From assembly GCF_029582805.1 (NCBI RefSeq), contig NZ_JAKKUT010000006.1:50788-114787 (forward strand): DNA of 64,000 nucleotides, given 5' to 3'. This DNA comes from Candidatus Synechococcus calcipolaris G9 (GTDB lineage: Bacteria; Cyanobacteriota; Cyanobacteriia; Thermosynechococcales; Thermosynechococcaceae). Positions 1 to 64,000 of this stretch are shown piece by piece (positions within the stretch are counted from its first letter, which is position 1; each line of letters begins with the position of its first letter). The notes beneath the pieces were generated by a model. That model searched no databases and had not been told where the DNA came from. It saw only the letters and a list, made by a program, of their open reading frames with translations. The translations under genes were made by a program, and so were the position numbers.

Positions 1-642
1 AAAATTAGATTTAATTTGTTGAATGGCTGAGGCAATTCGCTGCATATTACTGCCGGATGTAGCAATTTGACGCACGGCTTCCCCTTGTTCACCCATCAGC
101 AGATGGTAATAGAGTTCACGAATCATCAACGATGCCAGCATGGAGATGTGTTGCGGAGTGTCCAAGAGCTTGATGAGGCGAAGGGTACATTCCATCAAGG
201 CTGGATCGACGTTGCTAACCAATACACCTCGAACAGAGTTTCCTTTTTTTGCCGAACTGGTACCCATTTGGGCAACCATCTCACACAATTGCATCAAGTC
301 TAAGTTCAGCTTCAGTCCTAAATACGGCTTGTCAGGTGTCGCCTCAGTTACAAAGCCACTCAGCGGTAAATCAACGGAAACGACGAGATACTGCATTGCA
401 CCATACTGATACATCTCCTCACCCAGAAATGCTTTTTTCTGACCTTGAACGACGATCGCCAGAATTGGTTCGTACACGCTATGAGGTGCATTAGATACTG
501 TATCTGAGCGTGTAAAGTCTAATTGCTCAATTGCCGTGGGTTGAATCATGTTGCCGCTAGATTGGGTATGCTGCATGATCCGTGTGGCAATTTCCTGGCG
601 GTGATCCGCGATTATGTCAGGATGAGAGACTGCGACTGTCAT
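1..642 (-). CDS. AraC-family transcriptional regulator, N-terminal part (runs off the window edge)
   Basis: An open frame reads leftward from the ATG at 642 to the window edge, giving 214 residues without a stop. It begins MTVAVSHPD. The middle (SVYEPILAIVVQGQKKAFLG, then a cupin-like stretch ending in LVVSVDLPLSGFVTEAT) and the later segment RELYYHLLMGEQG match the AraC N-terminal domain (PF06719-type), which precedes an AraC helix-turn-helix pair. That DNA-binding half should lie beyond the left edge. The gene is divergent from a short-chain dehydrogenase, a pairing often seen where an AraC regulator controls the neighbouring oxidoreductase. The family call is firm; the effector is unknown. 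Confidence 0.85.
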   Translation of the reverse strand, partial: MTVAVSHPDIIADHRQEIATRIMQHTQSSGNMIQPTAIEQLDFTRSDTVSNAPHSVYEPILAIVVQGQKKAFLGEEMYQYGAMQYLVVSVDLPLSGFVTEATPDKPYLGLKLNLDLMQLCEMVAQMGTSSAKKGNSVRGVLVSNVDPALMECTLRLIKLLDTPQHISMLASLMIRELYYHLLMGEQGEAVRQIATSGSNMQRIASAIQQIKSNF

Positions 643-730
643 AGCAGAGACTCGACTAAATCAATACCTCGCACTTGACCATTATAGAATCTCTGCAAAC
701 GATCGCTCTGGAGAATCAGGCAATCATTGG

Positions 731-769
731 ATAGGTTCAGACATTTCAAGAACAGCTTTTCAAACCTAT
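731..769. promoter_or_regulatory. Possible operator dyad between araC-type regulator and SDR gene
   Basis: ATAGGTT at 731-737 is repeated inverted as AACCTAT at 763-769, in the divergent intergenic region just upstream of the SDR ribosome-binding site. The arms are short and widely spaced, so this is only a candidate regulator site. No convincing sigma-70 promoter was found on either strand here. Confidence 0.25.
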
Positions 770-797
770 GCTGAACAGAATAGAGAGGAAAACAACG

Positions 798-1532
798 ATG
801 TTAAACATTGAGAACAAAGTCATTGTGATCACTGGAGCCAGTAGCGGGATTGGCGAAGCCACAGCTAAGTTACTCGCTCGAAACGGTGCAAAGGTGCTTT
901 TGGGCGCACGACGCACCGAAAAGCTCGAAAAAATTGTTGAGGAGATCCACACCTCAGGCGGTACAGCAGAATTCAAAGCCGTAGATGTCACCGATCGAGA
1001 AGATGTGAAAGCGTTCATTGGGTTTGCGAAAGACAAGTTCGATCGCGTCGATGTCATCTTTAACAACGCAGGCGTGATGCCTCTATCCCCGATGAATGCT
1101 TTGAAGGTCGAGGAATGGGACAACATGATTAACGTGAATATCAACGGAGTGTTGAATGGCATTGCAGCAGCTTTGCCGATTATGGAAGCGCAAGGTGACG
1201 GACAAATCATCAATACTGCGTCGATTGGTGCCCATGTGGTAGTACCCACTAGCGCAGTTTACAGCGCGACCAAGTACGCAGTTTGGGCAATCTCTGAAGG
1301 ACTGCGGCAGGAGTCGAAAATGATTCGCGTCACCGTCATCTCTCCCGGTGTGGTTGAGACTGAACTCGGCTCTGATATCACCGACGAGCCAACAAAAGGC
1401 TTCTTGAAAGAACTTCGCAAAGATGCACTCAACCCAGATACGATCGCCAGCGCTGTCCTGTATGCCGTATCCCAGCCGGATGATGTTGATGTCAACGAAG
1501 TGATTGTTCGCCCGATCCGTCAGATGATGTAG
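798..1532 (+). CDS. SDR-family NAD(P)-dependent oxidoreductase
   Basis: Classical short-chain dehydrogenase/reductase of about 244 residues. It shows the nucleotide-binding glycine motif TGASSGIG near residue 12, NNAG in the middle of the Rossmann fold, catalytic Ser142 (NTASIG) and the YxxxK pair at Tyr155/Lys159 (YSATK). Start 798 is preferred over the in-frame ATG at 768 because a GAGAGGAA Shine-Dalgarno sits 8-9 bases upstream and the resulting length is typical. The gene is divergent from the AraC-type regulator, which probably controls it. Similar proteins are soluble cytoplasmic oxidoreductases of unknown substrate. An IS3-family end begins 5 bp after its stop codon. Confidence 0.92.
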   Translation: MLNIENKVIVITGASSGIGEATAKLLARNGAKVLLGARRTEKLEKIVEEIHTSGGTAEFKAVDVTDREDVKAFIGFAKDKFDRVDVIFNNAGVMPLSPMNALKVEEWDNMINVNINGVLNGIAAALPIMEAQGDGQIINTASIGAHVVVPTSAVYSATKYAVWAISEGLRQESKMIRVTVISPGVVETELGSDITDEPTKGFLKELRKDALNPDTIASAVLYAVSQPDDVDVNEVIVRPIRQMM

Positions 1533-1537
1533 GCAAC

Positions 1538-1745
1538 TGACCCTGACTGAAAAAAGTGTACAAACTCCAAGAGTCGCCAATGAAGGAGAAAGTCGAAATG
1601 AGCCAAAAACCAAGACGAACATATACTGCCGAACAAAAAGCTGACGCTGTGGCAATAGTGCAACAGTCAGGCAAGCCGATCAGCCAAGTCGCCCAGGAAA
1701 TGGGTTTGACAGAAAGTGCCCTACGCAAATGGGTCAAACAAGCAA
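1538..1745 (+). mobile_element. IS3-family left-end remnant (terminal repeat plus start of orfA)
   Basis: The terminal sequence TGACCCTGACTGAAAAAAGT starts at 1538, followed by the first 50 or so codons of an IS3/IS911-type orfA (MSQKPRRTYTAEQKADAVAI... ending at KWVKQA). This is the helix-turn-helix part of the transposase. Similarity to the longer copy at 37.8-38.2 kb stops near 1745, where unrelated sequence follows. Only the left end is present, so it cannot move alone. Four related fragments lie at 12950, 28843, 37656-38187 and 58447. Confidence 0.8.
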
Positions 1746-1801
1746 TCATTCATGTATTGCTACGGATGGAAGAGGACTTCCCCCATCAGTATCTAGTATC
1801 C

Positions 1802-3046
1802 CTACGAGGCATTAATCGTCAATAAACTAGACCACTGCGTCGTGTACTGAGGAGAACGTTGACAGCATCGTATCGCCCAGGGCTGCTCCAACCCCATGGC
1901 AGCATAACGAAGAGTATGCCGTCCAAACCGATGATTAATTCCGTCAAGCGTCGCCATCAACGCCCCCCCCTTTTCATCATCCAGAGAATCAAAAAGAGTC
2001 TGCTGAATCGCCCGTTCAGAACCTAACCCTTGAAGCATGACCCCAGCCTTCCTGTAAGACCGCCCCGTCTGGTAAATAGCCTCAGCACAACGCAAAGCCC
2101 CACCGATCAACATCCCCGTATGGTTCGTCGCCCTGAGTAACGAGAGACTAGCACTAGGCGACTCGTAATTGTCCTGAAACCGATTAGTTCGAGCAAAAAC
2201 CGTTAAATAAGTAGCCGTTAGTCCCCGCCTCCGCAGCTTCTCCGCCGCCCGACTGACATAGGTCGCCACCGTCTGCTTCAACTCAGAAAGCGTCGTGACC
2301 GGTTGCCCAAACGAGCGAGAGACAACCAAGCATTGCTGCGGACTAGAGATCGCCTCCAGCGGAAGACACGATTCCCCCCGTAACTCCCGCACAATACGCT
2401 CCATAACAACATTAAATTGTTGGCGAATCATCGCCAGATCAGCATCTCGTAACTCAGCAGCCGTCGTGATATTCAACGACCGTAATCGACCACCCCATCG
2501 CGTCGAGATGCCCCAAATATCCTCCACAGCCAGACAGTCTAACGCTGAACCGATCATTGTTGGTGCCAACACCAAAACCCCGGCTTGCTGCTTAGCGATC
2601 CTATTAGCGACCTTAGCCAACACCTTAGTAGAGGCAACCCCAATCGAAACAGGAATACCCGTCCATTGCAGCACCGTTTGACGAATCACCTGCCCATGCT
2701 CCAAGAGTTGAGATTGAAACCCAGAGAAATCCAGGAACGCCTCATCAATCGAATACACCTCCAAATCCGGGCAGAGATCAGCCAGAATTTGCATCACCCT
2801 CCGACTCATATCCCCATAAAGAGCATAATTACTAGAAAAAACCTGAATATGGTGAACAGCAACAAGGTCTTTGATCTTGAAAAAAGGAATACCCATCGGC
2901 ACCCCCAACGCCTTCACCTCCTGAGAGCGAGCCACCACACAGCCATCATTATTAGACAAAACAACCACAGGTCGTCCCTGAAGCTTGGGATTAAAGACTC
3001 GTTCACAGGAGACATAGAAATTATTGCAGTCCACCAGAGCAAACAT
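1802..3046 (-). CDS. umuC: Y-family DNA polymerase, UmuC-type
   Basis: Catalytic subunit of a DNA polymerase V-type translesion enzyme, 414 residues, close to the normal UmuC length. It begins [18 protein letters not shown], the usual Y-family start carrying the first metal-binding aspartate. It contains SIDEAFLD, the catalytic Asp-Glu motif, and [15 protein letters not shown], the helix-hairpin-helix lead-in. The C-terminal little-finger and UmuC C-domain are present ([15 protein letters not shown]). It lies 8 bp downstream of umuD, so the two form an operon. Plasmid-borne umuDC operons (mucAB, rumAB) raise mutagenesis and DNA-damage tolerance of their hosts. Confidence 0.93.
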
Positions 3047-3054
3047 AGAAGCCC

Positions 3055-3621
3055 CTACAACGCATGGATCACACTGGTGACAACACCCCAGACAAGAAAC
3101 GCACTAGCATCAGTAATCTCAATATCAGGATAAACAGGATTCTCTGCCTGTAGGAAAAGCCGACCCTGTACATATTTCAATCGCTTAATCGTAAGCTCCC
3201 CATTTAAGACCGCAACGACCACCTGCCCATCCTTCGGTACCAGGGAACGGTCAACAATAATCAGATCCCCATCATGGATACCGCCGCCAATCATCGAATC
3301 CCCCGCCACCCTCGCCATAAACGTAGCGGCTGGATTATGGATGAGATAGTGATTAAGGTCTAAACGTTGCTCAATAAAATCATCCGCTGGCGAAGGAAAG
3401 CCAGCAGAGACAGGCATTAGGTAGAGAGGCAACGCCAACGAATCTCCCCGTTGAGGACGATATAGCTCAGAGAGAATCGTCCTGGGAAATGGCTGTTGAT
3501 GCAAGCACAGTGGAATCGGCTCCATGAACCTCAGAGGCAAACGAGCCGCCGTAGTAGGTTCAGCATCGATTTCCGTCCCCCTTGATTGCTCGGTTCCGGG
3601 TTTGACTCCACCTTGCATCAT
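3055..3621 (-). CDS. umuD: UmuD-like S24 autopeptidase subunit
   Basis: The accessory subunit that, after RecA-stimulated self-cleavage, activates UmuC. Residues 70-188 match Umu[18 protein letters not shown] after the cleavage point, catalytic Ser109 in [14 protein letters not shown], and catalytic Lys146 in GELTIKRL. The scissile bond is predicted between Ala73 and Gly74, where E. coli UmuD has Cys-Gly. The protein has about 50 extra N-terminal residues compared with E. coli UmuD (139 aa). A downstream start at Met33 (MEPIPL) is possible and would shorten this. An 18-bp dyad lies directly upstream of the start. Confidence 0.88.
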
Positions 3622-3624
3622 TCA

Positions 3625-3642
3625 TGTACGAAATTCAATACA
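3625..3642. promoter_or_regulatory. Dyad upstream of umuD (possible SOS-type operator)
   Basis: TGTACGAAATTCAATACA is bounded by TGTA and TACA inverted arms and ends 4 bp upstream of the umuD start. Its position fits a repressor site for a DNA-damage operon. It does not match the usual cyanobacterial LexA box (AGTAC-N4-GTTCT) well, so the identity of the regulator is open. Confidence 0.35.
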
Positions 3643-3841
3643 TTTATCTTAGCCAAAATTAGTCAAGTATAGAGAAAGAGCAAATTGGAAGAGACGAGCC
3701 GGGCGAGATTGAATATCTGAGGGCAACAGGGTGGGATAGGGCAAACCGCAGGATAACAGCCTTATTTACTCATTGTTGCTCCCTTCATGAACCATGAATA
3801 CTGCTCGTAGCCTTGTGTGTGAAATGGGAGGGCACGTCACT

Positions 3842-3885
3842 TATAAATTAAAAAAAATATAACTATAAATTAAAAGAAATATAAC
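3842..3885. repeat. Tandem 22-bp A/T-rich repeat, two copies
   Basis: Two adjacent 22-bp units, at 3842-3863 and 3864-3885, begin TATAAATTAAAA and end AATATAAC; they differ at one base. They sit just upstream of a near-consensus promoter for the adhesin gene, where phased A-tracts could act as a bent or UP-element-like activator. The rest of the 3622-3949 gap shows no gene. Confidence 0.6.
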
Positions 3886-3891
3886 AAATTC

Positions 3892-3920
3892 TTGATAGTT
3901 AAAAATTCCCCTGATATACT
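3892..3920 (+). promoter_or_regulatory. Sigma-70-type promoter of the adhesin gene
   Basis: A -35 box TTGATA (3892-3897) and a -10 box TATACT (3915-3920) are separated by exactly 17 bp. The boxes lie 30 bp upstream of the adhesin ATG at 3950 and follow the A/T-rich tandem repeat. No strong Shine-Dalgarno is visible before the ATG. Confidence 0.6.
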
Positions 3921-3949
3921 AATTCACATCTCATTTTCTGTCTGAAAAA

Positions 3950-6900
3950 ATGTTTAATATAATCCGTCGGTGGTTCACTCCCATTGCTGTTTTAGGTTGC
4001 TTTTTCTCCTCCCCTGCCCTCGCCCAGATTACACCAGCAGTGGGGGGGACAGGTACCGTCGTTACCGTAAATGGACAGCAATTTGACATTGGTGGCGGTG
4101 CATTTTCCAGGGATGGGCAAAATCTATTTCACTTGTTTCAGCGATTTGGTCTCAATGAAGGGCAGATTGCCAACTTTTTATCCAATCCTGGGGTACGTAA
4201 TATCCTGGCGGGCGTGAATGGTGGCGATGTCAGCTATATCAATGGTTTAATCCAGGTAATGGGGGGAAATAGTAACCTCTATTTGCTCAATCCAGCAGGA
4301 ATTGTTTTTGGGCCCAATGCCCAGTTAAACGTACCAGCAGCCTTCCATGCCTCCACCGCCCAACGGGTGCATTTTGACGGCGGTATTTTTGACATTAATG
4401 GGTTTAATGACTACGCCAATTTAGTGGGAAATCCCACCGGCTTTGAGTTTTTAAGTACGGGAATTATCGTCAACGAGGGAAACTTAGCCGTTGGCCCGGG
4501 ACAAAACCTAAGTTTGATGGGTCACCAGGTGTTCAATACCGGAACCCTATCGGCACCGGGGGGGATGATCACAATTCAGGCAGTACCAGAGACAGGCATG
4601 GTACGGATTTCCCAGGAGGGAATGATCCTCAGCTTAGAGATTCCAGCAGATCGGATTCCCGAAGATGGGGTGATTGAAGCGGTGGATTTACCGCGATTGA
4701 TCACTGGAGGAGAAGATCGTCCACGGGTCAATAGTGTGGTACACAATGCCGATGGTTCGATTAGTTTGGTTCATGACCCCAGTAAGGTGAATGTGCCAGT
4801 GGACGGAGCAACAACGGTTGCCAGTGGCATGATGGATGTCTCGAATCTCGAGGGAGTGGGAGGGCAGATTAATGTCCTTGGTTCTAATGTTGCCTTTGTC
4901 AATGCTCAGTTGAATGCCCAGGGAATAACAGGGGGTGGGACGATTCTGGGAGGTGGGGATTACCTAGGGGGAGCCACAGGCACGAATCGCCTGGATAGTA
5001 GTTTTAATGCCCAGAACCTCTTTGTAGATAACAACACCGTCATGAATGCGGATGCGGTGACCCAAGGGAATGGCGGCACAGTCATTAATTGGGCTGATAA
5101 CAGAACCCAGTTTCATGGCACAATTACGGCCCGGGGTGGGGAGCTAGGGGGTAATGGGGGTTTTGTAGAAACCTCTGGACAGAATGTATTACAGGTCGGA
5201 GAGATGGCACGGGTCGATACGTCGGCTCCCCTAGGCAATATGGGGACATGGCTGCTGGATCCCCTCAATCTTTCCATTAGTGGCTCAGGTACAGATATAA
5301 ATGTCACGGCTGCCAGCCCTTTTGAGCCAACGGGCGCAGGGTCGATTTTGCGAGATAGCACGATCAAAACAGCATTAGACACTAATCATGTGATTGTTAC
5401 TACAGTGGGAACCTCCGGGAGCGATCGCGGTGATATTCGCTTCATTAATGATGCCAATATTACCTGGGGGAATAACACTACCTTTACAGTGAATGCAGTG
5501 GGACAAATCTTGATGAGTGCGGGTACTAAGGTTGAAAATACCCATGCCGGTACATCCTTTGATGCGATTGTGTTTAATGCTAATACCGCAGGTACAACGA
5601 CGGGCAGCTTTGTAGGAATCGAATTAAATGGTGCGACCCTCTCGGCGCAAGATGGCAATATTCGGCTAACGGGACACGGTGGAAATAGCGGAGCAAATAA
5701 CTACGGTATTTATCAATGGAATTCTGCCCAAGTGAAGACAACGGGTACTGGGAACATTACCTATACAGGCACAGGTGGTAATGGCACAAGTAACAACTTC
5801 GGTATTGTTTTATCTGGAGCAAATACCACTATCACTAGTGGAAATGGGGAGATCGCCCTGACGGGAACCGGACGAGGAAACGGCACAAGAAACTACGGCA
5901 TTTATCAACTGGATGCAGCCCAAGTCAGTAGTACTGGTGGAACTATTACCTATACTGGCACGGGTGGCAATGGAACGGGAGGGAATTTTAATCTTGGTAA
6001 TCATGGTATTTACTTAACAGGAGCCAATACATCTGTTCAGAGTGGGACAGGAGCCATTACCTTTACGGGTGCCGGGCAAGGAACAACTTCTGATAACTAC
6101 GGAATTTTTCAACAGGAGAGTGCCCAAGTCAGCACTACGGGTAGTGGCAACATCAACTATTCCGGCACAGGTGGCAATGGCACAAATAATAACCGCGGTA
6201 TTGTTATAACTGGAGCAAATACAACAATTACCAGTACATCCGGGGCGATCGCCCTGACCGGAATGGGACGAGGTAATGGTTCAGGTAACAGCGGTATTTC
6301 TCAACAGGATGCCCAAGTAAGTACGACCAGTGGCAACATTACCTATTCTGGCACAGGCGGAAATGGCACAAGTAGTAACCACGGCATTGTTTTATTTGGA
6401 GCCAATGCCACTATTAGCAGTGATGATGGGGCAATCGCCTTGACGGGAACTGGACAAGGTAATGGAATAGTTAACTACGGCATTTATCAATTCGGTGAAG
6501 CCCGAGTTATTACAACAGGGAATGGTACCATCACCTATGCTGGTACGGGCGGCGATGGCACAAATAACAACTACGGTATTCTTTTGACTGACCTCAATAC
6601 ACGCATTAGCAGTCAAGGGGGGGCGATCGCCCTGACTGGAGCTGGGCAAGGTAATGGAACAGGAAACTACGGCATTTATCAACTGGGTGCAGCCCAAGTC
6701 ATTAGTACCAGTGGAAATATCACCTATACCGGCACGGGTGGCAATGGAACAGGCGGGAATTTTGCTCTTGGCAATCATGGTATTTACCTAACAGGAGCCA
6801 ATACATCTGTTCGGAGTGGGACGGGAGCCATTACCTTTACGGGTGACGGGCAAGGAACAACTTCTGATAACTACGGAATTTTTCAACGAGATAGTGCCCA

Positions 6901-8494
6901 AGTCAGTAGTACTTCTGGCAATATTACCTATGAGGGCACGGGCGGCAGCGGCACAAATAACAACTACGGTATTTTTATAAACGATGCAAATACCAGTGTG
7001 CGCAGTACGCTGGGAGGAAATATTACTGTTACTGGGACAGGTCAAGGTAATGGCACTCAAAACTTTGGAATTTATCAAAGCAATGCTCAAGTAACTACAA
7101 CGGGGAATGGTACCGTTACCTACGAAGGCATAGGTGGCAATGGCACAAATAGTAATTTTGGTATTTACCTTCTCAATGGAAGTGCTCGGATTACGAGTGA
7201 AGACGGGGCGATCGCCCTAACCGGAATCGGAGGAGGGAATGGAACAGGAAACTACGGCATTTATCAACTGGGTGCAGCCCAAGTCAGTAGTACGTCTGGC
7301 AATATTACCTATGAAGGAACGGGCGGTAATGGCATAAGTAACAACTTCGGTATTCTTCTAAACGGAACAAATACACAAATTAGTAGTGGGAATGGGGCGA
7401 TCTCCCTAACTGGAACTGGGCAAGGAAATGAAACAGGAAACCACGGCATTTATCAATTGAGTGCAGCCCAAGTCAGTAGTACGTCTGGCAATATTACCTA
7501 TGAAGGAACGGGCGGTAATGGCACAGGTAGCAACCACGGTATTTTACTAGATGGAACAAATACCAGTGTGCGCAGTACGCAGGGAGGAAATATTACTGTT
7601 ACTGGGACAGGTCAAGGTAATGGCACTCAAAACTTTGGAATTTATCAAAGCAATGCTCAAGTAACTACAACAGGGAATGGTACCGTTACCTATGAAGGCA
7701 TGGGTGGCAATGGCACAAATAATAATATTGGTATTTACCTTCTCAATGGAAGTGCTCGGATTACGAGTGAAGATGGGGCGATCTCCCTAACTGGAACTGG
7801 GCGAGGGAACGGAACAGGAAACTACGGCATTTATCAACTGGGTGCAGCCCAAGTCAGTAGTACCAGTGGAAATATTACCTATACCGGTACAGGTGGCAAT
7901 GGAACAGGCGGGAATTTTTTTCTTGGCAATCACGGTATTTACCTAACAGGAGCCAATACATCTGTTCGGAGTGAGAGTGGAGCCATTACCTTTACCGGTG
8001 ACGGGCAAGGAACAACCTCTGATAACTATGGAATTTTGCAACGCGATAGTGCTCAAGTCAGCAGCACTTCTGGCAATATTACCTATGAGGGCACGGGCGG
8101 CAGCGGCATAAATAACAACTACGGTATTTTACTAGATGGAACAAATACCAGTGTTCGCAGTACGCAGGGAGGAAATATTACTGTTACTGGGACAGGTCAA
8201 GGTAATGGTACAGGTAACCACGGTATTTACCAAAACAATGCCCAAGTGACTACAACGGGGAATGGTACCGTTACCTACGAAGGCATAGGTGGCAATGGCA
8301 CAAATAGTAATTTTGGTATTTTCCTTCTCAATGGAAGTGCTTGGATTACGAGCGAAGATGGGGCGATCGCCCTAACTGGAACCGGTAGCGGAAATGGAAC
8401 AGGAAACTACGGCATTTATCAACTGGGTGCAGCCCAAGTCAGTAGTACCAGCGGAAATATTACCTATACCGGAACGGGCCGGAACGGGCGGTAA
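3950..8494 (+). CDS. Filamentous haemagglutinin-like (TPS domain) adhesin, N-terminal part of a frameshifted gene
   Basis: A secreted large repeat protein of the two-partner-secretion type. Residues 1-25 form a signal peptide (hydrophobic core AVLGCFF, cleavage after PALA). Residues about 26-280 form the TPS domain, with NLFHLFQRFGLNEGQIANF and SNLYLLNPAGIVFGPNAQL, features recognised by a TpsB (FhaC-like) outer-membrane transporter. From residue about 560 the chain is built of roughly 55-residue repeats rich in Gly, Thr and Asn (NITYTGTGGNGT... NYGIYQ), expected to form a beta-helix. The frame ends at 8494 because of a 10-bp tandem duplication at 8469-8488; the rest continues in the frame ending at 12947. 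No tpsB gene lies in this window. Confidence 0.88.
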   Translation: MFNIIRRWFTPIAVLGCFFSSPALAQITPAVGGTGTVVTVNGQQFDIGGGAFSRDGQNLFHLFQRFGLNEGQIANFLSNPGVRNILAGVNGGDVSYINGLIQVMGGNSNLYLLNPAGIVFGPNAQLNVPAAFHASTAQRVHFDGGIFDINGFNDYANLVGNPTGFEFLSTGIIVNEGNLAVGPGQNLSLMGHQVFNTGTLSAPGGMITIQAVPETGMVRISQEGMILSLEIPADRIPEDGVIEAVDLPRLITGGEDRPRVNSVVHNADGSISLVHDPSKVNVPVDGATTVASGMMDVSNLEGVGGQINVLGSNVAFVNAQLNAQGITGGGTILGGGDYLGGATGTNRLDSSFNAQNLFVDNNTVMNADAVTQGNGGTVINWADNRTQFHGTITARGGELGGNGGFVETSGQNVLQVGEMARVDTSAPLGNMGTWLLDPLNLSISGSGTDINVTAASPFEPTGAGSILRDSTIKTALDTNHVIVTTVGTSGSDRGDIRFINDANITWGNNTTFTVNAVGQILMSAGTKVENTHAGTSFDAIVFNANTAGTTTGSFVGIELNGATLSAQDGNIRLTGHGGNSGANNYGIYQWNSAQVKTTGTGNITYTGTGGNGTSNNFGIVLSGANTTITSGNGEIALTGTGRGNGTRNYGIYQLDAAQVSSTGGTITYTGTGGNGTGGNFNLGNHGIYLTGANTSVQSGTGAITFTGAGQGTTSDNYGIFQQESAQVSTTGSGNINYSGTGGNGTNNNRGIVITGANTTITSTSGAIALTGMGRGNGSGNSGISQQDAQVSTTSGNITYSGTGGNGTSSNHGIVLFGANATISSDDGAIALTGTGQGNGIVNYGIYQFGEARVITTGNGTITYAGTGGDGTNNNYGILLTDLNTRISSQGGAIALTGAGQGNGTGNYGIYQLGAAQVISTSGNITYTGTGGNGTGGNFALGNHGIYLTGANTSVRSGTGAITFTGDGQGTTSDNYGIFQRDSAQVSSTSGNITYEGTGGSGTNNNYGIFINDANTSVRSTLGGNITVTGTGQGNGTQNFGIYQSNAQVTTTGNGTVTYEGIGGNGTNSNFGIYLLNGSARITSEDGAIALTGIGGGNGTGNYGIYQLGAAQVSSTSGNITYEGTGGNGISNNFGILLNGTNTQISSGNGAISLTGTGQGNETGNHGIYQLSAAQVSSTSGNITYEGTGGNGTGSNHGILLDGTNTSVRSTQGGNITVTGTGQGNGTQNFGIYQSNAQVTTTGNGTVTYEGMGGNGTNNNIGIYLLNGSARITSEDGAISLTGTGRGNGTGNYGIYQLGAAQVSSTSGNITYTGTGGNGTGGNFFLGNHGIYLTGANTSVRSESGAITFTGDGQGTTSDNYGILQRDSAQVSSTSGNITYEGTGGSGINNNYGILLDGTNTSVRSTQGGNITVTGTGQGNGTGNHGIYQNNAQVTTTGNGTVTYEGIGGNGTNSNFGIFLLNGSAWITSEDGAIALTGTGSGNGTGNYGIYQLGAAQVSSTSGNITYTGTGRNGR

Positions 8495-10440
8495 TGGAAC
8501 CGGAGGGGGCTTTTTTACTGGCAATCATGGCATTTTTCTAACAGGAACCAATACATCTGTTCGGAGTGAGACTGGAGTCATTACCTTTACGGGTGACGGG
8601 CAAGGAACAACTTCTGATAACTATGGGATTTTGCAAACAAGTGCAGCCCAGGTCAGGAGTACTTCTGGCAACATCACCTATGAAGGCATGGGCGGTAATG
8701 GCACAGGTAATAACTACGGTATTTTTCTAACCGGAGCAAGTACGGCTATTACCAGTGGGAGTGGCACGATCGCCCTGACGGGAACCGGACAAGGTAACGG
8801 AGCATCTAATCGCGGTATTAGTCAAGAAAGCGGTGCCCAAGTCAGTAGTACGTCTGGCAATATTACCTATGAAGGAACGGGCGGGAATGGCACAAGTAAC
8901 AACTTCGGTATTCTTCTAAACGGAACAAATACACAAATTAGTAGTGGGAATGGGGCGATCGCCTTAACTGGAATGGGACAAGGGAATGGAACAGGAAGTT
9001 ACGGCATTTTTCAAGTGAATGCAGCCCAAGTCAGCACCACTTCTGGCAACATTACCTATGAGGGCACAGGTGGTAATGGCACATCCTTTAACTACGGTAT
9101 TCTTCTAAACGGAGCAAATACAACTATTGCTAGTGGGAATGGGGCGATCTCCCTGACTGGAACTGGACGAGGGAATGGAACAGGAAACTACGGCATTTAT
9201 CAACTGGGTGCAGCCCAAGTCAGTAGTACCAGCGGAAATATTACCTATACCGGAACGGGCGGTAATGGAACCGGAGGGGGCTTTTTTACTGGCAATCATG
9301 GCATTTTTCTAACAGGAACCAATACATCTGTTCGGAGTGAGACTGGAGCCATTACCTTTACGGGTGACGGGCAAGGAACAACTTCTGATAACTATGGAAT
9401 TTTGCAAACAAGTGCAGCCCAGGTCAGCACCACGTCTGGCAACATCACCTATGAAGGCACGGGCGGTAATGGCACAGGTAATAACCACGGTATTTTTCTA
9501 ACCGGAGCAAGTACGGCTATTACCAGTGGGAGTGGCACGATCGCCCTGACGGGAACCGGACAAGGTAACGGAGCATCTAATCGCGGTATTAGTCAAGAAA
9601 GCGGTGCCCAAGTCAGTAGTACGTCTGGCAATATTACCTATGAAGGAACGGGCGGGAATGGCACAAGTAACAACTTCGGTATTCTTCTAAACGGAACAAA
9701 TACACAAATTAGTAGTGGGAATGGGGCGATCGCCCTAACTGGAATGGGACAAGGGAATGGAACAGGAAGTTACGGCATTTATCAACTGGGTGCAGCCCAA
9801 GTCAGTAGTACGTCTGGCAATATTACCTATGAAGGAACGGGCGGTAATGGCATAAGTAACAACTTCGGTATTCTTCTAAACGGAGCAAATACAACTATTG
9901 CTAGTGGGAATGGCACGATTGCCCTGACCGGAATGGGACAAGGGAACGAAACATCTAATCGCGGTATTAGTCAAGAAAGTGGTGCCCAAGTCAGTAGTAC
10001 TTCTGGCAACATTACCTATGAGGGCACAGGCGGGAATGGTACAGGTAGCAACCACGGTATTTATCTAGATGGAACCAATACCAGTGTTAGCAGTACGCAG
10101 GGAGGAAATATTACTGTTACTGGGACAGGTCAAGGTAATGGCACTCAAAACTTTGGAATTTATCAAAGTAATGCTCAAGTGACTACAACGGGGAATGGTA
10201 CCGTTATCTACGAAGGCATAGGTGGCAATGGCACAAATAATAATTTTGGTATTTACCTTCTCAATGGAAGTGCTCGAATTACGAGTGAAGATGGGGCGAT
10301 CGCCCTGACGGGAGAGGGACGAGGGAACGGAGCAAATAATTACGGGATTAGTCAACAAAGCGGCGCCCAAGTCAGTAGTACTTCTGGCAATATTACCTAT
10401 ACCGGAACTGGAGCCAATGGAGCAGCAATTCTGACTTTAA
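5640..10440 (+). repeat. Array of about 28 diverged coding repeats, about 168 bp each
   Basis: The adhesin coding region repeats a module of about 55 codons with two sub-motifs: an I-A-L-T-G-T-G-x-G-N-G-T-G-N-Y-G-I-Y-Q half and an N-I-T-Y-E-G-T-G-G-N-G half. Some units are near-identical over hundreds of bases (8490-8900 against 9255-9665; 7560-7860 against 7000-7290), showing recent internal duplication. This invites slippage, recombination and assembly collapse. Confidence 0.85.
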
Positions 10441-12947
10441 GTAGTAGTAACCGGATTGGGAATGGTACAAGCGGCAATATTTCCCTTATTTCTACCAATA
10501 ATGTCATCACCCTAAATGATCTCACCGTCAACACTACAGGCAATCTGCATATTAATTCCCCAGCGAATGTTAGCCAAAATGCTAGTTCGTCGCTGCAAGC
10601 AACTGGCTTAGAACTTCTCGGAGCCGGCAATTTTACCCTTAGTAGTGCAACCAATGCTATTACCACCCTAGCGGGTAATACCACCGGAGCAATTAGCTAT
10701 CGAGATAGTGGTGGATTTGCGATTGGCACAGTTGGCACAACGAATGGTTTAGCGTCTCAAGGGGCAATCACCCTCAATGCAGGGGGAGCCGTCACCCAAA
10801 CTCAAGCCCTTAGTGCCACAAGCTTAGACTTATTAGGTGCAGGCAATTTTACGCTCACCCATACCAGTAATGCCATTAACACCCTAACGGGCAATACCAC
10901 CGGAGCAATTAGCTACACCAATTCAGTTGCTTTAACCATCGGTAATTTAACTACAGGCAACAGTTCCCTCACCCTAATGACTCCCGGTAGCCTCACCTTT
11001 AACGGCATCATTTCTACTGGCACCGAGGATATAACAGCAACCGGGGGCATGATTGGGCAAACCGGCGGCACACTCACCAGTACTGGCATCGCTAGTTTTG
11101 AAAGTACTCAAGCCAATGTTGGTACGGTTTCCGCTAACAATACAACCAACACCAATCTGGGCAACTCCACAATTGGCGGCAACTTTACCCTAACCTCTAC
11201 GGGAGCAATTACCCAAAGCGGCTTCTTGAAAGTAGCAGGCACCACCAATCTTAATGGCGCAACTGTCACCCTATCTAACCCTGATAATCTTCTCCTTGAC
11301 CTCACCGCAACCACTTCTGCTGGAGATCTGATCCGTTCCCAAGTGGGACCCATCACCCTAGCAGGGCAAACTATCACCGGCAATCTCAGTATGACCAGTA
11401 TTGATGGCACAACCACCACAGGCTACACCAATAGCCATAACGGGAATGCAATTACCCTAGGAGGGAATAATAATTTAGGGGGTGAGATTCGCTTTAATAC
11501 GAATATGGCAGGTCTCAGTCAAGGGATTGTGGGTGGCGGCACTGCAAGTATTAGTCAAACCGGAATCCTTGAAGTTAGTGGAACCAGCAACTTTACAGCC
11601 ATGGGTGGCACGATTGATCTGAGTACTCACGCAAATCAACTCACAGGAGCCGTTAGCCTCGACACCGGAGTCACAGGCGGGAACATTAGTCTGCAAAATA
11701 ACCAAGCTACTCAACTGGCAGGAGTTACAACTGGTGACAATCTAACTATTACGACGGGTGGAAACCTCACCCAGTCGGGGGCGATCTCAGCAGGTGGTAC
11801 GACAACGCTCAATGTGGGAGCTAATGATATTACGCTGGACAATGTTAATAATGACTTTAATGTCCTGGGATTAACTGCCGCCAATGCCGCGATCCAAGAT
11901 ACGAACGAATTGGAGTTAGCCGCATCCACCCTGACCGGTAACTTAAGCGTGACCAGCGGAGGTGATTTAACTCAATCAACAGCGACAGCCGTGAGCGTCA
12001 CTGGAGCCACAACGTTCAATACCGGAACCCATAACATCACACTTGATGATGCCGGAAATGATTTCAATACCTTGGGAATAACTGCTGCCAATGCCACGAT
12101 TGTCGATCAAAATGCTCTGGAGTTAACTACATCAGCGATCGCCAACACTCTGAGCATTACTACACAAGGGGATTTAACTCAATCGGGCAGCCTAACAACG
12201 CAAAACTTGGCAATTTTAGGGTCGGGCAATACCCTTCTGAATCATTCAGATAACCAAATTCAAACCCTGGCCGCCGATACAACGGGTAATTTAACGGTGT
12301 TAACAGCAACCAATCTAACCATTGATACCGTGAACCCCAATGGTATTGAAAATGCAGATACCGTTCTTCTCCAAGCGGGAGGCGATATTACTCTCAATCA
12401 AGGGATTAATGCTGACAATAATGTTACGCTCATAGCGACTGAAAACTTTATTAACAATGCCGGAGCCAATGCCCTCCAGTCTACGTCAGGTCGTTGGCTA
12501 GTCTATTCCACCAGTCCCCAAGGAAATGTGAATGGCTGGTCAGTCTTGGGAGGAGGACAACAGTTTAGTACGACCTACCCCACACCACCAGGGTTTGCTG
12601 GGAATGGTTTTGTTTATCGTGTGGCAGCACCTCTTTTACCTCCGGTTACATCCAATTCTCCGGTCATTCTTTCAACCGCGATCGCACCGACGGTCAATGT
12701 ACCTGCTGTACCATCTTTACCACCACTGTCAACGCCTCCAACTAGCTCAGTCTCTCCCTCCCCGATCATTTTTACTTCGACGGATTTACCCCTACCCTCT
12801 AACCTATCCACCATTTTGCAAGGACAAGAAGAGGACGAGATGCCCCTAGAGCAAAGCCTCTGTCAATTGCTCGAAAAACGAGAAGAGGCAGTCTTAGAGA
12901 TTGATGGAGTACCCATAGAGTCTGCTCTAGCAGAGGAGTGTCGTTAG
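8394..12947 (+). CDS. Filamentous haemagglutinin-like adhesin, C-terminal part in a shifted frame
   Basis: Continuation of the adhesin that starts at 3950. In frame from about 8489, it carries the remaining repeats (to about 10420). Then comes a region of LDLLGAGNFTLTHTSN/TLTGNTTGAISY units typical of cyanobacterial haemagglutinin-like proteins. A Pro/Ser/Thr-rich linker (VPSLPPLSTPPTSS) and an acidic C-terminus with two cysteines (QSLCQLLEK ... LAEECR) follow. The frame begins inside the upstream reading frame and has no signal peptide or start of its own. If the 10-bp duplication is real, this part is untranslated unless slippage restores the frame. The joined protein would be about 2990 residues. 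The gene ends 2 bp before an IS3 end. Confidence 0.8.
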   Translation: MEQETTAFINWVQPKSVVPAEILPIPERAGTGGNGTGGGFFTGNHGIFLTGTNTSVRSETGVITFTGDGQGTTSDNYGILQTSAAQVRSTSGNITYEGMGGNGTGNNYGIFLTGASTAITSGSGTIALTGTGQGNGASNRGISQESGAQVSSTSGNITYEGTGGNGTSNNFGILLNGTNTQISSGNGAIALTGMGQGNGTGSYGIFQVNAAQVSTTSGNITYEGTGGNGTSFNYGILLNGANTTIASGNGAISLTGTGRGNGTGNYGIYQLGAAQVSSTSGNITYTGTGGNGTGGGFFTGNHGIFLTGTNTSVRSETGAITFTGDGQGTTSDNYGILQTSAAQVSTTSGNITYEGTGGNGTGNNHGIFLTGASTAITSGSGTIALTGTGQGNGASNRGISQESGAQVSSTSGNITYEGTGGNGTSNNFGILLNGTNTQISSGNGAIALTGMGQGNGTGSYGIYQLGAAQVSSTSGNITYEGTGGNGISNNFGILLNGANTTIASGNGTIALTGMGQGNETSNRGISQESGAQVSSTSGNITYEGTGGNGTGSNHGIYLDGTNTSVSSTQGGNITVTGTGQGNGTQNFGIYQSNAQVTTTGNGTVIYEGIGGNGTNNNFGIYLLNGSARITSEDGAIALTGEGRGNGANNYGISQQSGAQVSSTSGNITYTGTGANGAAILTLSSSNRIGNGTSGNISLISTNNVITLNDLTVNTTGNLHINSPANVSQNASSSLQATGLELLGAGNFTLSSATNAITTLAGNTTGAISYRDSGGFAIGTVGTTNGLASQGAITLNAGGAVTQTQALSATSLDLLGAGNFTLTHTSNAINTLTGNTTGAISYTNSVALTIGNLTTGNSSLTLMTPGSLTFNGIISTGTEDITATGGMIGQTGGTLTSTGIASFESTQANVGTVSANNTTNTNLGNSTIGGNFTLTSTGAITQSGFLKVAGTTNLNGATVTLSNPDNLLLDLTATTSAGDLIRSQVGPITLAGQTITGNLSMTSIDGTTTTGYTNSHNGNAITLGGNNNLGGEIRFNTNMAGLSQGIVGGGTASISQTGILEVSGTSNFTAMGGTIDLSTHANQLTGAVSLDTGVTGGNISLQNNQATQLAGVTTGDNLTITTGGNLTQSGAISAGGTTTLNVGANDITLDNVNNDFNVLGLTAANAAIQDTNELELAASTLTGNLSVTSGGDLTQSTATAVSVTGATTFNTGTHNITLDDAGNDFNTLGITAANATIVDQNALELTTSAIANTLSITTQGDLTQSGSLTTQNLAILGSGNTLLNHSDNQIQTLAADTTGNLTVLTATNLTIDTVNPNGIENADTVLLQAGGDITLNQGINADNNVTLIATENFINNAGANALQSTSGRWLVYSTSPQGNVNGWSVLGGGQQFSTTYPTPPGFAGNGFVYRVAAPLLPPVTSNSPVILSTAIAPTVNVPAVPSLPPLSTPPTSSVSPSPIIFTSTDLPLPSNLSTILQGQEEDEMPLEQSLCQLLEKREEAVLEIDGVPIESALAEECR

Positions 12948-12949
12948 GT

Positions 12950-13041
12950 TGACCCTGACTGAAAAAAGTGGACAAACTCCAAGAATCGCCAATGAAGGAG
13001 AATGTCCAAATGAGCCAAAAACCAAGACGAACATATATTGC
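12950..13041 (+). mobile_element. IS3-family left-end remnant
   Basis: The same terminal sequence as at 1538 (TGACCCTGACTGAAAAAAGT) begins 2 bp after the adhesin stop codon. It is followed by the orfA start region to about 13041, where similarity ends. The remaining sequence to 13177 holds no gene or element that was recognised. Confidence 0.75.
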
Positions 13042-13177
13042 AGATGAAGATGTGATTAGGATACTTCCAAATGGGAGTCCCTTGGTTCACAGGCTTCTCA
13101 GAGGCAAAATGTCCTAACACTCTACTCACTTGCAATATATAAACTTCTAATGGCTAAGTATAATCTTAGACTTTAAT

Positions 13178-13276
13178 GGGCACCTCGAAAAATTGCTCGA
13201 TCTGCTAAAAATAGAGGCTGAAACCATTGAAATCTCGTTTGCAATCGCCCCGAAATTTGAATTAATCGAGGTGCCC
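13178..13276. mobile_element. 99-bp MITE-like element
   Basis: Perfect 11-bp terminal inverted repeats GGGCACCTCGA / TCGAGGTGCCC bound a 99-bp non-coding unit. It is flanked by the 4-bp direct repeat TAAT (13174-13177 and 13277-13280), as expected for a target-site duplication. The right terminal base supplies the last base of the stop codon of the methyltransferase gene that ends here. No transposase is inside, so it would need a helper in trans. The parent IS was not identified. Confidence 0.6.
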
Positions 13277-15288
13277 TAATCTTTATCTTTGTGCCACACT
13301 ACGCGATGCCCACGCAGAGCAGCTTTATGTTTTAGCAGGCATTGTTCCCAACCTTGGCGGTCAAAAATCATTTTCATATCATCAAGCAGTCCCCATTTTT
13401 GCTCTTGCTGGCTAAGCTTGGTAAATTTGGCATAGCCTGGATAGTCGGGTGCAACCACTTGGTTTTTTTGATGAAGTAAGGGTGGATTGTCGATTGCGTA
13501 ATCACGATATCGGACGTGAAGATCGTGCAGGGATATTGTCATGCTGGTTTTCAATGCAGGATGCGGCTCCTTGTCGAACCCCGGGAATACTAAATACGTT
13601 ATCTGGGGCTTCTGGACGTGGAATTTCACTACCGTTGCTTCCTCCGGCCGGCCAATGGTACGGGAAGCACAGCCCTCATAGAGTCGCAACAGTGGTTCGA
13701 GCTGGTCTAAGGCTGATATATGTACCCAGAGGGAGTTGGGTCGCTGCTGGCCGATGGCACTCTGGCGGCAGTGCTGTTTAACGAGAGGCATGCGGCCTAG
13801 GGTCATCAGCATCAGGTCGGCAGCGGTGCAGGCTTGTTGGTAGCTACCAAACAGGGCTTTGATGTCTTTCTGGAATTCAGGGGAGAGGTCTTTGAACTTA
13901 GGGCGTTTGCTGAAATGGCTTAGAGCTAGGTAAACGAGGAGATCGTTGCGGCGTTTGTCTGCGATCTCATCCCACTCTCTCCCATCAGTGGCTTGCAGAA
14001 TAACAGTAAAGGCTCGCCGAATGCTGCCAAAAGTGTCCTGTAATGGTGTTAGATATTCAATCCCCAATTCTTCAGTGGTGGGTAATCGGCCGCGATCAGT
14101 GTAAAAATCCATTAGCGGTTGCAGTCGCTCTCGGTATTCCTCAAACTTGCTGATCTTGATACGAATGCGAGGGGCCGTTGCACGGGAGCGGAATCGAGAA
14201 GCGCGAAAGGCTTCGGACTGGGCTTCATCCCGGAAGACAAAGTAGATACCTAGGGCTACGGGAATCGCATCCACCCCCAGCACTTGATCGATATACACTT
14301 TTAGTTCTTCCTGCTCATAGTATTTCTGGAAGGTATTGCGACTAGTGATGATGCCATCACCGTAGGCAATCACACCTCGGGTTTTGTCATCGATTAGCAC
14401 TTGAGCCGCTACAATCAGCACTTTCTGGGTCAGGTTCCAGGCATTGATTAAGGCCTCTCGTCGCTCGGTAGTGTCTTCGATGACATTGATGACATAGCCC
14501 AAATTCACTACGTCGGCTGGGGTATTGCGAATATCGGGTCGAAAGTAAGGATCCCAACCGGAGCTAGTCAAGCCCAGGCGATGGATGTACTCAATGTCGG
14601 TTCCATGGCCGCAGCCGTAGTCAAAGTAGGTCGTGTTGGTAGCGAACAGTCCGGCTTCCACTGCAAGGCGGATGGGCTTGGAGACGGTGACTCGTGAGAT
14701 CGCGGCTTTATGACGTTGGATTGTCGGGGGAGTGATGGCAGGATGAGCGTGTGTAGTGGAGAGAGGACAGGCAAGGGCGTGGTCGTGGATTTCTAGGCAG
14801 TGCTCTACGAGGCGGTGTTCCCATGGCATGCGGGTACCAATACCACGGGACTGCTCTAGTAATCCCAGTTCCTCTTCCTGCTGGGTAAGCCGTGCAAAGG
14901 TGGCATATAGAGGATATTCTGGGGTGATGAAGGTTTCTTTGCGATGCAGGATTGGAGGATTATTGCGGGTGTGGTAGTCTTGTTTGCTGATCTCTAGGGT
15001 GTTGAGATTGACCTGAATACTACTGTGAAGGGCCGGGTGTGCATCGGTATCAAAGTCTGGATATAAAAGATATGCTAGTTGGGATTTATTGAAGTTGAAC
15101 TTAACTAGCGTAGCTTTTTCCGCCAGATCAGTGCTGGTTCTGGCCCTTTGCTCGATGGCTTGGAGGATAGGGTCAAGGTACTTCAGTGCCGACACATGGA
15201 CGTAGAGAGCATCAGGCAATAGTTTACCAACTTGACTACGCTGGCAGACTTTGGCAATATTAATTGCGGTGACAGAGCTATCTAGCAT
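13276..15288 (-). CDS. DNA phosphorothioation-associated putative methyltransferase
   Basis: A 670-residue protein matching the dnd-associated methyltransferase family (TIGR04096-like). Its N- and C-terminal parts resemble each other: both contain a WVH/YVHVSALxxLxP segment, a (L/V)VKF...YL(L/V)(F/Y)PxFD segment and an NPP(I/L)LH(R/Q)K segment, so the protein carries an internal duplication. Between them lies a SAM-binding fold with FDYGCGHGTDIEYI near residue 222. Such genes sit beside dnd/ssp clusters, but their substrate is unproven. Here it is divergent from sspB. The C-terminus abuts a MITE-like insertion but looks complete. Confidence 0.8.
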   Translation of the reverse strand: MLDSSVTAINIAKVCQRSQVGKLLPDALYVHVSALKYLDPILQAIEQRARTSTDLAEKATLVKFNFNKSQLAYLLYPDFDTDAHPALHSSIQVNLNTLEISKQDYHTRNNPPILHRKETFITPEYPLYATFARLTQQEEELGLLEQSRGIGTRMPWEHRLVEHCLEIHDHALACPLSTTHAHPAITPPTIQRHKAAISRVTVSKPIRLAVEAGLFATNTTYFDYGCGHGTDIEYIHRLGLTSSGWDPYFRPDIRNTPADVVNLGYVINVIEDTTERREALINAWNLTQKVLIVAAQVLIDDKTRGVIAYGDGIITSRNTFQKYYEQEELKVYIDQVLGVDAIPVALGIYFVFRDEAQSEAFRASRFRSRATAPRIRIKISKFEEYRERLQPLMDFYTDRGRLPTTEELGIEYLTPLQDTFGSIRRAFTVILQATDGREWDEIADKRRNDLLVYLALSHFSKRPKFKDLSPEFQKDIKALFGSYQQACTAADLMLMTLGRMPLVKQHCRQSAIGQQRPNSLWVHISALDQLEPLLRLYEGCASRTIGRPEEATVVKFHVQKPQITYLVFPGFDKEPHPALKTSMTISLHDLHVRYRDYAIDNPPLLHQKNQVVAPDYPGYAKFTKLSQQEQKWGLLDDMKMIFDRQGWEQCLLKHKAALRGHRVVWHKDKD

Positions 15289-15547
15289 TTTGGAAGGTTG
15301 GTGATACTGGGCTAAAATGCTTGCCAGCTATCTTATTGAAAAAAAAGAAAAAAGAAATATATGCTGAGTGACTTGATACCTCAACAACGTTACTGGTATA
15401 TCCACTCTAAGGCCTACTAGTCCACATAATAATCTATAGTTGTTAAGCCTGTAAGTTAATTTCTATATCCTCTATAGCCTGACAAAAAAATGATTACATT
15501 CAAGTTCATTGCCAAATAATTAGGTATAAAGATTCTGTACGAATTTT

Positions 15548-16474
15548 ATGATTAGGCAAACAACGCTCGACATGAATAAGGCTAGAGTACCTAGTTTATC
15601 GGTCTTTGCCCGGCATGAGACATTTCATCCTCGGTTTGGCTGGCTGAAGAAAGGATTCGATGGTGCTTGCCGAAACCCCAATATCTTCCTAGATGACGAT
15701 GCCACGGTACAGCTTGGTGTTGGGAAGAACATGGTGCGCTCCATTCGCTACTGGTGTAATGCTTTTGGGCTGCTAGAAGATGATAAGCCGACCGAGTTTG
15801 GTAAGGCATTATTGGGTAAATGGGATCCGTACTTAGAGGATCCAGCCTCTCTGTGGCTGCTACATTGGCAGTTACTTCAGCCGCCCTGCTACGCTACCGC
15901 TTGGAGCTTTGTTTTTAACCACTTCAACAAGTTGGAGTTTACCTACGGTGATCTTTTTCATGAGCTAGGAGAGTATCGCGATCGCACCATTACCCGTATT
16001 GCCGATTCATCCCTGAAAAAAGATGTGAGCTGTATTCTGCGGATGTACACTGAGCAGCCCACCAAGGCCTCCAGTGGGGAAGAGTCTCTAGATTGCCCCT
16101 TTACCGAGCTACGGCTGATACAACTAGCGGGGGATACCCGTCACTACGTCTTTCATATTGGGCCGAAGCAAAACCTACCAGCGGAGGTGATTGTCTACGC
16201 AGCTTTAGTTTTTGCCCATCAAATGTATCCAACCGCCCGCACTATCCCCGTTAGTAACCTACTCTATGACCCTGGTAGCCCTGGGGTGATCTTTAAGATC
16301 AATGAGGCTGCTATCTGTGACGCTATTGACCGAGTGAAGCATCAGTTCAAAGAATTGAGTTGGGCGGATGCGGCAGGTAAACTGCAATTTAATTTTCGGA
16401 CTGCGGATATTTGTAATCTAGCGTTAGATATACTAAAGGCTTATTATGACGAACACCAGGGCAAAGCGGCATGA
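15548..16474 (+). CDS. sspB: DUF4007 protein, SspB-like component of single-strand phosphorothioation
   Basis: 308 residues of the DUF4007 family: SVFARHETFHPRFGWLKKGF near the start, LGVGKNMVRSIRYWCNAFGL, and a central stretch ending in LEFTYGDLFHEL. In the SspABCD system, SspB is the DUF4007 DNA-nicking subunit that works with SspC (ATPase) and SspD (DndC-like) to introduce sulfur into one DNA strand. The stop overlaps the start of the next gene (ATGA), as expected for an sspBC operon. The start could be 15548 or the ATG at 15572. The assignment rests on family resemblance and the downstream ATPase fragment; sspD is absent from the window. Confidence 0.75.
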   Translation: MIRQTTLDMNKARVPSLSVFARHETFHPRFGWLKKGFDGACRNPNIFLDDDATVQLGVGKNMVRSIRYWCNAFGLLEDDKPTEFGKALLGKWDPYLEDPASLWLLHWQLLQPPCYATAWSFVFNHFNKLEFTYGDLFHELGEYRDRTITRIADSSLKKDVSCILRMYTEQPTKASSGEESLDCPFTELRLIQLAGDTRHYVFHIGPKQNLPAEVIVYAALVFAHQMYPTARTIPVSNLLYDPGSPGVIFKINEAAICDAIDRVKHQFKELSWADAAGKLQFNFRTADICNLALDILKAYYDEHQGKAA

Positions 16475-16923
16475 CCCCAAAACCCCTTTCTGCCTATTTT
16501 AGTCTGAACCGCCGCTACTACCGCTCGGTTAACTTGGTGCGGGATATTGATAAGCCCGATGCGGTGCAGGGTTATGTACCCACAGAGACAGTGGCAGGGG
16601 CATTACGGCGGATTCTGCCTGCTTTTAGCAATCCTCTCGCCCACCGTGCCTGGACGATTACCGGGGTCTACGGTACGGGTAAGTCAGCTTTTGCCCACTA
16701 CCTTACGGCTTTATGTGCGGACGATAGCACTGATATTAAACAAGAAGCTCTAGCGATCGCCCAGCGAGCCTTTACCTCAGACAGCACAGAATACCGGGCT
16801 ATTACTGAGCATATTTCCCCGACGGGACTATTGCGGGTAGTTGCTACGGGCCAGCGAGAACCCCTGAGTTGGACGGTGGCGAGTTTGTCTCTCTACCGGA
16901 GACATGTGGGTTCAACCCGATGA
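16471..16923 (+). pseudogene. sspC: Truncated SspC-like ATPase (N-terminal fragment)
   Basis: 150 residues starting in a 4-base overlap with sspB. The beginning (MTPKPLSAYFSLNRRYYRS, DAVQGYVPTETVAGALRRIL) and a Walker A motif GVYGTGKSAF near residue 70 are those of the large ATPase that follows DUF4007 genes. The family protein is several times longer. Here similarity seems to end near residue 138 (QREPLSWTVASL) and a short unrelated tail runs to a stop at 16923. A deletion has probably removed the rest of sspC and sspD. A truncated ATPase is unlikely to work. Confidence 0.7.
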
Positions 16924-16963
16924 CAACGGGTAGTGAGGAGAATGAGTAGGAAGCAAAAGCCAC

Positions 16964-18424
16964 CTAATTCTGACTGTAATTCCAACCCGCTTCAAATCCT
17001 AAACTTGTAGCTAAAGACAGCAAAGGTTGAAACGTAGAGTTATAAGCCTTACTAAGTTTTTCAAAGTCAGTCAAGTCATCTTTTGTATGCAGTCTTAAGT
17101 CAGAAATATACATATCAATGAATCTATTCAATGTTTTGTCTTTGATCATTTTTTCCTTCCAGATTTTCAAGCCTAAGTAATGAACTCTAACAAACGAGTC
17201 AAAGTAAACTGATGAGGGAATGATTTTAGACTTTGATGAATTGACATCACTGAAAGTTGGAACTAGATTCCAAATCTGGTCATGTGCTACAAATGACCAA
17301 GGCAGATAGTGATCAAGAGACAGCTTTGAATCTGCCCTCAAAGGTCGATTTGAATAAATACAGCTAATTTCATCGGTGTATTCTAGAATCTTTTGCCAAT
17401 ACTTTGTCTGAGAAGCTAATGCACCTCTTCTAATCTGAGGGAATAATTTATTTGATATGGCAGGAGTGCTAGGATTCTTGCTCTGCATATATTGCAACCA
17501 TTTCCAAGAAACCCATCCCCTAACAATAGAATAATTTATCCTAATGTAAGAAATCCATTCAGAGCTTAACTGAATAGATTTGCATAACTTCGGGGAATTC
17601 CCATTAAATTTATAAAGTGGTTTAGCTGTATCAAAATACTGTTCAGCTAGAGCCGTAATTATTTCATTCTCAATATCATCATTTCTTGTTGTACCTCGGC
17701 TTTGACTCTTATATGCCTTTAGTTGTTGTGATAGAAAAGGCGTAATCAGTCGAAATGGTACATATCGCATCAATGAGTCTTTACCTATCAAAAGATTATC
17801 CAAATTTCTTTTAGATATCTCTTCTCTAAGCAGGTTTTTCTCCAATTCATCAAATGCTGGCTTATCAAGATCCAGTTCCAGGGAATCTAGTTTAATAGCG
17901 ATCTTGTCCTGTATGCCAAATGACAACTTGAAATATGTGTGAGGATACCAAGCATTAACCAATATCTCAATTAACAAATCTCTAAGACTGATTGTAGAGT
18001 CAATATCAAAGTTTTGTCTTCTCAAGATGTCTAACAGAGAAAGGAAAAAGACATATTTATAAGAAGTCGTTGTTTTGTCAAACAGTCTGGATAATGCAGC
18101 AACATTTAATCCTTCAGTGTCAGGAAGTCGTTCCAACCCTCCGCTAACGGGATTTATCCATGCTCCTGAATTCGCTTCAGCAAAAGTATCTTGACCTACA
18201 GCCAAGCCTGAAGCATATAAACCGATAAATTCATCCGCAGCATCAGGATTGATTGCCTTAAGCGCCGTGATTATCCCCTGAACTGTCTCAGAATTAGGAT
18301 CTCTAATCTCAGCGACCCATCTGTGAACGTTAGATCGAGCAATACCAAGCTGTTCAGCCAACTTACCCTGGCTGATGCCGTAACTTGTTAGAATTTGCCC
18401 TAGAACCTTACCAGCTTTTCCCAT
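16964..18424 (-). CDS. XRE helix-turn-helix protein with C-terminal HNH nuclease domain
   Basis: 486 residues. The first 60 form an XRE-type helix-turn-helix (ILTSYGISQGKLAEQLGIAR, SNVHRWVAE). From about residue 340 a complete HNH motif follows: CIYSNRPL, then LDHYLPWSFVAHD, then IWNLVPTFSDVNSSKS, with the DH...N...NxxK metal-binding and catalytic residues. The middle is helical and unassigned. The combination suggests a nuclease that either autoregulates or targets DNA through its N-terminal domain. It sits between the ssp fragments and a 1770-aa ATPase, reads opposite to both, and has a 22-bp palindrome upstream. It may be a restriction component or an inserted stand-alone defence gene. Confidence 0.75.
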   Translation of the reverse strand: MGKAGKVLGQILTSYGISQGKLAEQLGIARSNVHRWVAEIRDPNSETVQGIITALKAINPDAADEFIGLYASGLAVGQDTFAEANSGAWINPVSGGLERLPDTEGLNVAALSRLFDKTTTSYKYVFFLSLLDILRRQNFDIDSTISLRDLLIEILVNAWYPHTYFKLSFGIQDKIAIKLDSLELDLDKPAFDELEKNLLREEISKRNLDNLLIGKDSLMRYVPFRLITPFLSQQLKAYKSQSRGTTRNDDIENEIITALAEQYFDTAKPLYKFNGNSPKLCKSIQLSSEWISYIRINYSIVRGWVSWKWLQYMQSKNPSTPAISNKLFPQIRRGALASQTKYWQKILEYTDEISCIYSNRPLRADSKLSLDHYLPWSFVAHDQIWNLVPTFSDVNSSKSKIIPSSVYFDSFVRVHYLGLKIWKEKMIKDKTLNRFIDMYISDLRLHTKDDLTDFEKLSKAYNSTFQPLLSLATSLGFEAGWNYSQN

Positions 18425-18459
18425 GCCTCTTATCCTGTCAGAGAAGCATGATGACGTAA

Positions 18460-18481
18460 ATAGAAGCCAAAAGGCTTCTAT
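18460..18481. promoter_or_regulatory. Perfect palindrome between XRE-HNH gene and small-gene pair
   Basis: ATAGAAGCC-AAAA-GGCTTCTAT is a perfect 9-bp inverted repeat with a 4-base centre. It lies in the 105-bp divergent gap, 35 bp upstream of the XRE-HNH start. A second near-dyad with core CCAATTGG lies at about 18497-18513. Because the flanking gene encodes an XRE protein, the palindrome is a reasonable autoregulatory operator. There is no T-run to make it a terminator. Confidence 0.5.
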
Positions 18482-18529
18482 AGAGCATGATAAGATGGAG
18501 CCAATTGGTTTCCATTAGGCTAATCCCCA

Positions 18530-18721
18530 ATGAAATACGAAGAATTGCTGCACCCTTGGGTTATCGTTCGTGCGCTTCCAAATATGCAGAACCGCTCCAT
18601 AAAACGGTTTCGCCGTAGAAATGATGCTGATGAGTGCTTAAAAGCTCTTCGTCGCCTTTCTCCTACTGAAAAATTCATCGTCGTTTTTGATGCTTCCACA
18701 AAATCAAAGGAGCAAGATTGA
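18530..18721 (+). CDS. Small hypothetical protein (63 aa)
   Basis: 63 residues, basic in the middle (RSIKRFRRRNDADEC), not recognised. It begins MKYEELLHPWVIVRALPNMQ. The stop TGA overlaps the start ATG of the next small gene (TGATG), so the two are probably translated together. It is divergent from the XRE-HNH gene across a palindromic gap. It could be a regulator or antitoxin-like partner; nothing in the sequence decides this. Confidence 0.5.
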   Translation: MKYEELLHPWVIVRALPNMQNRSIKRFRRRNDADECLKALRRLSPTEKFIVVFDASTKSKEQD

Positions 18722-18975
18722 TGACCACTACCAGGAATTACCAAGGAATAGATTACACCTTGACTTTGAAAACACTTACCAATACAAGAGGATATGATCG
18801 AAGCACGATCGAGGTAAAAGACCTGACTGGTAGAGTATTTGAGACATGGCATCGTAGATACAGGCTGTGGCGAAATCCAATTCACGGAACAGCTAAAAGC
18901 ATTGCTGAGATCAAGGAAATCTACAATGCGATCGACGTTGATGATTACGTTAATAAAAATGGCTATGAGGATTAG
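18721..18975 (+). CDS. Small hypothetical protein (84 aa)
   Basis: 84 residues starting MTTTRNYQGIDYTLTLKTL. The ATG at 18721 is chosen because AAGGAG lies 8 bases upstream and the start overlaps the preceding stop. The sequence alternates beta-like and charged stretches (STIEVKDLTGRVFETWHRRY) and ends in an acidic tail. The family was not recognised. It forms a two-gene unit with the 63-aa gene and precedes a truncated gene of the DptH/SspH cluster. Confidence 0.5.
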   Translation: MTTTRNYQGIDYTLTLKTLTNTRGYDRSTIEVKDLTGRVFETWHRRYRLWRNPIHGTAKSIAEIKEIYNAIDVDDYVNKNGYED

Positions 18976-19107
18976 CACCTCGGCAAATTTCGTGGAACTT
19001 GGTCACGCGAAATCGGGTTGTCATCCAGTCGGGGTAGCCGTCGCACTCGCTATGCACCGACTGACTCCTTGTTGAGGACGTTAGTATTCGCCTCTGTGCC
19101 GACTCGT

Positions 19108-19329
19108 ATGGAATTTCAGGAGTTTTTAGCGAAATTGCACCAAACATATGGTTTTGTTATTGGCGATCGCCAAGCCACAGAATTGATCAACTCCGGTGAT
19201 GCTGATCGCAAAGATTTTGAAACCAATGCCAAACGGCTTGAACGTCGCCTTGCCAGTATTGGGCTGCTCAAACGCCTTTCCGATGCCTGTGCCTATGTTC
19301 AAAATCCTTTTGCCTCGGAGGTAAGATAA
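19108..19329 (+). pseudogene. C-terminal fragment of the gene preceding the DptH/SspH-like ATPase
   Basis: From Met at 19108, 73 residues (MEFQEFLAKLHQTYGFVIGD ... LERRLASIGLLKRLSDACAY) read like the C-terminal end of a longer protein. The stop overlaps the next start (TAATG), as in an intact operon, whereas the sequence upstream of about 19084 shows no related coding. The missing N-terminal part was probably lost in the same rearrangement that removed sspC/sspD. The parent is likely the DptG/SspG-position gene of such clusters, but the family could not be confirmed. Confidence 0.5.
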
Positions 19330-22300
19330 TGCAGACCATTGAACTGATTGGTCAAGTTGCGGCTGACTTCCTGAAACGCTCAGTTCAAACCGACGAAACC
19401 AACGAGGGAGTTGCACGGTTTTTGCTAGATTGTCTCACTGCTCAGCAAGTTGCCGCCGTCTGCCAAGCCATTCTCCATGACTCTGACCTTGCCCCGCTTA
19501 TCAAGATTCAAGTTCCACGAGATATTGTAGGAGATTTCGGGTTACCTGATGAAATTTTGACCGATGAACGTACAGTTCACCTGCGTCACTCAGATTGCGA
19601 TCGTCCTGCACTACTGCTGGCTAACATCAGCGATGACCAAACCCAATCTCTGAATGACATCACCTCTGTTGGTGCTCAAGAACTGAAGGGACAGATTGAG
19701 TGCTGGATTAACCTAGCTGCCAAAGACCTGGCAATTCCTATCGAGCAGATTGAATACTGGTGTAAAGCCCTGAAGGGACTCCAGAGAGTTGGCACACCCA
19801 GCCTGAAAAATTTTGCGGAATACATTGTTCAAACGAAATCTCGCATCCTTGAAGAAAGCCTTCCAGTCATTGATGCACTAGGGTGGGCATTGCCCGCTTT
19901 GCGACTCCCCCGCGATTCTGGCTACTTTCGCGCCATTCCTGAAACCCAGTTGGGACACACTCATCGCTGGGAAAAGCTATTTCAGCAAGCTTTCGCGAAA
20001 CGCGCCTGTTTACTACTGAAGCAAACCCCTAGCCGCAAGCCAATCGATGAGCAGGATCTCCAAACTGCCTTTGACAAGGTGAAGGATGATATTCCTGAGA
20101 TCGCCTACCCAGCTATTCAAGCATTTATCGCCAGTTCCGCAGGATGGACTTCCGAAGCTGAAGCCCTTTCCAAGTTTGAGTGGGAATCGGATAACATCAA
20201 CACGCTGTTTTCTGGTTTACAAGCTCAAAAGACAGACATTGCCTCTCTCACCCTAGATTTCTTTGACGATGAGTATCCCGACACTCTAACGGAGTCAGAA
20301 ACCCAATACATAAACGCCTTGAAAAAGCGAAATAAACGTGAGGCGCTAGACGAGGATCGAGAATTTTATGACGCTCACCGTCAGGAACTTGAGGGAGATC
20401 GCAAGCTCAAAGCAAAGTGGGATAAATTCGTCTACGGACAGCCTATTGAGTGTACAGACTTTCTGATTGGTTTACTACAAGCCTTCGAGCGGCTTTTTGA
20501 TCAAGCTGAAACTGTAGCTGGTTTTAAGTCACTTAAAATTGAAACCCAAAAAAGTAGTAGAAAAAGTAAATGGTTGGAACTCAATGCTGACGTGGGTCGT
20601 TATTTTTGCACCCGTTATAAGGGTATTGAACAACTGACTGCTCCTCACATTGAGTGGGAGACCCATTGGCTATTCAAATACGACATGTTACTAGAAGAGA
20701 CTCAGAAAAAGCAGCAGGCAAAGTATCGCGAGAACACCTCTACAGCGAAAACTGCGACAGAAATTAAATTCTATGTTGAGATGCGGGATAACGCCCAGGC
20801 TCTAATTGCTAAGACGCAACTAGTTTGGCGTTGTAATCCCAATTCAATTGGGATGGAACTAGGTAGTGACCTGAAACGACTGCTTAAAGACTCACCTTGC
20901 CAGCTTTCCCAGGTGTCAAGAGAGGTAGTCAGCAAGAAGGGACGATTGCAGAGTATCGCTCTGTCAGACGTTGGCACCCTAATGGCAGCATATCGACAAA
21001 ATCGAGGCTCTTTAGTCAGTAAGTATGATCGCAAGAGCGACCTGGACAAAATTTTTCCTGAAAAAATTAAACAAGCTGTCGTGGATGGTCGTCTCTCGAA
21101 GAATGCGGGTGAAGCAATCACTGCCACCTGGAAAACTTTTGCAGAACGATATAGGGCAGCGATCTCCAGTTTTACAAACGAAGGACAAGGTATTGCCAGT
21201 CCGGAACTGCTGCACCAGTGTGAAGCCTATGGCAACCTATTCAAAACTGTTCTAGAAAATGTCAAGGGCGACCTCAATCGTATTGATTTCTATCAACCGA
21301 TCTTGCGCTTGGGCTGCATCCGCGTTGAACGCGGTAAACCTGCTGCCATCATCGCCCCTTGGCATCCACTAAGATTAGCATCCCTAGCCGTCAAAGCCCG
21401 CCAGTTGGCAGGACTCCTTCGGTACATCATCTCTACACCAGAAGTCAACTTTGGTGATTCTCGCTTATTCTTTGCTGATTTGCGGAACGAACTCGATCAC
21501 CCCTACTATCCTGAGGTTTGTGTTGGCTACCAGGGGCAGCAGCCCGAATTGCTCTCTGTGTCTGACACGGTTAACGACTACAGCCTGATGGAGCGCCCCA
21601 CACGAGACGAGAGCGATCGCGCAACCAACGAAAATCCGGCTGAAGCAACCGATCGATTGCTAGGGATCATCCGCCGCTATGTAGAACTGCTGCCCCATGA
21701 AAAAACGAATCTGAGTGTTGTTCTATACCAAACCGACTCGATCAAGCTACCTCAAGCGATCGTTAACAAGCTGAGTGAAGAACTACAAGATAATCGAGAG
21801 GAAGTTCGTTGCCAGGTCGTTCTACGCCATCGGAATAGGCAAAAACTCGCTCAACTCTACGAACAGATGCTGGAAAGCTCTGATGCTGATCCCGATGCGT
21901 TTATTGCTAGTGAGGTTTCTCAAGACTTTATGGCAAGACTGCGGATCTCAGTCATGTCTAACGACGTTCCTTCCACCACTCCTACAGAAGGGAAGTTTGC
22001 CGACATTGTATTTTTGCAAGATGCCATCTCACGACAGGCAAAAGTAGTTTGGCAACCTTCACCATTTGACAGCAACACAGCCGAAATCTTAATCCATTCT
22101 CCTGCTTGTTGGGCACGTAAACGCCCGTCATCTAAAGACGAGCTTAAATCCACCGTTTATCTCACCTGTCCCAAGCAGACGATGGTGGGTCAAGCCTACC
22201 TTGATATGGTGTATAGCCTGATTCAATGTGAAGATTGCTCTCCTGATCAACACTTTTTACCTGCCCGTCAAATCTCCTTCCAAGAAGAAACGACAAAGAC

Positions 22301-24641
22301 AACTTTTGACGAAAGCCACCGTTTAGGGGAGTGGGTTGTCAACTACGATGATTTGCTGGAACGACGACAACTCGTTAACCAGGGCGTAAAGGTTATTCGC
22401 TATCAACAGAACCGTACCGATGAACGAAACTTCCTCGTCTCCTCGGATGCATCTCTGAATGTTCTTAAAGTGCTAGTCAGAAAACGCTTAGAAGCCTTAA
22501 ATTTAGGCTTGGAAAGCAACAGAATCGATAAACTGGTAGAACGCCTAATTAACGAAGCCAACGCCGTTTCTGGTGACATCGTGTTACGAGCCGCAAAATG
22601 TGGCAGATTCGCCAGCGAGCTAATGGGTGTGGTTCTAAGTAAAGCTTTGATTACAGCAGAAATGGGAGCACAAAACCCAATCGGCTGGTACTTTCTGGAT
22701 GACTATGCCTCCTGGTTAGGGCAAAAAGAGGGTCAAATTGCTGACATCATGGCAATTTCACTCCAGTACGTCGATAACGAGCCTATCCTGAAAGTCATTA
22801 TTTCTGAGGCAAAATACGTTGATGTCGCGGGTTTAGCTGACGCTCGCAGAACTTCACAGAACCAGCTTCGGCAAACAGTCGATCGCATTGCCGATGCCCT
22901 CTTTATTAGTCCGGGTCGTCTTGATCGGGATCTCTGGCTATCTCGCCTTAGCGATCTTCTACTCGATGGCATTGAATTTAGTTCCGACAACAAACTGAAC
23001 ATTGAACAGTGGCGCGAACATATCCGCTCAGGGACTCTTCGGATTGACCTATCTGGCTACTCTCAAGTCTTTGTATCCGGAACGAATGAGAGCAATGTAG
23101 AAGGGGAGCGATCACCGATTCCCAAAGTTGAACGCTGCTTCCAAGAAGTATTCGATCGAGAATCTGTTCGTAAACTTGTTCTGGCTTATGAATCAGGACA
23201 ACCACTCTTCCCCGTAAGGGAACAGCTTGGCGATGATAAACCCTGGACAGTAACAGAAGCATTACAACCTGCTGATCGAGTCACATGGGTTTTAGAAATT
23301 GAGAAAGTAGAGGCAACAACGACTCCTCAGCCAACACCTGCAAAAGTTAATCCGCCTGAAAATTCCGACAGTCCTCTTCAGCCAACCCTGCCTGATCAGC
23401 CAATTGAAGCTGAAACTACAATCTCTCCAGGTTCCTCACCTGTTGAAAATGTAGATAGTTGGGCGAGTCCAGTACTGGTTTCTTGGTGGCAGCAGGGACA
23501 AGCACAGACCAGCCAAGGTGATGCAGTGGCAGAAAAATGGCTGGAGGAAGCGGCTGGAAAACTGCGGACGGCTCTATTAGGATATAACCTGCAAGCCAAA
23601 ATTGAAGGGAAACGCCTGACTCCAAATGCAGCGATCGTCCGCTTCAAAGGCTCAGACAATCTGAAGCTAGATGACATCGAGAAGAAGCGATCTCAACTCC
23701 TGACCACTCACGCTCTGAACATTATTAGCGTTTATGGTCAGCCTGGAGAAATTGTTGTTACCGTCGCCCGTCCCCAGCGCCAAACGATTTCCCTACAAGA
23801 AGTGTGGGCAAAACGAAAAATCAATCGATCGCCTGCTGGTGTGAACCTCAGCTTTATCATTGGAGTTAATGAACTGGATGGTGAATTACTTTACCTCAAT
23901 CTAGGCAGTAGTTTCGAGAATTTAGAACAACACGCTCCGCACACGCTGATTGCTGGAGCGACAGGTAGTGGTAAGTCAGTTCTGTTGCAAAACCTCCTTC
24001 TCGATATTTGTGCAACGAACTCTCCCAAACTGGCAAGCATTTATCTAATCGATCCCAAAATGGGCGTTGATTATGCCAACATCAGCGACCTACCTCATCT
24101 CAAAGAAGGAATCATTATTGATCAAGATCGTGCGATCGAGGTTCTGGAACTTCTAGTCGAGGAAATGGATAACCGATATCGCAAGTTTCTTCCTCAGAAA
24201 GCGAAATCGTTGCAGGACTACAACAGTAAAGTCCCTGAGCAGGATAGGCTTCCGGTACTATGGCTAGTCCATGATGAGTTTGCTGAATGGATGCTAATCG
24301 ATGAATACAAAGCTGCTGTATCCTCTGCCGTGCAGCGTTTAGGTGTGAAGGCGAGAGCAGCGGGCATTTACCTCATCTTTGCAGCACAGCGTCCTGATGC
24401 CAACGTCCTTCCAGTACAGCTTCGAGACAACTTAGGAAATCGTTTAATTCTGAGAGTCGAGAGTGTCGGCACTTCAGAAATCTCGCTTGGTCAAAAAGGG
24501 GCGGAGAGCCTTTTAGGCAAAGGACATTTAGCTGCTCGCCTGACCAATCAATCTGATCTTATTTACGCTCAAGTACCATTTCTAGCTGATGAAGAAATGA
24601 CTGCAATTGCCCGAATTATTACCTCTCAAAATAGTTTCTGA
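19329..24641 (+). CDS. FtsK/HerA-type ATPase of a defence cluster, DptH/SspH-like (1770 aa)
   Basis: A very large protein. The N-terminal 1100 residues are mostly helical and unassigned. Near residues 1137-1160 an Asp (GQIADIMAIS) and a Glu-x-Lys (ISEAKYV) form a PD-(D/E)xK nuclease-like pair. A Pro-rich linker (residues about 1335-1375) precedes the C-terminal motor, with Walker A GATGSGKS near residue 1543, Walker B VLWLVHDEF near 1641, and an FtsK-like AAQRPDANVLP segment. Length and layout match the restriction ATPase DptH (and its SspH or MAD8 counterparts), which cut or block unmodified invading DNA. Its start overlaps an upstream gene fragment, and an OLD-like ATPase follows 7 bp downstream. 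Which of these families fits best is undecided. Confidence 0.7.
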   Translation: MQTIELIGQVAADFLKRSVQTDETNEGVARFLLDCLTAQQVAAVCQAILHDSDLAPLIKIQVPRDIVGDFGLPDEILTDERTVHLRHSDCDRPALLLANISDDQTQSLNDITSVGAQELKGQIECWINLAAKDLAIPIEQIEYWCKALKGLQRVGTPSLKNFAEYIVQTKSRILEESLPVIDALGWALPALRLPRDSGYFRAIPETQLGHTHRWEKLFQQAFAKRACLLLKQTPSRKPIDEQDLQTAFDKVKDDIPEIAYPAIQAFIASSAGWTSEAEALSKFEWESDNINTLFSGLQAQKTDIASLTLDFFDDEYPDTLTESETQYINALKKRNKREALDEDREFYDAHRQELEGDRKLKAKWDKFVYGQPIECTDFLIGLLQAFERLFDQAETVAGFKSLKIETQKSSRKSKWLELNADVGRYFCTRYKGIEQLTAPHIEWETHWLFKYDMLLEETQKKQQAKYRENTSTAKTATEIKFYVEMRDNAQALIAKTQLVWRCNPNSIGMELGSDLKRLLKDSPCQLSQVSREVVSKKGRLQSIALSDVGTLMAAYRQNRGSLVSKYDRKSDLDKIFPEKIKQAVVDGRLSKNAGEAITATWKTFAERYRAAISSFTNEGQGIASPELLHQCEAYGNLFKTVLENVKGDLNRIDFYQPILRLGCIRVERGKPAAIIAPWHPLRLASLAVKARQLAGLLRYIISTPEVNFGDSRLFFADLRNELDHPYYPEVCVGYQGQQPELLSVSDTVNDYSLMERPTRDESDRATNENPAEATDRLLGIIRRYVELLPHEKTNLSVVLYQTDSIKLPQAIVNKLSEELQDNREEVRCQVVLRHRNRQKLAQLYEQMLESSDADPDAFIASEVSQDFMARLRISVMSNDVPSTTPTEGKFADIVFLQDAISRQAKVVWQPSPFDSNTAEILIHSPACWARKRPSSKDELKSTVYLTCPKQTMVGQAYLDMVYSLIQCEDCSPDQHFLPARQISFQEETTKTTFDESHRLGEWVVNYDDLLERRQLVNQGVKVIRYQQNRTDERNFLVSSDASLNVLKVLVRKRLEALNLGLESNRIDKLVERLINEANAVSGDIVLRAAKCGRFASELMGVVLSKALITAEMGAQNPIGWYFLDDYASWLGQKEGQIADIMAISLQYVDNEPILKVIISEAKYVDVAGLADARRTSQNQLRQTVDRIADALFISPGRLDRDLWLSRLSDLLLDGIEFSSDNKLNIEQWREHIRSGTLRIDLSGYSQVFVSGTNESNVEGERSPIPKVERCFQEVFDRESVRKLVLAYESGQPLFPVREQLGDDKPWTVTEALQPADRVTWVLEIEKVEATTTPQPTPAKVNPPENSDSPLQPTLPDQPIEAETTISPGSSPVENVDSWASPVLVSWWQQGQAQTSQGDAVAEKWLEEAAGKLRTALLGYNLQAKIEGKRLTPNAAIVRFKGSDNLKLDDIEKKRSQLLTTHALNIISVYGQPGEIVVTVARPQRQTISLQEVWAKRKINRSPAGVNLSFIIGVNELDGELLYLNLGSSFENLEQHAPHTLIAGATGSGKSVLLQNLLLDICATNSPKLASIYLIDPKMGVDYANISDLPHLKEGIIIDQDRAIEVLELLVEEMDNRYRKFLPQKAKSLQDYNSKVPEQDRLPVLWLVHDEFAEWMLIDEYKAAVSSAVQRLGVKARAAGIYLIFAAQRPDANVLPVQLRDNLGNRLILRVESVGTSEISLGQKGAESLLGKGHLAARLTNQSDLIYAQVPFLADEEMTAIARIITSQNSF

Positions 24642-24648
24642 GTCAAAT

Positions 24649-25644
24649 ATGTTGAGCTCTGTTTCAATACAACGGTTTAAGAACCTAAAGGACATAACTA
24701 TATGCCTAGATAAAGTTAATATCTTAGTAGGAGGTAACAACTCAGGCAAAAGCAGTATCCTGCAAGCAATTCAATTTGCAGTTTCAATAGCCCAAACAAC
24801 AAACCTAGAAAATATTAAGTGGGTGCAAAATAGGTTGCCCACATCTTTATCCCACTTGCAGTTGATTTATTCGCCTCTAAGAGACGTTTCTGCTCTCGCT
24901 ATGGGTGGAACGTTAGAAGAAAGGAGGGAGAAAGCTATTTTCATACAACTAGAGGAATGGGACACAACATGCGCCTCAACAGTTGTCATAAGAAAAGGGC
25001 GTAATAGAAATATTACTGTTGCGATTGAGGGAAAAGCATTGGGGATAAAACTTCAGGAAATCGAAGATCCTTTTAGTATCTATGTCCCAGGATTAGCAGG
25101 AATTCCAAACGTTGAAGAGTACAAAAATCCAGGCATTGTCCGTAAAGCAGCCGCTCGAGGTGATGCAAACAACGTTTTTCGTAATATCTTATGGCTACTT
25201 AAACAGAATTCAGATAGTTGGCAAAAGTTCCTTGACGACTTTTATTCTGTGTTTCCAGATAAAAATATTGATGTAAATTTCAGCCCAGATCGTGATGATC
25301 ATATTATGTGTACTGTAAAAAACTCTGAGAAAGATTTACCAATTGACTCAGTAGGAACAGGAGTTTTACAAGCTATACAAATTCTCTCATACGTTAATCT
25401 TTATAAGCCCAAGCTACTCCTTCTTGATGAGCCTGATGCTCATTTACACCCAAACAACCAACGTAAACTAGCCAAGATATTAGTTAAATTATCAGAAAGC
25501 CGAGATTTTCAGGTAGTTTTAACCACGCATTCTAGGCACATTTTAGATGAACTATCTGGTTCAGCAAAAATTCATTGGATTAGTGATGGTAACCGTGTAG
25601 AGGATGAAAACTTTGATGTGGTTAAAGTCTTAGAGGCTGTGTAA
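24649..25644 (+). pseudogene. OLD-like AAA ATPase, 5' part, interrupted by IS5-family insertion
   Basis: N-terminal ATPase half of a roughly 567-residue protein. It starts at 24649 (MLSSVSIQRFKNLKDI), 7 bp after the large ATPase gene, and has Walker A GGNNSGKSSI, Walker B LLLLDEPDAHLHP, signature region VGTGVLQAIQ, and LTTHSRHIL. Native coding ends at the Leu codon TTA (25630-25632). The next bases to the stop at 25644 belong to the IS terminal repeat. The coding resumes in the same frame at 26534. The original protein is an AAA ATPase with a C-terminal TOPRIM-like part, as in OLD-family defence nucleases. As it stands, the gene makes a truncated ATPase. Confidence 0.8.
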
Positions 25645-26530
25645 AAAGAAATGTAAAGATAGTAGCAAGCCACTAGAGTAACGTCTGAAAATAATGGTGA
25701 TGTAGTTCTCTAAGACAGTCTATGCCATACCCCAGTGACCTCTCAGACCAGCAATGGCAAATCCTTGAACCGTTGCTCCCAGATCAAAAGCCCGGTGGTC
25801 GGAAACGGCGAGTAGACTTAAGAGCGGTATGCAATGCCATCTTCTATCACCTGAAAACGGGCTGCCAATGGCGCATGCTACCGAGTGAGTTTCCCCCCTA
25901 CTCCACCGTCTACTTTTATTACCGCAGTTGGCAAGTAGAGGGCGTTTGGTCACGCATCAATCAAACCCTCATCCGGCAAAGACAAGAGCATGTCGGCAAA
26001 CATCCGTTACCCACCGTGGTTGCTGTGGATTCTCAATCCGTCAAGACCACGGAAAAAAGGGGGAGGTCTATGGCTTTGATGGGGGCAAGAAGGTGAAAGG
26101 ACGCAAGCGTCATATCATTGTCGATTCCCTCGGTCAGATGCTCAAGGTGATTGTGACAGAAGCGAATGGGTCAGATCGAGTCGGGGCAGCCTATGGTTTG
26201 CTGGAGTGGCGAGATCAATATCCCGAAATGGTGGAGAACGTGCATACAGTGCTGGCAGATGCCGGATATCGGGGAGACCGATTTCGCTTATGGGTGTGGT
26301 CACTGGTGCAAGCAGCCGTAGAAATCCGAGAGAATCTCAAGGGAGAGTTTGAGGTGGTCGCAAAGCGTTGGGTGGTAGAGCGCACGTTTGGATGGTTGAA
26401 TTTTTATCGACGATTGAGTAAGGACTACGAGTTGTTGCCTGAAGTCTCTGAGTCAGCCATCTATGCGGTAATGGTTCACCTGACACTACGCTACCTTGCC
26501 CCTGCTTAATCTTTCTTTTTAAACAGCCTC
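25633..26530 (+). mobile_element. IS5-family insertion sequence, 898 bp, complete
   Basis: Terminal inverted repeats GAGGCTGTGTAAAAAGAAA (left) and GAGGCTGTTTAAAAAGAAA (right, reversed) bound one transposase. A 3-bp duplication, TTA, flanks it at 25630-25632 and 26531-26533, matching the TNA target of the IS1031-type IS5 group. Removing the element and one TTA restores the reading frame of the interrupted ATPase gene exactly. Confidence 0.9.
25722..26509 (+). CDS. IS5-family transposase, two overlapping frames
   Basis: The first frame (25722-26096) encodes the N-terminal part (MPYPSDLSDQQWQILEPLLP, AVCNAIFYHLKTGCQWRMLP, VAVDSQSVKTTEKRG). The second, in the -1 frame to 26509, carries GGKKVKGRKRHIIVDSLG, VLADAGYRG and the DDE-type ending VVERTFGWLNFYRRL. 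They join at AAAAAAGGGGG (about 26053-26063). Such two-frame organisation with slippage at a homopolymer is known in the IS427/IS1031 groups. A one-base deletion would look the same, so activity is uncertain. Confidence 0.85.
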
Positions 26531-26533
26531 TTA

Positions 26534-27253
26534 ATGGAAATTGGAGCTTTAGACAAAGGCGATCGCTTAAAAAGTGGTCTTACAAAATGTGTTCTTCTAA
26601 CGGAAGATAGTGATACTAAACCTATTAAAACCATTTTAGAGGCTTCTGATTTTAATATCAACGAGATGGATGTTTGGTCTTATGAAGGATGCTCAAAAGT
26701 TGATACGGCTCTTGTTTTAGCTGCTTTTATTAAAGAAAATGCTCCAGCAACAAAAATTCTACTTCATAGAGATAGGGATTATCTGACGCAATCAGAAGCT
26801 GAAGAATTCAAGAGTAAAATTGAAGCTGCAAATATAAGTTGCTTTCTGACAACTGCTACTGATGCAGAGTCACATTTTCTTTCCTCTGACCATATCCATC
26901 ATCTATTTCCTGTTATTTCTGTTGAAAGAGTAACAGAGATTATAGAAGAAACGACAGTTTGGGCTAAAGAGAAATCAATTAAGAAGTTCATTAATGCCCG
27001 GACACAAGCTAAGTTCGCTGCTTATTACCGGGGTCATGAAAGCAAGCCAGATGCAGGTGAAATTGCAATGGCAGCAATGAATTTGTATGATCAGGATGTT
27101 GTTCGATATCGTCATGGGAAATCAGTCATTGGTTACTTAAGAAATGTACTTCAACAAGAGATAGGAGGGAATATTGATTTATTTCAGGTCACAGAGCATC
27201 TTGCTATACAAGAGTTAAAAGATATCGCGACAGCTATCTGGGATGTTTTGTAG
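26534..27253 (+). pseudogene. OLD-like ATPase, 3' part (TOPRIM-like half) after the IS insertion
   Basis: 239 codons that continue the frame of the ATPase gene broken at 25632. It contains VLLTEDSDTKPIKTIL (TOPRIM-like acidic strand, E then DxD), YEGCSKVDTALVLAAFI and LLHRDRDYLTQSE, as in the nuclease half of OLD-type proteins. An ATG at 26534 directly after the target duplication lets it read as an open frame, but no ribosome-binding site is evident. A cysteine desulfurase gene begins 33 bp downstream. Confidence 0.75.
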
Positions 27254-27286
27254 CTATTTTTAATCAATCCTATTGATCTATCCACC

Positions 27287-28474
27287 ATGACTAAACTACA
27301 TGATTCTACTTCTGTTAATCACTGTATATATATGGACTATCATGCCACAACTCCAGTTGATTCAAGAGTAGCCGATCGCATTTATCAATGCATGACAGAA
27401 GAATTTGGAAATGCTAGCAGTACCGATCACGAGTGGGGCGATCGCGCTGAAGCTGCCGTCAAAGAAGCGGCTTGCCAGGTTGCTGACCTAGTGGGTGCCT
27501 CTCCCCGCAATGTAATTTTCACCTCCGGTGCCACCGAAAGCCTCAACCTCGCCATCCAAGGAACCGTTCATCATCTAGAACGATCCAGCACTAAGCCTCG
27601 CATAGCCATTTCTACCGTTGAGCACAAAGCTGTCCTTGATACTTGTGCTGCCCTCCACAAACAGGGACGCATCGAGCTGATCCATATTTCCGTCGATACC
27701 CAGGCTCGACTTGATCTGGGTCAGCTAGAGCAAACCTGTGCCAGAGGCATTCATCTGCTCTGCATCATGGCCGCCAACAACGAAGTCGGCACCATCTACC
27801 CCATTGAGAAAATTGCCGAGATCGCCCAGAGCTACCAAGTGCCCTTTCTCTGTGATGCCTCCCAAGCCGTTGGCAAAATCCCCATCCAGTTCAGTGAGTG
27901 GGGCCTGACTATGCTGGCCCTGTCGGCCCATAAGCTCTACGGCCCCCAAGGGATCGGCGCACTCGTCTTCTGTCGAGATCATCCCCTAGAGCCGTTACTT
28001 TACGGCGGTGGACAGCAAAAAGGATTACGCCCCGGTACCCTTAACGTCCCCGGTATTGTTGGTTTGGGCGAAGCCTGTCGGCTGCGAGCGATTGAAATGT
28101 CCGTGGATGAGGTTGAAATTGGCAAAAAGCGAGATCGCCTGCAAACGCTACTCCAAAGCCAGATTCCTGAGCTGGTAATCAACGGAGATCGCCAAAACCG
28201 CCTGGACGGGAACCTGCATATCTCCATTCCTGGCATTCCCAACAGCACCATTATTGCCAGAGTACGCCATCAACTAGCTATTTCTACTGGCTCCGCCTGT
28301 TCCGCTGGCGTTGAAGCTCCATCCCATGTGCTGAGGGCGATGGGGCTATCCGAACCAGTTGTCGAAGGTGCCCTTAGAATTAGCCTAGGCAAGTTTTTGA
28401 CTGACAATGATATTTACCAAGCTGCCGTAATTCTGATTCAAGCCGTGCTGGCGTTGAAGCATGCGATGGCGTGA
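27287..28474 (+). CDS. dndA: Cysteine desulfurase, DndA/SspA type
   Basis: 395-residue PLP enzyme of the NifS/IscS class that mobilises sulfur from cysteine for DNA phosphorothioation. It has YMDYHATTPVD at the start, FTSGATESLNLAI, the PLP lysine Lys216 in LSAHKLYGPQG, and the catalytic Cys338 in STGSACSAG. Location in a cluster with DUF4007, a phosphorothioation-associated methyltransferase and a DptH-like ATPase favours the dndA/sspA role over general Fe-S assembly. No dndC/sspD partner is visible. The start at 27287 gives about 15 residues before the conserved DYHATTPVD. Codon use includes many HIP1-type GCGATCGC sites. Confidence 0.82.
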   Translation: MTKLHDSTSVNHCIYMDYHATTPVDSRVADRIYQCMTEEFGNASSTDHEWGDRAEAAVKEAACQVADLVGASPRNVIFTSGATESLNLAIQGTVHHLERSSTKPRIAISTVEHKAVLDTCAALHKQGRIELIHISVDTQARLDLGQLEQTCARGIHLLCIMAANNEVGTIYPIEKIAEIAQSYQVPFLCDASQAVGKIPIQFSEWGLTMLALSAHKLYGPQGIGALVFCRDHPLEPLLYGGGQQKGLRPGTLNVPGIVGLGEACRLRAIEMSVDEVEIGKKRDRLQTLLQSQIPELVINGDRQNRLDGNLHISIPGIPNSTIIARVRHQLAISTGSACSAGVEAPSHVLRAMGLSEPVVEGALRISLGKFLTDNDIYQAAVILIQAVLALKHAMA

Positions 28475-28492
28475 CGTTATGGCAGTCGCTAC

Positions 28493-28842
28493 ATAGATTA
28501 GGACGCTATGCTTAGAACGTTCTCCATCGCTTCTCGTAGGGTGTCAAACTCACCTAAGCATTTGCGAATCCGACTCTTAATCCATGACCAACATTTTTCA
28601 ATGGGATTCAAGTCGGGAGAATAGGGGGGCAAGTACCATACCTGACAGCCTGCTGCTTTCACCAGTTCTTCAATTCGTCCGCCTTTGTGAAAACTGGCAT
28701 TATCAATCACGAGGGTCTGCCCTGGCTGCAATACGGGAATCAAGCAGGTTTCTAGCCATACCTCAAAGATGGAGCGATTACACATGCCGTCTACGGTAAA
28801 TGGAGCCATCAATTGCCCTGCACACAGAGCCGCAATCATATT
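28493..28842 (-). mobile_element. IS630-family element, right-hand fragment
   Basis: The end motif ATAGATTAGGAC (28493-28504) matches the left end of the copy at 57727. Reading leftward, the transposase C-terminal third is intact (MIAALCAGQLMAPFTVDG, VIDNASFHKG, LPPYSPDLNPIEKCW), stopping at 28498. It carries the D-N-A and DLNPIE catalytic parts of the IS630 DDE domain. The fragment is cut at 28842 by an IS3 end, so the N-terminal half is missing. Confidence 0.85.
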
Positions 28843-29049
28843 TGACCCTGCCTGAAAAAAGTGTACAAACTCGAAGAGTCGCCAATGCAGGAGAAAGTCG
28901 AAATGCCCCAAAAACCAAGACGAACATTTATTGCCAAACAAAAAACCGATTTCTCTAACTATAGGTCAGTAACCGTGGCGATTCTGAAGCAGTCAGGCAA
29001 GCGGATCAGCCACGTCGCCCAGGAAATGGGTTTAACAGAACGTGCCCTT
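28843..29049 (+). mobile_element. IS3-family left-end remnant inside IS630
   Basis: TGACCCTGCCTGAAAAAAGTG starts at 28843 immediately after IS630 sequence. It is followed by a decayed orfA start (MPQKPRRTFIAKQKTDF, then an insertion, then SGKRISHVAQEMGLTERA). Similarity ends near 29049. The downstream stretch 29050-29318 has no gene but is repeated before the parA copy at 58850. Confidence 0.75.
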
Positions 29050-29318
29050 TGACACTCCCCGTCACTTTTTGGAATGCAGCGAAGAACCATAGAGACGACT
29101 ACATACTTTCCCCTACCCTACTAGGGACAGAAGAACAGGCAGCGGTCAATCTGCCGGATGCTTCAGGTCTTAGGCTTTAGAGGTAAGCCTGAAGCCCTTG
29201 TGGGTGAGGTCGTTGACCCATCACAGCATTCAAGTATCACTGCATGATTTTATTAAAAATGGTATTACTATTTTGATAATTTCATGCAATCATAGATTCA
29301 TTGCTTCATAGTTTCATT
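29050..29318 (+). repeat. Conserved parA leader, copy 1 of a long duplicated block
   Basis: This non-coding stretch, found again at about 58600-58849 with few differences, contains an imperfect hairpin (AGGCTT ... AAGCCT near 29170-29190). It also has an A/T-rich region with reiterated TTCAT/ATGCAATCAT words just before the parA ATG, including the palindrome TTTCATTATGAAA over the start codon. The words are plausible binding sites for the small DNA-binding partner, as partition operons usually autoregulate. Confidence 0.5.
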
Positions 29319-29936
29319 ATGAAAATCATTGCAGTGACTGGGTTTAAGGGCGGGATTGCCAAGTCCACAACAGCGATCCACCTGGCAACATTCCTGAGCA
29401 AATCCACTCCAACTTTATTAATTGACTCTGATCCGAATCGCACCTGTGAAAAGTGGTCGGATAGAGGCAATCGTCAGCAAGCCTTTATCGTGACCAATGA
29501 GAAAGCAGCATCCCGGCATATTCCGGGCAAGTCTTATTTAGTCCTCGATACCCCTGCTAGGCCAAGCAGCAATGAATTAAAAGAAATTGCAGAAGGAGCT
29601 GACTTGGTGATTGTCCCGTGTTTACCCGATGCGTTTAGCCTCAGTGTCACCCTTGACATGATTAGTGAACTACCGAGTCAATGTTTATATCGAGTTCTGT
29701 TAACCATCTGTCCACCTGCACCGAGTAAAGAAGCAGAGCAAGTACGTGAGGCTCTAACAGAAGCCCAGATTCCCTTATTTACTGCACAAATTCGCCGTTC
29801 GGCTGGGTTCACAAAGGCCGCCGCCCTCGGAGTTGCGATTCGGGATATTCCTGATAGTCGGGGCCGCATAGCCTGGCGAGATTATGAGGCAGTAGGACGG
29901 GAAGTCATTAGTATACTTCGAGGACATCATGGTTAA
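29319..29936 (+). CDS. parA: ParA-type partition ATPase, copy 1
   Basis: A short (205-residue) ParA/MinD-family ATPase with a deviant Walker A motif (GFKGGIAKST, Lys10 and Lys15), LIDSDPN for Walker A', and LVLDTPARPS for Walker B. It has no N-terminal DNA-binding domain, as in type Ib plasmid partition systems, where the ATPase partners with a small ribbon-helix-helix protein. The ATG at 29319 is preferred because homology begins there. The 3' end overlaps the next gene by 8 bases. Near-identical copies start at 58850 and 59593. Confidence 0.9.
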   Translation: MKIIAVTGFKGGIAKSTTAIHLATFLSKSTPTLLIDSDPNRTCEKWSDRGNRQQAFIVTNEKAASRHIPGKSYLVLDTPARPSSNELKEIAEGADLVIVPCLPDAFSLSVTLDMISELPSQCLYRVLLTICPPAPSKEAEQVREALTEAQIPLFTAQIRRSAGFTKAAALGVAIRDIPDSRGRIAWRDYEAVGREVISILRGHHG

Positions 29937-30153
29937 CTACAAGCAGATTATCAGTCAAGCCAAAAAAGAGGAAGTTATACAATCCTCATTGCATGAAGCA
30001 ATGCAAGCAGGAGAAATGGTCAATCTGTGTGTGCGTGTTCCCAGTCAATGGCGTAATCACTGGAAATCGGAGGCTGCCAAGAAAGGGATAAGCCTGGGAG
30101 ACTATGTGATCCAGGCCATGAAAGAAATGTACGGTGAGCCTCCAACTGCTTAG
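29929..30153 (+). CDS. Small ribbon-helix-helix-like partner of ParA, copy 1
   Basis: 74 residues overlapping parA by 8 bases (ATGGTTAA). The C-terminal part (NLCVRVPSQWRNHWKSEAAK, KGISLGDYVIQAMKEMYG) has the beta-strand-helix-helix look of CopG/ParG-type DNA-binding proteins, preceded by a short charged tail. In type Ib systems such a protein binds the centromere and represses the operon. It is identical to the copy at 60203; the middle copy at 59460 is truncated. Confidence 0.75.
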   Translation: MVNYKQIISQAKKEEVIQSSLHEAMQAGEMVNLCVRVPSQWRNHWKSEAAKKGISLGDYVIQAMKEMYGEPPTA

Positions 30154-30231
30154 GGAAAGTGTGATGTGCAATGGAGAGCGTTCAGCGATCGCCATTTTGA
30201 TGTAGGCGGTATCCATGGATTTTTGGTATTA

Positions 30232-30660
30232 CTGGTTAGGGTAATCACTGTTGAGTCAATGGGAAATAAGATGTGCTGAAAGGCAGAATTTTTTCGTTTA
30301 ACTTTCTCAATTAGTTGAGCATAGATTCGCTGAAAAGAGCCATCCGTTCGAGTTTTATTTGCTTTTGAAAATGTGGACATATGCACATTTATTCCTGACT
30401 TGTTTAAGCGATAAAACAATGCTCTCATGCTGGTCAAGCCTGCATCTAAGATGTAGGTTAGCCAGATTTTGAAATTCAGTTGAGAGTTAAGAACTGGGTA
30501 GTCAGAACGGCTAAGTGACTTAAAAATTGATTTGACAATTTTTGAAAATGATGCCATGATGTACTCACATTTTTTTATTTATATAAGGGTAAAATACTAT
30601 ATTTCTACCCTTTTTTTCTTCTTTAAGCTAACTTTCAACACTTCTGGACTCAAAGGTATC
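30232..30660 (-). mobile_element. IS4-family element fragment (5' end)
   Basis: Reading leftward from the ATG at 30557, about 108 residues match the N-terminus of a cyanobacterial IS4-type transposase (YPVLNSQLNFKIWLTYILDA, NVHMSTFSKANKTR, LFPIDSTVITLTS). At about 30232 the sequence switches to the conserved tail of the parA cassette, where a fused frame runs on to 30150. The catalytic core is missing. Related leader sequence is found at 47333-47490. Confidence 0.75.
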
Positions 30661-30672
30661 CCGTTCCAGGTA

Positions 30673-33600
30673 TTAATTTTTTCTATTTAGACTGATTGCA
30701 TTTTGAAATTGAATTTTATTCTGATTTTGATTGTTTTGATGAGAAACTGCTTGTGGGAAAAGAGGGCTACCTGGCGACCAGAGTTCAACGCTATCTGAAT
30801 TTTGATCGTAGTAGGTTGGATCAGTTGTGACTCGGATTGAATGGTTCATCCCAGGCCGGAGATAGGAAAAATCCTTAGTTCCTGTACTGGTTGCTGAGAT
30901 TCCGGCTGGTAGTAAGTTTGGCTGGGTTAGGATGTTTTGCAAATCCGTAAGTGTATAGGCAGGTTCCGGCAGAGCGGGGCTAATGAAATCCTGATCAATA
31001 ATGGCATCAAGATCAAAGTTAGAAATTTGTGATTGATCGTGCTTAATTTCATCCATTAGGTTAGCTTTGTATCGTTCCCGTTGTTCTTTACTTTGCAGAA
31101 CCAGACGACTAATTTGATTGGGAAGGCGAGCTAAAATTGGTTGTAGGCGACCAACTACATCTTGGAATGCTTCAATTCGTTCCTGTAGGGCTTGGTAAAC
31201 ATCTGCTTCGACAGTATTTGCGTAATGGAGATTATGAATCCGGATTTCGCGATGTTTTTGTCCAATGCGATCAATCCGTCCAATGCGTTGCTCAACTTTC
31301 ATCGGGTTCCAGGGCATATCGTAGTTAATTAAAGCACCGCAAAACTGAAAATTTAAGCCTTCTGCCGCTGCTTCAGTACAGAGCATAAGATCGGCTTGCC
31401 CATTCAAGAATCGTTGCTTAGTTTGTTCCCGGGAAATCACTTTCCAGTATCCGTTATTCTGTAAAATTTCTCCACCTCGTCCTGAAAAGCAGATAATCGG
31501 TAGCTGTAAGCTTTGGGTGAGTTCTTGACGAAGAAAGTCTAGAGTATCGGTAAATTGAGTAAAGATAATAATCTGTTGATACCCATCGGATTGGAGATTT
31601 TTAATTAACTGTTTAACAACTTCAGTTTTACTGTCTATGGGCAGTGCCGATACCTGATTGAGTAGGTCTTGCAGATCAGTTGCTTCTTCTTTTTCTAGTG
31701 CTTGAATCTCTAGTTGCTGAGCTTCATCAATATCAGGCGCTTCATCATTAATATCTTCGTCAAAAATATCTTCAGCTAATGTTTCTACTAATACTGGTGT
31801 CGTGCTATTCCCCTGTAGTTTTTCCAAGCGGTGTTTCAATGTTTGAGCAAGGGCATAAAAGCTACTGGCCAACCGCCGCCGATAGATGGTCATAACAAAA
31901 CCAACCGCATTTCGTTCAGCCGCTGCTGCATTGTTATAGGTTGTCGTAATATAGTTTTCCACTGCTTCGTAAACTTCACGTTCTCGTGGAGATAGTGGGA
32001 TAAATTCGTCTTTAACGTGGCGTTGGGAAATTGGTGTCGAAATTTTGCCACTGTTGTAATAACTCCGGAGCAGGTCTCGGGTATGGCGTGATATTAAAAC
32101 CCGCACGGGACTATGGGCTTGCATGATGCGGATGGCAGCAGCTCGTTCATCGGTCTCTAACTGTCGTAGTGGTGTTGTGGCTGTATTTCGCAGGGCTTTC
32201 AGAATCCGTTTTGTTTTGGAGCGATTATGAGTTTGCGGAGCGAGTTTCTGGGCCAGTCCCTCATTAATCTCTGTAAAGTGATGTTCTACTGACCGAAACA
32301 GGCGGGCCATGTAGGCTAACTCTTCAGAACTAGGGCTAGGTTTATTCGTCAGTTCAAAGAAACGAAGAAAGTCGGCGGCTGTCCATTCTGAAGGCAGGCC
32401 GAGTAATGAGAGTAAATCCCAAACTTCAATCGGGTGAATTTGCATCGGTGTCGCAGTTAGTAAGACCAGGCCTTGGGTGCGATTGCGTAACTGCTGCATC
32501 AGAGCTAAGAGGCGGTTTGGGCGTTGTTTTTCCAGATTGGTTTGTTGGCCTTGGCGGCGAGCAGCATGGGCTTCATCGAGAATAATTAGATCCCACTGCT
32601 CCGCCTGGTGTAAGAGTTCGGGCATTCGATCTGCACGACGCATTAAGTGACTGGAGACAATGAGACAGGGTTCTTTGTGCCAATCTTGGCGGCTAATTGG
32701 GCGAGTGTCAGAATGTTGTAGGCCAACGGAGGGATACCAGTTGAAATTTTTGCCATCATAAGTGGGCCAGTTGAGGTTAAATTTTTCTCGCAACTCTATT
32801 TGCCATTGTTTCAGTACCGCTGCCGGCGCCATGATCAAGATGCGCTTGGCTTTTCCACTTAACCAGGCCTGGCGCAGAATTAACCCCGCTTGAATTGTTT
32901 TACCCAGGCCAACCTCATCGGCAATCAGTAACTTAGGTGGCCAGTTATCCCACATCCGTTTGAAAGCTCGGATTTGATGGGGCCAGGGAGTAACAGCACT
33001 GGTCACTTCGCCAATTCGTTCACCACCGGGTAAGTGTGGGGCCTGGGCAATGTAATTCCAAACAATCGTTCTTGAATCAAGGATTGGATCTGGTTCTGGT
33101 GGTTTGGCTGGGCTGATCGATGGTGTAACGGTATAGGTTCCTGACGTGGATTGAACGAGGCGTTTTGGGAGTGTATTGGCCGGTGGAGCAAATTGGAGTA
33201 GATGATCGTGAATGGCCTGGGGGACAGTCATGACTAAGGCATTGGGTGAGCGATCTGCCCAGAGGGAGGCAAAACTTTCATCTTCGGCGTTGACATGATC
33301 TGGCGTGGCCCAGCTTGTAAAGACATGAAAACTTTCCCAGTTATGAAGCCAACCATTTTCGGTTTCATTAATGCTACCCGTAAAGGCAATACGTTCCCCG
33401 TCTTTGTCTTCAATAATTCCAGCCTTTTCATGAAAAACATGGGGGGCAAACGAAGGCTGGCGGTGAGCATCACAGGGAATAGCAATTTTGATGTCGAGAA
33501 TATGATGTTGAATTAACCAGGCCAGGAGTTCTAAGGCATCATGGGCGGCTTGATTGGGCAGAATAAGGGGTTGAGCCAGTAAATAGGTTTGGATACGTTG

Positions 33601-33870
33601 GCGGAGGTCTTCTCCTTTTTGGATAGCCTCAATTTCAGGAGCGTTAAGGGTACAACCAACAATTAAGCGCATTGTTCCCTGATTTTGAATTAGCCCCTCC
33701 AGGCCCCGCATCGCCAAAGCCAGAGCCGTTGCTGAAAAATAGCCCGTTGTTCGCCAGTAGCGTGTGGCAAAGGTTAAGGCTGGAATATAAAACTCTTGAA
33801 GAATATCCCCACTATCGCGACTATATTTCGTCTTCCAAGAATAGTATTTGAGGCTGTTAACACTGTTCAT
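30673..33870 (-). CDS. PLD-domain SNF2-family helicase
   Basis: 1065 residues. The N-terminal 230 residues form a phospholipase D-like domain (FHEKAGI near residue 145, then FTGSINET). A SNF2 helicase follows, with Walker A ADEVGLGKT near residue 318, DEAH box ILDEAHAARRQG near 430, LLTATPMQ, and motif VI QRIGRIDRIGQ. Such PLD-SNF2 proteins accompany DNA methyltransferases in defence operons, including DISARM-like and DUF1156-containing ones. Here it is the last gene of a leftward operon behind a DUF1156 methyltransferase and two toxin-antitoxin modules. Its start overlaps the end of a truncated PIN-type toxin gene by 14 bases. Probable role: the translocase/nuclease arm of a methylation-dependent antiphage system. 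Confidence 0.82.
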   Translation of the reverse strand: MNSVNSLKYYSWKTKYSRDSGDILQEFYIPALTFATRYWRTTGYFSATALALAMRGLEGLIQNQGTMRLIVGCTLNAPEIEAIQKGEDLRQRIQTYLLAQPLILPNQAAHDALELLAWLIQHHILDIKIAIPCDAHRQPSFAPHVFHEKAGIIEDKDGERIAFTGSINETENGWLHNWESFHVFTSWATPDHVNAEDESFASLWADRSPNALVMTVPQAIHDHLLQFAPPANTLPKRLVQSTSGTYTVTPSISPAKPPEPDPILDSRTIVWNYIAQAPHLPGGERIGEVTSAVTPWPHQIRAFKRMWDNWPPKLLIADEVGLGKTIQAGLILRQAWLSGKAKRILIMAPAAVLKQWQIELREKFNLNWPTYDGKNFNWYPSVGLQHSDTRPISRQDWHKEPCLIVSSHLMRRADRMPELLHQAEQWDLIILDEAHAARRQGQQTNLEKQRPNRLLALMQQLRNRTQGLVLLTATPMQIHPIEVWDLLSLLGLPSEWTAADFLRFFELTNKPSPSSEELAYMARLFRSVEHHFTEINEGLAQKLAPQTHNRSKTKRILKALRNTATTPLRQLETDERAAAIRIMQAHSPVRVLISRHTRDLLRSYYNSGKISTPISQRHVKDEFIPLSPREREVYEAVENYITTTYNNAAAAERNAVGFVMTIYRRRLASSFYALAQTLKHRLEKLQGNSTTPVLVETLAEDIFDEDINDEAPDIDEAQQLEIQALEKEEATDLQDLLNQVSALPIDSKTEVVKQLIKNLQSDGYQQIIIFTQFTDTLDFLRQELTQSLQLPIICFSGRGGEILQNNGYWKVISREQTKQRFLNGQADLMLCTEAAAEGLNFQFCGALINYDMPWNPMKVEQRIGRIDRIGQKHREIRIHNLHYANTVEADVYQALQERIEAFQDVVGRLQPILARLPNQISRLVLQSKEQRERYKANLMDEIKHDQSQISNFDLDAIIDQDFISPALPEPAYTLTDLQNILTQPNLLPAGISATSTGTKDFSYLRPGMNHSIRVTTDPTYYDQNSDSVELWSPGSPLFPQAVSHQNNQNQNKIQFQNAISLNRKN

Positions 33871-34054
33871 TGGTTAGTTTTAATGCTTCTGTAGAATTTA
33901 TGACTTTTAACCAAGGAAGATCAATCCAAAATTCTGCTTGCACTGCTGGAGGAATAAATATAGTTTCAAAGAGTGCAGGTAGAATGTCTAACTGTCCAAT
34001 TCTCTCTAAGCTAATTAGACATCCAGTATCGCTAATAATCACGGTGCTGGTCAC
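33857..34054 (-). pseudogene. Truncated DUF3368 PIN-type toxin
   Basis: 65 residues starting at GTG in a 4-base overlap with the upstream antitoxin gene (GTGA). TVIISDTGCLISLERIGQLD and IFIPPAVQAEFW match the N-terminus of DUF3368 PIN-domain toxins, which normally have about 150-160 residues. The stop at 33857 cuts it before most PIN catalytic acids. The end overlaps the SNF2 start, so a deletion has fused the two loci. Probably inactive. Confidence 0.7.
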
Positions 34055-34284
34055 AGGCCGAGGTCTTCTCTCAGTTCTTCTGGTGAATAGGCAAAAATAG
34101 GGACTCGATAGCGGCCTAAGATTTCCATAAAAGTCCGTTGTGAATACCCGGCGATTTTAGCGGCTTGCCCCAGGGAGACTTTACCGAATTCATAGAGTTT
34201 GATGGCTAATAGGAGGGTCACCTCATCCGTTGAAAGTTCTGAGGGTAGTTCAAATTTTAGCTCGATTGTTGACATTATTAACAT
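34051..34284 (-). CDS. UPF0175-family antitoxin
   Basis: 77 residues of the UPF0175 family, usually the antitoxin of DUF3368 PIN toxins. The core ALLAIKLYEFG-type stretch (here LLLAIKLYEFGKVSLGQAAK) and GYSQRTFMEILGRYRVPIF form a small helix-turn-helix. The start at 34284 (MLIMSTIEL) could also be the second Met. The gene overlaps the truncated toxin by 4 bases and sits between hicA and the helicase gene. Confidence 0.8.
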   Translation of the reverse strand: MLIMSTIELKFELPSELSTDEVTLLLAIKLYEFGKVSLGQAAKIAGYSQRTFMEILGRYRVPIFAYSPEELREDLGL

Positions 34285-34310
34285 TCCTAAAAAACAAAAT
34301 ATTTTCTTTC

Positions 34311-34520
34311 TTAACTTAAGTCTTCTTCCGTAAGATTTGCGGTTTTCATTAAGGCTTTAAGTGTTCCAATTTTTAAGTCCTGATTGCGGTGGACAGGAAT
34401 CGAGATAATTTGTTTGGTCTGTAAATTTTCATAGATATGATGGCTGCCGCTGACTCGTTGTAAAGTCCATCCTTTTTTCTCGACAATTTTACATAGCTTT
34501 TTCCCTGACACGGATTTCAT
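34311..34520 (-). CDS. hicA: HicA-family toxin (mRNA interferase)
   Basis: 69 residues of the HicA double-stranded-RNA-binding-fold toxin: SVSGKKLCKIVEKKGW, then GSHHIYENLQTKQIISIPVH carrying the catalytic histidine, then LKIGTLKALMKTANL. It overlaps the upstream hicB by 4 bases. HicA cleaves mRNA when HicB is degraded. The module lies between a methyltransferase and a helicase gene of a defence operon. Confidence 0.88.
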   Translation of the reverse strand: MKSVSGKKLCKIVEKKGWTLQRVSGSHHIYENLQTKQIISIPVHRNQDLKIGTLKALMKTANLTEEDLS

Positions 34521-34720
34521 ACCGCAATCTCAATTTTCGTTTCGTCTGGAGCAGTGATAGCTCTCTGATTCGCTACCTCTAGCCAGCCCTGAATCGCATC
34601 CTCTAAATTTGCCATTAATTCTTCTTTCGTTTCCCCTTCTGTGACACAACCTGGCAGTGCAGGAACCTCGGCCCAATAGCCGCCTTCTTCAGCGTTATGG
34701 ATAATGACCGTGAGTTTCAT
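34517..34720 (-). CDS. hicB: HicB-family antitoxin
   Basis: 67 residues of the short HicB type: VIIHNAEEGGYWAEVPALPG, then CVTEGETKEELMANLEDAI. It has the partial RNase H-like fold that caps HicA, and no C-terminal DNA-binding domain, so autoregulation may depend on the operon promoter. It starts 25 bp after the methyltransferase stop, and hicA follows with a 4-base overlap. Confidence 0.88.
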   Translation of the reverse strand: MKLTVIIHNAEEGGYWAEVPALPGCVTEGETKEELMANLEDAIQGWLEVANQRAITAPDETKIEIAV

Positions 34721-34745
34721 GATTTTAATCTCCTAGATTTTTAAG

Positions 34746-37655
34746 TTAAGGTTCTGCCCAAAGTGCGAGTTGTTGCGGTTCATCAATTTTGTCAGCAAAG
34801 GCTAAACGGCGGAGATTTTCCAGGCCCTCAAAGTCATTGGCGGCGGCGGCAACAGCTTTGGCGGGATCAATGCCGGTGTAGGTTTTGGAGGGGGGCAAGA
34901 CTTCTAGGACAGCTTCCAGTCCAGCTAAAAAGGTCGGGTCTTGGCTGAGGTTATTTTTTTCTAGGAGTTCACGGGCAGCGGCTAAACTCTGACTTCGACC
35001 CAGGTGGGCGGCATGGTGGATTGCATCAATGAGTCCGCGACTGCCATCGGTGGGGCCTAGGGAAGCATTAGCAGCACGAATCGCACTATCCCAGAGGATG
35101 ACATCACTGCTTTTTTTCTCAGCTAGGACTTTGATAATGTCTCGATCTAGGTCTAATCCAACAACACGGGCCAGGCGTAAGGCTTCATCGTAGGGGAATT
35201 GTGGGGCTTTGAAGGCATCCCAGGCCAGGACAAACCATTCTGTCAGCGGGTCAAGTTCATGGATGCGTTGGGCATTGGTGAGTTGTTCCAGTTTCCAGCG
35301 TTTGACTTCCCGGCGGGCGGCTTCGAGGGCATCTTCTGGGGTGACGGCATAGGGATCGGTTGGAGTTGGGGTGGAGCGGCGGCGTGAAGTGGGGAATTCG
35401 GCTTTGGGTTGTCCCCGTTTGACTGGCCAGTGGCGGGAGAACAATTCTAGGGCTGGTCCAAAACAGGAAAGATATAGATCAACGCCCCGGATGCCAGCAG
35501 CTTGAAATTGACTGATCCGACTACGCACGGCCTGGGCCACGAGGGGTTCAAGTTCTTCCCAATAGTAAACGTCATCGGTGGGGGCTTGGTTACGGGGACG
35601 ACAGGCTAAAAAGATGGTGCTATTGGCGGCGGATTTATCTTTGATGTGCAGCGATCCCTCAGCTTCGGTATTGATCGGCCAACTGGCAGTGATTACAAAT
35701 CCGGCTTCAATCAGGCCCGTTGTCAGTGCATCCCAGGCCCCAGTTGCTTTGTGGGTAAACATTAGGGTCATAATGCCATCGGGTTTGAGGACACGACGAC
35801 ACTCGGTAAAAATAGCGGCCATGCGGTGTTGATAATCTTGCCCGGCCAGGTCTTTGGCTCCTTTTTGCCCTTTGAATTTGGCGGGGTTGGCCACGGCTTC
35901 GTTTTCTTTGTCGGTGAGGTAACGGGTAAATAAGTCTGGATAAATATAGCCCGCCGTGCGTTTCAGCCAGACATAGAAAAAGTCCGAGAGTTCCGCATAC
36001 ATCACATTGTCGTAATAGGGCGGATCCAAGACTATGGCATCAATACTGGTATCAACTAAATGGTCTAAGCGGTCTCCAGGTTGGCAAGTGAGGGTAATGG
36101 GCGTGGGCGTAGTTGCAGCGGAAAGAGACTCTAAAACAGGCAGATTTTCATAATTTTCACTAGCATTGTTTTTTGTTAGCTCCAGTAATTCCTTAATGCA
36201 CTTCTCAGTTTTTTCAAATGTCCAATCAAAGCCAAGTCCAGTAATCAAAGGGGCCATTTCAGAGTAAGACCAGACAAAGGCAAAATCATGTCTGTCAAAT
36301 AATGCTCTGACCCTTCCAGTTGATGAGTCCCAGCGGCAAGACCTCGTACCATAATTAAGTAATGTATCTATTGAAAGTGCAACATAACCGAGTGCTGCTT
36401 TTGTAAGTTCTGAATAGTCGGGGTTCTGTTGGGCTTCGGTTAAGAGTTCTCGGAAAATTTCAACACTCGTACCATGACAAAGTAACTGCCTAGGAGAAAA
36501 TAAATCTCGCCATTTTCTAAATCCATATCGCAGGGGTTCATCTGTTTTATGACCTTGATCAATCATTTCAGAGGGAACTAAATCCAAGGCTTCCCAGGCC
36601 GGGAGTTTCTCTGCTAAAGCTGCGGCAATTTTGTCATCAATGTTGTCGGTTAATTGCGGCGCACGATATCCCCTTGACCATTTTTCCCGAACCTTGCCCG
36701 TTTTAGTTTTAGATAATATCCGTTCTTTATAAACAATCGTGAAAAGCTGCTCTCCCATGTTCCCGGCCTGGGCCTGTTTTTTTATTTCATCCCCTTCAAT
36801 CACCCGCCCACAGTCTGGATAGGGACAAGTCGCAACACCCCCCTTCACCGTCCCTGGAGATTGATCTTTTGCTGAATGGACAATTTCAAACTGACAAACC
36901 CGCTTGCCGGTTAATTGCGGTAATAATTTTACCCCCGTCCCATCAGGAGCCAACTTCCAATTTGGAGATAACGGAATTAAGCCATCGCAATAGGGACAAT
37001 GAATTGTTCTTGCCCATAGGTAGGTTGCATCCAATCGATCTGGACTGCCAGGTTGAGGGAAATATTGATCTAATCTTTTTTCTAATTCATTACGAAATAC
37101 TTTAGTAAGACGATTATACTCACTAAGTAGTTTTGATCCGTATTTTATGGGCCATTCATAGGTTGCTTTCTGAACTAATACGGCAACAGGATTTAGATCA
37201 TTGGCAAGAACTGAACATCCCAGTCGTAAAGATTCAAACGGAATACTTCCGCCACCCGCTGTTGGGTCTAAAACACTGGGTTCAGCAATTCCGATCTTTG
37301 CCAACTCAGATTTAATCCATTCTTGTTCTGAAGTAGAGGGATTGTACTTAAATGATCGTTCATAACCATAAGGGTCTGTAACTCGTTCTCCTGTTCGTTT
37401 AGCTTTTTCAATTAGTTTCTGTGCTTGTATTGGATCCCCATGAATCCCAAGAATATGAGTAAACATTTTGCGATCTGCATCTGCGGGTAACAATGAAGCC
37501 AACACTGCTGCTCGAGAAGCCACTAACGGCCGCCTTGCCCACCACACATGAAGCCGATTTGGGGCCGGAAAAGGAGTCATTGGGGTTCGTTCTCGAATAC
37601 TCTCAATCCCTAGTTCAGCAATCGGGAGCCAGTCTTCAATTAACCGCTTAGTCAT
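34746..37655 (-). CDS. DUF1156-family adenine-specific DNA methyltransferase
   Basis: 969 residues. It starts with the DUF1156 signature (LIEDWLPIAELGIESIRER, RLHVWWARRPLVASRAA), has SAM motif I at residues 129-136 (LDPTAGGGSIPFES) and the N6-adenine catalytic motif DPPYYDN near residue 544. Two CPYC/CPYPDCG cysteine pairs between them look like a zinc ribbon. DUF1156 methyltransferases belong to multigene antiphage clusters with helicases and DUF499 ATPases. Here the helicase is present four genes downstream and no DUF499 gene is seen. It is the first gene of the leftward operon, directly preceded by an IS3 fragment reading the same way. Confidence 0.85.
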   Translation of the reverse strand: MTKRLIEDWLPIAELGIESIRERTPMTPFPAPNRLHVWWARRPLVASRAAVLASLLPADADRKMFTHILGIHGDPIQAQKLIEKAKRTGERVTDPYGYERSFKYNPSTSEQEWIKSELAKIGIAEPSVLDPTAGGGSIPFESLRLGCSVLANDLNPVAVLVQKATYEWPIKYGSKLLSEYNRLTKVFRNELEKRLDQYFPQPGSPDRLDATYLWARTIHCPYCDGLIPLSPNWKLAPDGTGVKLLPQLTGKRVCQFEIVHSAKDQSPGTVKGGVATCPYPDCGRVIEGDEIKKQAQAGNMGEQLFTIVYKERILSKTKTGKVREKWSRGYRAPQLTDNIDDKIAAALAEKLPAWEALDLVPSEMIDQGHKTDEPLRYGFRKWRDLFSPRQLLCHGTSVEIFRELLTEAQQNPDYSELTKAALGYVALSIDTLLNYGTRSCRWDSSTGRVRALFDRHDFAFVWSYSEMAPLITGLGFDWTFEKTEKCIKELLELTKNNASENYENLPVLESLSAATTPTPITLTCQPGDRLDHLVDTSIDAIVLDPPYYDNVMYAELSDFFYVWLKRTAGYIYPDLFTRYLTDKENEAVANPAKFKGQKGAKDLAGQDYQHRMAAIFTECRRVLKPDGIMTLMFTHKATGAWDALTTGLIEAGFVITASWPINTEAEGSLHIKDKSAANSTIFLACRPRNQAPTDDVYYWEELEPLVAQAVRSRISQFQAAGIRGVDLYLSCFGPALELFSRHWPVKRGQPKAEFPTSRRRSTPTPTDPYAVTPEDALEAARREVKRWKLEQLTNAQRIHELDPLTEWFVLAWDAFKAPQFPYDEALRLARVVGLDLDRDIIKVLAEKKSSDVILWDSAIRAANASLGPTDGSRGLIDAIHHAAHLGRSQSLAAARELLEKNNLSQDPTFLAGLEAVLEVLPPSKTYTGIDPAKAVAAAANDFEGLENLRRLAFADKIDEPQQLALWAEP

Positions 37656-38187
37656 GATATTTCCTCATTGTGAATCTGTTGAATCATTTGGCTCAAGTGT
37701 TCATTCTCCTTCCCTCGGGGCGATAATAGTCGGTTGCACCAGGCATAATAGCCACTCCTCGATTGCTTTAAGACCTGGCACATCAGGCTGATGGGAAAAT
37801 GTGCCTTCTGGGCATCGATTAACTCATAGGGTCTGAGCTTTCCCGTGCAAAGAAGGCTGCCGCTTTTTTTAGGAAATCACGCTCCATCTCGACGCGCTTC
37901 AAGTCTTTGCGTAATGCCGTCAGTTCCGCCCGTTCCTGCGTCGTCAATGCCCCTTGCTTGCCACCACCCTGGTCAATGGTTGCTTGTTTGACCCATTGGC
38001 GTAGGGCACTTTCTGTCAAACCCATTTCCTGGGCGACGTGGCTGATCGGCTTGCCTGACTGTTGCACTATTGCCACAGCGTCAGCTTTTTGTTCGGCAGT
38101 AAATGTTCGTCTTGGTTTTTGGCTCATTTGGACTTTCTCCTTCATTGGCGACTCTTGGAGTTTGTCCACTTTTTTCAGTCAGGGTCA
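37656..38187 (-). mobile_element. IS3-family element, left half (orfA plus start of orfB)
   Basis: The terminal sequence is at 38187 (reverse TGACCCTGACTGAAAAAAGT). A full orfA and about 55 codons of orfB follow (LIDAQKAHFPISLMCQVLKQ, SGYYAWCNRLLSPRGKEN), running to a stop that overlaps the methyltransferase start region. The right half with the DDE catalytic domain is absent. It is the longest of five related fragments and points into the defence operon, so its promoter could drive it. Confidence 0.8.
37819..38127 (-). CDS. IS3-family transposase OrfA
   Basis: About 102 residues from the ATG at 38127 (MSQKPRRTFTAEQKADAVAI). GGAG lies 9 bases upstream; an in-frame GTG at 38169 would add 14 residues. 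The HTH (SGKPISHVAQEMGLTESALR) is followed by a leucine-zipper-like coiled coil (LTALRKDLKRVEMERDFLKK) ending in KKAAAFFAR, where orfB normally begins by frameshift. It can bind IS ends but lacks a complete OrfB here. Confidence 0.85.
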   Translation of the reverse strand: MSQKPRRTFTAEQKADAVAIVQQSGKPISHVAQEMGLTESALRQWVKQATIDQGGGKQGALTTQERAELTALRKDLKRVEMERDFLKKAAAFFARESSDPMS

Positions 38188-38330
38188 AACTCACCCGCCA
38201 CCAGCAGTTTTGGGCAATGAGCCGAGTGTAGCATCAGGTCGGGTGTAGCGATTTGTTATAGGTCGTTCTGTCCAGAGGCTTCAAGATGAACGGGCTTCCC
38301 CCAGTGGACGAGTCATTTAAGGAGAAAAGA

Positions 38331-38720
38331 ATGGACGTAAATCTCAAAAAGTTTTTTACTGAAAACGGATTGGTTGATGAGCAGGGCGAGACTTTTGATC
38401 CGCCTTATGATGATGCTGATGGCTGGCGGCGTAGTTTTCGAGCCGCGATCCAGTGCCTGAATTTTATGCTTGATGAGCAAGAGGCGGCTGTGGAGAATCG
38501 CCGGGGCAGTAAGTATTTGATAGGACTAAATGTAATCGGGGATGATTTAATGGAGCCAAAGATTCGGCTTCAGAATTTAGGGCTAAATGTTCAGGAAGAA
38601 GAAGCAAGAATCTGTGATGACTTGGGTTTAGGGTTTTCTACCGTTGATGAACGATATGCCCAAAACCGGGAGTTCATGAAACGAATGCGTCAGAGGAGAG
38701 AAGCTGATGAGCAAAATTAA
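38331..38720 (+). CDS. Hypothetical protein (129 aa)
   Basis: Starts at the ATG 38331 (MDVNLKKFFTENGLVDEQGE), with AAGGAG six bases upstream; an earlier in-frame ATG at 38286 lacks such a site. Acidic and helical, it ends RMRQRREADEQN. The family was not recognised. A 25-codon frame starting at 38707 overlaps its end, and a solitary CRISPR-like repeat follows. Confidence 0.5.
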   Translation: MDVNLKKFFTENGLVDEQGETFDPPYDDADGWRRSFRAAIQCLNFMLDEQEAAVENRRGSKYLIGLNVIGDDLMEPKIRLQNLGLNVQEEEARICDDLGLGFSTVDERYAQNREFMKRMRQRREADEQN

Positions 38721-38784
38721 GATCCCTGAAACTGTTACCCCTGAACAGCTCCAGCGTATTGCTCCGATCTTAACTTTCCATTAA
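38707..38784 (+). CDS. Very short frame, possibly a truncated gene
   Basis: 25 residues (MSKIKIPETVTPEQLQRIAP, then ILTFH) start in an overlap with the upstream gene. Its last residues and stop fall within a CRISPR-like repeat at 38774-38810. This suggests that a second gene of the operon was cut off at this point. It has no recognisable domain. Confidence 0.3.
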   Translation: MSKIKIPETVTPEQLQRIAPILTFH

Positions 38785-38810
38785 CTAAATCCCGGCAACG
38801 GGACTGAAAT
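38774..38810. repeat. Solitary 37-nt CRISPR-like repeat (subtype I-D type)
   Basis: The 37-bp sequence starts CTTTCCATTAACTAA and ends GGGACTGAAAT, with the inverted core TCCCGG-CAA-CGGGA. It has the same length and layout as the Synechocystis pSYSA CRISPR1 (I-D) repeat, which starts CTTTCC and ends CGGGACTGAAAC. No second repeat or cas gene occurs nearby, so this is a single relic or a repeat-mimicking site. Confidence 0.5.
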
Positions 38811-38950
38811 CAAAAAGCTCAGTCACATGAAGCTCTACCCCTATCGCTAGAATTCGGGGTGGAAATAATATTATTCCAAAGAAAAAACACTTGGGCTGTG
38901 GAGCTTGGGCTATTCCTAGATATTTTCTAGGTCATCAGAGCCTCTTTTTC

Positions 38951-41900
38951 TTAGAAAGAGTGAGCGATGGGTATTTTTTGACAGGCTTGGGCTTCCTCTA
39001 TACCAAAATAACCCCCATCACTGACCCCTTTTCCCACGTCTGGAGGGGGATTGGAGCTTGTATCCGTGTTTTTTATATTGGGAGAGTCTTTATTATTACA
39101 AATCGCGGATACAGCTCCAGCAACCTTACGCCGTGCAGCTTCTAGCAACCGTGAACGCACACAGTTAGAATCAAGCGTGATCTTATAGACTCGCGCCAAC
39201 TGTTCCCCCCGCCGCCCTGGACGGGATACCTCGATTTGACCTTGTTCAACGCTAATATTTAACTTTTTCAGTAGCTTGTTGCATATCTCCACCGGTGTCT
39301 GCTCTGGCTTAATCGTCAGCCGTAGCCAGTAGTTAATTTGATTAGCAAACCATAGAGCTGCTGCCTTGATCTTGATTGCCCGTGGGTCAGCATTGCTATA
39401 GGGTTTACCATCCAAAAGGGCAAGAACACCCGTTTTTTCAATCAGAGCCGCCTGGACGAACTTGTAGGGTAGCCGGTGAAAAGCTCGGATATTTGCCCCG
39501 AATATTTTGCTCACCCCGGCGCGATCCTCTTCCTTGGCTCCCAGCAGATTCTCAGCCTTTGCCTGCAAAACTACGCCCCGGCGCATCGCCCCATAATTCT
39601 TGTATATCCCCTCGTACCACTCCAAACAATCATTGAAGTCTATTCCTGGAAATTCTTGGCGGAGCAATACTTTTGATGCGATCACCCGATCCTCGCGGGA
39701 CACGTCTAGGGAATGAGTGAGGGAGATCGCCCATTCAACCGTGTGGATGTCAGGATCAACAACAACCGCCGCCCCTTCCGCTGCATCCTCCCGCCATAGT
39801 TCTTCAATAACAGAATTAAAAAGCTGGCTTGTTTCCTTATCAGCATCAACTTTTTCTCTTTTGACCTTGTGACCCGCCTCCTCTAAACGATTGATTAAAG
39901 CGTGATAGGCGATCTGTTTTTGATTTCCGCTGATTGCCCGTGACGTAGCTAGGTACTCTAAGGTCGCAGCTTCGATTGTCCGCTGGTGGGTGTCTTGGGA
40001 ATCACCGTCAGGATCTAGCAAAAGAGCAAAGCCGTAAGCGTCTGCCAATGCGGCTGCGTTTTGCTGTATCTGGTGAATAATTGCTTTTGGGCGGTAGAGT
40101 GATTCCTCGCCGTTTGTTCGGATAAAAGGCGGAGCAAAGAGAAATCGGGGCACCGGCGGCCGATACCGCCCCAACAACTGCATTTGGCTATCGGTATCGA
40201 GGGAGGGGAAGTATCCCCAAACGCTTTTGAAATAGGCATTTTCAAGGGCAACGTTGCCTTCAATGGAAACGCCGGATTTGACCGAGGGCGAGAGAATTAA
40301 AACGTCGGGCTGATAATCATGGATCCATTGGTCTGGATCAATAAAGAACGAATTAAATGTGCCTTTTTCGTTCGTTTGACTGTCGATCCTGAAGACCTTC
40401 AGTTCAGGTTGCGTGTTACTCAAGACCCGCTCCAACCGTCGGCACTCCTGCTGGGAGGTAGAGACAAACAATAGGGGCTGTCGATCCTTGTCCTGTTTAG
40501 CCGCCTCCAAACGCTCCAATAACGTTTTCCGGAAGCCACTCACCTGCCCCGTCATTGCCGAACACTGCCAGGTTGAACCGTGTTTGAAGTGTTGAAAAAC
40601 TCGGACAGCCTTTGCCTCACTGACCTTTTTCACAAAATCGATCGCCCGATCTGGCAAGCCGTCCTCACTCAGGACGATTGCCCCCTTCTCGGCAGCGTGT
40701 TTGGCGATGGTTCCAAATTTTTCCACGATTTCAGACCACCGGCTTTTAAGGGTATTCCCCTCGACGATGTGATTTACAACTTGGTTAGCCTCGTCAAGAA
40801 TCAGTAGCACCGGCTTGTCTAAAAACCAGGGTGGGATGCAATGCAGAGAATCGGGGCACAAGACAACCCCCCCCTGGTAGCTGATTGTTGCCAGGAGTGC
40901 CTGCTGCTGCTCTGGTGATTTAGAAAAGTCGTGAATATGGGGTAAGTTCCACTTTTGAGCCGTTTGTTTGCCCAGTGAATTGAGGGGTGCAAGGACTAAA
41001 GTGAGCCAGTTTTGCTCCCGTGCGTTTTGCACCCAATTCTCTCCGAGCCGGGTTGTTTTCCCAGAGTTCATCGGAGCCTTAACGACATGAATGGCTCCCT
41101 GGGCTAACGGGGGCAGTTCTGGGAGGTAGGGGCCTTCCGTAACTCGCTCGATCTGGAAGGTCGTCTGCGATAGTTGCTTGATTGTCGAAAGCCCTGTAAA
41201 AATCCGGGCCTCGCGCTGGTAGGTCTCTACATTCCAGGATTGGCACAGTGCCTCCACCAGCCAGGTGGCGGCATTCGCCCCCTGTTTGTAAATAACATCA
41301 TCAATTCCCTTACCTAAAACAGTGTCCCAGACCAGATAGAGGGGCTTGCACTGGCAGCCAACTAAGGCATGACCCAGCTTAATCGCCTGTTTGCGGACGG
41401 CAGCCTGGGTTTTAGCCTTTTCGTCCTGGTCGAAAACGATATATACTCTTCGTCCTGCGGTGGCAAGTTGAGCAATTATCGGGTGTAGGTCGTCTGTTTT
41501 TGGTGTGCGCCACTGGGTAATTCCCCGAATGGCGATCGCCGGTATTCCTTGGGCGAGTAGGCTCAGGGCTTTTTTGAATCCCTCGGTAATGGCGATCTCG
41601 ACGTTGGATCGCTGAATCGTCTGCCAGAAGAATTCGCCGGGTAACGGTTTTAGGTTGTAGCGGCGGTAGATTGCCTGGGCAGTTTGCGCGTCCACCCAAG
41701 GTAAAATCGGCGGCGCAGGACACAAGGCTGGGGTTTCGTATTTGATAACTTTGGTTTTTTGGGTGTTTCCGCCGAAGCCTTGGCTCCGTTTCCGAGGTTC
41801 TTTCGGTTTGAAATAGTAAATGTGAGCCGGAGTCCCATCGAGGTTGCAGCCTGTAGTAGCCCATCCCCCTGCGGCTGCGAACTGATACTTCTTGCGCCAT

Positions 41901-42085
41901 CGGGCAGCGGCAGTGGTTACATAGCTATTTACTTTTTGCGCTTGTACCATGGCTTCCTGAGCCAAGACAACTACAGCTTCTTCCCCCTCAAGCCATTCAA
42001 CGTTTGCCTTAGTGAGCCTGTTGGGGATGCTGGACAGGCGGAACTCTTCTAGGACAAACTCTGGAAAATTTCTCTGAAGAAACAT
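38951..42085 (-). CDS. Plasmid replication protein, CyRepA1-like (DUF3854 / helicase)
   Basis: 1044 residues. The N-terminal third contains a TOPRIM-like DUF3854 part (VEIAITEGFKKALSLLAQG, RRVYIVFDQDEKAKTQ). A helicase ATPase follows, with Walker A KAPMNSGKTTRL near residue 336 and Walker B LLILDEANQV. LGRYRP is an arginine-finger-like motif. This layout is that of CyRepA1-type replication initiators on cyanobacterial plasmids. The start has GGGAG eight bases upstream. Its leader contains strong hairpins and is covered by a terminator pointing the other way, which fits antisense-RNA copy control. Its origin should lie in or near the A/T-rich 42.1-42.6 kb gap. Confidence 0.78.
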   Translation of the reverse strand: MFLQRNFPEFVLEEFRLSSIPNRLTKANVEWLEGEEAVVVLAQEAMVQAQKVNSYVTTAAARWRKKYQFAAAGGWATTGCNLDGTPAHIYYFKPKEPRKRSQGFGGNTQKTKVIKYETPALCPAPPILPWVDAQTAQAIYRRYNLKPLPGEFFWQTIQRSNVEIAITEGFKKALSLLAQGIPAIAIRGITQWRTPKTDDLHPIIAQLATAGRRVYIVFDQDEKAKTQAAVRKQAIKLGHALVGCQCKPLYLVWDTVLGKGIDDVIYKQGANAATWLVEALCQSWNVETYQREARIFTGLSTIKQLSQTTFQIERVTEGPYLPELPPLAQGAIHVVKAPMNSGKTTRLGENWVQNAREQNWLTLVLAPLNSLGKQTAQKWNLPHIHDFSKSPEQQQALLATISYQGGVVLCPDSLHCIPPWFLDKPVLLILDEANQVVNHIVEGNTLKSRWSEIVEKFGTIAKHAAEKGAIVLSEDGLPDRAIDFVKKVSEAKAVRVFQHFKHGSTWQCSAMTGQVSGFRKTLLERLEAAKQDKDRQPLLFVSTSQQECRRLERVLSNTQPELKVFRIDSQTNEKGTFNSFFIDPDQWIHDYQPDVLILSPSVKSGVSIEGNVALENAYFKSVWGYFPSLDTDSQMQLLGRYRPPVPRFLFAPPFIRTNGEESLYRPKAIIHQIQQNAAALADAYGFALLLDPDGDSQDTHQRTIEAATLEYLATSRAISGNQKQIAYHALINRLEEAGHKVKREKVDADKETSQLFNSVIEELWREDAAEGAAVVVDPDIHTVEWAISLTHSLDVSREDRVIASKVLLRQEFPGIDFNDCLEWYEGIYKNYGAMRRGVVLQAKAENLLGAKEEDRAGVSKIFGANIRAFHRLPYKFVQAALIEKTGVLALLDGKPYSNADPRAIKIKAAALWFANQINYWLRLTIKPEQTPVEICNKLLKKLNISVEQGQIEVSRPGRRGEQLARVYKITLDSNCVRSRLLEAARRKVAGAVSAICNNKDSPNIKNTDTSSNPPPDVGKGVSDGGYFGIEEAQACQKIPIAHSF

Positions 42086-42286
42086 TTTTTGACTCCCTTC
42101 GGTTTTCGTGGTGTCCGATAGGGGGGAGCCATGTTCAATTTCGCTGCTACCTTGCGATAGATTGCAAGATATGTCAAAATTTTAGACATGGCATACGTGG
42201 GGCGCTCTAACGTATCGTCGCCAAACAATAAGGTTAGCGTGCCCGACCCCTATCCATAAATTCATAAATATTCAAAAATTATAAAG
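42086..42286. promoter_or_regulatory. Structured leader of the rep gene, candidate antisense-RNA control region
   Basis: The 200 bp before the rep start contain nested inverted repeats: CTTGC/GCAAG (42153-42170), ATGTC/GACAT about A/T (42172-42190), and a bulged long stem (GGGGCGCTCTAAC against GTTAGCG...ACCCC, 42201-42252). A terminator at 42287-42317 ends a transcript from the opposite strand, running away from the rep gene. Together these suggest a small counter-transcribed RNA. No promoter for it was confirmed. Confidence 0.4.
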
Positions 42287-42317
42287 CCCTAGCTGTTTGC
42301 AGTTAGGGTTTTTTTTT
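42287..42317 (+). terminator. Rho-independent terminator
   Basis: CCCTAGCTG-TTTG-CAGTTAGGG forms a 9-bp stem (one G-T pair) followed by nine T residues. It is oriented for rightward transcription, yet no rightward gene precedes it; the rep gene upstream of it reads leftward. Confidence 0.75.
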
Positions 42318-42600
42318 CGATCACCTCCTCAACAAGGGATTTGCTACTTGGAGTCTAATATAAGTCAGATTGCCTAAAAATGATACAGTTGATTTTTATT
42401 TTTTCAATATGTAAAAATATTTAATTTTGGAATTGTAATGTATTGAAAATATAATTTTTTTATATACTTATCTATCCTTATTTGAAATTTGGACATTAAC
42501 TTTGTAATTTTCTTTTTTTGTAGTTTTATATAAAATTAGAAATTTTTTAATTTTCATTTATGTAACTAAAGCAAGTGCAGATACTTGAATTTCAGAAGTT
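42318..42600. other. Very A/T-rich gap, possible origin of replication
   Basis: This stretch has long A/T runs (such as TTTTTTATATACTTATC and TTTTTTAATTTTCATTTA) and no open frame of note. Its base composition stands out and it adjoins the rep gene leader, so it is a candidate DNA-unwinding element. No iterons were found. Confidence 0.4.
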
Positions 42601-42964
42601 CGAGTCTTGTTAAATCAATGCTCACGAGAAACAAGCGGTAGTTGTGGAAGCCCAGTCTCTTTAGATCGGGGAAGCTTACAGCTATTATCTGGTCTGTGCG
42701 ATTAATCCCCTTTAGCCTATTGATGGTGCTTGCCCAGGTTATCCCTCGGAGCTAGGGTACGAGACTGATTTATGGGAGCCACTAGGAGCCAACTACTACA
42801 ATGGCAATTTGGTCATTACCCGTCGTGTATCTGGATAGATGATTCCGTCTAATTCCAGTTGGTTTTACTGAAGCCTATTCGGTCTTCCATTTCATGACTG
42901 CTGCGAAAAGCAGTATCTTATCTACTCCCTTGCAATAGTCGTAAGGCACAGAAGTCATGACTGC
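42601..42964 (+). other. Non-coding gap with decayed sequence
   Basis: The stretch looks like decayed transposon DNA. The words near 42630-42680 (CGGTAGTTGTGGAAGCCCAG) resemble sequences found at IS200/IS605-type ends. A 37-codon frame at 42725-42838 (GACPGYPSELGYETDLWEPL...) reads like a protein tail with no start. Neither was assigned. Confidence 0.3.
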
Positions 42965-43624
42965 CTAGCCTCTTAACCTGCGACCAGACCAGACCACCCG
43001 CCCCAGAATGGCAAAATCATCAGGGTCAGTTTGCACCGAGATAGAAAAAGGCGGATAAGCACTATTGTCACTAGCAATCAAAAGAGTCTTGCCAGGTTTT
43101 GGTAAGAGCCGCTTCACCATCAACAAAGCATTACAGCGAATCAAATAGATACCCTCCTGGAGAGGGTCAAGCAGCCTTCGAGTAAACAGCAACGAATCGC
43201 CATGGAAGAGAGTAGGTTCCATCGAATCCCCACGAACCGTCAGCAACCCAGCCTCCTGCGGATTGACCTTTAACTCCTGCACCAACCAATCCAGATCCAG
43301 ACTAAGAGCATCGATCGCTCCTTCCGATTCCAAAAACGTCCCCGTCCCGGCCGCCGCCTCCAAATCATACCGAGGAATCAAGACCGTTGGCCGCTCCCGG
43401 TACTTGCCCATCAGCAACCACATCGGATCAACCTCAAATACCTGACAAATCCGAGCTAAGACCTCCGCATCCGGTAGCCTTTCCTCCTTTTCATACCGGA
43501 CTAAACTGCGATGTCCGATGCCAAGCAAATCCGCAAACGTCTGCCGACTCCGTTTGCCGCGCAAATGTAACAACCGCTGTCCGATACCAAGAGAAAATCG
43601 CTGTTCTGGACGATTCATTTTCAA
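42965..43624 (-). CDS. CI/LexA-like repressor (XRE HTH plus S24 peptidase)
   Basis: 219 residues. The N-terminal XRE HTH (RQTFADLLGIGHRSLVRYEK, then RLPDAEVLARI) is followed by an S24 autopeptidase: Ala-Gly cleavage site around residues 92-93, Ser134 in RGDSMEPTLFHGDS and Lys171 in LLMVKRLL. It is divergent from a 134-aa gene across a gap with a TGCCC-GAAT-GGGCA dyad. It probably represses that gene and itself, and cleaves itself after DNA damage. This resembles a prophage or plasmid switch, but no phage genes are nearby. Confidence 0.85.
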   Translation of the reverse strand: MKMNRPEQRFSLGIGQRLLHLRGKRSRQTFADLLGIGHRSLVRYEKEERLPDAEVLARICQVFEVDPMWLLMGKYRERPTVLIPRYDLEAAAGTGTFLESEGAIDALSLDLDWLVQELKVNPQEAGLLTVRGDSMEPTLFHGDSLLFTRRLLDPLQEGIYLIRCNALLMVKRLLPKPGKTLLIASDNSAYPPFSISVQTDPDDFAILGRVVWSGRRLRG

Positions 43625-43629
43625 TAATA

Positions 43630-43643
43630 TGCCCGAATGGGCA
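43630..43643. promoter_or_regulatory. Operator-like dyad of the CI-like repressor
   Basis: TGCCC-GAAT-GGGCA is a perfect 5-bp inverted repeat 6 bp upstream of the repressor start. It lies in the gap shared with the divergent gene at 43697. Its position fits an autoregulatory operator of the HTH-S24 repressor. Confidence 0.5.
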
Positions 43644-43696
43644 AATCATACCACAAAAGCCATGGCAACTTAGGACATAAAGCGAGAGGAAAGGGG

Positions 43697-44101
43697 ATGA
43701 GCGAGATTCGTAGAGCAGATCAGCTACTTGAAAAATTAACCGCCCTAGAGAAACGGGTGGGACGGATACTGATACGTCACAAATTTGGCAAAAAATGGGA
43801 AGCCATGACCGAGATCGAAAAAGCAGAAGTCATCGCCTACTGTGAGCAGATCATTGGAGAGCCACAGCCCCTATCGCACTGTACATTACGACCCAACATC
43901 AGCCTAGAGATAAGTCATCTCAAAGTTTGGTCAGTATCAATTGAGTGTGACTGCGAACTTACAGCCCATCGGATTAGCAAATGGGCCGCAACCGTATCAG
44001 CCCTCGTAACCCTTCTAGAGCATTCAGCAGGATACCGAGTACGCTGCCTAGGCTTAAATCCACTTGCCTGGCGGGATGCATTAGATCGGTATGCTAGCTA
44101 G
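43697..44101 (+). CDS. Hypothetical protein (134 aa), divergent from the repressor
   Basis: The ATG at 43697 has AGAGGAAAGGGG just upstream, so it is preferred over an earlier in-frame start. The protein is MSEIRRADQLLEKLTALEKR..., charged in the first third with a hydrophobic C-terminal half containing WAATVSALVTLLEHSAGY. No family was recognised. Position opposite a self-cleaving repressor suggests it is the controlled gene. Confidence 0.55.
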   Translation: MSEIRRADQLLEKLTALEKRVGRILIRHKFGKKWEAMTEIEKAEVIAYCEQIIGEPQPLSHCTLRPNISLEISHLKVWSVSIECDCELTAHRISKWAATVSALVTLLEHSAGYRVRCLGLNPLAWRDALDRYAS

Positions 44102-44115
44102 AACCCCCCCATGAC

Positions 44116-44214
44116 CTAACCTTTGTTTTTCTTGTCCTCCAGGAATTTGATGAGAGTGATCCGATAGCGGTTAGCATCCAGGACGTTGTGGTAGTCCAGA
44201 AATAGGTCGTTCAC
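44116..44214 (-). CDS. Possible 32-aa protein coupled to the relaxase
   Basis: A GTG at 44214 overlaps the relaxase stop (GTGA) and opens a frame of 32 residues, VNDLFLDYHNVLDANRYRIT..., ending KKNKG. The overlap and charged, helical composition are compatible with a small coupled protein. Chance is not excluded. Confidence 0.35.
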   Translation of the reverse strand: MNDLFLDYHNVLDANRYRITLIKFLEDKKNKG

Positions 44215-45461
44215 CGCTCCAGGTCGGGTCGTTTCCGTTGTTGTGGCGGTGGTTGTGGTTGCTGCTTCTCTACGAACTGCTTGGCTTTGCCGACCACTGC
44301 TTTCAGGATTTCTAGGTTTTTTGGGTTGGGTTGATTGCGGTAGATTCGCTTACCTTCCTTGGATGGGATAGCCACACTACTGTAGTCAGGAGCAACCTGA
44401 AAAATGGCTCTATTTTGCTCTGGAAATTCTTGAATTTGGGCGATACAGGCGAGATAATCTTTATCCCATTTTGCTAGTGCAGCCTGTGCCGCTCGTTGCG
44501 CTTGTAATTGTTGCGCTTCTGCTTGCCGTTGAGCATCTAATTTAGCCCGTTCCTCTGCTAATCGTTCGGCTTCTGCTTTCGCTAATTCATCTGCCTGTCG
44601 TTTAGCTTCTGCCTGTCGTTCGGCTTCTAGTTTCGCTAGTTGATCTGCTTGCCGTTTTGCATCAGCATCCCGTTTTGCCTTGGCTTCTTCAGCTAGTTTT
44701 GCTGTGTATTGATCGTAGAGTGATTTATGGTTGTGATTCGCCGTTTCCCACTCCTGCCGAAGCCGTGAGTTTTCGCCCGTTTTCCGCTCGATCGCTATGG
44801 CTGCCACTCCCAGATGCTTCTGGGGCAATCTGTCTTCAATCCCTTGATCTTTCAGTCTGCGGCGATCCACCCTGGTAGTGCTGCCTGTTGCGGCAAGATA
44901 TTCGTTTGCTAATTCTTCCCATTGCTGTCGAATCCAATGGGTTTCTTGAGAGCCAGTTTTTCTGCTATCTAGCTCGTTTGTCTTGCGGGTGAGGGCTGGC
45001 ATATTGTCTACCATCTCGATCTGGCGAGTGGTGAACATAATATGAGCATGGACATTCCGCTGATCGCCTTTTTTGTTTGGCTCATGGATCGCCAGGTCAG
45101 CCGCTACCTGATACCTTTCCATAATGGCTTTGGTGAATTGCCTGGCTAACTGAATCTGGCTTTGCCGATCAAGCTCGGCTGGTAGCCCAATTTGAATTTC
45201 CCTAGCAACACAAGAATTGATGCGTTTCTCTGATTCCTCAGCAAGATTCCATAGAAGCTCTCTCTTGATCCTCACCAGGGGGATTGATTTGGGTAGTAAG
45301 ACCTCGTTATATATGACACCACGTTTGCGGGTATAGTCGTGGGTTTTCTCTTTTCGATGGTCGGTCAACTTCGCTCCGGCTCGATAGGCAGCCGCCGCTA
45401 CTGCGTTCCGCCCTTTAGACCGACTCATTATTTTCATTGAACAATGAAATATACCGCTCAT
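44211..45461 (-). CDS. mobA: MobA/MobL-family relaxase (MOBQ)
   Basis: Conjugative relaxase, 416 residues from the ATG at 45461 (MSGIFHCSMKIMSRSKGRNA); a TTG eight codons upstream is less likely. It has the MobA/MobL start (SAVAAAAYRAG-like), the DYTRKRGVIYNEVLLP segment, and the metal-binding histidine motif NVHAHIMFTTRQ. The C-terminal half is a long charged coiled coil of Lys/Arg/Ala/Glu repeats (KRQADQLAKLEAERQAEA). It would nick oriT and pilot the strand; an oriT lies 40-90 bp upstream. No type IV secretion genes are visible, so the plasmid would be mobilisable rather than self-transmissible from this window. Confidence 0.9.
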   Translation of the reverse strand: MSGIFHCSMKIMSRSKGRNAVAAAAYRAGAKLTDHRKEKTHDYTRKRGVIYNEVLLPKSIPLVRIKRELLWNLAEESEKRINSCVAREIQIGLPAELDRQSQIQLARQFTKAIMERYQVAADLAIHEPNKKGDQRNVHAHIMFTTRQIEMVDNMPALTRKTNELDSRKTGSQETHWIRQQWEELANEYLAATGSTTRVDRRRLKDQGIEDRLPQKHLGVAAIAIERKTGENSRLRQEWETANHNHKSLYDQYTAKLAEEAKAKRDADAKRQADQLAKLEAERQAEAKRQADELAKAEAERLAEERAKLDAQRQAEAQQLQAQRAAQAALAKWDKDYLACIAQIQEFPEQNRAIFQVAPDYSSVAIPSKEGKRIYRNQPNPKNLEILKAVVGKAKQFVEKQQPQPPPQQRKRPDLER

Positions 45462-45496
45462 ACCTATGCCAATGGTTGCTTCCAACGAATGGGGGT

Positions 45497-45547
45497 GCAG
45501 GGGTTCTCCCCTGCCGCACTGAAAACGATAGTTTTCATAAGTGCGCC
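45497..45547 (+). other. oriT: Origin of transfer (oriT), RSF1010-like
   Basis: Two perfect hairpins, GCAGGGG-TTCT-CCCCTGC (45497-45514) and TGAAAAC-GATA-GTTTTCA (45520-45537), are followed directly by TAAGTGCGCC (45538-45547). The last is the core of the RSF1010/R1162 nick region (TAAGTGCGCCCT), which also lies right after an inverted repeat. It sits in the divergent gap just upstream of a MOBQ relaxase gene, as expected. The nick should fall within or right after this core. Confidence 0.8.
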
Positions 45548-45579
45548 TTTCTAAAAAATTTCGGATAAAGGTATTGTAC

Positions 45580-45585
45580 TATAAT
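45580..45585 (+). promoter_or_regulatory. -10 element of a possibly leaderless transcript
   Basis: TATAAT lies only 9 bases before the ATG at 45595, and no Shine-Dalgarno is present between them. A transcript starting about 7 bases after this box would begin almost at the start codon. The -35 (TTTCGG) is weak. Confidence 0.4.
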
Positions 45586-45594
45586 TAGCAAAAA

Positions 45595-46293
45595 ATGGGT
45601 AAGATAAGATTTCTGGTGAGTACGTCAGAGGAACTAAAGAAAAAATTAGAGGCATCCCAGGAGGCATGGTCTAATAGAGATGCTCGTAGATTTAGGAACC
45701 ACTGCCTGATACTACTTGGGTCATGGCTGGAGGATTACCTGAAACGATACCCTGAGCCTCCAACTGATTTGCAGTCGTACCTGGGTGATAAAAATTTTGC
45801 TAAGATTGAACAATTTATTAGTGGTCAGGGAGTGGCAGAAATTATGGTGAAGTCGTTTGCTCAAGAAGATTTTGAGGAATCCTTAGAAAATTTTTTGCAG
45901 GATAAAATAAAGGAGATAAATAAGAATCGTGTTTCGTGGGAGGACGTGATTCGGAATAAATATGACTTGATTGTGGAATCATTGGAGCTTAAAATTTCGC
46001 CAAAAGAAATTCTTCAATTTGTAAATAGCAAGTTAGACCATCCGATTACACAGCGCAAATTAATGACTGTAATCCGCCAGATCAAGCAAGAGAAAGCTGG
46101 TTCGACTAGGAGGCGTAGAACCAGGAAAAAAAGTGCTACTGAATCAAAGCCAGTTGGGTCAGAAAGTGTAAACGTAGAACCTCAACCAAGTGCTACAACT
46201 GCAACTGAATCGGAAAATAAAGACAACTATAGTGACAACTATCGTGAGAATAATCCACGCGCACAAAATAAAATCAACCTAGCTGATATTTGA
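45595..46293 (+). CDS. Hypothetical protein preceding a ParA-type ATPase
   Basis: 232 residues: MGKIRFLVSTSEELKKKLEA... helical in the first 170 residues, a basic patch (STRRRRTRKKSA) near 175, then a low-complexity polar tail. No family was recognised. It is divergent from the relaxase across oriT and one base upstream of parA, which suggests an oriT accessory or a centromere-binding partner of the ATPase. Confidence 0.55.
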   Translation: MGKIRFLVSTSEELKKKLEASQEAWSNRDARRFRNHCLILLGSWLEDYLKRYPEPPTDLQSYLGDKNFAKIEQFISGQGVAEIMVKSFAQEDFEESLENFLQDKIKEINKNRVSWEDVIRNKYDLIVESLELKISPKEILQFVNSKLDHPITQRKLMTVIRQIKQEKAGSTRRRRTRKKSATESKPVGSESVNVEPQPSATTATESENKDNYSDNYRENNPRAQNKINLADI

Positions 46294-46294
46294 A

Positions 46295-46990
46295 ATGAAA
46301 ACCATCTTTTTTGTGTTCATGCCCAAGGGTGGCGTTGGCAAAACGACAATTTCAATTTTGCTAACGGCTGAAATGTTAAGGCGCAATAAAGCAGTCCAGA
46401 TTTTAGATATTGACCGACAACAAGAATTAAAGATGTGGGTGGATGAGTGGTGTACATTAAATCCAGACAAAGCCAACCTAATTGTGGATAGTAAAAATGA
46501 GCGCGATTGCTTAATAATTGATAGCAAACCTGGGGCTGACGATCAGTTTGGTGCGAGTAATGACGACATTTTGAAAACGTTAGCAGCGTGGAGTCAGGAA
46601 CAAACTGTGCGCGTGATACTGCCATTTCTGCCAGGCAAACAGGAGATAAAGGCGTTAAGGGTGGCGATAGAATTGTTGGATCAGTATGCGCCAACGATAC
46701 CAAGGGGCATCATCATCAATCGGCGTAAAAATTCGCGCATTGATACGGAGTTAATTGCTGAAGCCAAGCAAATTAGTAACGCAACAGTCCTGGGCTATCT
46801 AACAGATTTGATCGCGTATCGGGAAATCAAATGTGAGGGCAAGGCAGTCTGGCAGTATGAAACGACTGCTGCGATTTCCCGCTTTGATGACTTTGTAAGA
46901 GTTTTCAATTTTCGCAGCAAGGGTGATGCAACGCGGGAGTGGGCCAAAGTCGCCAAATCCCTGGATCAATTTATGAGCGTCCCCGGCTAG
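46295..46990 (+). CDS. parA: ParA-family ATPase in the mobilisation region
   Basis: 231 residues of the ParA/MinD class with classical Walker A MPKGGVGKTTI, LDIDRQQELKMW and LIIDSKPGADDQF (Walker B region). It is distinct from the 205-aa ParA copies. The A/B layout with the preceding gene suggests a partition or mobilisation (MobD-like) unit. A transposase remnant follows. Confidence 0.85.
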   Translation: MKTIFFVFMPKGGVGKTTISILLTAEMLRRNKAVQILDIDRQQELKMWVDEWCTLNPDKANLIVDSKNERDCLIIDSKPGADDQFGASNDDILKTLAAWSQEQTVRVILPFLPGKQEIKALRVAIELLDQYAPTIPRGIIINRRKNSRIDTELIAEAKQISNATVLGYLTDLIAYREIKCEGKAVWQYETTAAISRFDDFVRVFNFRSKGDATREWAKVAKSLDQFMSVPG

Positions 46991-47123
46991 GAAGATCACC
47001 GGCTAGGAGATCCCAGGAGCGATAGAGGACGATCAATGAGACCTGGCATTGTTTGAAGCGTGTTAAGGACATCAAGCCCAGTGTTTCTGCCAGTATTTAC
47101 GCAAGCATCACCATTGCATTGTT

Positions 47124-47294
47124 AATTATGATTATTTGCAGGCAGAGGGTATTTGCTCCATTGGTTCGGGTTCCGTTGAATCAATGGTTAAACAGATTGA
47201 TCGACGGCTCAAAATTTTAGGGGCACGATGGAAGCGAAAGAATGTTCCAAAGGTTTTAGCCCCGCGTTGTGCTTATCTCAATAACCAGTTGTAA
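47124..47294 (+). pseudogene. ISKra4-family transposase, C-terminal fragment
   Basis: 57 codons end at 47294: NYDYLQAEGICSIGSGSVES, then VKQIDRRLKILGARWKRKNV, then LAPRCAYLNNQL. SIGSGSVES and the AYLNNQL ending are those of ISKra4/ISAzba1-type transposases. The rest of the element is missing. Confidence 0.7.
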
Positions 47295-47332
47295 CATTTT
47301 TCTCTGGAGAATGTGAAACGCACCCGTTAAGG

Positions 47333-47490
47333 ACTGGGTATTCGCAAGGTCTGAGTTGCTTGAGAATTGATTTGACAATATTTTGGAATAATGCCATGAT
47401 AAACTTATATTTTTTGTTTATTTAAGGGTAGAATAATACATTTCTCCCCTTTAAGCTAACTTTCAATACTTCTGGGCTTTAAGTTTAAGA
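47333..47490 (-). mobile_element. IS4-family leader remnant
   Basis: This stretch is similar (with indels) to 30495-30660, the 5' part and upstream end of the IS4 fragment. Shared words include AATTGATTTGACAAT, TGCCATGAT and CTTTAAGCTAACTTTCAA. Coding is lost beyond the first residues. Confidence 0.55.
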
Positions 47491-47576
47491 AGTGTCTGTC
47501 AAGTAAGTACGAATTTTTCCCTAGTAGTGGGAACTCTTATTTAAAGTTTGTTTACAGGCAGTCTGGAGCAGCGTTG

Positions 47577-50462
47577 ATGGGTTTCTCTCAACCGGGGCGA
47601 TCTCAGCAGCTTTGGCAACAACTTCAGATCGAGCAATACTGGGGGCACCACGATCGCCCCCCAGGTCAGCGCTTTTTGGGCAGTATGCGGATCTCAAGAA
47701 ATGTTGTAGAGCAACTACTTCATATTGTTTGCAGCAGTTTTGCCCCTATTCAACCATTCACTTTTGCAGAGTTAGAAGAAGAATTCAGTGGGCATGATCC
47801 TCAAAACTATTGGATCAGACTAAGCACATTAGCCTTGTCGGAATACGCCTACTACGACGAAGGACATACTGGTTTTTGGGAGGGAGTCTGCGATCGCCTC
47901 GGACTGCAAAGAACACAGGGGGTAGAAAATACACTCAGAGCAGTGCTGAAAAAGGGAATCAAGCTGTTGGGCTTGGTTGAAACGCAGCAGAGTAACTATT
48001 ATGTTTCAACGCTATGGCTACAAAGTGGGATTCCCCAACAAAACCTGGAACATTTTGCCCGCTTATTGCAAGACATTTCCCAGGAGTATAGCTGGTGGGA
48101 AATTGCCCATGCTGAGCCCGAAGACTTGTCACAGATGATGTATGAGTTTTGTTTGCATCGACATCCGCAATGGCGAAAGCTGCTGACGTTCTTGAAGAGC
48201 AGCTATGCCGAGGACGATGAAGCGGTGGAGCCAATTTCAGGACAATTGCTTCAGGGCATTGCGATTGTGGCTCAGGAACTGGAACGGCGGGGACTTTCTC
48301 CCGCAATTTTGCAGGATAGCCAGCAACAGGAACAGTTTCTCCATAGTTATTGTTTGCCCAGCACATTCTTCCTTCGCAGTTGGGACAATCTGATTCAGGT
48401 GCTTACACCTCAAGAGCAGAGTCAAACCACACGGCGCGGCATCATTGATTGGCGGAAAAAGCCTTTGGTTTTGGCACTTGATGTGGCTGATTCAATGGAT
48501 ATTCAGCTTTGTCTACCAGAGCAGCGTCTTTACCGAAAAGATTGGAAAGCCTTGAGCAGAAGCCACTGCAAGATTACAGAAATCAGTTGGGAGGGAGATA
48601 TTGATCTTGGTTCGGGAATTGTAGAGATTCCGGCAAAGAATCGGGCTGTTCACCATCACCAACCATCATGGACATGGCAATTGCGATCACACACGGATGC
48701 ATCCCTTACCGAATGGCATTGTGAAGGGATTGCGCCAAATCTCCCCGTCCTGATTTTTGATGCGTGGACGGGCGATCGCTTGCTATTTAGCAGCGAACTA
48801 AAGGGCAGCACTGAAATCATCTGCTTCTTTGCCAGTAGTACTCAGTTGGAATTCTCAGACGGCATTGAATTATTGGATGGTTTTGTTCCCTGTAGTATTG
48901 CGGGTTGGCGTGGGCAACAATTACTGCTTACTGCCGCCCAATCGGAGCTTACCGTTCGTTTTGCTAATGGCACGCAGTCTTTTCTATGGAGTCAGGTTCA
49001 GGCAAACCATCCTCAGTTACGTGGTTTGAAACTGAAGGGTAGACAGCCAGTTTATCTCGACGTTCCCACGATCTGGCATCCACCCTTGCCTCTAAGCAAA
49101 ACGGTCAAGATATTGGTCGAGGATCTGACACACCGCGCCATCCTGACGGCACTAGACGAAACCCTGACGGTAGCTGCTAATGCCAATTGGCAAAGCATTC
49201 AGTTATCGCAGTGGATTACTCGATCAGGTTCTTACGTGGTGCGGTTGTGGACTGAGGATCATCGTTGGTCTGAACAGTTTGAAGTGAAATCCAGTTTTGA
49301 ATTGAACCAGCCACCGCATAAATCGGTGTTAGTGGTCTGCGATCGCACCCAAACCCCTATGGAAATTCCACTGCAAGTTCCTGCTCCAGCAGACTTTTGG
49401 CTCAGTGAACTTACCCTGCACGGCCTGTGGGCACTAGAGGAGATCATGCTTCTGCTCACTGGTGACGCAATCACCCGACGATATCGTCAGCAAGCCACCA
49501 TATCAGGTGTGTTGACAATTACTCTGGCGGCATGGCGCGATGTTTTACCAGAGTCAAACGGGTATGCTTTGAGTTATCAGCGGCAGGGAGAAGCCCCTCA
49601 ACGATTGTTAGAAATGGTTTCTGGTGGTCTGATTAGCCAGACCTGGGCAAATCAGGCAATTCATCTCTCTGGCTTACACCCAGGGCAAACCTATATCCTC
49701 ACGTTCTGGAATATGATGCTACCAGATAATAAAATACTCCAACGTATTGTTCGTGCCTTACCCGAACAAGATGCGGTGACAGTTCCTTTGAATGATTTGT
49801 GGGGGCTTTTTCATGTTCAGCTTGAATGTTCTAGTGGCGCTGCTCAAAGTCTGGGTTGGTGGAGTGGGATTCAAACTATTACTAACTTGTTACTACCAGA
49901 GGAACTGAGTAATGACAGATTTGAGTATTCCATGAATATCTTTGAGAACCAGCCTGTTGGTTTTTTTTCAGCAGAAGTTAGACGGCTTGATCTCGATATT
50001 GACGTACAAGCCGTAAATCGGGCCATCGCGTCTTTGGAAAATGATCCCTGCCATCTCCCAGGCTGGCTCGATCGAGATTTATTGCATCAAAAACTACAAG
50101 TATTTCTAAAATCTCCAGCGAATCCAAAGGCCAATGTCCCTGTAATCGTCTCAATTAATGGACAAAAAGTTACGCCTCCCCAGCCAGGAAGATGGTATTT
50201 GGTTACAATCCGACCTAATAACAATAGCCAATCCATTTTCTCTAGAGAACTGAGACGTAGAGACAATAGCCATTTAATCGAACGATGTGAAATACCACCG
50301 TGTAATGACTATCTGCAATATATCTTGATTAAAACGAGCAACTTATCAAGTGAAATATTAGAACTAATTTGTCAAACTCCTTACTTTCAAAGGATTGAGC
50401 GTCGTCCACTTTCTCTAAATCAAGTTACTCAAATGCTAGGAAGAAATCCTGATGCTGCCTGA
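47577..50462 (+). CDS. DruH-like protein of a Druantia type III-like system
   Basis: 961 residues from the ATG at 47577. The N-terminal part is helical (ISRNVVEQLLHIVCSSF, QNYWIRLSTLALSEYAYYDEG) and the remainder is beta-rich; WRKKPLVLALDVADSMDIQL near 295 is a landmark. The size, position and composition match the large protein that precedes the DUF1998 helicase in type III Druantia (DruH, also annotated STY4851/ECs_5259-like). The biochemical role of DruH is not established. The gene overlaps the next by 11 bases. The upstream gap (46991-47576) contains only transposase remnants. Confidence 0.6.
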   Translation: MGFSQPGRSQQLWQQLQIEQYWGHHDRPPGQRFLGSMRISRNVVEQLLHIVCSSFAPIQPFTFAELEEEFSGHDPQNYWIRLSTLALSEYAYYDEGHTGFWEGVCDRLGLQRTQGVENTLRAVLKKGIKLLGLVETQQSNYYVSTLWLQSGIPQQNLEHFARLLQDISQEYSWWEIAHAEPEDLSQMMYEFCLHRHPQWRKLLTFLKSSYAEDDEAVEPISGQLLQGIAIVAQELERRGLSPAILQDSQQQEQFLHSYCLPSTFFLRSWDNLIQVLTPQEQSQTTRRGIIDWRKKPLVLALDVADSMDIQLCLPEQRLYRKDWKALSRSHCKITEISWEGDIDLGSGIVEIPAKNRAVHHHQPSWTWQLRSHTDASLTEWHCEGIAPNLPVLIFDAWTGDRLLFSSELKGSTEIICFFASSTQLEFSDGIELLDGFVPCSIAGWRGQQLLLTAAQSELTVRFANGTQSFLWSQVQANHPQLRGLKLKGRQPVYLDVPTIWHPPLPLSKTVKILVEDLTHRAILTALDETLTVAANANWQSIQLSQWITRSGSYVVRLWTEDHRWSEQFEVKSSFELNQPPHKSVLVVCDRTQTPMEIPLQVPAPADFWLSELTLHGLWALEEIMLLLTGDAITRRYRQQATISGVLTITLAAWRDVLPESNGYALSYQRQGEAPQRLLEMVSGGLISQTWANQAIHLSGLHPGQTYILTFWNMMLPDNKILQRIVRALPEQDAVTVPLNDLWGLFHVQLECSSGAAQSLGWWSGIQTITNLLLPEELSNDRFEYSMNIFENQPVGFFSAEVRRLDLDIDVQAVNRAIASLENDPCHLPGWLDRDLLHQKLQVFLKSPANPKANVPVIVSINGQKVTPPQPGRWYLVTIRPNNNSQSIFSRELRRRDNSHLIERCEIPPCNDYLQYILIKTSNLSSEILELICQTPYFQRIERRPLSLNQVTQMLGRNPDAA

Positions 50463-51366
50463 ATTAATTATTCGCCTCCTAAGTAACCATCGGCAAGCAT
50501 ATCGAACAGAACTGCCGCAACCACTGTCGCTACGGGCGATCGCCACCCTCATCCAGCAGAGCTTACCGCCCCAATACGAAGATGTCTCGAAACAGCTTGA
50601 AGCTGATTTACGCGAACTTCAGGCACAGGGAGAAGTGCTGGCAGGAATGGGGAATCGTTTTTGTATGGCTCCTCCTGTGGTTTTGGCAGAAGATGAGATG
50701 AATCTAACTGGGGTATTATTTCGGGGAGATCGCGCCTACCTGCGCTTGGCACATCAAGCCTTAGAAACCGGACAACCCTCTACCAGACCGATTCTTCGTC
50801 CAAGAATCAATGGCTTTCACCGGATCAACGAGCGGTTGCGAAAGGTGGGTATTCGACTACTCACCGTTGCTAGCAGTGTAGATCATCTGCCGCTGCCAGA
50901 GTTACCACAACCTTCTAGGCTGCAAGGCTGTGAAAGTCTCAATCCCTTTGAAGCTGCTACTTGGACAGACCCCTGTCGCCAGTATATTCCCAGCTTAGGA
51001 ACGCAACAATTTGAGCACTGGGTTCCCATCATGCAGGCAGCTTTACGCGATTGCACCTTGCTCAAGCTGCCCACGGGCGAATGTATCTGGTTTGAAGCCG
51101 AGCAATTCTATGAACTAACCCCTGACACCGCTTTGTTAGCAATGTTTCAGCTTGCTCAAGACGCAAGGGCTCCAATTTCGATTCCCTGGGATGAAGTTCC
51201 TGGCAGATTGAATTTGCAGGGAATCAGTTTGCCAAGCAGCTACGCTCAATTACTCTGGCGGCTTTCCCAACCTGATGTAGACATGCCCCGCACCCGCTTG
51301 TTTGCTCCAGCTAACCGCCCGATAGCCCGTGAGGCGCTACTCCGCCTGGGTTGCACCCTCGTCTAA
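50452..51366 (+). CDS. Unknown protein between DruH-like and DruE-like genes
   Basis: 304 residues: MLPELIIRLLSNHRQAYRTE, then a winged-helix-like region (AIATLIQQSLPPQYEDVSKQ, LEADLRELQAQGEVLAGMGN) and a later part rich in Pro and Leu. The first 80 residues look like a DNA-binding wHTH module. It starts inside the end of the upstream gene and is followed by the helicase gene after 20 bases, so the three form one operon. The canonical type III Druantia has two genes, so this is an extra or separated component. Its function is not known. Confidence 0.6.
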   Translation: MLPELIIRLLSNHRQAYRTELPQPLSLRAIATLIQQSLPPQYEDVSKQLEADLRELQAQGEVLAGMGNRFCMAPPVVLAEDEMNLTGVLFRGDRAYLRLAHQALETGQPSTRPILRPRINGFHRINERLRKVGIRLLTVASSVDHLPLPELPQPSRLQGCESLNPFEAATWTDPCRQYIPSLGTQQFEHWVPIMQAALRDCTLLKLPTGECIWFEAEQFYELTPDTALLAMFQLAQDARAPISIPWDEVPGRLNLQGISLPSSYAQLLWRLSQPDVDMPRTRLFAPANRPIAREALLRLGCTLV

Positions 51367-51386
51367 CTCTCTACTACTCATCCGCC

Positions 51387-54300
51387 ATGTCCCACTATCT
51401 CAACCCGATTGACGCTGCTACTGAACCCCGCAAGAACCTCATCCGCTACTTTCTGACCGCCTATCCCCTGCGCGATCCGCATCTGCGCTCTGGCTTCAAG
51501 CAGCTTTTAGAAGCACCGGGTACGATCTCACAGCATCCCTACCTGGAAGGCGCACAGCCCTATCAGCCTGCCAGCACAATCCAGCAATTGGTGGCAGAAG
51601 GAGTACTGCATCCAGAAATGGCACGGCTGTTTAATCCCACCCGTGCCCTTTACCAACACCAGGAAGCGGCGATTCGGGCAGTGGTGCAAGAGCAAGAAAA
51701 CATTGTTGTTGCGACGGGCACTGGTTCTGGGAAAACGGAGTGCTTTTTGATGCCAATGCTGGATCAACTGCTGAAGCAACCGGGGTACGGTATGCAAGCC
51801 CTGATTCTGTATCCGATGAATGCCCTGGTGAATGATCAGGTGAAACGGTTGCGACAACTGCTTTGTCGACAGGGTGAGGATCAGGCGTTGATTCGGTTTG
51901 GGTTTTATACCAGCCGAACAGTGACAGCCCAGCAAGCGGCAGTAGAGGTATTGAAGGATGAACTGGAGGCAAGCGATCGCGATGAACTGTTGCAGCTGTT
52001 CACGGAGGAACAGCGGAGATCGCTCAACCTCAGCCGTCCAGAATATCTGGTTCGGGAAGCATTGCAACAGATTATGCGGGTGCAGGCAATTTCTCGGCAG
52101 GAGATTTGGGACAACCCACCCCAGATTCTAGTGACGAACTATTCCATGTTGGAGCATATGCTGATTCGCCCCAGAGAGCGGGAGGCAATTTTTGAGTCTG
52201 CCCATGACTTTAAGTTGCTGGTGGTGGATGAAGCGCACTCCTACAATGGTTCGACTGGAACAGAAGTTGCAATGCTGTTGAAGCGGTTGCGAACGGCAGT
52301 GGGCATTGAGGAGGCAGGGAAACTACGGGGCATTGCGACCAGTGCTAGTTTGGGTGATCGCGGCGATCCAAAGGTCTTAGAACAGGTGAAAGCCTTTGTG
52401 GGCGACTTGTTTAGTGAACCATTTAAGCGAGTGATTTGGGGCGATCTCGTCCCGGTGGCAGAACGTCTGGGCAATCCCTACGACCTACCAGACGGGTTGG
52501 CAGAAGCCGATGTTTATGAGCATTTCTGCGACCTGGAACTGCCTGCTCTGACTGATGCGATCGCGGCATGGCGACAACAACTCAGCTATCTAGTGCCTGA
52601 TCCTATACTCCAAACGGCGGCAGAAGCATCCGACGATGTTCACCATTTTCTCTGGTTGGCGCTAAAGCAGCATCCCACAGTGCATCGGTTGATTGCACTC
52701 TTGAGCCAGTCGCCCCAGCCCTGGGATCAAATTGCTAGATCGCCCTCCCTTTGGCACATTCCCACTTCGCTCGACGGCAGTATTTTGCCCGAAGAAGAAG
52801 CCAAACTAGAAATTGCCCTCTCCAATCTGGTGCAATTAAGCACACTGGCACGGCAAAATCCTGACGATCTGCCTCTGCTACCCGTGCGGCTACACCTGCT
52901 GTTTCGCAGCATCGAAGGGTTGTATGCCTGTGTCAACCCCAACTGTCCTGAAGCGTCGGTAGATCCCAATCATCCTGAACGCCCCAAACGCTACGGCAAA
53001 CTCTACCTCAATAGCAAGACCCATTGTGAGCGCTGTGCAGCTCCGGTGCTTGAACTATCCAGTTGCCGCAAATGTGGACAGGCATATGGGTTGACCTATC
53101 TGGGCACTGGCGATGAACTGCAACTCTTGCCCCGCTCTCTGGAAGCCGTCGAAAACAGTAGTTCTATTTATGTACTGACTGCTGGCAGCCTGGATAGCAT
53201 CACCAATGATGAGGGCGATGACGACGAAGCGGGCGAAGCGGACGAAGCGGACGATCAACCTACTGCCGTCAATGTTGGAACGTTCACAATTCAACCAGGA
53301 AGCCAGACCAATGGCTGGATTGGCAGGCGATCGCCAACCCCACCTGTTTCCACAAATAATGCGGATAAATGGGTCTTACAGTGGCAGATGCCGCCCAAGG
53401 TTAAGCCCAACACTACAAAGATACCGCCCGACACGAAAAAGATGCCGCCCAAGGCTGAAAATCGGCAAGGGGGATACTTAACTCGCTGTCCAGCCTGTGC
53501 AGCAGGAAGAGCGCAAACAGCGGCGATCGGGCGGTTTGTTTCCTACACCGATGCCCCCCTGGAAGTCATGCTGGATAGCCTATTCGAGCTACTGCCAGAA
53601 CCTGGACAGGCTTCCGCCCAGGCAACGAAACGTAAACTCTTAACCTTCTCTGATGGTCGTCAGGATGCCGCCTTCTTTGCTTCTGACTTCCAACGCACAC
53701 ATACCGAAACGCTCTATCGTCAGATCGTCTGGCAGGCATTTGCAGCGGTGCAACAGGAGGGGGTTGCTTCCATCAATCAGATCGAAGAGTACTTAGTCGA
53801 ACAGTTTCTCTACCTTTCCATTCCCCATCCCGATCGAGAATCTGATAAACACCACCGCAGCTATGTTGCTAACGATGAGAATGAAGAAATTAGTCTCAAC
53901 GTGATCGATTGTAAAAAACGCGCTCAAAGTCGTGCAAAAGAGTTACTGTTACGCGAATTTGGCTTGCCCTCTGCTCGTCGCTTTTCGATTGAAGCCCTGG
54001 GTTTACTTGCCTGTCACTTGGAGTGGCATGATTCAATGTTGGGACAGGTGGCAGAGCGGTTTGGTTTAAATCACGCCGAAGCGTTACTCTTTCTGACGGG
54101 ATTAACAGACACCATTCGTCTGACGGGCGCGGTTGATTTACAAGGCGCGTCACGGTATTTTCCAGAAACAGGTGGCATTGAAGGCGGACAACCAGCTCGC
54201 TTGGATAGCAAAGGGCGTTCTCAGATCTATCTCAAATTGCGTCGAGATCCCACTGATTCTCAACAAGCGATCGCCTTTCTCTGGCGCAAAAAATCCAACG

Positions 54301-57300
54301 GTGACTCCACCGAGCGGCAAAACCAGATTGTGACCTACTACCGTAATTTTCTGGGCGATTTCCCTGCAGAAGAAGACTTGCTATGGTTGTTTGATGAATT
54401 ACTGCGGCAGGGTTCTCTAGTGCGGTATCAGGATGGGCGACAACTCCATTGGGAATTGCTCAATCTCCGACGAACCGAAACAGACTGGCATCAATGCAAT
54501 ACCTGTCAGCAGATTTTCCATCGTCCCGGTTTATCAACTTTAAAGGGACAATCTCAATTTGGAGTCGATTTCTGTCTTGCGCCCCGCTGTCAGGGGATAT
54601 TACAACTCTTTCAGCCAGAGCAATTAGCCGATCATCACTACCGCCATCTGATTCAGGAGAGATCGTTCTTACCGTTACGCGCACAAGAACACACGGCTCA
54701 ACTGGGCACTGACGAACTGGCAAGCCGCGAAAGTCGCTTTCGTCAAGGCAAAATTAACCTACTCAGTTGCTCAACCACCCTGGAAATGGGGGTAGATATT
54801 GGCGAATTGCAAGCGGTTGCCCTGCGAAACTTTCCGCCCCATGTCAGCAATTACCAGCAACGGGCAGGACGAGCAGGACGGCGCACCGATGGCGTGGCAA
54901 TTACGCTGATGTATGGGCAACGTCGCCCCCACGATCGCTACTACTTTGAACAACCTGATAAATTGATCAACGGCAAAAATCAAGTGCCCAAACTTGATCC
55001 CAGCAATTTTGAAATTCAAAAACGCCACATTCGCGCAGAGCTATTAGCCAAATTTCTCCGCACCGAATATCAAGTTGGGGCAGAAAAAGTGACAATCGCC
55101 CGCTTTTTAGGACTGCCTAATACGTTTATCACGTTGTCTGAAATTCCTGCTGAAGGCATGATCCATCGCTTGCAGGAGTGGCTCCATAGCGATCGGGCAA
55201 AAGACCTGACGCAACGATGGTTAGAACGGCTGCACAATCCACAACCCATTGCTTTTGTGGTGCAACAGTTTGAAGCAGATTTGCAGGAGTTTCAAACCGA
55301 GCAGTTACAAGATTGGAATGGCTTGGCAACGGTCTTACAAGAGCTGAAACAGGCAGTGCGAGAGGCAGAAGATGCCAATAAAACCAAAAAGCAAAAGGCA
55401 TTGGAATATAAGCGCGATCGCGTGCGCGATGAATTAGACAAACTGAAGAAACAACAACTCCATGAGGAACTGGCAAAAGCGGGCATTCTACCCATTTATG
55501 GCTTTCCCATTGATGTCGTCCAACTGCTGACCAGAGAGAGCCGCCAATTTTTCCAGGGACAGGGCAAACATCGCCTCCAGCGAGATCGTCGGCTTGCCCT
55601 GGGAGAATATGCCCCCGGACAGGATGTTGTAGTAGACGATCGCGTCCATACCAGCGTTGGTGTGATGCGCCCTGATGACTTACCTACCCGCCACTATTGG
55701 GTTTGTCAAGCCTGCAATTTCTTCATGGCAGCCAGCACAAACACCGATCTTCTCACCCGGTTAGGTGTCGCCGAAGGCGATCCCAATTGCCCGATCTGTC
55801 GAACCAGACTATCTACCAATGAGCAAAAACCCCGATCCTACAAAATTCCCAAGGCATTTACTACTGATTGGAGTGAAATCCCCAAAGTTACGTCCTATAG
55901 CAAACCGATGCGCCAACCCACCTCTCAGGTGTTTCTAGCCCAGGAGGGCAATCATCCGGAGCATATCCAGGCTGACCTGTATCACTTGACACTAAGCCAA
56001 GGCGGTAGATTTTTCCTGGCAAATCAAGTTGGAAGAGGATTTAAGCATTATGGCTTTGCAATTTGTGAACGCTGCGGACGTGATCAAACCGATAAAGCCC
56101 CTATGAATCGTCTCTTTGGAAGGGTTGATCATAACCATCCCATCACCGGGAGCCAATGCCAAGGGCAATATCGCCGTATCCATTTAGGTCATGAATTTCG
56201 CAGTGATTTGCTCAAGCTGCGCTTTACGCCAACCATCAATCCCCCGCGCTTATTTGGTACGGTATTGCACCTAGATGCAGGGGGTAAAATTCACTCCGAT
56301 ACCGATGGCGATCGCAATCAAGCAAGCATTCCGGTCACAGGAGCAGGTTTTTGGCGATCGCTCACCTATGCACTACTAGCGGCTGCCGCTCAAGTGATTG
56401 ACGTGCCCCGCGCTGAATTAGATGGGCTATTCCGTCCGGTGGAAGAGATCCATACAGGGGCAGCCGAAATCATCCTTTACGATAACGTTCCCGGTGGCGC
56501 AGGCTACAGCAAACGCATTGCCGAATGTTTTCCCACAATCTTGCAACGCGCCTTCCAATTTGTTGAATCCTGTAGTTGCAGCAGCAGTTGTTACGACTGT
56601 CTACGCACCTACACCAATCAAATCTTCCATCACGAACTCAATCGCCAAGTTGTCGCCAACTTTTTACGTCCGATCGTCGAGCGAGTCCAGCCCGATGCTG
56701 CCCTTCAATCTTTTGCCCCCGATGCCAACCGCGTCAGTCTGGCGCAAATGATGGTTGCATTGGAAAGCCATAGCACAATGGCAGGTGAACTTAGCCTGCT
56801 CTACCTGCCCAGCATCACCGCACCGTTTACGCTCAAACGACTGACCCAGATGGTGGATGCACTTGATCGGACTGCGCCACTAGAACTGATTGTGACCCAC
56901 CTGCCTGATCGCACCAATGATGACTCCATTCGAGTCCTACGAAAGCGCTTAGCACAATGGATTGATCAGGGCTTGTTACGGCTCTACACAAACCCTGTTG
57001 AACAATTGCCCACCCTTTGCCTCAGCAGTCAATTACCTCATCGCATCGCCCTTCAATTGCGCCTAACGGAGAGTAAAGAACCAGTCGAGTGGTTCCAGAC
57101 CAGCAGTCAACGGGGTGTTAATCAGGTTTGGCAGGATTTACAGTCCTTGAAGGCACAAGCAAGTCCCGTCTCAGATCAAACCTTGGAAGATCCCGATACA
57201 ATCGTGATCTTCCCCACACCCCAATGGGGAAATTTAAGTTTGGCTGAACTGCAACAACGGCTGGGAATCGCGCCAGTCTTACAGGGGCATCAGGTGCAAA

Positions 57301-57689
57301 GACTAACCTATTGCGATCGCTATTTGCAGCGATCAGGCGCAGAGCGACTGGCAGCCTTACTGCAAGGCAATTGGCTTAATGAGAACACCCATAACGTGGT
57401 TCAGATTCAGCAATTGAAGGATGAATACCACTATCGTAGTACCCAACGACGGACAGAGATAGAACGAATCGGATCACACTTCACTGGACGGCTCACTGTT
57501 GAAATGCGTCCCTATCCCCAGCGTTTCCATCCACCCTTTCCCCATGGTCGAAACCTGACTATCGAGCTACACAATCATCCGACTTACCGCATCCTGTTTG
57601 ACAAAGGAATTGATTTCCTGGAGAAAAATTCAGACGGCACTTACCGAATTACCGAGGCAACCTATGTTGTTGTGACCAGTGCGCCTTGA
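51387..57689 (+). CDS. DruE-like DEAD/DEAH helicase with DUF1998 domain
   Basis: 2100 residues from the ATG at 51387. Superfamily 2 helicase motifs are clear: Walker A ATGTGSGKTECFLMP near residue 111, DEAH box LVVDEAHSYNG near 281, ATSASLGDRGD, and motif VI QQRAGRAGRRTDGVAITLMY near 1159. Four cysteine clusters (CERCAAPVLELSSCRKCG, CNTCQQIF, CQACNFFM...CPICRTRL, CSCSSSCYDCLRTY) suggest zinc ribbons; the last, near residue 1728, marks DUF1998. The size and order match DruE of Druantia. Such helicases protect against phage, probably by acting on invading DNA. It ends the operon; an IS630 copy follows within 40 bp. Confidence 0.82.
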   Translation: MSHYLNPIDAATEPRKNLIRYFLTAYPLRDPHLRSGFKQLLEAPGTISQHPYLEGAQPYQPASTIQQLVAEGVLHPEMARLFNPTRALYQHQEAAIRAVVQEQENIVVATGTGSGKTECFLMPMLDQLLKQPGYGMQALILYPMNALVNDQVKRLRQLLCRQGEDQALIRFGFYTSRTVTAQQAAVEVLKDELEASDRDELLQLFTEEQRRSLNLSRPEYLVREALQQIMRVQAISRQEIWDNPPQILVTNYSMLEHMLIRPREREAIFESAHDFKLLVVDEAHSYNGSTGTEVAMLLKRLRTAVGIEEAGKLRGIATSASLGDRGDPKVLEQVKAFVGDLFSEPFKRVIWGDLVPVAERLGNPYDLPDGLAEADVYEHFCDLELPALTDAIAAWRQQLSYLVPDPILQTAAEASDDVHHFLWLALKQHPTVHRLIALLSQSPQPWDQIARSPSLWHIPTSLDGSILPEEEAKLEIALSNLVQLSTLARQNPDDLPLLPVRLHLLFRSIEGLYACVNPNCPEASVDPNHPERPKRYGKLYLNSKTHCERCAAPVLELSSCRKCGQAYGLTYLGTGDELQLLPRSLEAVENSSSIYVLTAGSLDSITNDEGDDDEAGEADEADDQPTAVNVGTFTIQPGSQTNGWIGRRSPTPPVSTNNADKWVLQWQMPPKVKPNTTKIPPDTKKMPPKAENRQGGYLTRCPACAAGRAQTAAIGRFVSYTDAPLEVMLDSLFELLPEPGQASAQATKRKLLTFSDGRQDAAFFASDFQRTHTETLYRQIVWQAFAAVQQEGVASINQIEEYLVEQFLYLSIPHPDRESDKHHRSYVANDENEEISLNVIDCKKRAQSRAKELLLREFGLPSARRFSIEALGLLACHLEWHDSMLGQVAERFGLNHAEALLFLTGLTDTIRLTGAVDLQGASRYFPETGGIEGGQPARLDSKGRSQIYLKLRRDPTDSQQAIAFLWRKKSNGDSTERQNQIVTYYRNFLGDFPAEEDLLWLFDELLRQGSLVRYQDGRQLHWELLNLRRTETDWHQCNTCQQIFHRPGLSTLKGQSQFGVDFCLAPRCQGILQLFQPEQLADHHYRHLIQERSFLPLRAQEHTAQLGTDELASRESRFRQGKINLLSCSTTLEMGVDIGELQAVALRNFPPHVSNYQQRAGRAGRRTDGVAITLMYGQRRPHDRYYFEQPDKLINGKNQVPKLDPSNFEIQKRHIRAELLAKFLRTEYQVGAEKVTIARFLGLPNTFITLSEIPAEGMIHRLQEWLHSDRAKDLTQRWLERLHNPQPIAFVVQQFEADLQEFQTEQLQDWNGLATVLQELKQAVREAEDANKTKKQKALEYKRDRVRDELDKLKKQQLHEELAKAGILPIYGFPIDVVQLLTRESRQFFQGQGKHRLQRDRRLALGEYAPGQDVVVDDRVHTSVGVMRPDDLPTRHYWVCQACNFFMAASTNTDLLTRLGVAEGDPNCPICRTRLSTNEQKPRSYKIPKAFTTDWSEIPKVTSYSKPMRQPTSQVFLAQEGNHPEHIQADLYHLTLSQGGRFFLANQVGRGFKHYGFAICERCGRDQTDKAPMNRLFGRVDHNHPITGSQCQGQYRRIHLGHEFRSDLLKLRFTPTINPPRLFGTVLHLDAGGKIHSDTDGDRNQASIPVTGAGFWRSLTYALLAAAAQVIDVPRAELDGLFRPVEEIHTGAAEIILYDNVPGGAGYSKRIAECFPTILQRAFQFVESCSCSSSCYDCLRTYTNQIFHHELNRQVVANFLRPIVERVQPDAALQSFAPDANRVSLAQMMVALESHSTMAGELSLLYLPSITAPFTLKRLTQMVDALDRTAPLELIVTHLPDRTNDDSIRVLRKRLAQWIDQGLLRLYTNPVEQLPTLCLSSQLPHRIALQLRLTESKEPVEWFQTSSQRGVNQVWQDLQSLKAQASPVSDQTLEDPDTIVIFPTPQWGNLSLAELQQRLGIAPVLQGHQVQRLTYCDRYLQRSGAERLAALLQGNWLNENTHNVVQIQQLKDEYHYRSTQRRTEIERIGSHFTGRLTVEMRPYPQRFHPPFPHGRNLTIELHNHPTYRILFDKGIDFLEKNSDGTYRITEATYVVVTSAP

Positions 57690-57726
57690 CTATTCGCCAT
57701 TTCTTATAGATATAGCAACTGCATAT

Positions 57727-58446
57727 ATAGATTAGGACATAATATAGAGGAAAAATCTGCCCTTGATTGAGAACGTTTCATGCCCAAAGCCTATGACTAT
57801 GATTTTCGTCGTAAAGTCCTCGAAGCCATCGAACTCAACGGGATGACTCGGAGTGAAGCGAGTGAGGCATTTGGAATCAGCCGCAACACAATTCATCAGT
57901 GGTTCAAGCTCAGGGCAGAAATGGGAGACCTTCAATCGCGCCCCCACAATCATTTCGGTCATAGCCATAAAATTATCGATTGGGACACATTCAAAACGTT
58001 TGTTGGGACGCATTCGGATAAAACGCAAGTGCAACTCGCGGAATTATGGGACGACGAGATTAGTGACCGAACCATTAGCCGTGCTCTCAAGCGCATCAAC
58101 TTCACCCGTAAAAAAAAGCTATGGCTACCAAGAGTGTAACGAAGAGCAGCGAGTTGAGTTTTTAGCCCAGCTAGGAACGGTTGAGTCGGAATCGATAGTC
58201 TATGCCGATGAATCAGGGATGGATAATCGTGACCAATATGACTATGGCTATAACCTAAAAGGGGAGCGTCTCTTTGCCCTCAAATCAGGTTGTCGGAGTG
58301 GACGGGTCAATATGATTGCGGCTTTGTGTGCAGGGCAATTGATGGCTCCATTTACCGTAGACGGCATGTGTAATCGCTCCATCTTTGAGGTATGGCTAGA
58401 AACCTGCTTGATTCCCGTATTGCAGCCAGGGCAGACGCTCGTGATT
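57727..58446 (+). mobile_element. IS630-family element, left-hand part
   Basis: The end motif ATAGATTAGGAC (57727-57738) is followed by a transposase split over two frames. The first (57780-58139) encodes the HTH half (MPKAYDYDFRRKVLEAIELN, RNTIHQWFKLRAEMGDLQ). The second continues after a run of eight A residues at 58110-58117 into NEEQRVEFLAQLG, SIVYADESGMDNR and MIAALCAGQLMAPF. Slippage at such A-runs is used by some IS630 members. The element is cut at about 58446 (after VIAN) where IS3 sequence begins. Confidence 0.85.
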
Positions 58447-58547
58447 GCCAATGCAGGAGAAAGTCGAAATGCCCCAAAAACCAAGACGAACATATACTGC
58501 CGAACAAAAAGCTGAAACTGTGAAACAGTCAGGCAAGCCGATCAGAA
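58447..58547 (+). mobile_element. IS3-family remnant fused to IS630
   Basis: The IS3 orfA start (GCCAATGCAGGAGAAAGTCG, then MPQKPRRTYTAEQKA...) directly follows IS630 sequence, with the shared word AATGC at the junction. The terminal 28 bp of IS3 are missing. The frame is internally deleted (QKAETVKQSGKPI). Confidence 0.7.
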
Positions 58548-58849
58548 AAACGAATCGCCCGGAGTCTCGCTTTCACCGTGGCAACCGCGATCATTCTGAT
58601 TGCAATGCAGCGAAGAAGCATAAAGACGACTACATACTTTCCACTACCCTACTAGGGACAGAAGAACAGGCAGCGGTCAATCTGCCGGATGCTTCAGGTC
58701 TTAGGCTTTAGAGGCAAGCCTGAATCCCTTGTGGGTGAGGTCGTTGACCCATCACAGCATTCAAGTATCACTGCATGATTTTATTAAAAATGGCATTACT
58801 ACTTTCATGATTTCATGCAATCATAGATTCATTGCTTCATAGTTTCATT

Positions 58850-59467
58850 ATGAAAATCATTGCAGTGACTGGGTTTAAGGGCGGGATTGCCAAGTCCACA
58901 ACAGCGATCCACCTGGCAACATTCCTGAGCAAATCCACTCCAACTTTATTAATTGACTCTGATCCGAATCGCACCTGTGAAAAGTGGTCGGATAGAGGCA
59001 ATCGTGAGCAAGCCTTTATCGTGACCAACGAGAAAGCAGCATCCCGGCATATTCCGGGCAAGTCATATTTAGTCCTCGATACCCCTGCTAGGCCAAGCAG
59101 CAATGAATTAAAAGAAATTGCAGAAGGAGCTGACTTGGTGATTGTCCCGTGTTTACCCGATGCGTTTAGCCTCAGTGTCACCCTTGACATGATTAGTGAA
59201 CTACCGAGTCAATGTTTATATCGAGTTCTGTTAACCATCTGTCCACCTGCACCGAGTAAAGAAGCAGAGCAAGTACGTGAGGCTCTAACAGAAGCCCAGA
59301 TTCCCTTATTTACTGCACAAATTCGCCGTTCGGCTGGGTTCACAAAGGCCGCCGCCCTCGGAGTTGCGATTCGGGATATTCCTGATAGTCGGGGCCGCAT
59401 AGCCTGGCGAGATTATGAGGCAGTAGGACGGGAAGTCATTAGTATACTTCGAGGACATCATGGTTAA
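58850..59467 (+). CDS. parA: ParA-type partition ATPase, copy 2
   Basis: 205 residues, differing from copy 1 (29319) in a single residue (Glu for Gln in NREQAFIV). It keeps deviant Walker A KGGIAKST and LIDSDPN. Its small partner gene begins in the usual 8-base overlap but is truncated after 20 residues by the junction to the third copy. Confidence 0.88.
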   Translation: MKIIAVTGFKGGIAKSTTAIHLATFLSKSTPTLLIDSDPNRTCEKWSDRGNREQAFIVTNEKAASRHIPGKSYLVLDTPARPSSNELKEIAEGADLVIVPCLPDAFSLSVTLDMISELPSQCLYRVLLTICPPAPSKEAEQVREALTEAQIPLFTAQIRRSAGFTKAAALGVAIRDIPDSRGRIAWRDYEAVGREVISILRGHHG

Positions 59468-59585
59468 CTACAAGCAGATTATCAGTCAAGCCAAAAAAGA
59501 GGAAGTTATACAATCCTCATTGCATATTAAAAATGGTATTACTATTTTGATAATTTCATGCAATCATAGATTCATTGCTTCATAG
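59460..59585 (+). pseudogene. Truncated small ParA partner gene (copy 2)
   Basis: The first 20 residues (MVNYKQIISQAKKEEVIQSS...) match the 74-aa partner. At LHI the frame runs into the leader of the third parA copy and stops at 59585. The DNA-binding part is lost. Confidence 0.75.
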
Positions 59586-59592
59586 TTTCATT

Positions 59593-60210
59593 ATGAAAAT
59601 CATTGCAGTGACTGGGTTTAAGGGCGGGATTGCCAAGTCCACAACAGCGATCCACCTGGCAACATTCCTGAGCAAATCTACACCAACTTTATTAATTGAC
59701 TCCGACCCGAATCGCACCTGTGAAAAGTGGTCGGATAGAGGCAATCGTCAGCAAGCCTTTATCGTGACCAACGAGAAAGCAGCATCCCGGCATATTCCGG
59801 GCAAGTCATATTTAGTCCTCGATACCCCTGCTAGGCCAAGCAGCAATGAATTAAAAGAAATTGCAGAAGGGGCTGACTTAGTCATTGTCCCGTGTTTACC
59901 CGATGCGTTTAGCCTCAGTGTCACCCTTGACATGATTAGTGAACTACCGAGTCAATGTTTATATCGAGTTCTGTTAACCATCTGTCCACCTGCACCGAGT
60001 AAAGAGGCAGAGCAAGTACGGGAGGCTCTAACAGAAGCCCAGATTCCCTTATTTACTGCACAAATTCGCCGTTCGTCTGGGTTCACAAAGGCCGCCGCCC
60101 TCGGAGTTGCGATTCGGGATATTCCTGATAGTCGGGGCCGCATAGCCTGGCGAGATTATGAGGCAGTAGGACGGGAAGTCATTAGTATACTTCGAGGACA
60201 TCATGGTTAA
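59593..60210 (+). CDS. parA: ParA-type partition ATPase, copy 3
   Basis: 205 residues, nearly identical to copies 1 and 2 (Ser for Ala in RRSSGF). It starts 743 bp after copy 2, so copies 2 and 3 form a tandem duplication. Its leader (ATTAAAAATGGTATTACTAT) matches copy 1 better than copy 2, suggesting that it derives from the 29-kb locus by recombination. A complete partner gene follows with the 8-base overlap. Confidence 0.9.
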   Translation: MKIIAVTGFKGGIAKSTTAIHLATFLSKSTPTLLIDSDPNRTCEKWSDRGNRQQAFIVTNEKAASRHIPGKSYLVLDTPARPSSNELKEIAEGADLVIVPCLPDAFSLSVTLDMISELPSQCLYRVLLTICPPAPSKEAEQVREALTEAQIPLFTAQIRRSSGFTKAAALGVAIRDIPDSRGRIAWRDYEAVGREVISILRGHHG

Positions 60211-60427
60211 CTACAAGCAGATTATCAGTCAAGCCAAAAAAGAGGAAGTTATACAATCCTCATTGCATGAAGCAATGCAAGCAGGAGAAATGGTCAATCT
60301 GTGTGTGCGTGTTCCCAGTCAATGGCGTAATCACTGGAAATCGGAGGCTGCCAAGAAAGGGATAAGCCTGGGAGACTATGTGATCCAGGCCATGAAAGAA
60401 ATGTACGGTGAGCCTCCAACTGCTTAG
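60203..60427 (+). CDS. Small ribbon-helix-helix-like partner of ParA, copy 3
   Basis: Identical 74-residue sequence to the copy at 29929: NLCVRVPSQWRNHWKSEAAK and SLGDYVIQAMKEMYG. It directly precedes the G-rich repeat region, which is a candidate for its DNA target (inference). Confidence 0.75.
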   Translation: MVNYKQIISQAKKEEVIQSSLHEAMQAGEMVNLCVRVPSQWRNHWKSEAAKKGISLGDYVIQAMKEMYGEPPTA

Positions 60428-62085
60428 GGAAAGTGTGATGTGCAATGGAGAGCGTTCAGCGATCGCCATTTTGATGTAGGCGGTATCCATGGATTTTTGG
60501 TAGGTGGCCATGGGCAGGGGCGGGGATGCCTGGGGCCCGGTCGGTATCCGTAATCCGTAGGGTCATTGTGGGGGCTGGCCAGGGTGTAGGCCCGGGCCGG
60601 TAGCTATCCTCTAGGGAGGAATGGGCAATGTGGGGACCCCATGGGGTAGCGGCCCGGTGGTATCCACGACTAGATCGGTGCATCCGGTAGCCGTGGGTTT
60701 CCTGCCGAGGGCCAAGGGGCGGACTATGTTTCAGGGTTTTGAGCGGGGAGCTTTTGGGCATTTTTGCGGCGGCCCGGAGGGCATAGTCGGGGTGGCCCAT
60801 GGGGACTGATGACTGGGAAAAATGGAGGGCGATGGGCAGATGGGCAGCGATCGCTATGGGGCGGTATCCGTGGGGTGGCCCGGAGGGCATGGGGAAGATG
60901 GGGCAGCGGTGATCGGTATCCATCGTTTGTATCCATGGGGCAGAGCGAGGGCATGGGCAGGGGCATTGTGTTTGTGATTTGTGATCGGGGCATGGTCGGG
61001 GCGATGGGGAATATTGGGATGCAGGGTGGGGGATGGTATCAATAGGAGTGGTAGTGCAGTTAAAGGCTTGCTAGGACTGTGATTCAGGCAAAAAAATCAA
61101 AAAGTGGTAGCCCAGTTTTATCGGCGGTATCCATGGTTTGCATCCATGATCGGATGGGCGACGATGGCATGGGGAGCTTCGGGGGGATGGCATGGGGCGG
61201 CCCGGTGTGTGTGCCTGAGTCCGATGGGGAAAGTGGATGGCGATGCCAGGGGGTCATGGAGTGGTGGCCCATGGGGGGTATCCGTAATCCGTAGATGGCG
61301 ATGGCGATCGCTGTGGCAGATCAATGGTATCCATGATCAGATCGGTATCCGGTGGCCATGGGGGGAGCTTAGGGGGGAGGGCAGCGGCTCATCCCGATGG
61401 CGGGTATTGGGGGCGGCCTGCTCCATGGGGTTAGCGATCGCTATTTTGTGGTGGGCATGGCCATGGTCGGGGTGGTGGCCAATGGGGGCGATTGGCAGAG
61501 GGACTATTTTGTGATGGGCTGTGGGGCGGACGATGGGGCCTGTGTCCGGCGCGGGGAAGTCCAGGGCAGGGCGGCCATGATCGAAACGGTAGCCAGGGGG
61601 TGGCCAAGGGACTGATCCGGTGGCGCGGTGGTTTCCATGGGGGAAATAGAGGGCGGCCATGGGGCCTATTCTGTGATCGGGGCATGGGGGAGCTATGGGC
61701 CCGGTGGCCATGGGGTATCCGTATTTTGTGCTGGGCGATGGGGGGAATGGGGGAAGTCCATGGCCCCGTCGGCCGGTAGCCGTGGACATGGGGCGGCCAT
61801 GGGCAGAGCGATCGCTATTGTGATGGGCTGAGTCAGATCGTAAGTAAATAGAAGTCTTACGGGGGCTGGGTTTCACCGAGAAAACTGCCAAAACCGTAAG
61901 TGAAACTTGATGGAGGGTGGCCATGGGGGGATGGGCATGGCGATGGGGAAAATGGAGGGCGGCGGCCGGTATCCACGACTAGATCGGTGCATCCGTCGGC
62001 CGGTGGCCAGGGGGTGGCCCGTGGCCATGGGGCGGCCTGGGGTATTTTTGCGGCGGCCGTGGCCATGGGCCCGGGCCGGTGATCG
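60428..62085 (+). repeat. G-rich mosaic of short repeated words, mostly non-coding
   Basis: The + strand here is strongly biased toward G over C and built from recurring words: GGTATCC (about 11 times in this stretch), CCATGGGG, GGCCATGG, CCCGGTGG, GAAGTCCATGG, and HIP1-linked GCGATCGCTAT. Long open frames occur on both strands but show low-complexity, mutually conflicting translations, so no gene is called. The sequence GGTATCCACGACTAGATCGG recurs at 60659, 61966 and (one change) 63496. Confidence 0.75.
60534..60765 (+). repeat. 232-bp long direct repeat, copy A
   Basis: This block, from GGCCCGGTCGGTATCCG to the GCATTTTT near 60765, is found again at 63369-63600 with only a few substitutions. 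It contains GGGTCATTGTGGGGGCTGGC and CTATCCTCTAGGGAGGAATG. No coding sense is apparent. Confidence 0.85.
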
Positions 62086-62226
62086 CTAGGGCATGGGGCG
62101 GTCGGTATCCATAATCGGTAGCTCATGCAGGGTCATTTCTTCCAGCATTGCCACAGCTTTCGCTTGCGCCTTGGCTTGTGCCTCATGCGACATTTGACTG
62201 CGAAGATTGGAAAATTTCTTAGCCAT
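62086..62226 (-). pseudogene. HigA-like antitoxin, N-terminal remnant
   Basis: 46 residues start at 62226 (MAKKFSNLRSQMSHEAQAKA, then KAVAMLEEMTLHEL), the typical opening of HigA-type XRE antitoxins. After HEL the sequence passes into the G-rich repeat mosaic (PIMDTDRPMP) and stops, before any HTH. The gene has been overrun by the repeats. Confidence 0.7.
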
Positions 62227-62282
62227 CGTTTACGGCCTCTCGCTTCAACTGCTCTAGGTGATCATCGTAGAGGTTCGGCGAT
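62222..62282 (-). pseudogene. HigB-like toxin, C-terminal remnant
   Basis: About 18 residues (PNLYDDHLEQLKREAVNDG) end with a stop that overlaps the HigA-like start. This matches the C-terminal tail of phage-derived Gp49/HigB-type toxins. Upstream, beyond about 62282, is repeat mosaic. Confidence 0.5.
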
Positions 62283-62459
62283 CGCTATTTTGATGAGCCA
62301 GGGGGTCGGGCCCGGTGGGTATCCGTAATTTGTAGTTGCTGCTGGAATCGGGTGGCAGACAACGTTTATGTTAGGTGAGCAATTATGAGATGATGCCGAA
62401 CCACTTGCGAGACAGATGTTAGAAGGTCTTTTAGATGCTGAATTGATGCAAAGCTAAAG
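62283..62459 (+). other. Short non-coding gap, partly G-rich mosaic
   Basis: It contains GGTATCCGTAATTTG and CGGGCCCGGTGG words from the mosaic, then ordinary sequence near 62340-62459. No gene is recognised. Confidence 0.4.
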
Positions 62460-63032
62460 TTAGGAGGTAGTTTTAGAAACACACCACTGCACAGATCGCC
62501 CCTGCGACTGAGTACGGACAAAGTTAAAGCCGTGTCGTCTGAATGCTTGATGCTTAGTTAAGGACGAACCACTAACCCCTAACAACTCGGCTAATTCACC
62601 TGTACTAAACACCCACTCATTCTGTGCAGCTTCTTCAAGTAAACGCAGCCGATTCAGTAAAACCTGTCCTACATCGGGTCTAGTTGCGTCTGCAAAGGCT
62701 TCCGCAAGCAGCATTAACCCTTCCATAGATCGAGATGAAGCAAGTGCTGCACTCATCTTTTTCGTTAGCTGTGTCGATGATGTTGGTGTATCAATGACAT
62801 CATCAATACCGAAATCTGCAACTGATCGACCACGCCCTAGATGTTCGTGCAACCGCTCTAATTCCTTGATCTGGTCTTCCGTCAGAAAGCTATTGCGACC
62901 AATCTTAACGGGTTCTATACCAAGGGCATTCATCCGGCTGTACAGTGTGGGACGCTTTAACCTTGTCCGTTCTAAGTAATCTTTAATGGATGTTAAAGCC
63001 TCGTCTTCGTACAAAATTTCAGCGTCAGTCAT
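62460..63032 (-). CDS. Putative DNA-binding protein (190 aa)
   Basis: Starts at 63032 (MTDAEILYEDEALTSIKDYL). Two helix-turn-helix-like parts are visible. Residues 20-55 (LKRPTLYSRMNALGIEPVKI, NSFLTEDQIKELERL) resemble a MerR-type wing. Residues 140-165 (STGELAELLGVSGSSLTKHQ) look like a second HTH. No family name was certain. Two 17-bp near-identical sites lie 7-66 bp upstream of its start and a third is inside its coding region, so it may be autoregulated. It sits alone in the repeat mosaic. Confidence 0.6.
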   Translation of the reverse strand: MTDAEILYEDEALTSIKDYLERTRLKRPTLYSRMNALGIEPVKIGRNSFLTEDQIKELERLHEHLGRGRSVADFGIDDVIDTPTSSTQLTKKMSAALASSRSMEGLMLLAEAFADATRPDVGQVLLNRLRLLEEAAQNEWVFSTGELAELLGVSGSSLTKHQAFRRHGFNFVRTQSQGRSVQWCVSKTTS

Positions 63033-63038
63033 GTCACC

Positions 63039-63098
63039 GTGTCAATAACATCATCGACAATAATCTGTCACCGATGTCGAAGTGTCAATGACTTCATC
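63039..63098. promoter_or_regulatory. Iteron-like sites upstream of the 190-aa gene
   Basis: GTGTCAATAACATCATC (63039-63055) and GTGTCAATGACTTCATC (63082-63098) are 43 bp apart, about four helical turns. GTATCAATGACATCATC (62788-62804) is a third copy inside the gene. They fit binding sites of the encoded HTH protein. Confidence 0.5.
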
Positions 63099-63109
63099 AA
63101 CAAACCACT

Positions 63110-63888
63110 GATCGCTGGGCCCCCCTCTAGGGAGAAATGATCATTGTGGGGGGCCATGGGGCGGCCCGGAGGGTATGAGTCCGGTGGGGGAAGTCCATGG
63201 GGGCGGCTATGGTTTGCATCCATGATCGGATCGTTGTCCGGCGGACATGGAAGGGGCATCCGTAGATGGGCTATGAAGTGGGCGGCGATCGCTAGTCCAT
63301 GGGCAGTGGATTTGGGCGATCAGTCCTGGGGGAAAAATTTGGTAGGGGTTGGCGGCCGAGGGCAGGGCGGCCCGGTCGGTATCCGTAATCCGTAGGGTCA
63401 TTGTGGGGGCTGGCCAGGGTGTAGGGCCCGGCCCGGTAGCTATCCTCTAGGGAGGAATGGGCAATGTGGGGGCCCCATGGGGTAGCGGCCCGGTGGTATC
63501 CACGATTAGATCGGTGCATCCGGTAGCCGCGGGTTTCCTGCCGAGGGCCAAGGGGCGGACTATGTTTCAGGGTTTTGAGTGGGGAGTTTTTTGGCATTTT
63601 CCCCATGGATGGTTGGCCCGGCGGCCGGTGGGCAGGACTGAGGCCGGGGGGTGAAGTCCATGGGGCATGGTCGGGCTGGCCCATGGGGACTGATCCGGCG
63701 GCGCGATGGTGGACATGGGGCCGATGGGCGGCGATCTCTAGTCTGATGGGCCGATGGGCTATGAGGGTGGCGGGCCCGGTGGCTGTGGGGCATCCGCAGA
63801 TAAGGGAGGGACGAGGGCGATGGATGGGGCCCGGTGGGTGAAGTCCATGGGGCCGATAGTCCATGGGTGGATGGGGATGGGTCGGGAA
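63110..63888 (+). repeat. G-rich mosaic, right-hand part
   Basis: It continues the word mosaic of 60.4-62.1 kb and includes copy B of the 232-bp repeat at 63369-63600. GGTTTGCATCCATGATCGGAT at about 63211 also occurs near 61136. Strong G-over-C strand bias continues. No credible gene is seen. Confidence 0.7.
63369..63600 (+). repeat. 232-bp long direct repeat, copy B
   Basis: Second copy of the block at 60534-60765, in the same orientation, with a handful of base changes. Confidence 0.85.
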
Positions 63889-63936
63889 ATAAGTTAGATA
63901 AGTTAGATAAGTTATCGGTGAGCCGTAGATAAGTTA
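63889..63936 (+). repeat. Four ATAAGTTA repeats near the window end
   Basis: ATAAGTTA occurs at 63889, 63898, 63907 and 63929. The first three are spaced 9 bp apart. The third and fourth are each followed by a related word (TCGGTGAG, ACAGTGAG). They stand out from the G-rich mosaic and could be small iterons. No adjoining gene is seen before the edge; the last 60 bases show nothing. Confidence 0.55.
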
Positions 63937-64000
63937 ACAGTGAGTCCTAGGGCATTTTAGCGAGGGGCAGAAGGGGCTAGAAGGCGGTAGACGCTAGGGA

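What the first reader, a model, noticed from the sequence alone, without database searches (positions are those of the whole stretch)
60428..63888. G-rich, strand-biased word mosaic that overran genes
For over 3 kb the + strand is made of a small vocabulary (GGTATCC about 15 times, CCATGGGG, CCCGGTGG, GCGATCGCTAT), with extreme G-over-C bias, a 232-bp duplicate, and a higBA module reduced to fragments within it. Base composition is much richer in G+C than the rest of the window. It adjoins a parA/partner cassette, so it could be a centromere-like array, a G-quadruplex-prone structure, or a new class of expanding repeat. CCATGG contains CCA on both strands, the core reported for Ssp phosphorothioation, but a link is speculative.
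Basis: partly seen in the sequence, partly recalled or inferred. Interest (0 to 1): 0.7.

Follow-up and report, generated by a model that had tools for sequence, protein, structure and literature searches.

The report
One-directional, self-copied G-rich repeat mosaic
About 2.5 kb of apparently non-coding DNA in a cyanobacterium, with a strongly G-rich strand, is a patchwork of overlapping copies of itself in which every detectable pair points the same way; it likely grew by repeated local copying errors rather than serving as a protein-binding array, and it may be a useful place to watch a bacterial repeat expand.

Summary
Two blocks (60422-62138, 63107-63912) share a small vocabulary: 15 GGTATCC and 17 CCATGGGG on the + strand against under 1 expected, GC about 0.6, G skew 0.28-0.42. 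Between them lies ordinary DNA with a plasmid-type gene. The window ends where contig C6 ends. The only other long block found is a diverged, colinear copy at the end of contig C1.

All 21 detectable internal duplicate pairs are direct; 60 shuffles give none. Word enrichment survives masking of those copies. Outside the arrays the words are at composition level, and between the C6 and C1 copies they are no better conserved than their surroundings. Quadruplex motifs, folding and ORF length are at or near shuffle level. The ParA partner has candidate sites, phased octamers, directly upstream of parA. No homologous array turned up in 387 other sampled genomes of the class.

Best reading: neutral DNA grown by local same-strand patch copying and unequal crossing-over in a duplication-prone, plasmid-like stretch. 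A recombinant of the two 232-bp copies is encoded on another contig. New variant of a known kind.

The parts
60422..62138 (+). mosaic block A (G-rich strand = +)
   Evidence: word model, 871 bits; word counts
63107..63912 (+). mosaic block B
   Evidence: word model, 420 bits
60534..60764 (+). 232-bp duplicate, copy 1
   Evidence: 96.6% identical to copy 2
63369..63600 (+). 232-bp duplicate, copy 2
   Evidence: exchange with copy 1 seen in P0002
61783..62121 (+). part of block A with a colinear, patchy copy at the end of contig C1 (L024 14127-14479)
63569..63959 (+). end of block B, colinear with the last 361 bases of contig C1
   Evidence: 68% over 403 columns; C1 ends there and C6 goes on for 41 bases
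62119..62275 (-). gene remnant: toxin-like C-terminus (62222-62275) and antitoxin-like N-terminus (62119-62226) between mosaic words
   Evidence: translation, coordinates; family not confirmed
62460..63032 (-). 190-aa gene of a plasmid-borne family, probably DNA-binding
   Evidence: tblastn: 22 plasmid records, best 40% on pSYN6312.01; HTH hits below Pfam cut-off
58782..60268 (+). parA/partner cassette duplicated in tandem (two 744-bp copies, the partner gene cut in the first)
   Evidence: 98.0% identity; 22 of 74 partner residues in the first copy
59593..60210 (+). parA of the second copy
   Evidence: Pfam CbiA/AAA_31 above cut-off
60203..60427 (+). 74-aa ParA partner
   Evidence: ParD/HicB-like only below cut-off; beside ParA on a Fischerella plasmid
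59554..59593 (+). five octamers in 8-base phase abutting the parA start, candidate partner-binding site
29170..30228 (+). another cassette copy; its last 75 bases (30154-30228) are the first mosaic bases

Best explanation
The array appears non-coding, and its same-direction, overlapping copies likely arose by repeated local patch copying (template switching during break repair, or replication slippage) together with unequal crossing-over, in a duplication-prone stretch that is probably plasmid-derived. Shown: every detectable internal duplicate pair is direct (21 of 21), the copies range from 97% identity over 232 bp to barely alignable, a diverged colinear copy ends contig C1, and the neighbouring parA cassette is itself directly duplicated. 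Inferred: the polymerase-level mechanism, the lack of a selected function, and that growth of the array broke the toxin/antitoxin-like genes. The G bias is predicted to follow from one G-rich seed copied only in its own orientation. The recombinant P0002 suggests that the 2.8-kb unit between the 232-bp copies can be amplified or looped out; this step is untested.
For: 21 direct, 0 inverted self-similar pairs; none in 60 shuffles; 40 ordinary stretches average 0.05 direct and 0.10 inverted. Words still enriched after masking second copies: CCATGGGG 9 against 0.56, GGTATCC 8 against 0.16. Homology between the C6 and C1 arrays comes in islands more uneven than uniform divergence. Words are no better conserved than their surroundings, as expected without selection on them. 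Tandem 744-bp cassette duplication and a further copy carrying 75 mosaic bases. P0002 joins copy-2-left to copy-1-right. 6-base palindromes in excess in block A: 46 against 31.7, above all 300 shuffles, which would suit break-prone DNA (compare PMC7043297, abstract).
Against: The mechanism is read from one genome with no second isolate or reads. Enrichment after masking means much of the vocabulary is not explained by visible duplicates. Palindrome excess is weaker in block B and in C1 (within the shuffle range). P0002's contig is of unstated source and could be a misassembly. In C1 the cassette is not followed by mosaic; the C1 array lies some 12 kb further on, so cassette and mosaic do not always travel together.
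Confidence: 0.6

Rival explanations
1. Nested insertions of small mobile repeats (MITE-like or small dispersed repeats) built the mosaic.
For: Short recurring units; word enrichment beyond the alignable copies; transposase genes and repeats near the C1 array.
Against: Whole-genome DNA searches find array sequence only at the ends of C6 and C1 apart from short fragments; the word model finds no other long block in 52 own loci (994 kb, 14 of them also used as background); all pairs are direct, while mobile repeats are expected in both orientations (argument in PMC2670323, passage).
Confidence: 0.14
2. A functional protein-binding array, such as a partition site for the adjacent ParA system or a recombination or termination zone.
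For: It adjoins the parA/partner genes; the words are far above chance and strand-biased.
Against: Words are not better conserved than surroundings between the two arrays (identity 0.54-0.67 inside, 0.64-0.75 outside). A candidate partner site, phased octamers, abuts the parA start; 8-base-phased repeats of another sequence, seen by eye, also abut parA on a Fischerella plasmid. The C1 cassette is not followed by mosaic.
Confidence: 0.1
3. Both arrays are the outer ends of a linear replicon, or the two arms that meet at one junction.
For: Both arrays face outward with the G-rich strand running toward the contig end, and C1 stops within 41 bases of the homologous position at the C6 end.
Against: Most other contig ends compared also lie in repeats (C2/C5 326 bases identical, C7/C5 285 identical, C1/C7 and C2/C8 starts 90-93%, C4 ends in parA), so breaks at repeats are the rule in this assembly. 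No terminal structure was tested. Synteny with PCC 6312 is too scrambled to help.
Confidence: 0.05
4. A structured or G-quadruplex-forming transcript, or proline-rich proteins on the C-rich strand.
For: G4Hunter means 0.73-0.83; minus-strand ORFs up to 195 aa; long-loop quadruplex motifs in block B 8 against 4.8, reached by 5 of 200 shuffles.
Against: The other 8 of 9 quadruplex tests are at or below shuffle level; folding z-scores -0.12, -0.58, -1.15; ORFs as long occur in 42, 11 and 130 of 200 shuffles for A, B and C1, B being borderline; one-base indels separate the two 232-bp copies; no Pfam match for the two ORFs tested; no Rfam match in the arrays.
Confidence: 0.05

Closest known systems
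Palindromic-repeat-filled intergenic DNA of Volvox carteri organelles (PMC2670323, passages read)
   Same: Non-coding DNA made of short recurring units that bloats one region.
   Different: There the repeats occur in both orientations on a strand and throughout the intergenic DNA; here detectable copies are direct only and long blocks were found at two loci only.
Break-repair expansion of green-algal plastid DNA (PMC7043297, abstract and outline read)
   Same: Proposed growth of non-coding DNA by error-prone repair at repeats.
   Different: Bacterial, two loci, G-rich, direct copies; no rate data here.
Very small mobile repeated elements of cyanobacteria (Elhai et al. 2008; seen as a reference line only, paper not held; content recalled)
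   Same: Short repeated units in cyanobacterial intergenic DNA.
   Different: Those are dispersed through a genome; these words are not enriched outside the arrays.
HIP1, GCGATCGC (PMC4390886; listing abstract and one reference passage seen)
   Same: GCGATCGC occurs 7 times in the region.
   Different: HIP1 is enriched across the genome (1360 counts over both strands against 242 expected in the 580-kb sample); the other words are local.
Bacterial minisatellites / tandem repeats (recalled class)
   Same: Direct copies, unequal exchange between copies likely.
   Different: No single period; patches of about 23 to 232 bases lie scattered and overlapping.

Membership tests
Small dispersed / mobile repeats | Copies scattered through the genome | tested here: not met
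   Whole-genome DNA matches only at the two array loci plus short fragments; words at composition level elsewhere
Small dispersed / mobile repeats | Copies in both orientations | tested here: not met
   21 direct, 0 inverted
Minisatellite / tandem repeat | Head-to-tail copies of one period | tested here: not met
   Pairs at many spacings, no common period; Tandem Repeats Finder was not run
ParA/RHH centromere | Phased short repeats bound by the partner | tested here: inconclusive
   Phased octamers lie upstream of parA, not in the array; binding not testable here
Integron cassette array | Integron integrase in the genome | tested here: not met
   TIGR02249: best 76.9 bits, cut-off 265; all 14 control genomes also gave sub-cut-off matches; a partial 148-aa frame on C2 was not followed
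Structured RNA | Folding beyond shuffles or an Rfam match | tested here: not met
   z -0.12, -0.58 (DNA parameters), -1.15; no Rfam match in the arrays
Linear-replicon end | Homologous terminal sequences with nothing beyond them | tested here: inconclusive
   Homologous contig ends, but contigs here usually break at repeats
Break-repair-grown non-coding DNA | Direct patch copies of graded age | tested here: met
   Identities 67-100% among 21 direct pairs, patchy islands between arrays
Break-repair-grown non-coding DNA | High indel and duplication rate among isolates | not testable with these tools
   No second isolate was found

The most novel reading that the evidence does not exclude
An orientation-locked, self-expanding bacterial DNA array: short patches are copied again and again in one direction only, the 2.8-kb unit between the 232-bp repeats is amplified or looped out, genes in its path are cut up, and the process still runs at two outward-facing loci that may be the unfinished ends of the replicon.
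Probability: 0.2. Interest if true: 0.65.

Novelty: new variant of a known kind. Interest (0 to 1): 0.42.

Why it matters
Word mosaics of this sort are described for bloated organelle genomes, where transposition and faulty break repair compete as explanations (PMC2670323, PMC7043297). A small bacterial case with two diverged, colinear copies, one orientation and a possible recombination junction would let the copying mechanism be tested directly by resequencing and with repair mutants. It also shows how such C-rich strands yield spurious proline-rich ORFs in protein databases (P0001-P0004).

Tried and rejected
Replichore-oriented motif (KOPS-like): the capped place list seemed to show CCATGGGG on one strand only along contig C2; sampled stretches of C2 show both strands. 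Rejected.

rRNA operon as the cause of the contig ends: RF00177 found no 16S in the own genome (that search rang in only 9 of 14 controls). 23S, two tRNAs and 5S lie together on C2, 16S itself was not matched there. The C1 and C6 ends are therefore not explained by the one operon seen.

Synteny with PCC 6312, to see whether the ends of C1 and C6 adjoin: the matches scatter over its chromosome. No help.

Exact patterns in public collections: an 18-base pattern hit two unrelated genomes; a 14-base pattern hit at least 120 viral contigs and a degenerate 19-base pattern 20, taken as chance and not read. A triple-GGTATCC pattern hit 7 of 386 phylum genomes and not the own one; the printed matches look like short-period tandem repeats.

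DNA similarity: 1 of 388 class genomes at 1e-6, the own one; 3 of 58 relatives at 1e-3, the own one and two short weak matches (1.9e-4, 8.1e-4), taken as chance. Plasmids: one 71-base match in Crinalium. Phages: none.

Protein searches: mosaic ORFs found the window's own ORFs and P0002 or only the own contig. The 190-aa gene found only itself among 5.8 billion proteins, yet tblastn found it in 22 plasmid records: the word-based search missed them.

Palindrome control on ordinary DNA was spoiled by masked N runs counted as palindromes and is not used.

Composition screen: besides the array, 3 of 3771 own windows (L022 two, L027 one) and 1 of 1539 PCC 6312 windows pass GC > 0.54 and |skew| > 0.25; they were not followed.

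CCATGGGG is 357 against 56 for its reversed control genome-wide, which looks like enrichment; a Markov model of the sampled DNA removes it (57 seen, 64 expected).

In print: searches listed nothing that names this array; only titles and abstract starts were seen, and the library holds open-licence papers only.
Full report
WHAT IS THERE. The window is the last 64 kb of contig C6 of an eight-contig, 3.3-Mb genome. G009, given as of the same family, is Synechococcus sp. PCC 6312: its second contig has the length (23,223) and the match position of plasmid pSYN6312.01. A 2025 paper lists PCC 6312 in the Thermosynechococcaceae (PMC11750575, passages), so the window's organism is probably of that family (inference).

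A word model trained on the C6 array alone delimits two blocks, 60422-62138 and 63107-63912. Over 52 other loci of the own genome (994 kb; 14 of them also served as background) it finds one other long block, the last 1.08 kb of contig C1 (400 bits), and one small patch near it (31 bits). In 20 loci (400 kb) of PCC 6312 it finds none. DNA searches of the whole own genome agree: matches lie at the ends of C6 and C1, plus a 75-base copy at 30154-30228 and a 27-base match on C2.

HOW IT IS BUILT. Aligning 60428-63900 with itself gives 21 similar pairs, all direct. Sixty shuffles give none; 40 ordinary stretches average 0.05 direct and 0.10 inverted pairs. Identities run from 67% to 100%, lengths from 23 to 232 bases. 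With the second member of each pair masked, 1675 bases in segments of at least 20 remain (shorter ones were dropped), and the words are still enriched: CCATGGGG 9 against 0.56, GGTATCC 8 against 0.16, GCGATCGC 6 against 0.03. Older, eroded copies or some other process must lie beneath the visible ones.

The C1 array is colinear with parts of the C6 array in two blocks. Identity comes in islands (up to 38 identical columns) amid unalignable sequence: the spread of local identity is 0.277 and 0.234, against maxima of 0.197 and 0.187 in 23 and 18 simulations that matched the mean identity. The over-represented words are not the conserved part: identity is 0.54-0.67 inside and 0.64-0.75 outside, and 382 to 845 of 1000 rotations reach the observed value. 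That speaks against selection on the words as binding sites.

WHAT SURROUNDS IT. To the left stands a parA/partner cassette, duplicated in tandem (744 bp, 98.0%); another copy at 29170-30228 carries the first 75 mosaic bases; pieces lie on C1 and at the end of C4. On C1, parA is split around a transposase-like ORF, the partner gene follows, and the mosaic does not come next but some 12 kb later. Between the two mosaic blocks lie a 157-base remnant reading as toxin-like and antitoxin-like ends and a 190-aa gene whose relatives sit on 22 cyanobacterial plasmid records, the best (40%) on pSYN6312.01. On Synechocystis pSYSM the relative lies two genes from a gene annotated as DNA phosphorothioation-associated methyltransferase. 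The neighbourhood therefore looks plasmid-derived and duplication-prone (inference); the start of C6, by contrast, matches the PCC 6312 chromosome.

A POSSIBLE RECOMBINANT. The protein database holds a 155-aa ORF (P0002) on a 2158-base contig whose source is not given. Its residues 1-109 equal P0003 (copy 1 and its right flank) and its residues 86-155 equal P0001 (copy 2 and its left flank). On the + strand this is copy-2-left followed by copy-1-right, as a tandem duplication or excised circle of the 2.8-kb unit would give; the exchange lies between two markers about 75 bases apart. A misassembly would look the same.

WHAT IT IS NOT. Quadruplex motifs are at or below shuffle level in 8 of 9 tests; the exception is long-loop motifs in block B (8 against 4.8; 5 of 200 shuffles as high). 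Folding z-scores are -0.12, -0.58 and -1.15. The longest minus-strand ORFs are matched by 42, 11 and 130 of 200 shuffles in A, B and C1, so B is borderline, but one-base indels separate the two 232-bp copies and the two ORFs tested match no Pfam family. No Rfam family matches in the arrays. The ParA partner has a more likely site: octamers in 8-base phase abutting the parA start; on a Fischerella plasmid with a 36%-identical partner, 8-base-phased repeats of another sequence, seen by eye, also abut parA. Integron integrase: nothing above the cut-off. Outside the arrays the words are at composition level; GGTATCC is 608 against 505 for its reversed control genome-wide.

MECHANISM. Shown: direct-only copies of graded age, patchy homology between two arrays, direct duplications next door. 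Inferred: template switching or slippage and unequal crossing-over as the cause; neutrality; damage to genes by growth of the array. The G bias needs no separate cause if a G-rich seed is copied only in its own orientation. In Volvox organelle DNA, repeats in both orientations were taken to suggest transposition rather than recombination (PMC2670323, passage); by that reasoning the pattern here favours recombination or replication. Faulty repair of breaks at palindromic repeats has been proposed for green-algal plastids (PMC7043297, abstract); 6-base palindromes exceed all 300 shuffles in block A (46 against 31.7) but not in B or C1.

VERDICT. A real, unusual and probably functionless array: a new variant of a known kind. 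Points worth a long-read check are its possible continuing expansion and the fact that the C1 array stops within 41 bases of the homologous position at the C6 end, although most contig ends compared here lie in repeats.

Noticed in passing
window 61047-61117: 71 bases inside the mosaic are 82% like an unannotated stretch of a Crinalium plasmid; perhaps a mobile-element remnant caught in the array.
   Followed up: partly
window 62460-63032: The 190-aa gene in the array belongs to a plasmid-borne family (22 records); on Synechocystis pSYSM and a PCC 7338 plasmid it is followed by an HNH endonuclease gene, on pSYSM then by a phosphorothioation-associated methyltransferase gene.
   Followed up: partly
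L018 (contig C3): The 6075-base contig repeats its first 1153 bases exactly at its end: probably a circular plasmid of about 4.9 kb.
   Followed up: no
window 29170-30228, 58782-60427; L024 251-2211; L019 7115-7507: A parA/partner cassette occurs in several copies and pieces in one genome, with upstream phased octamers in the 4 copies read.
   Followed up: partly
L267 (C2:1916359-1916550): A 148-aa open frame matches the first 64 positions of the integron-integrase model at 76.9 bits, below its cut-off.
   Followed up: no
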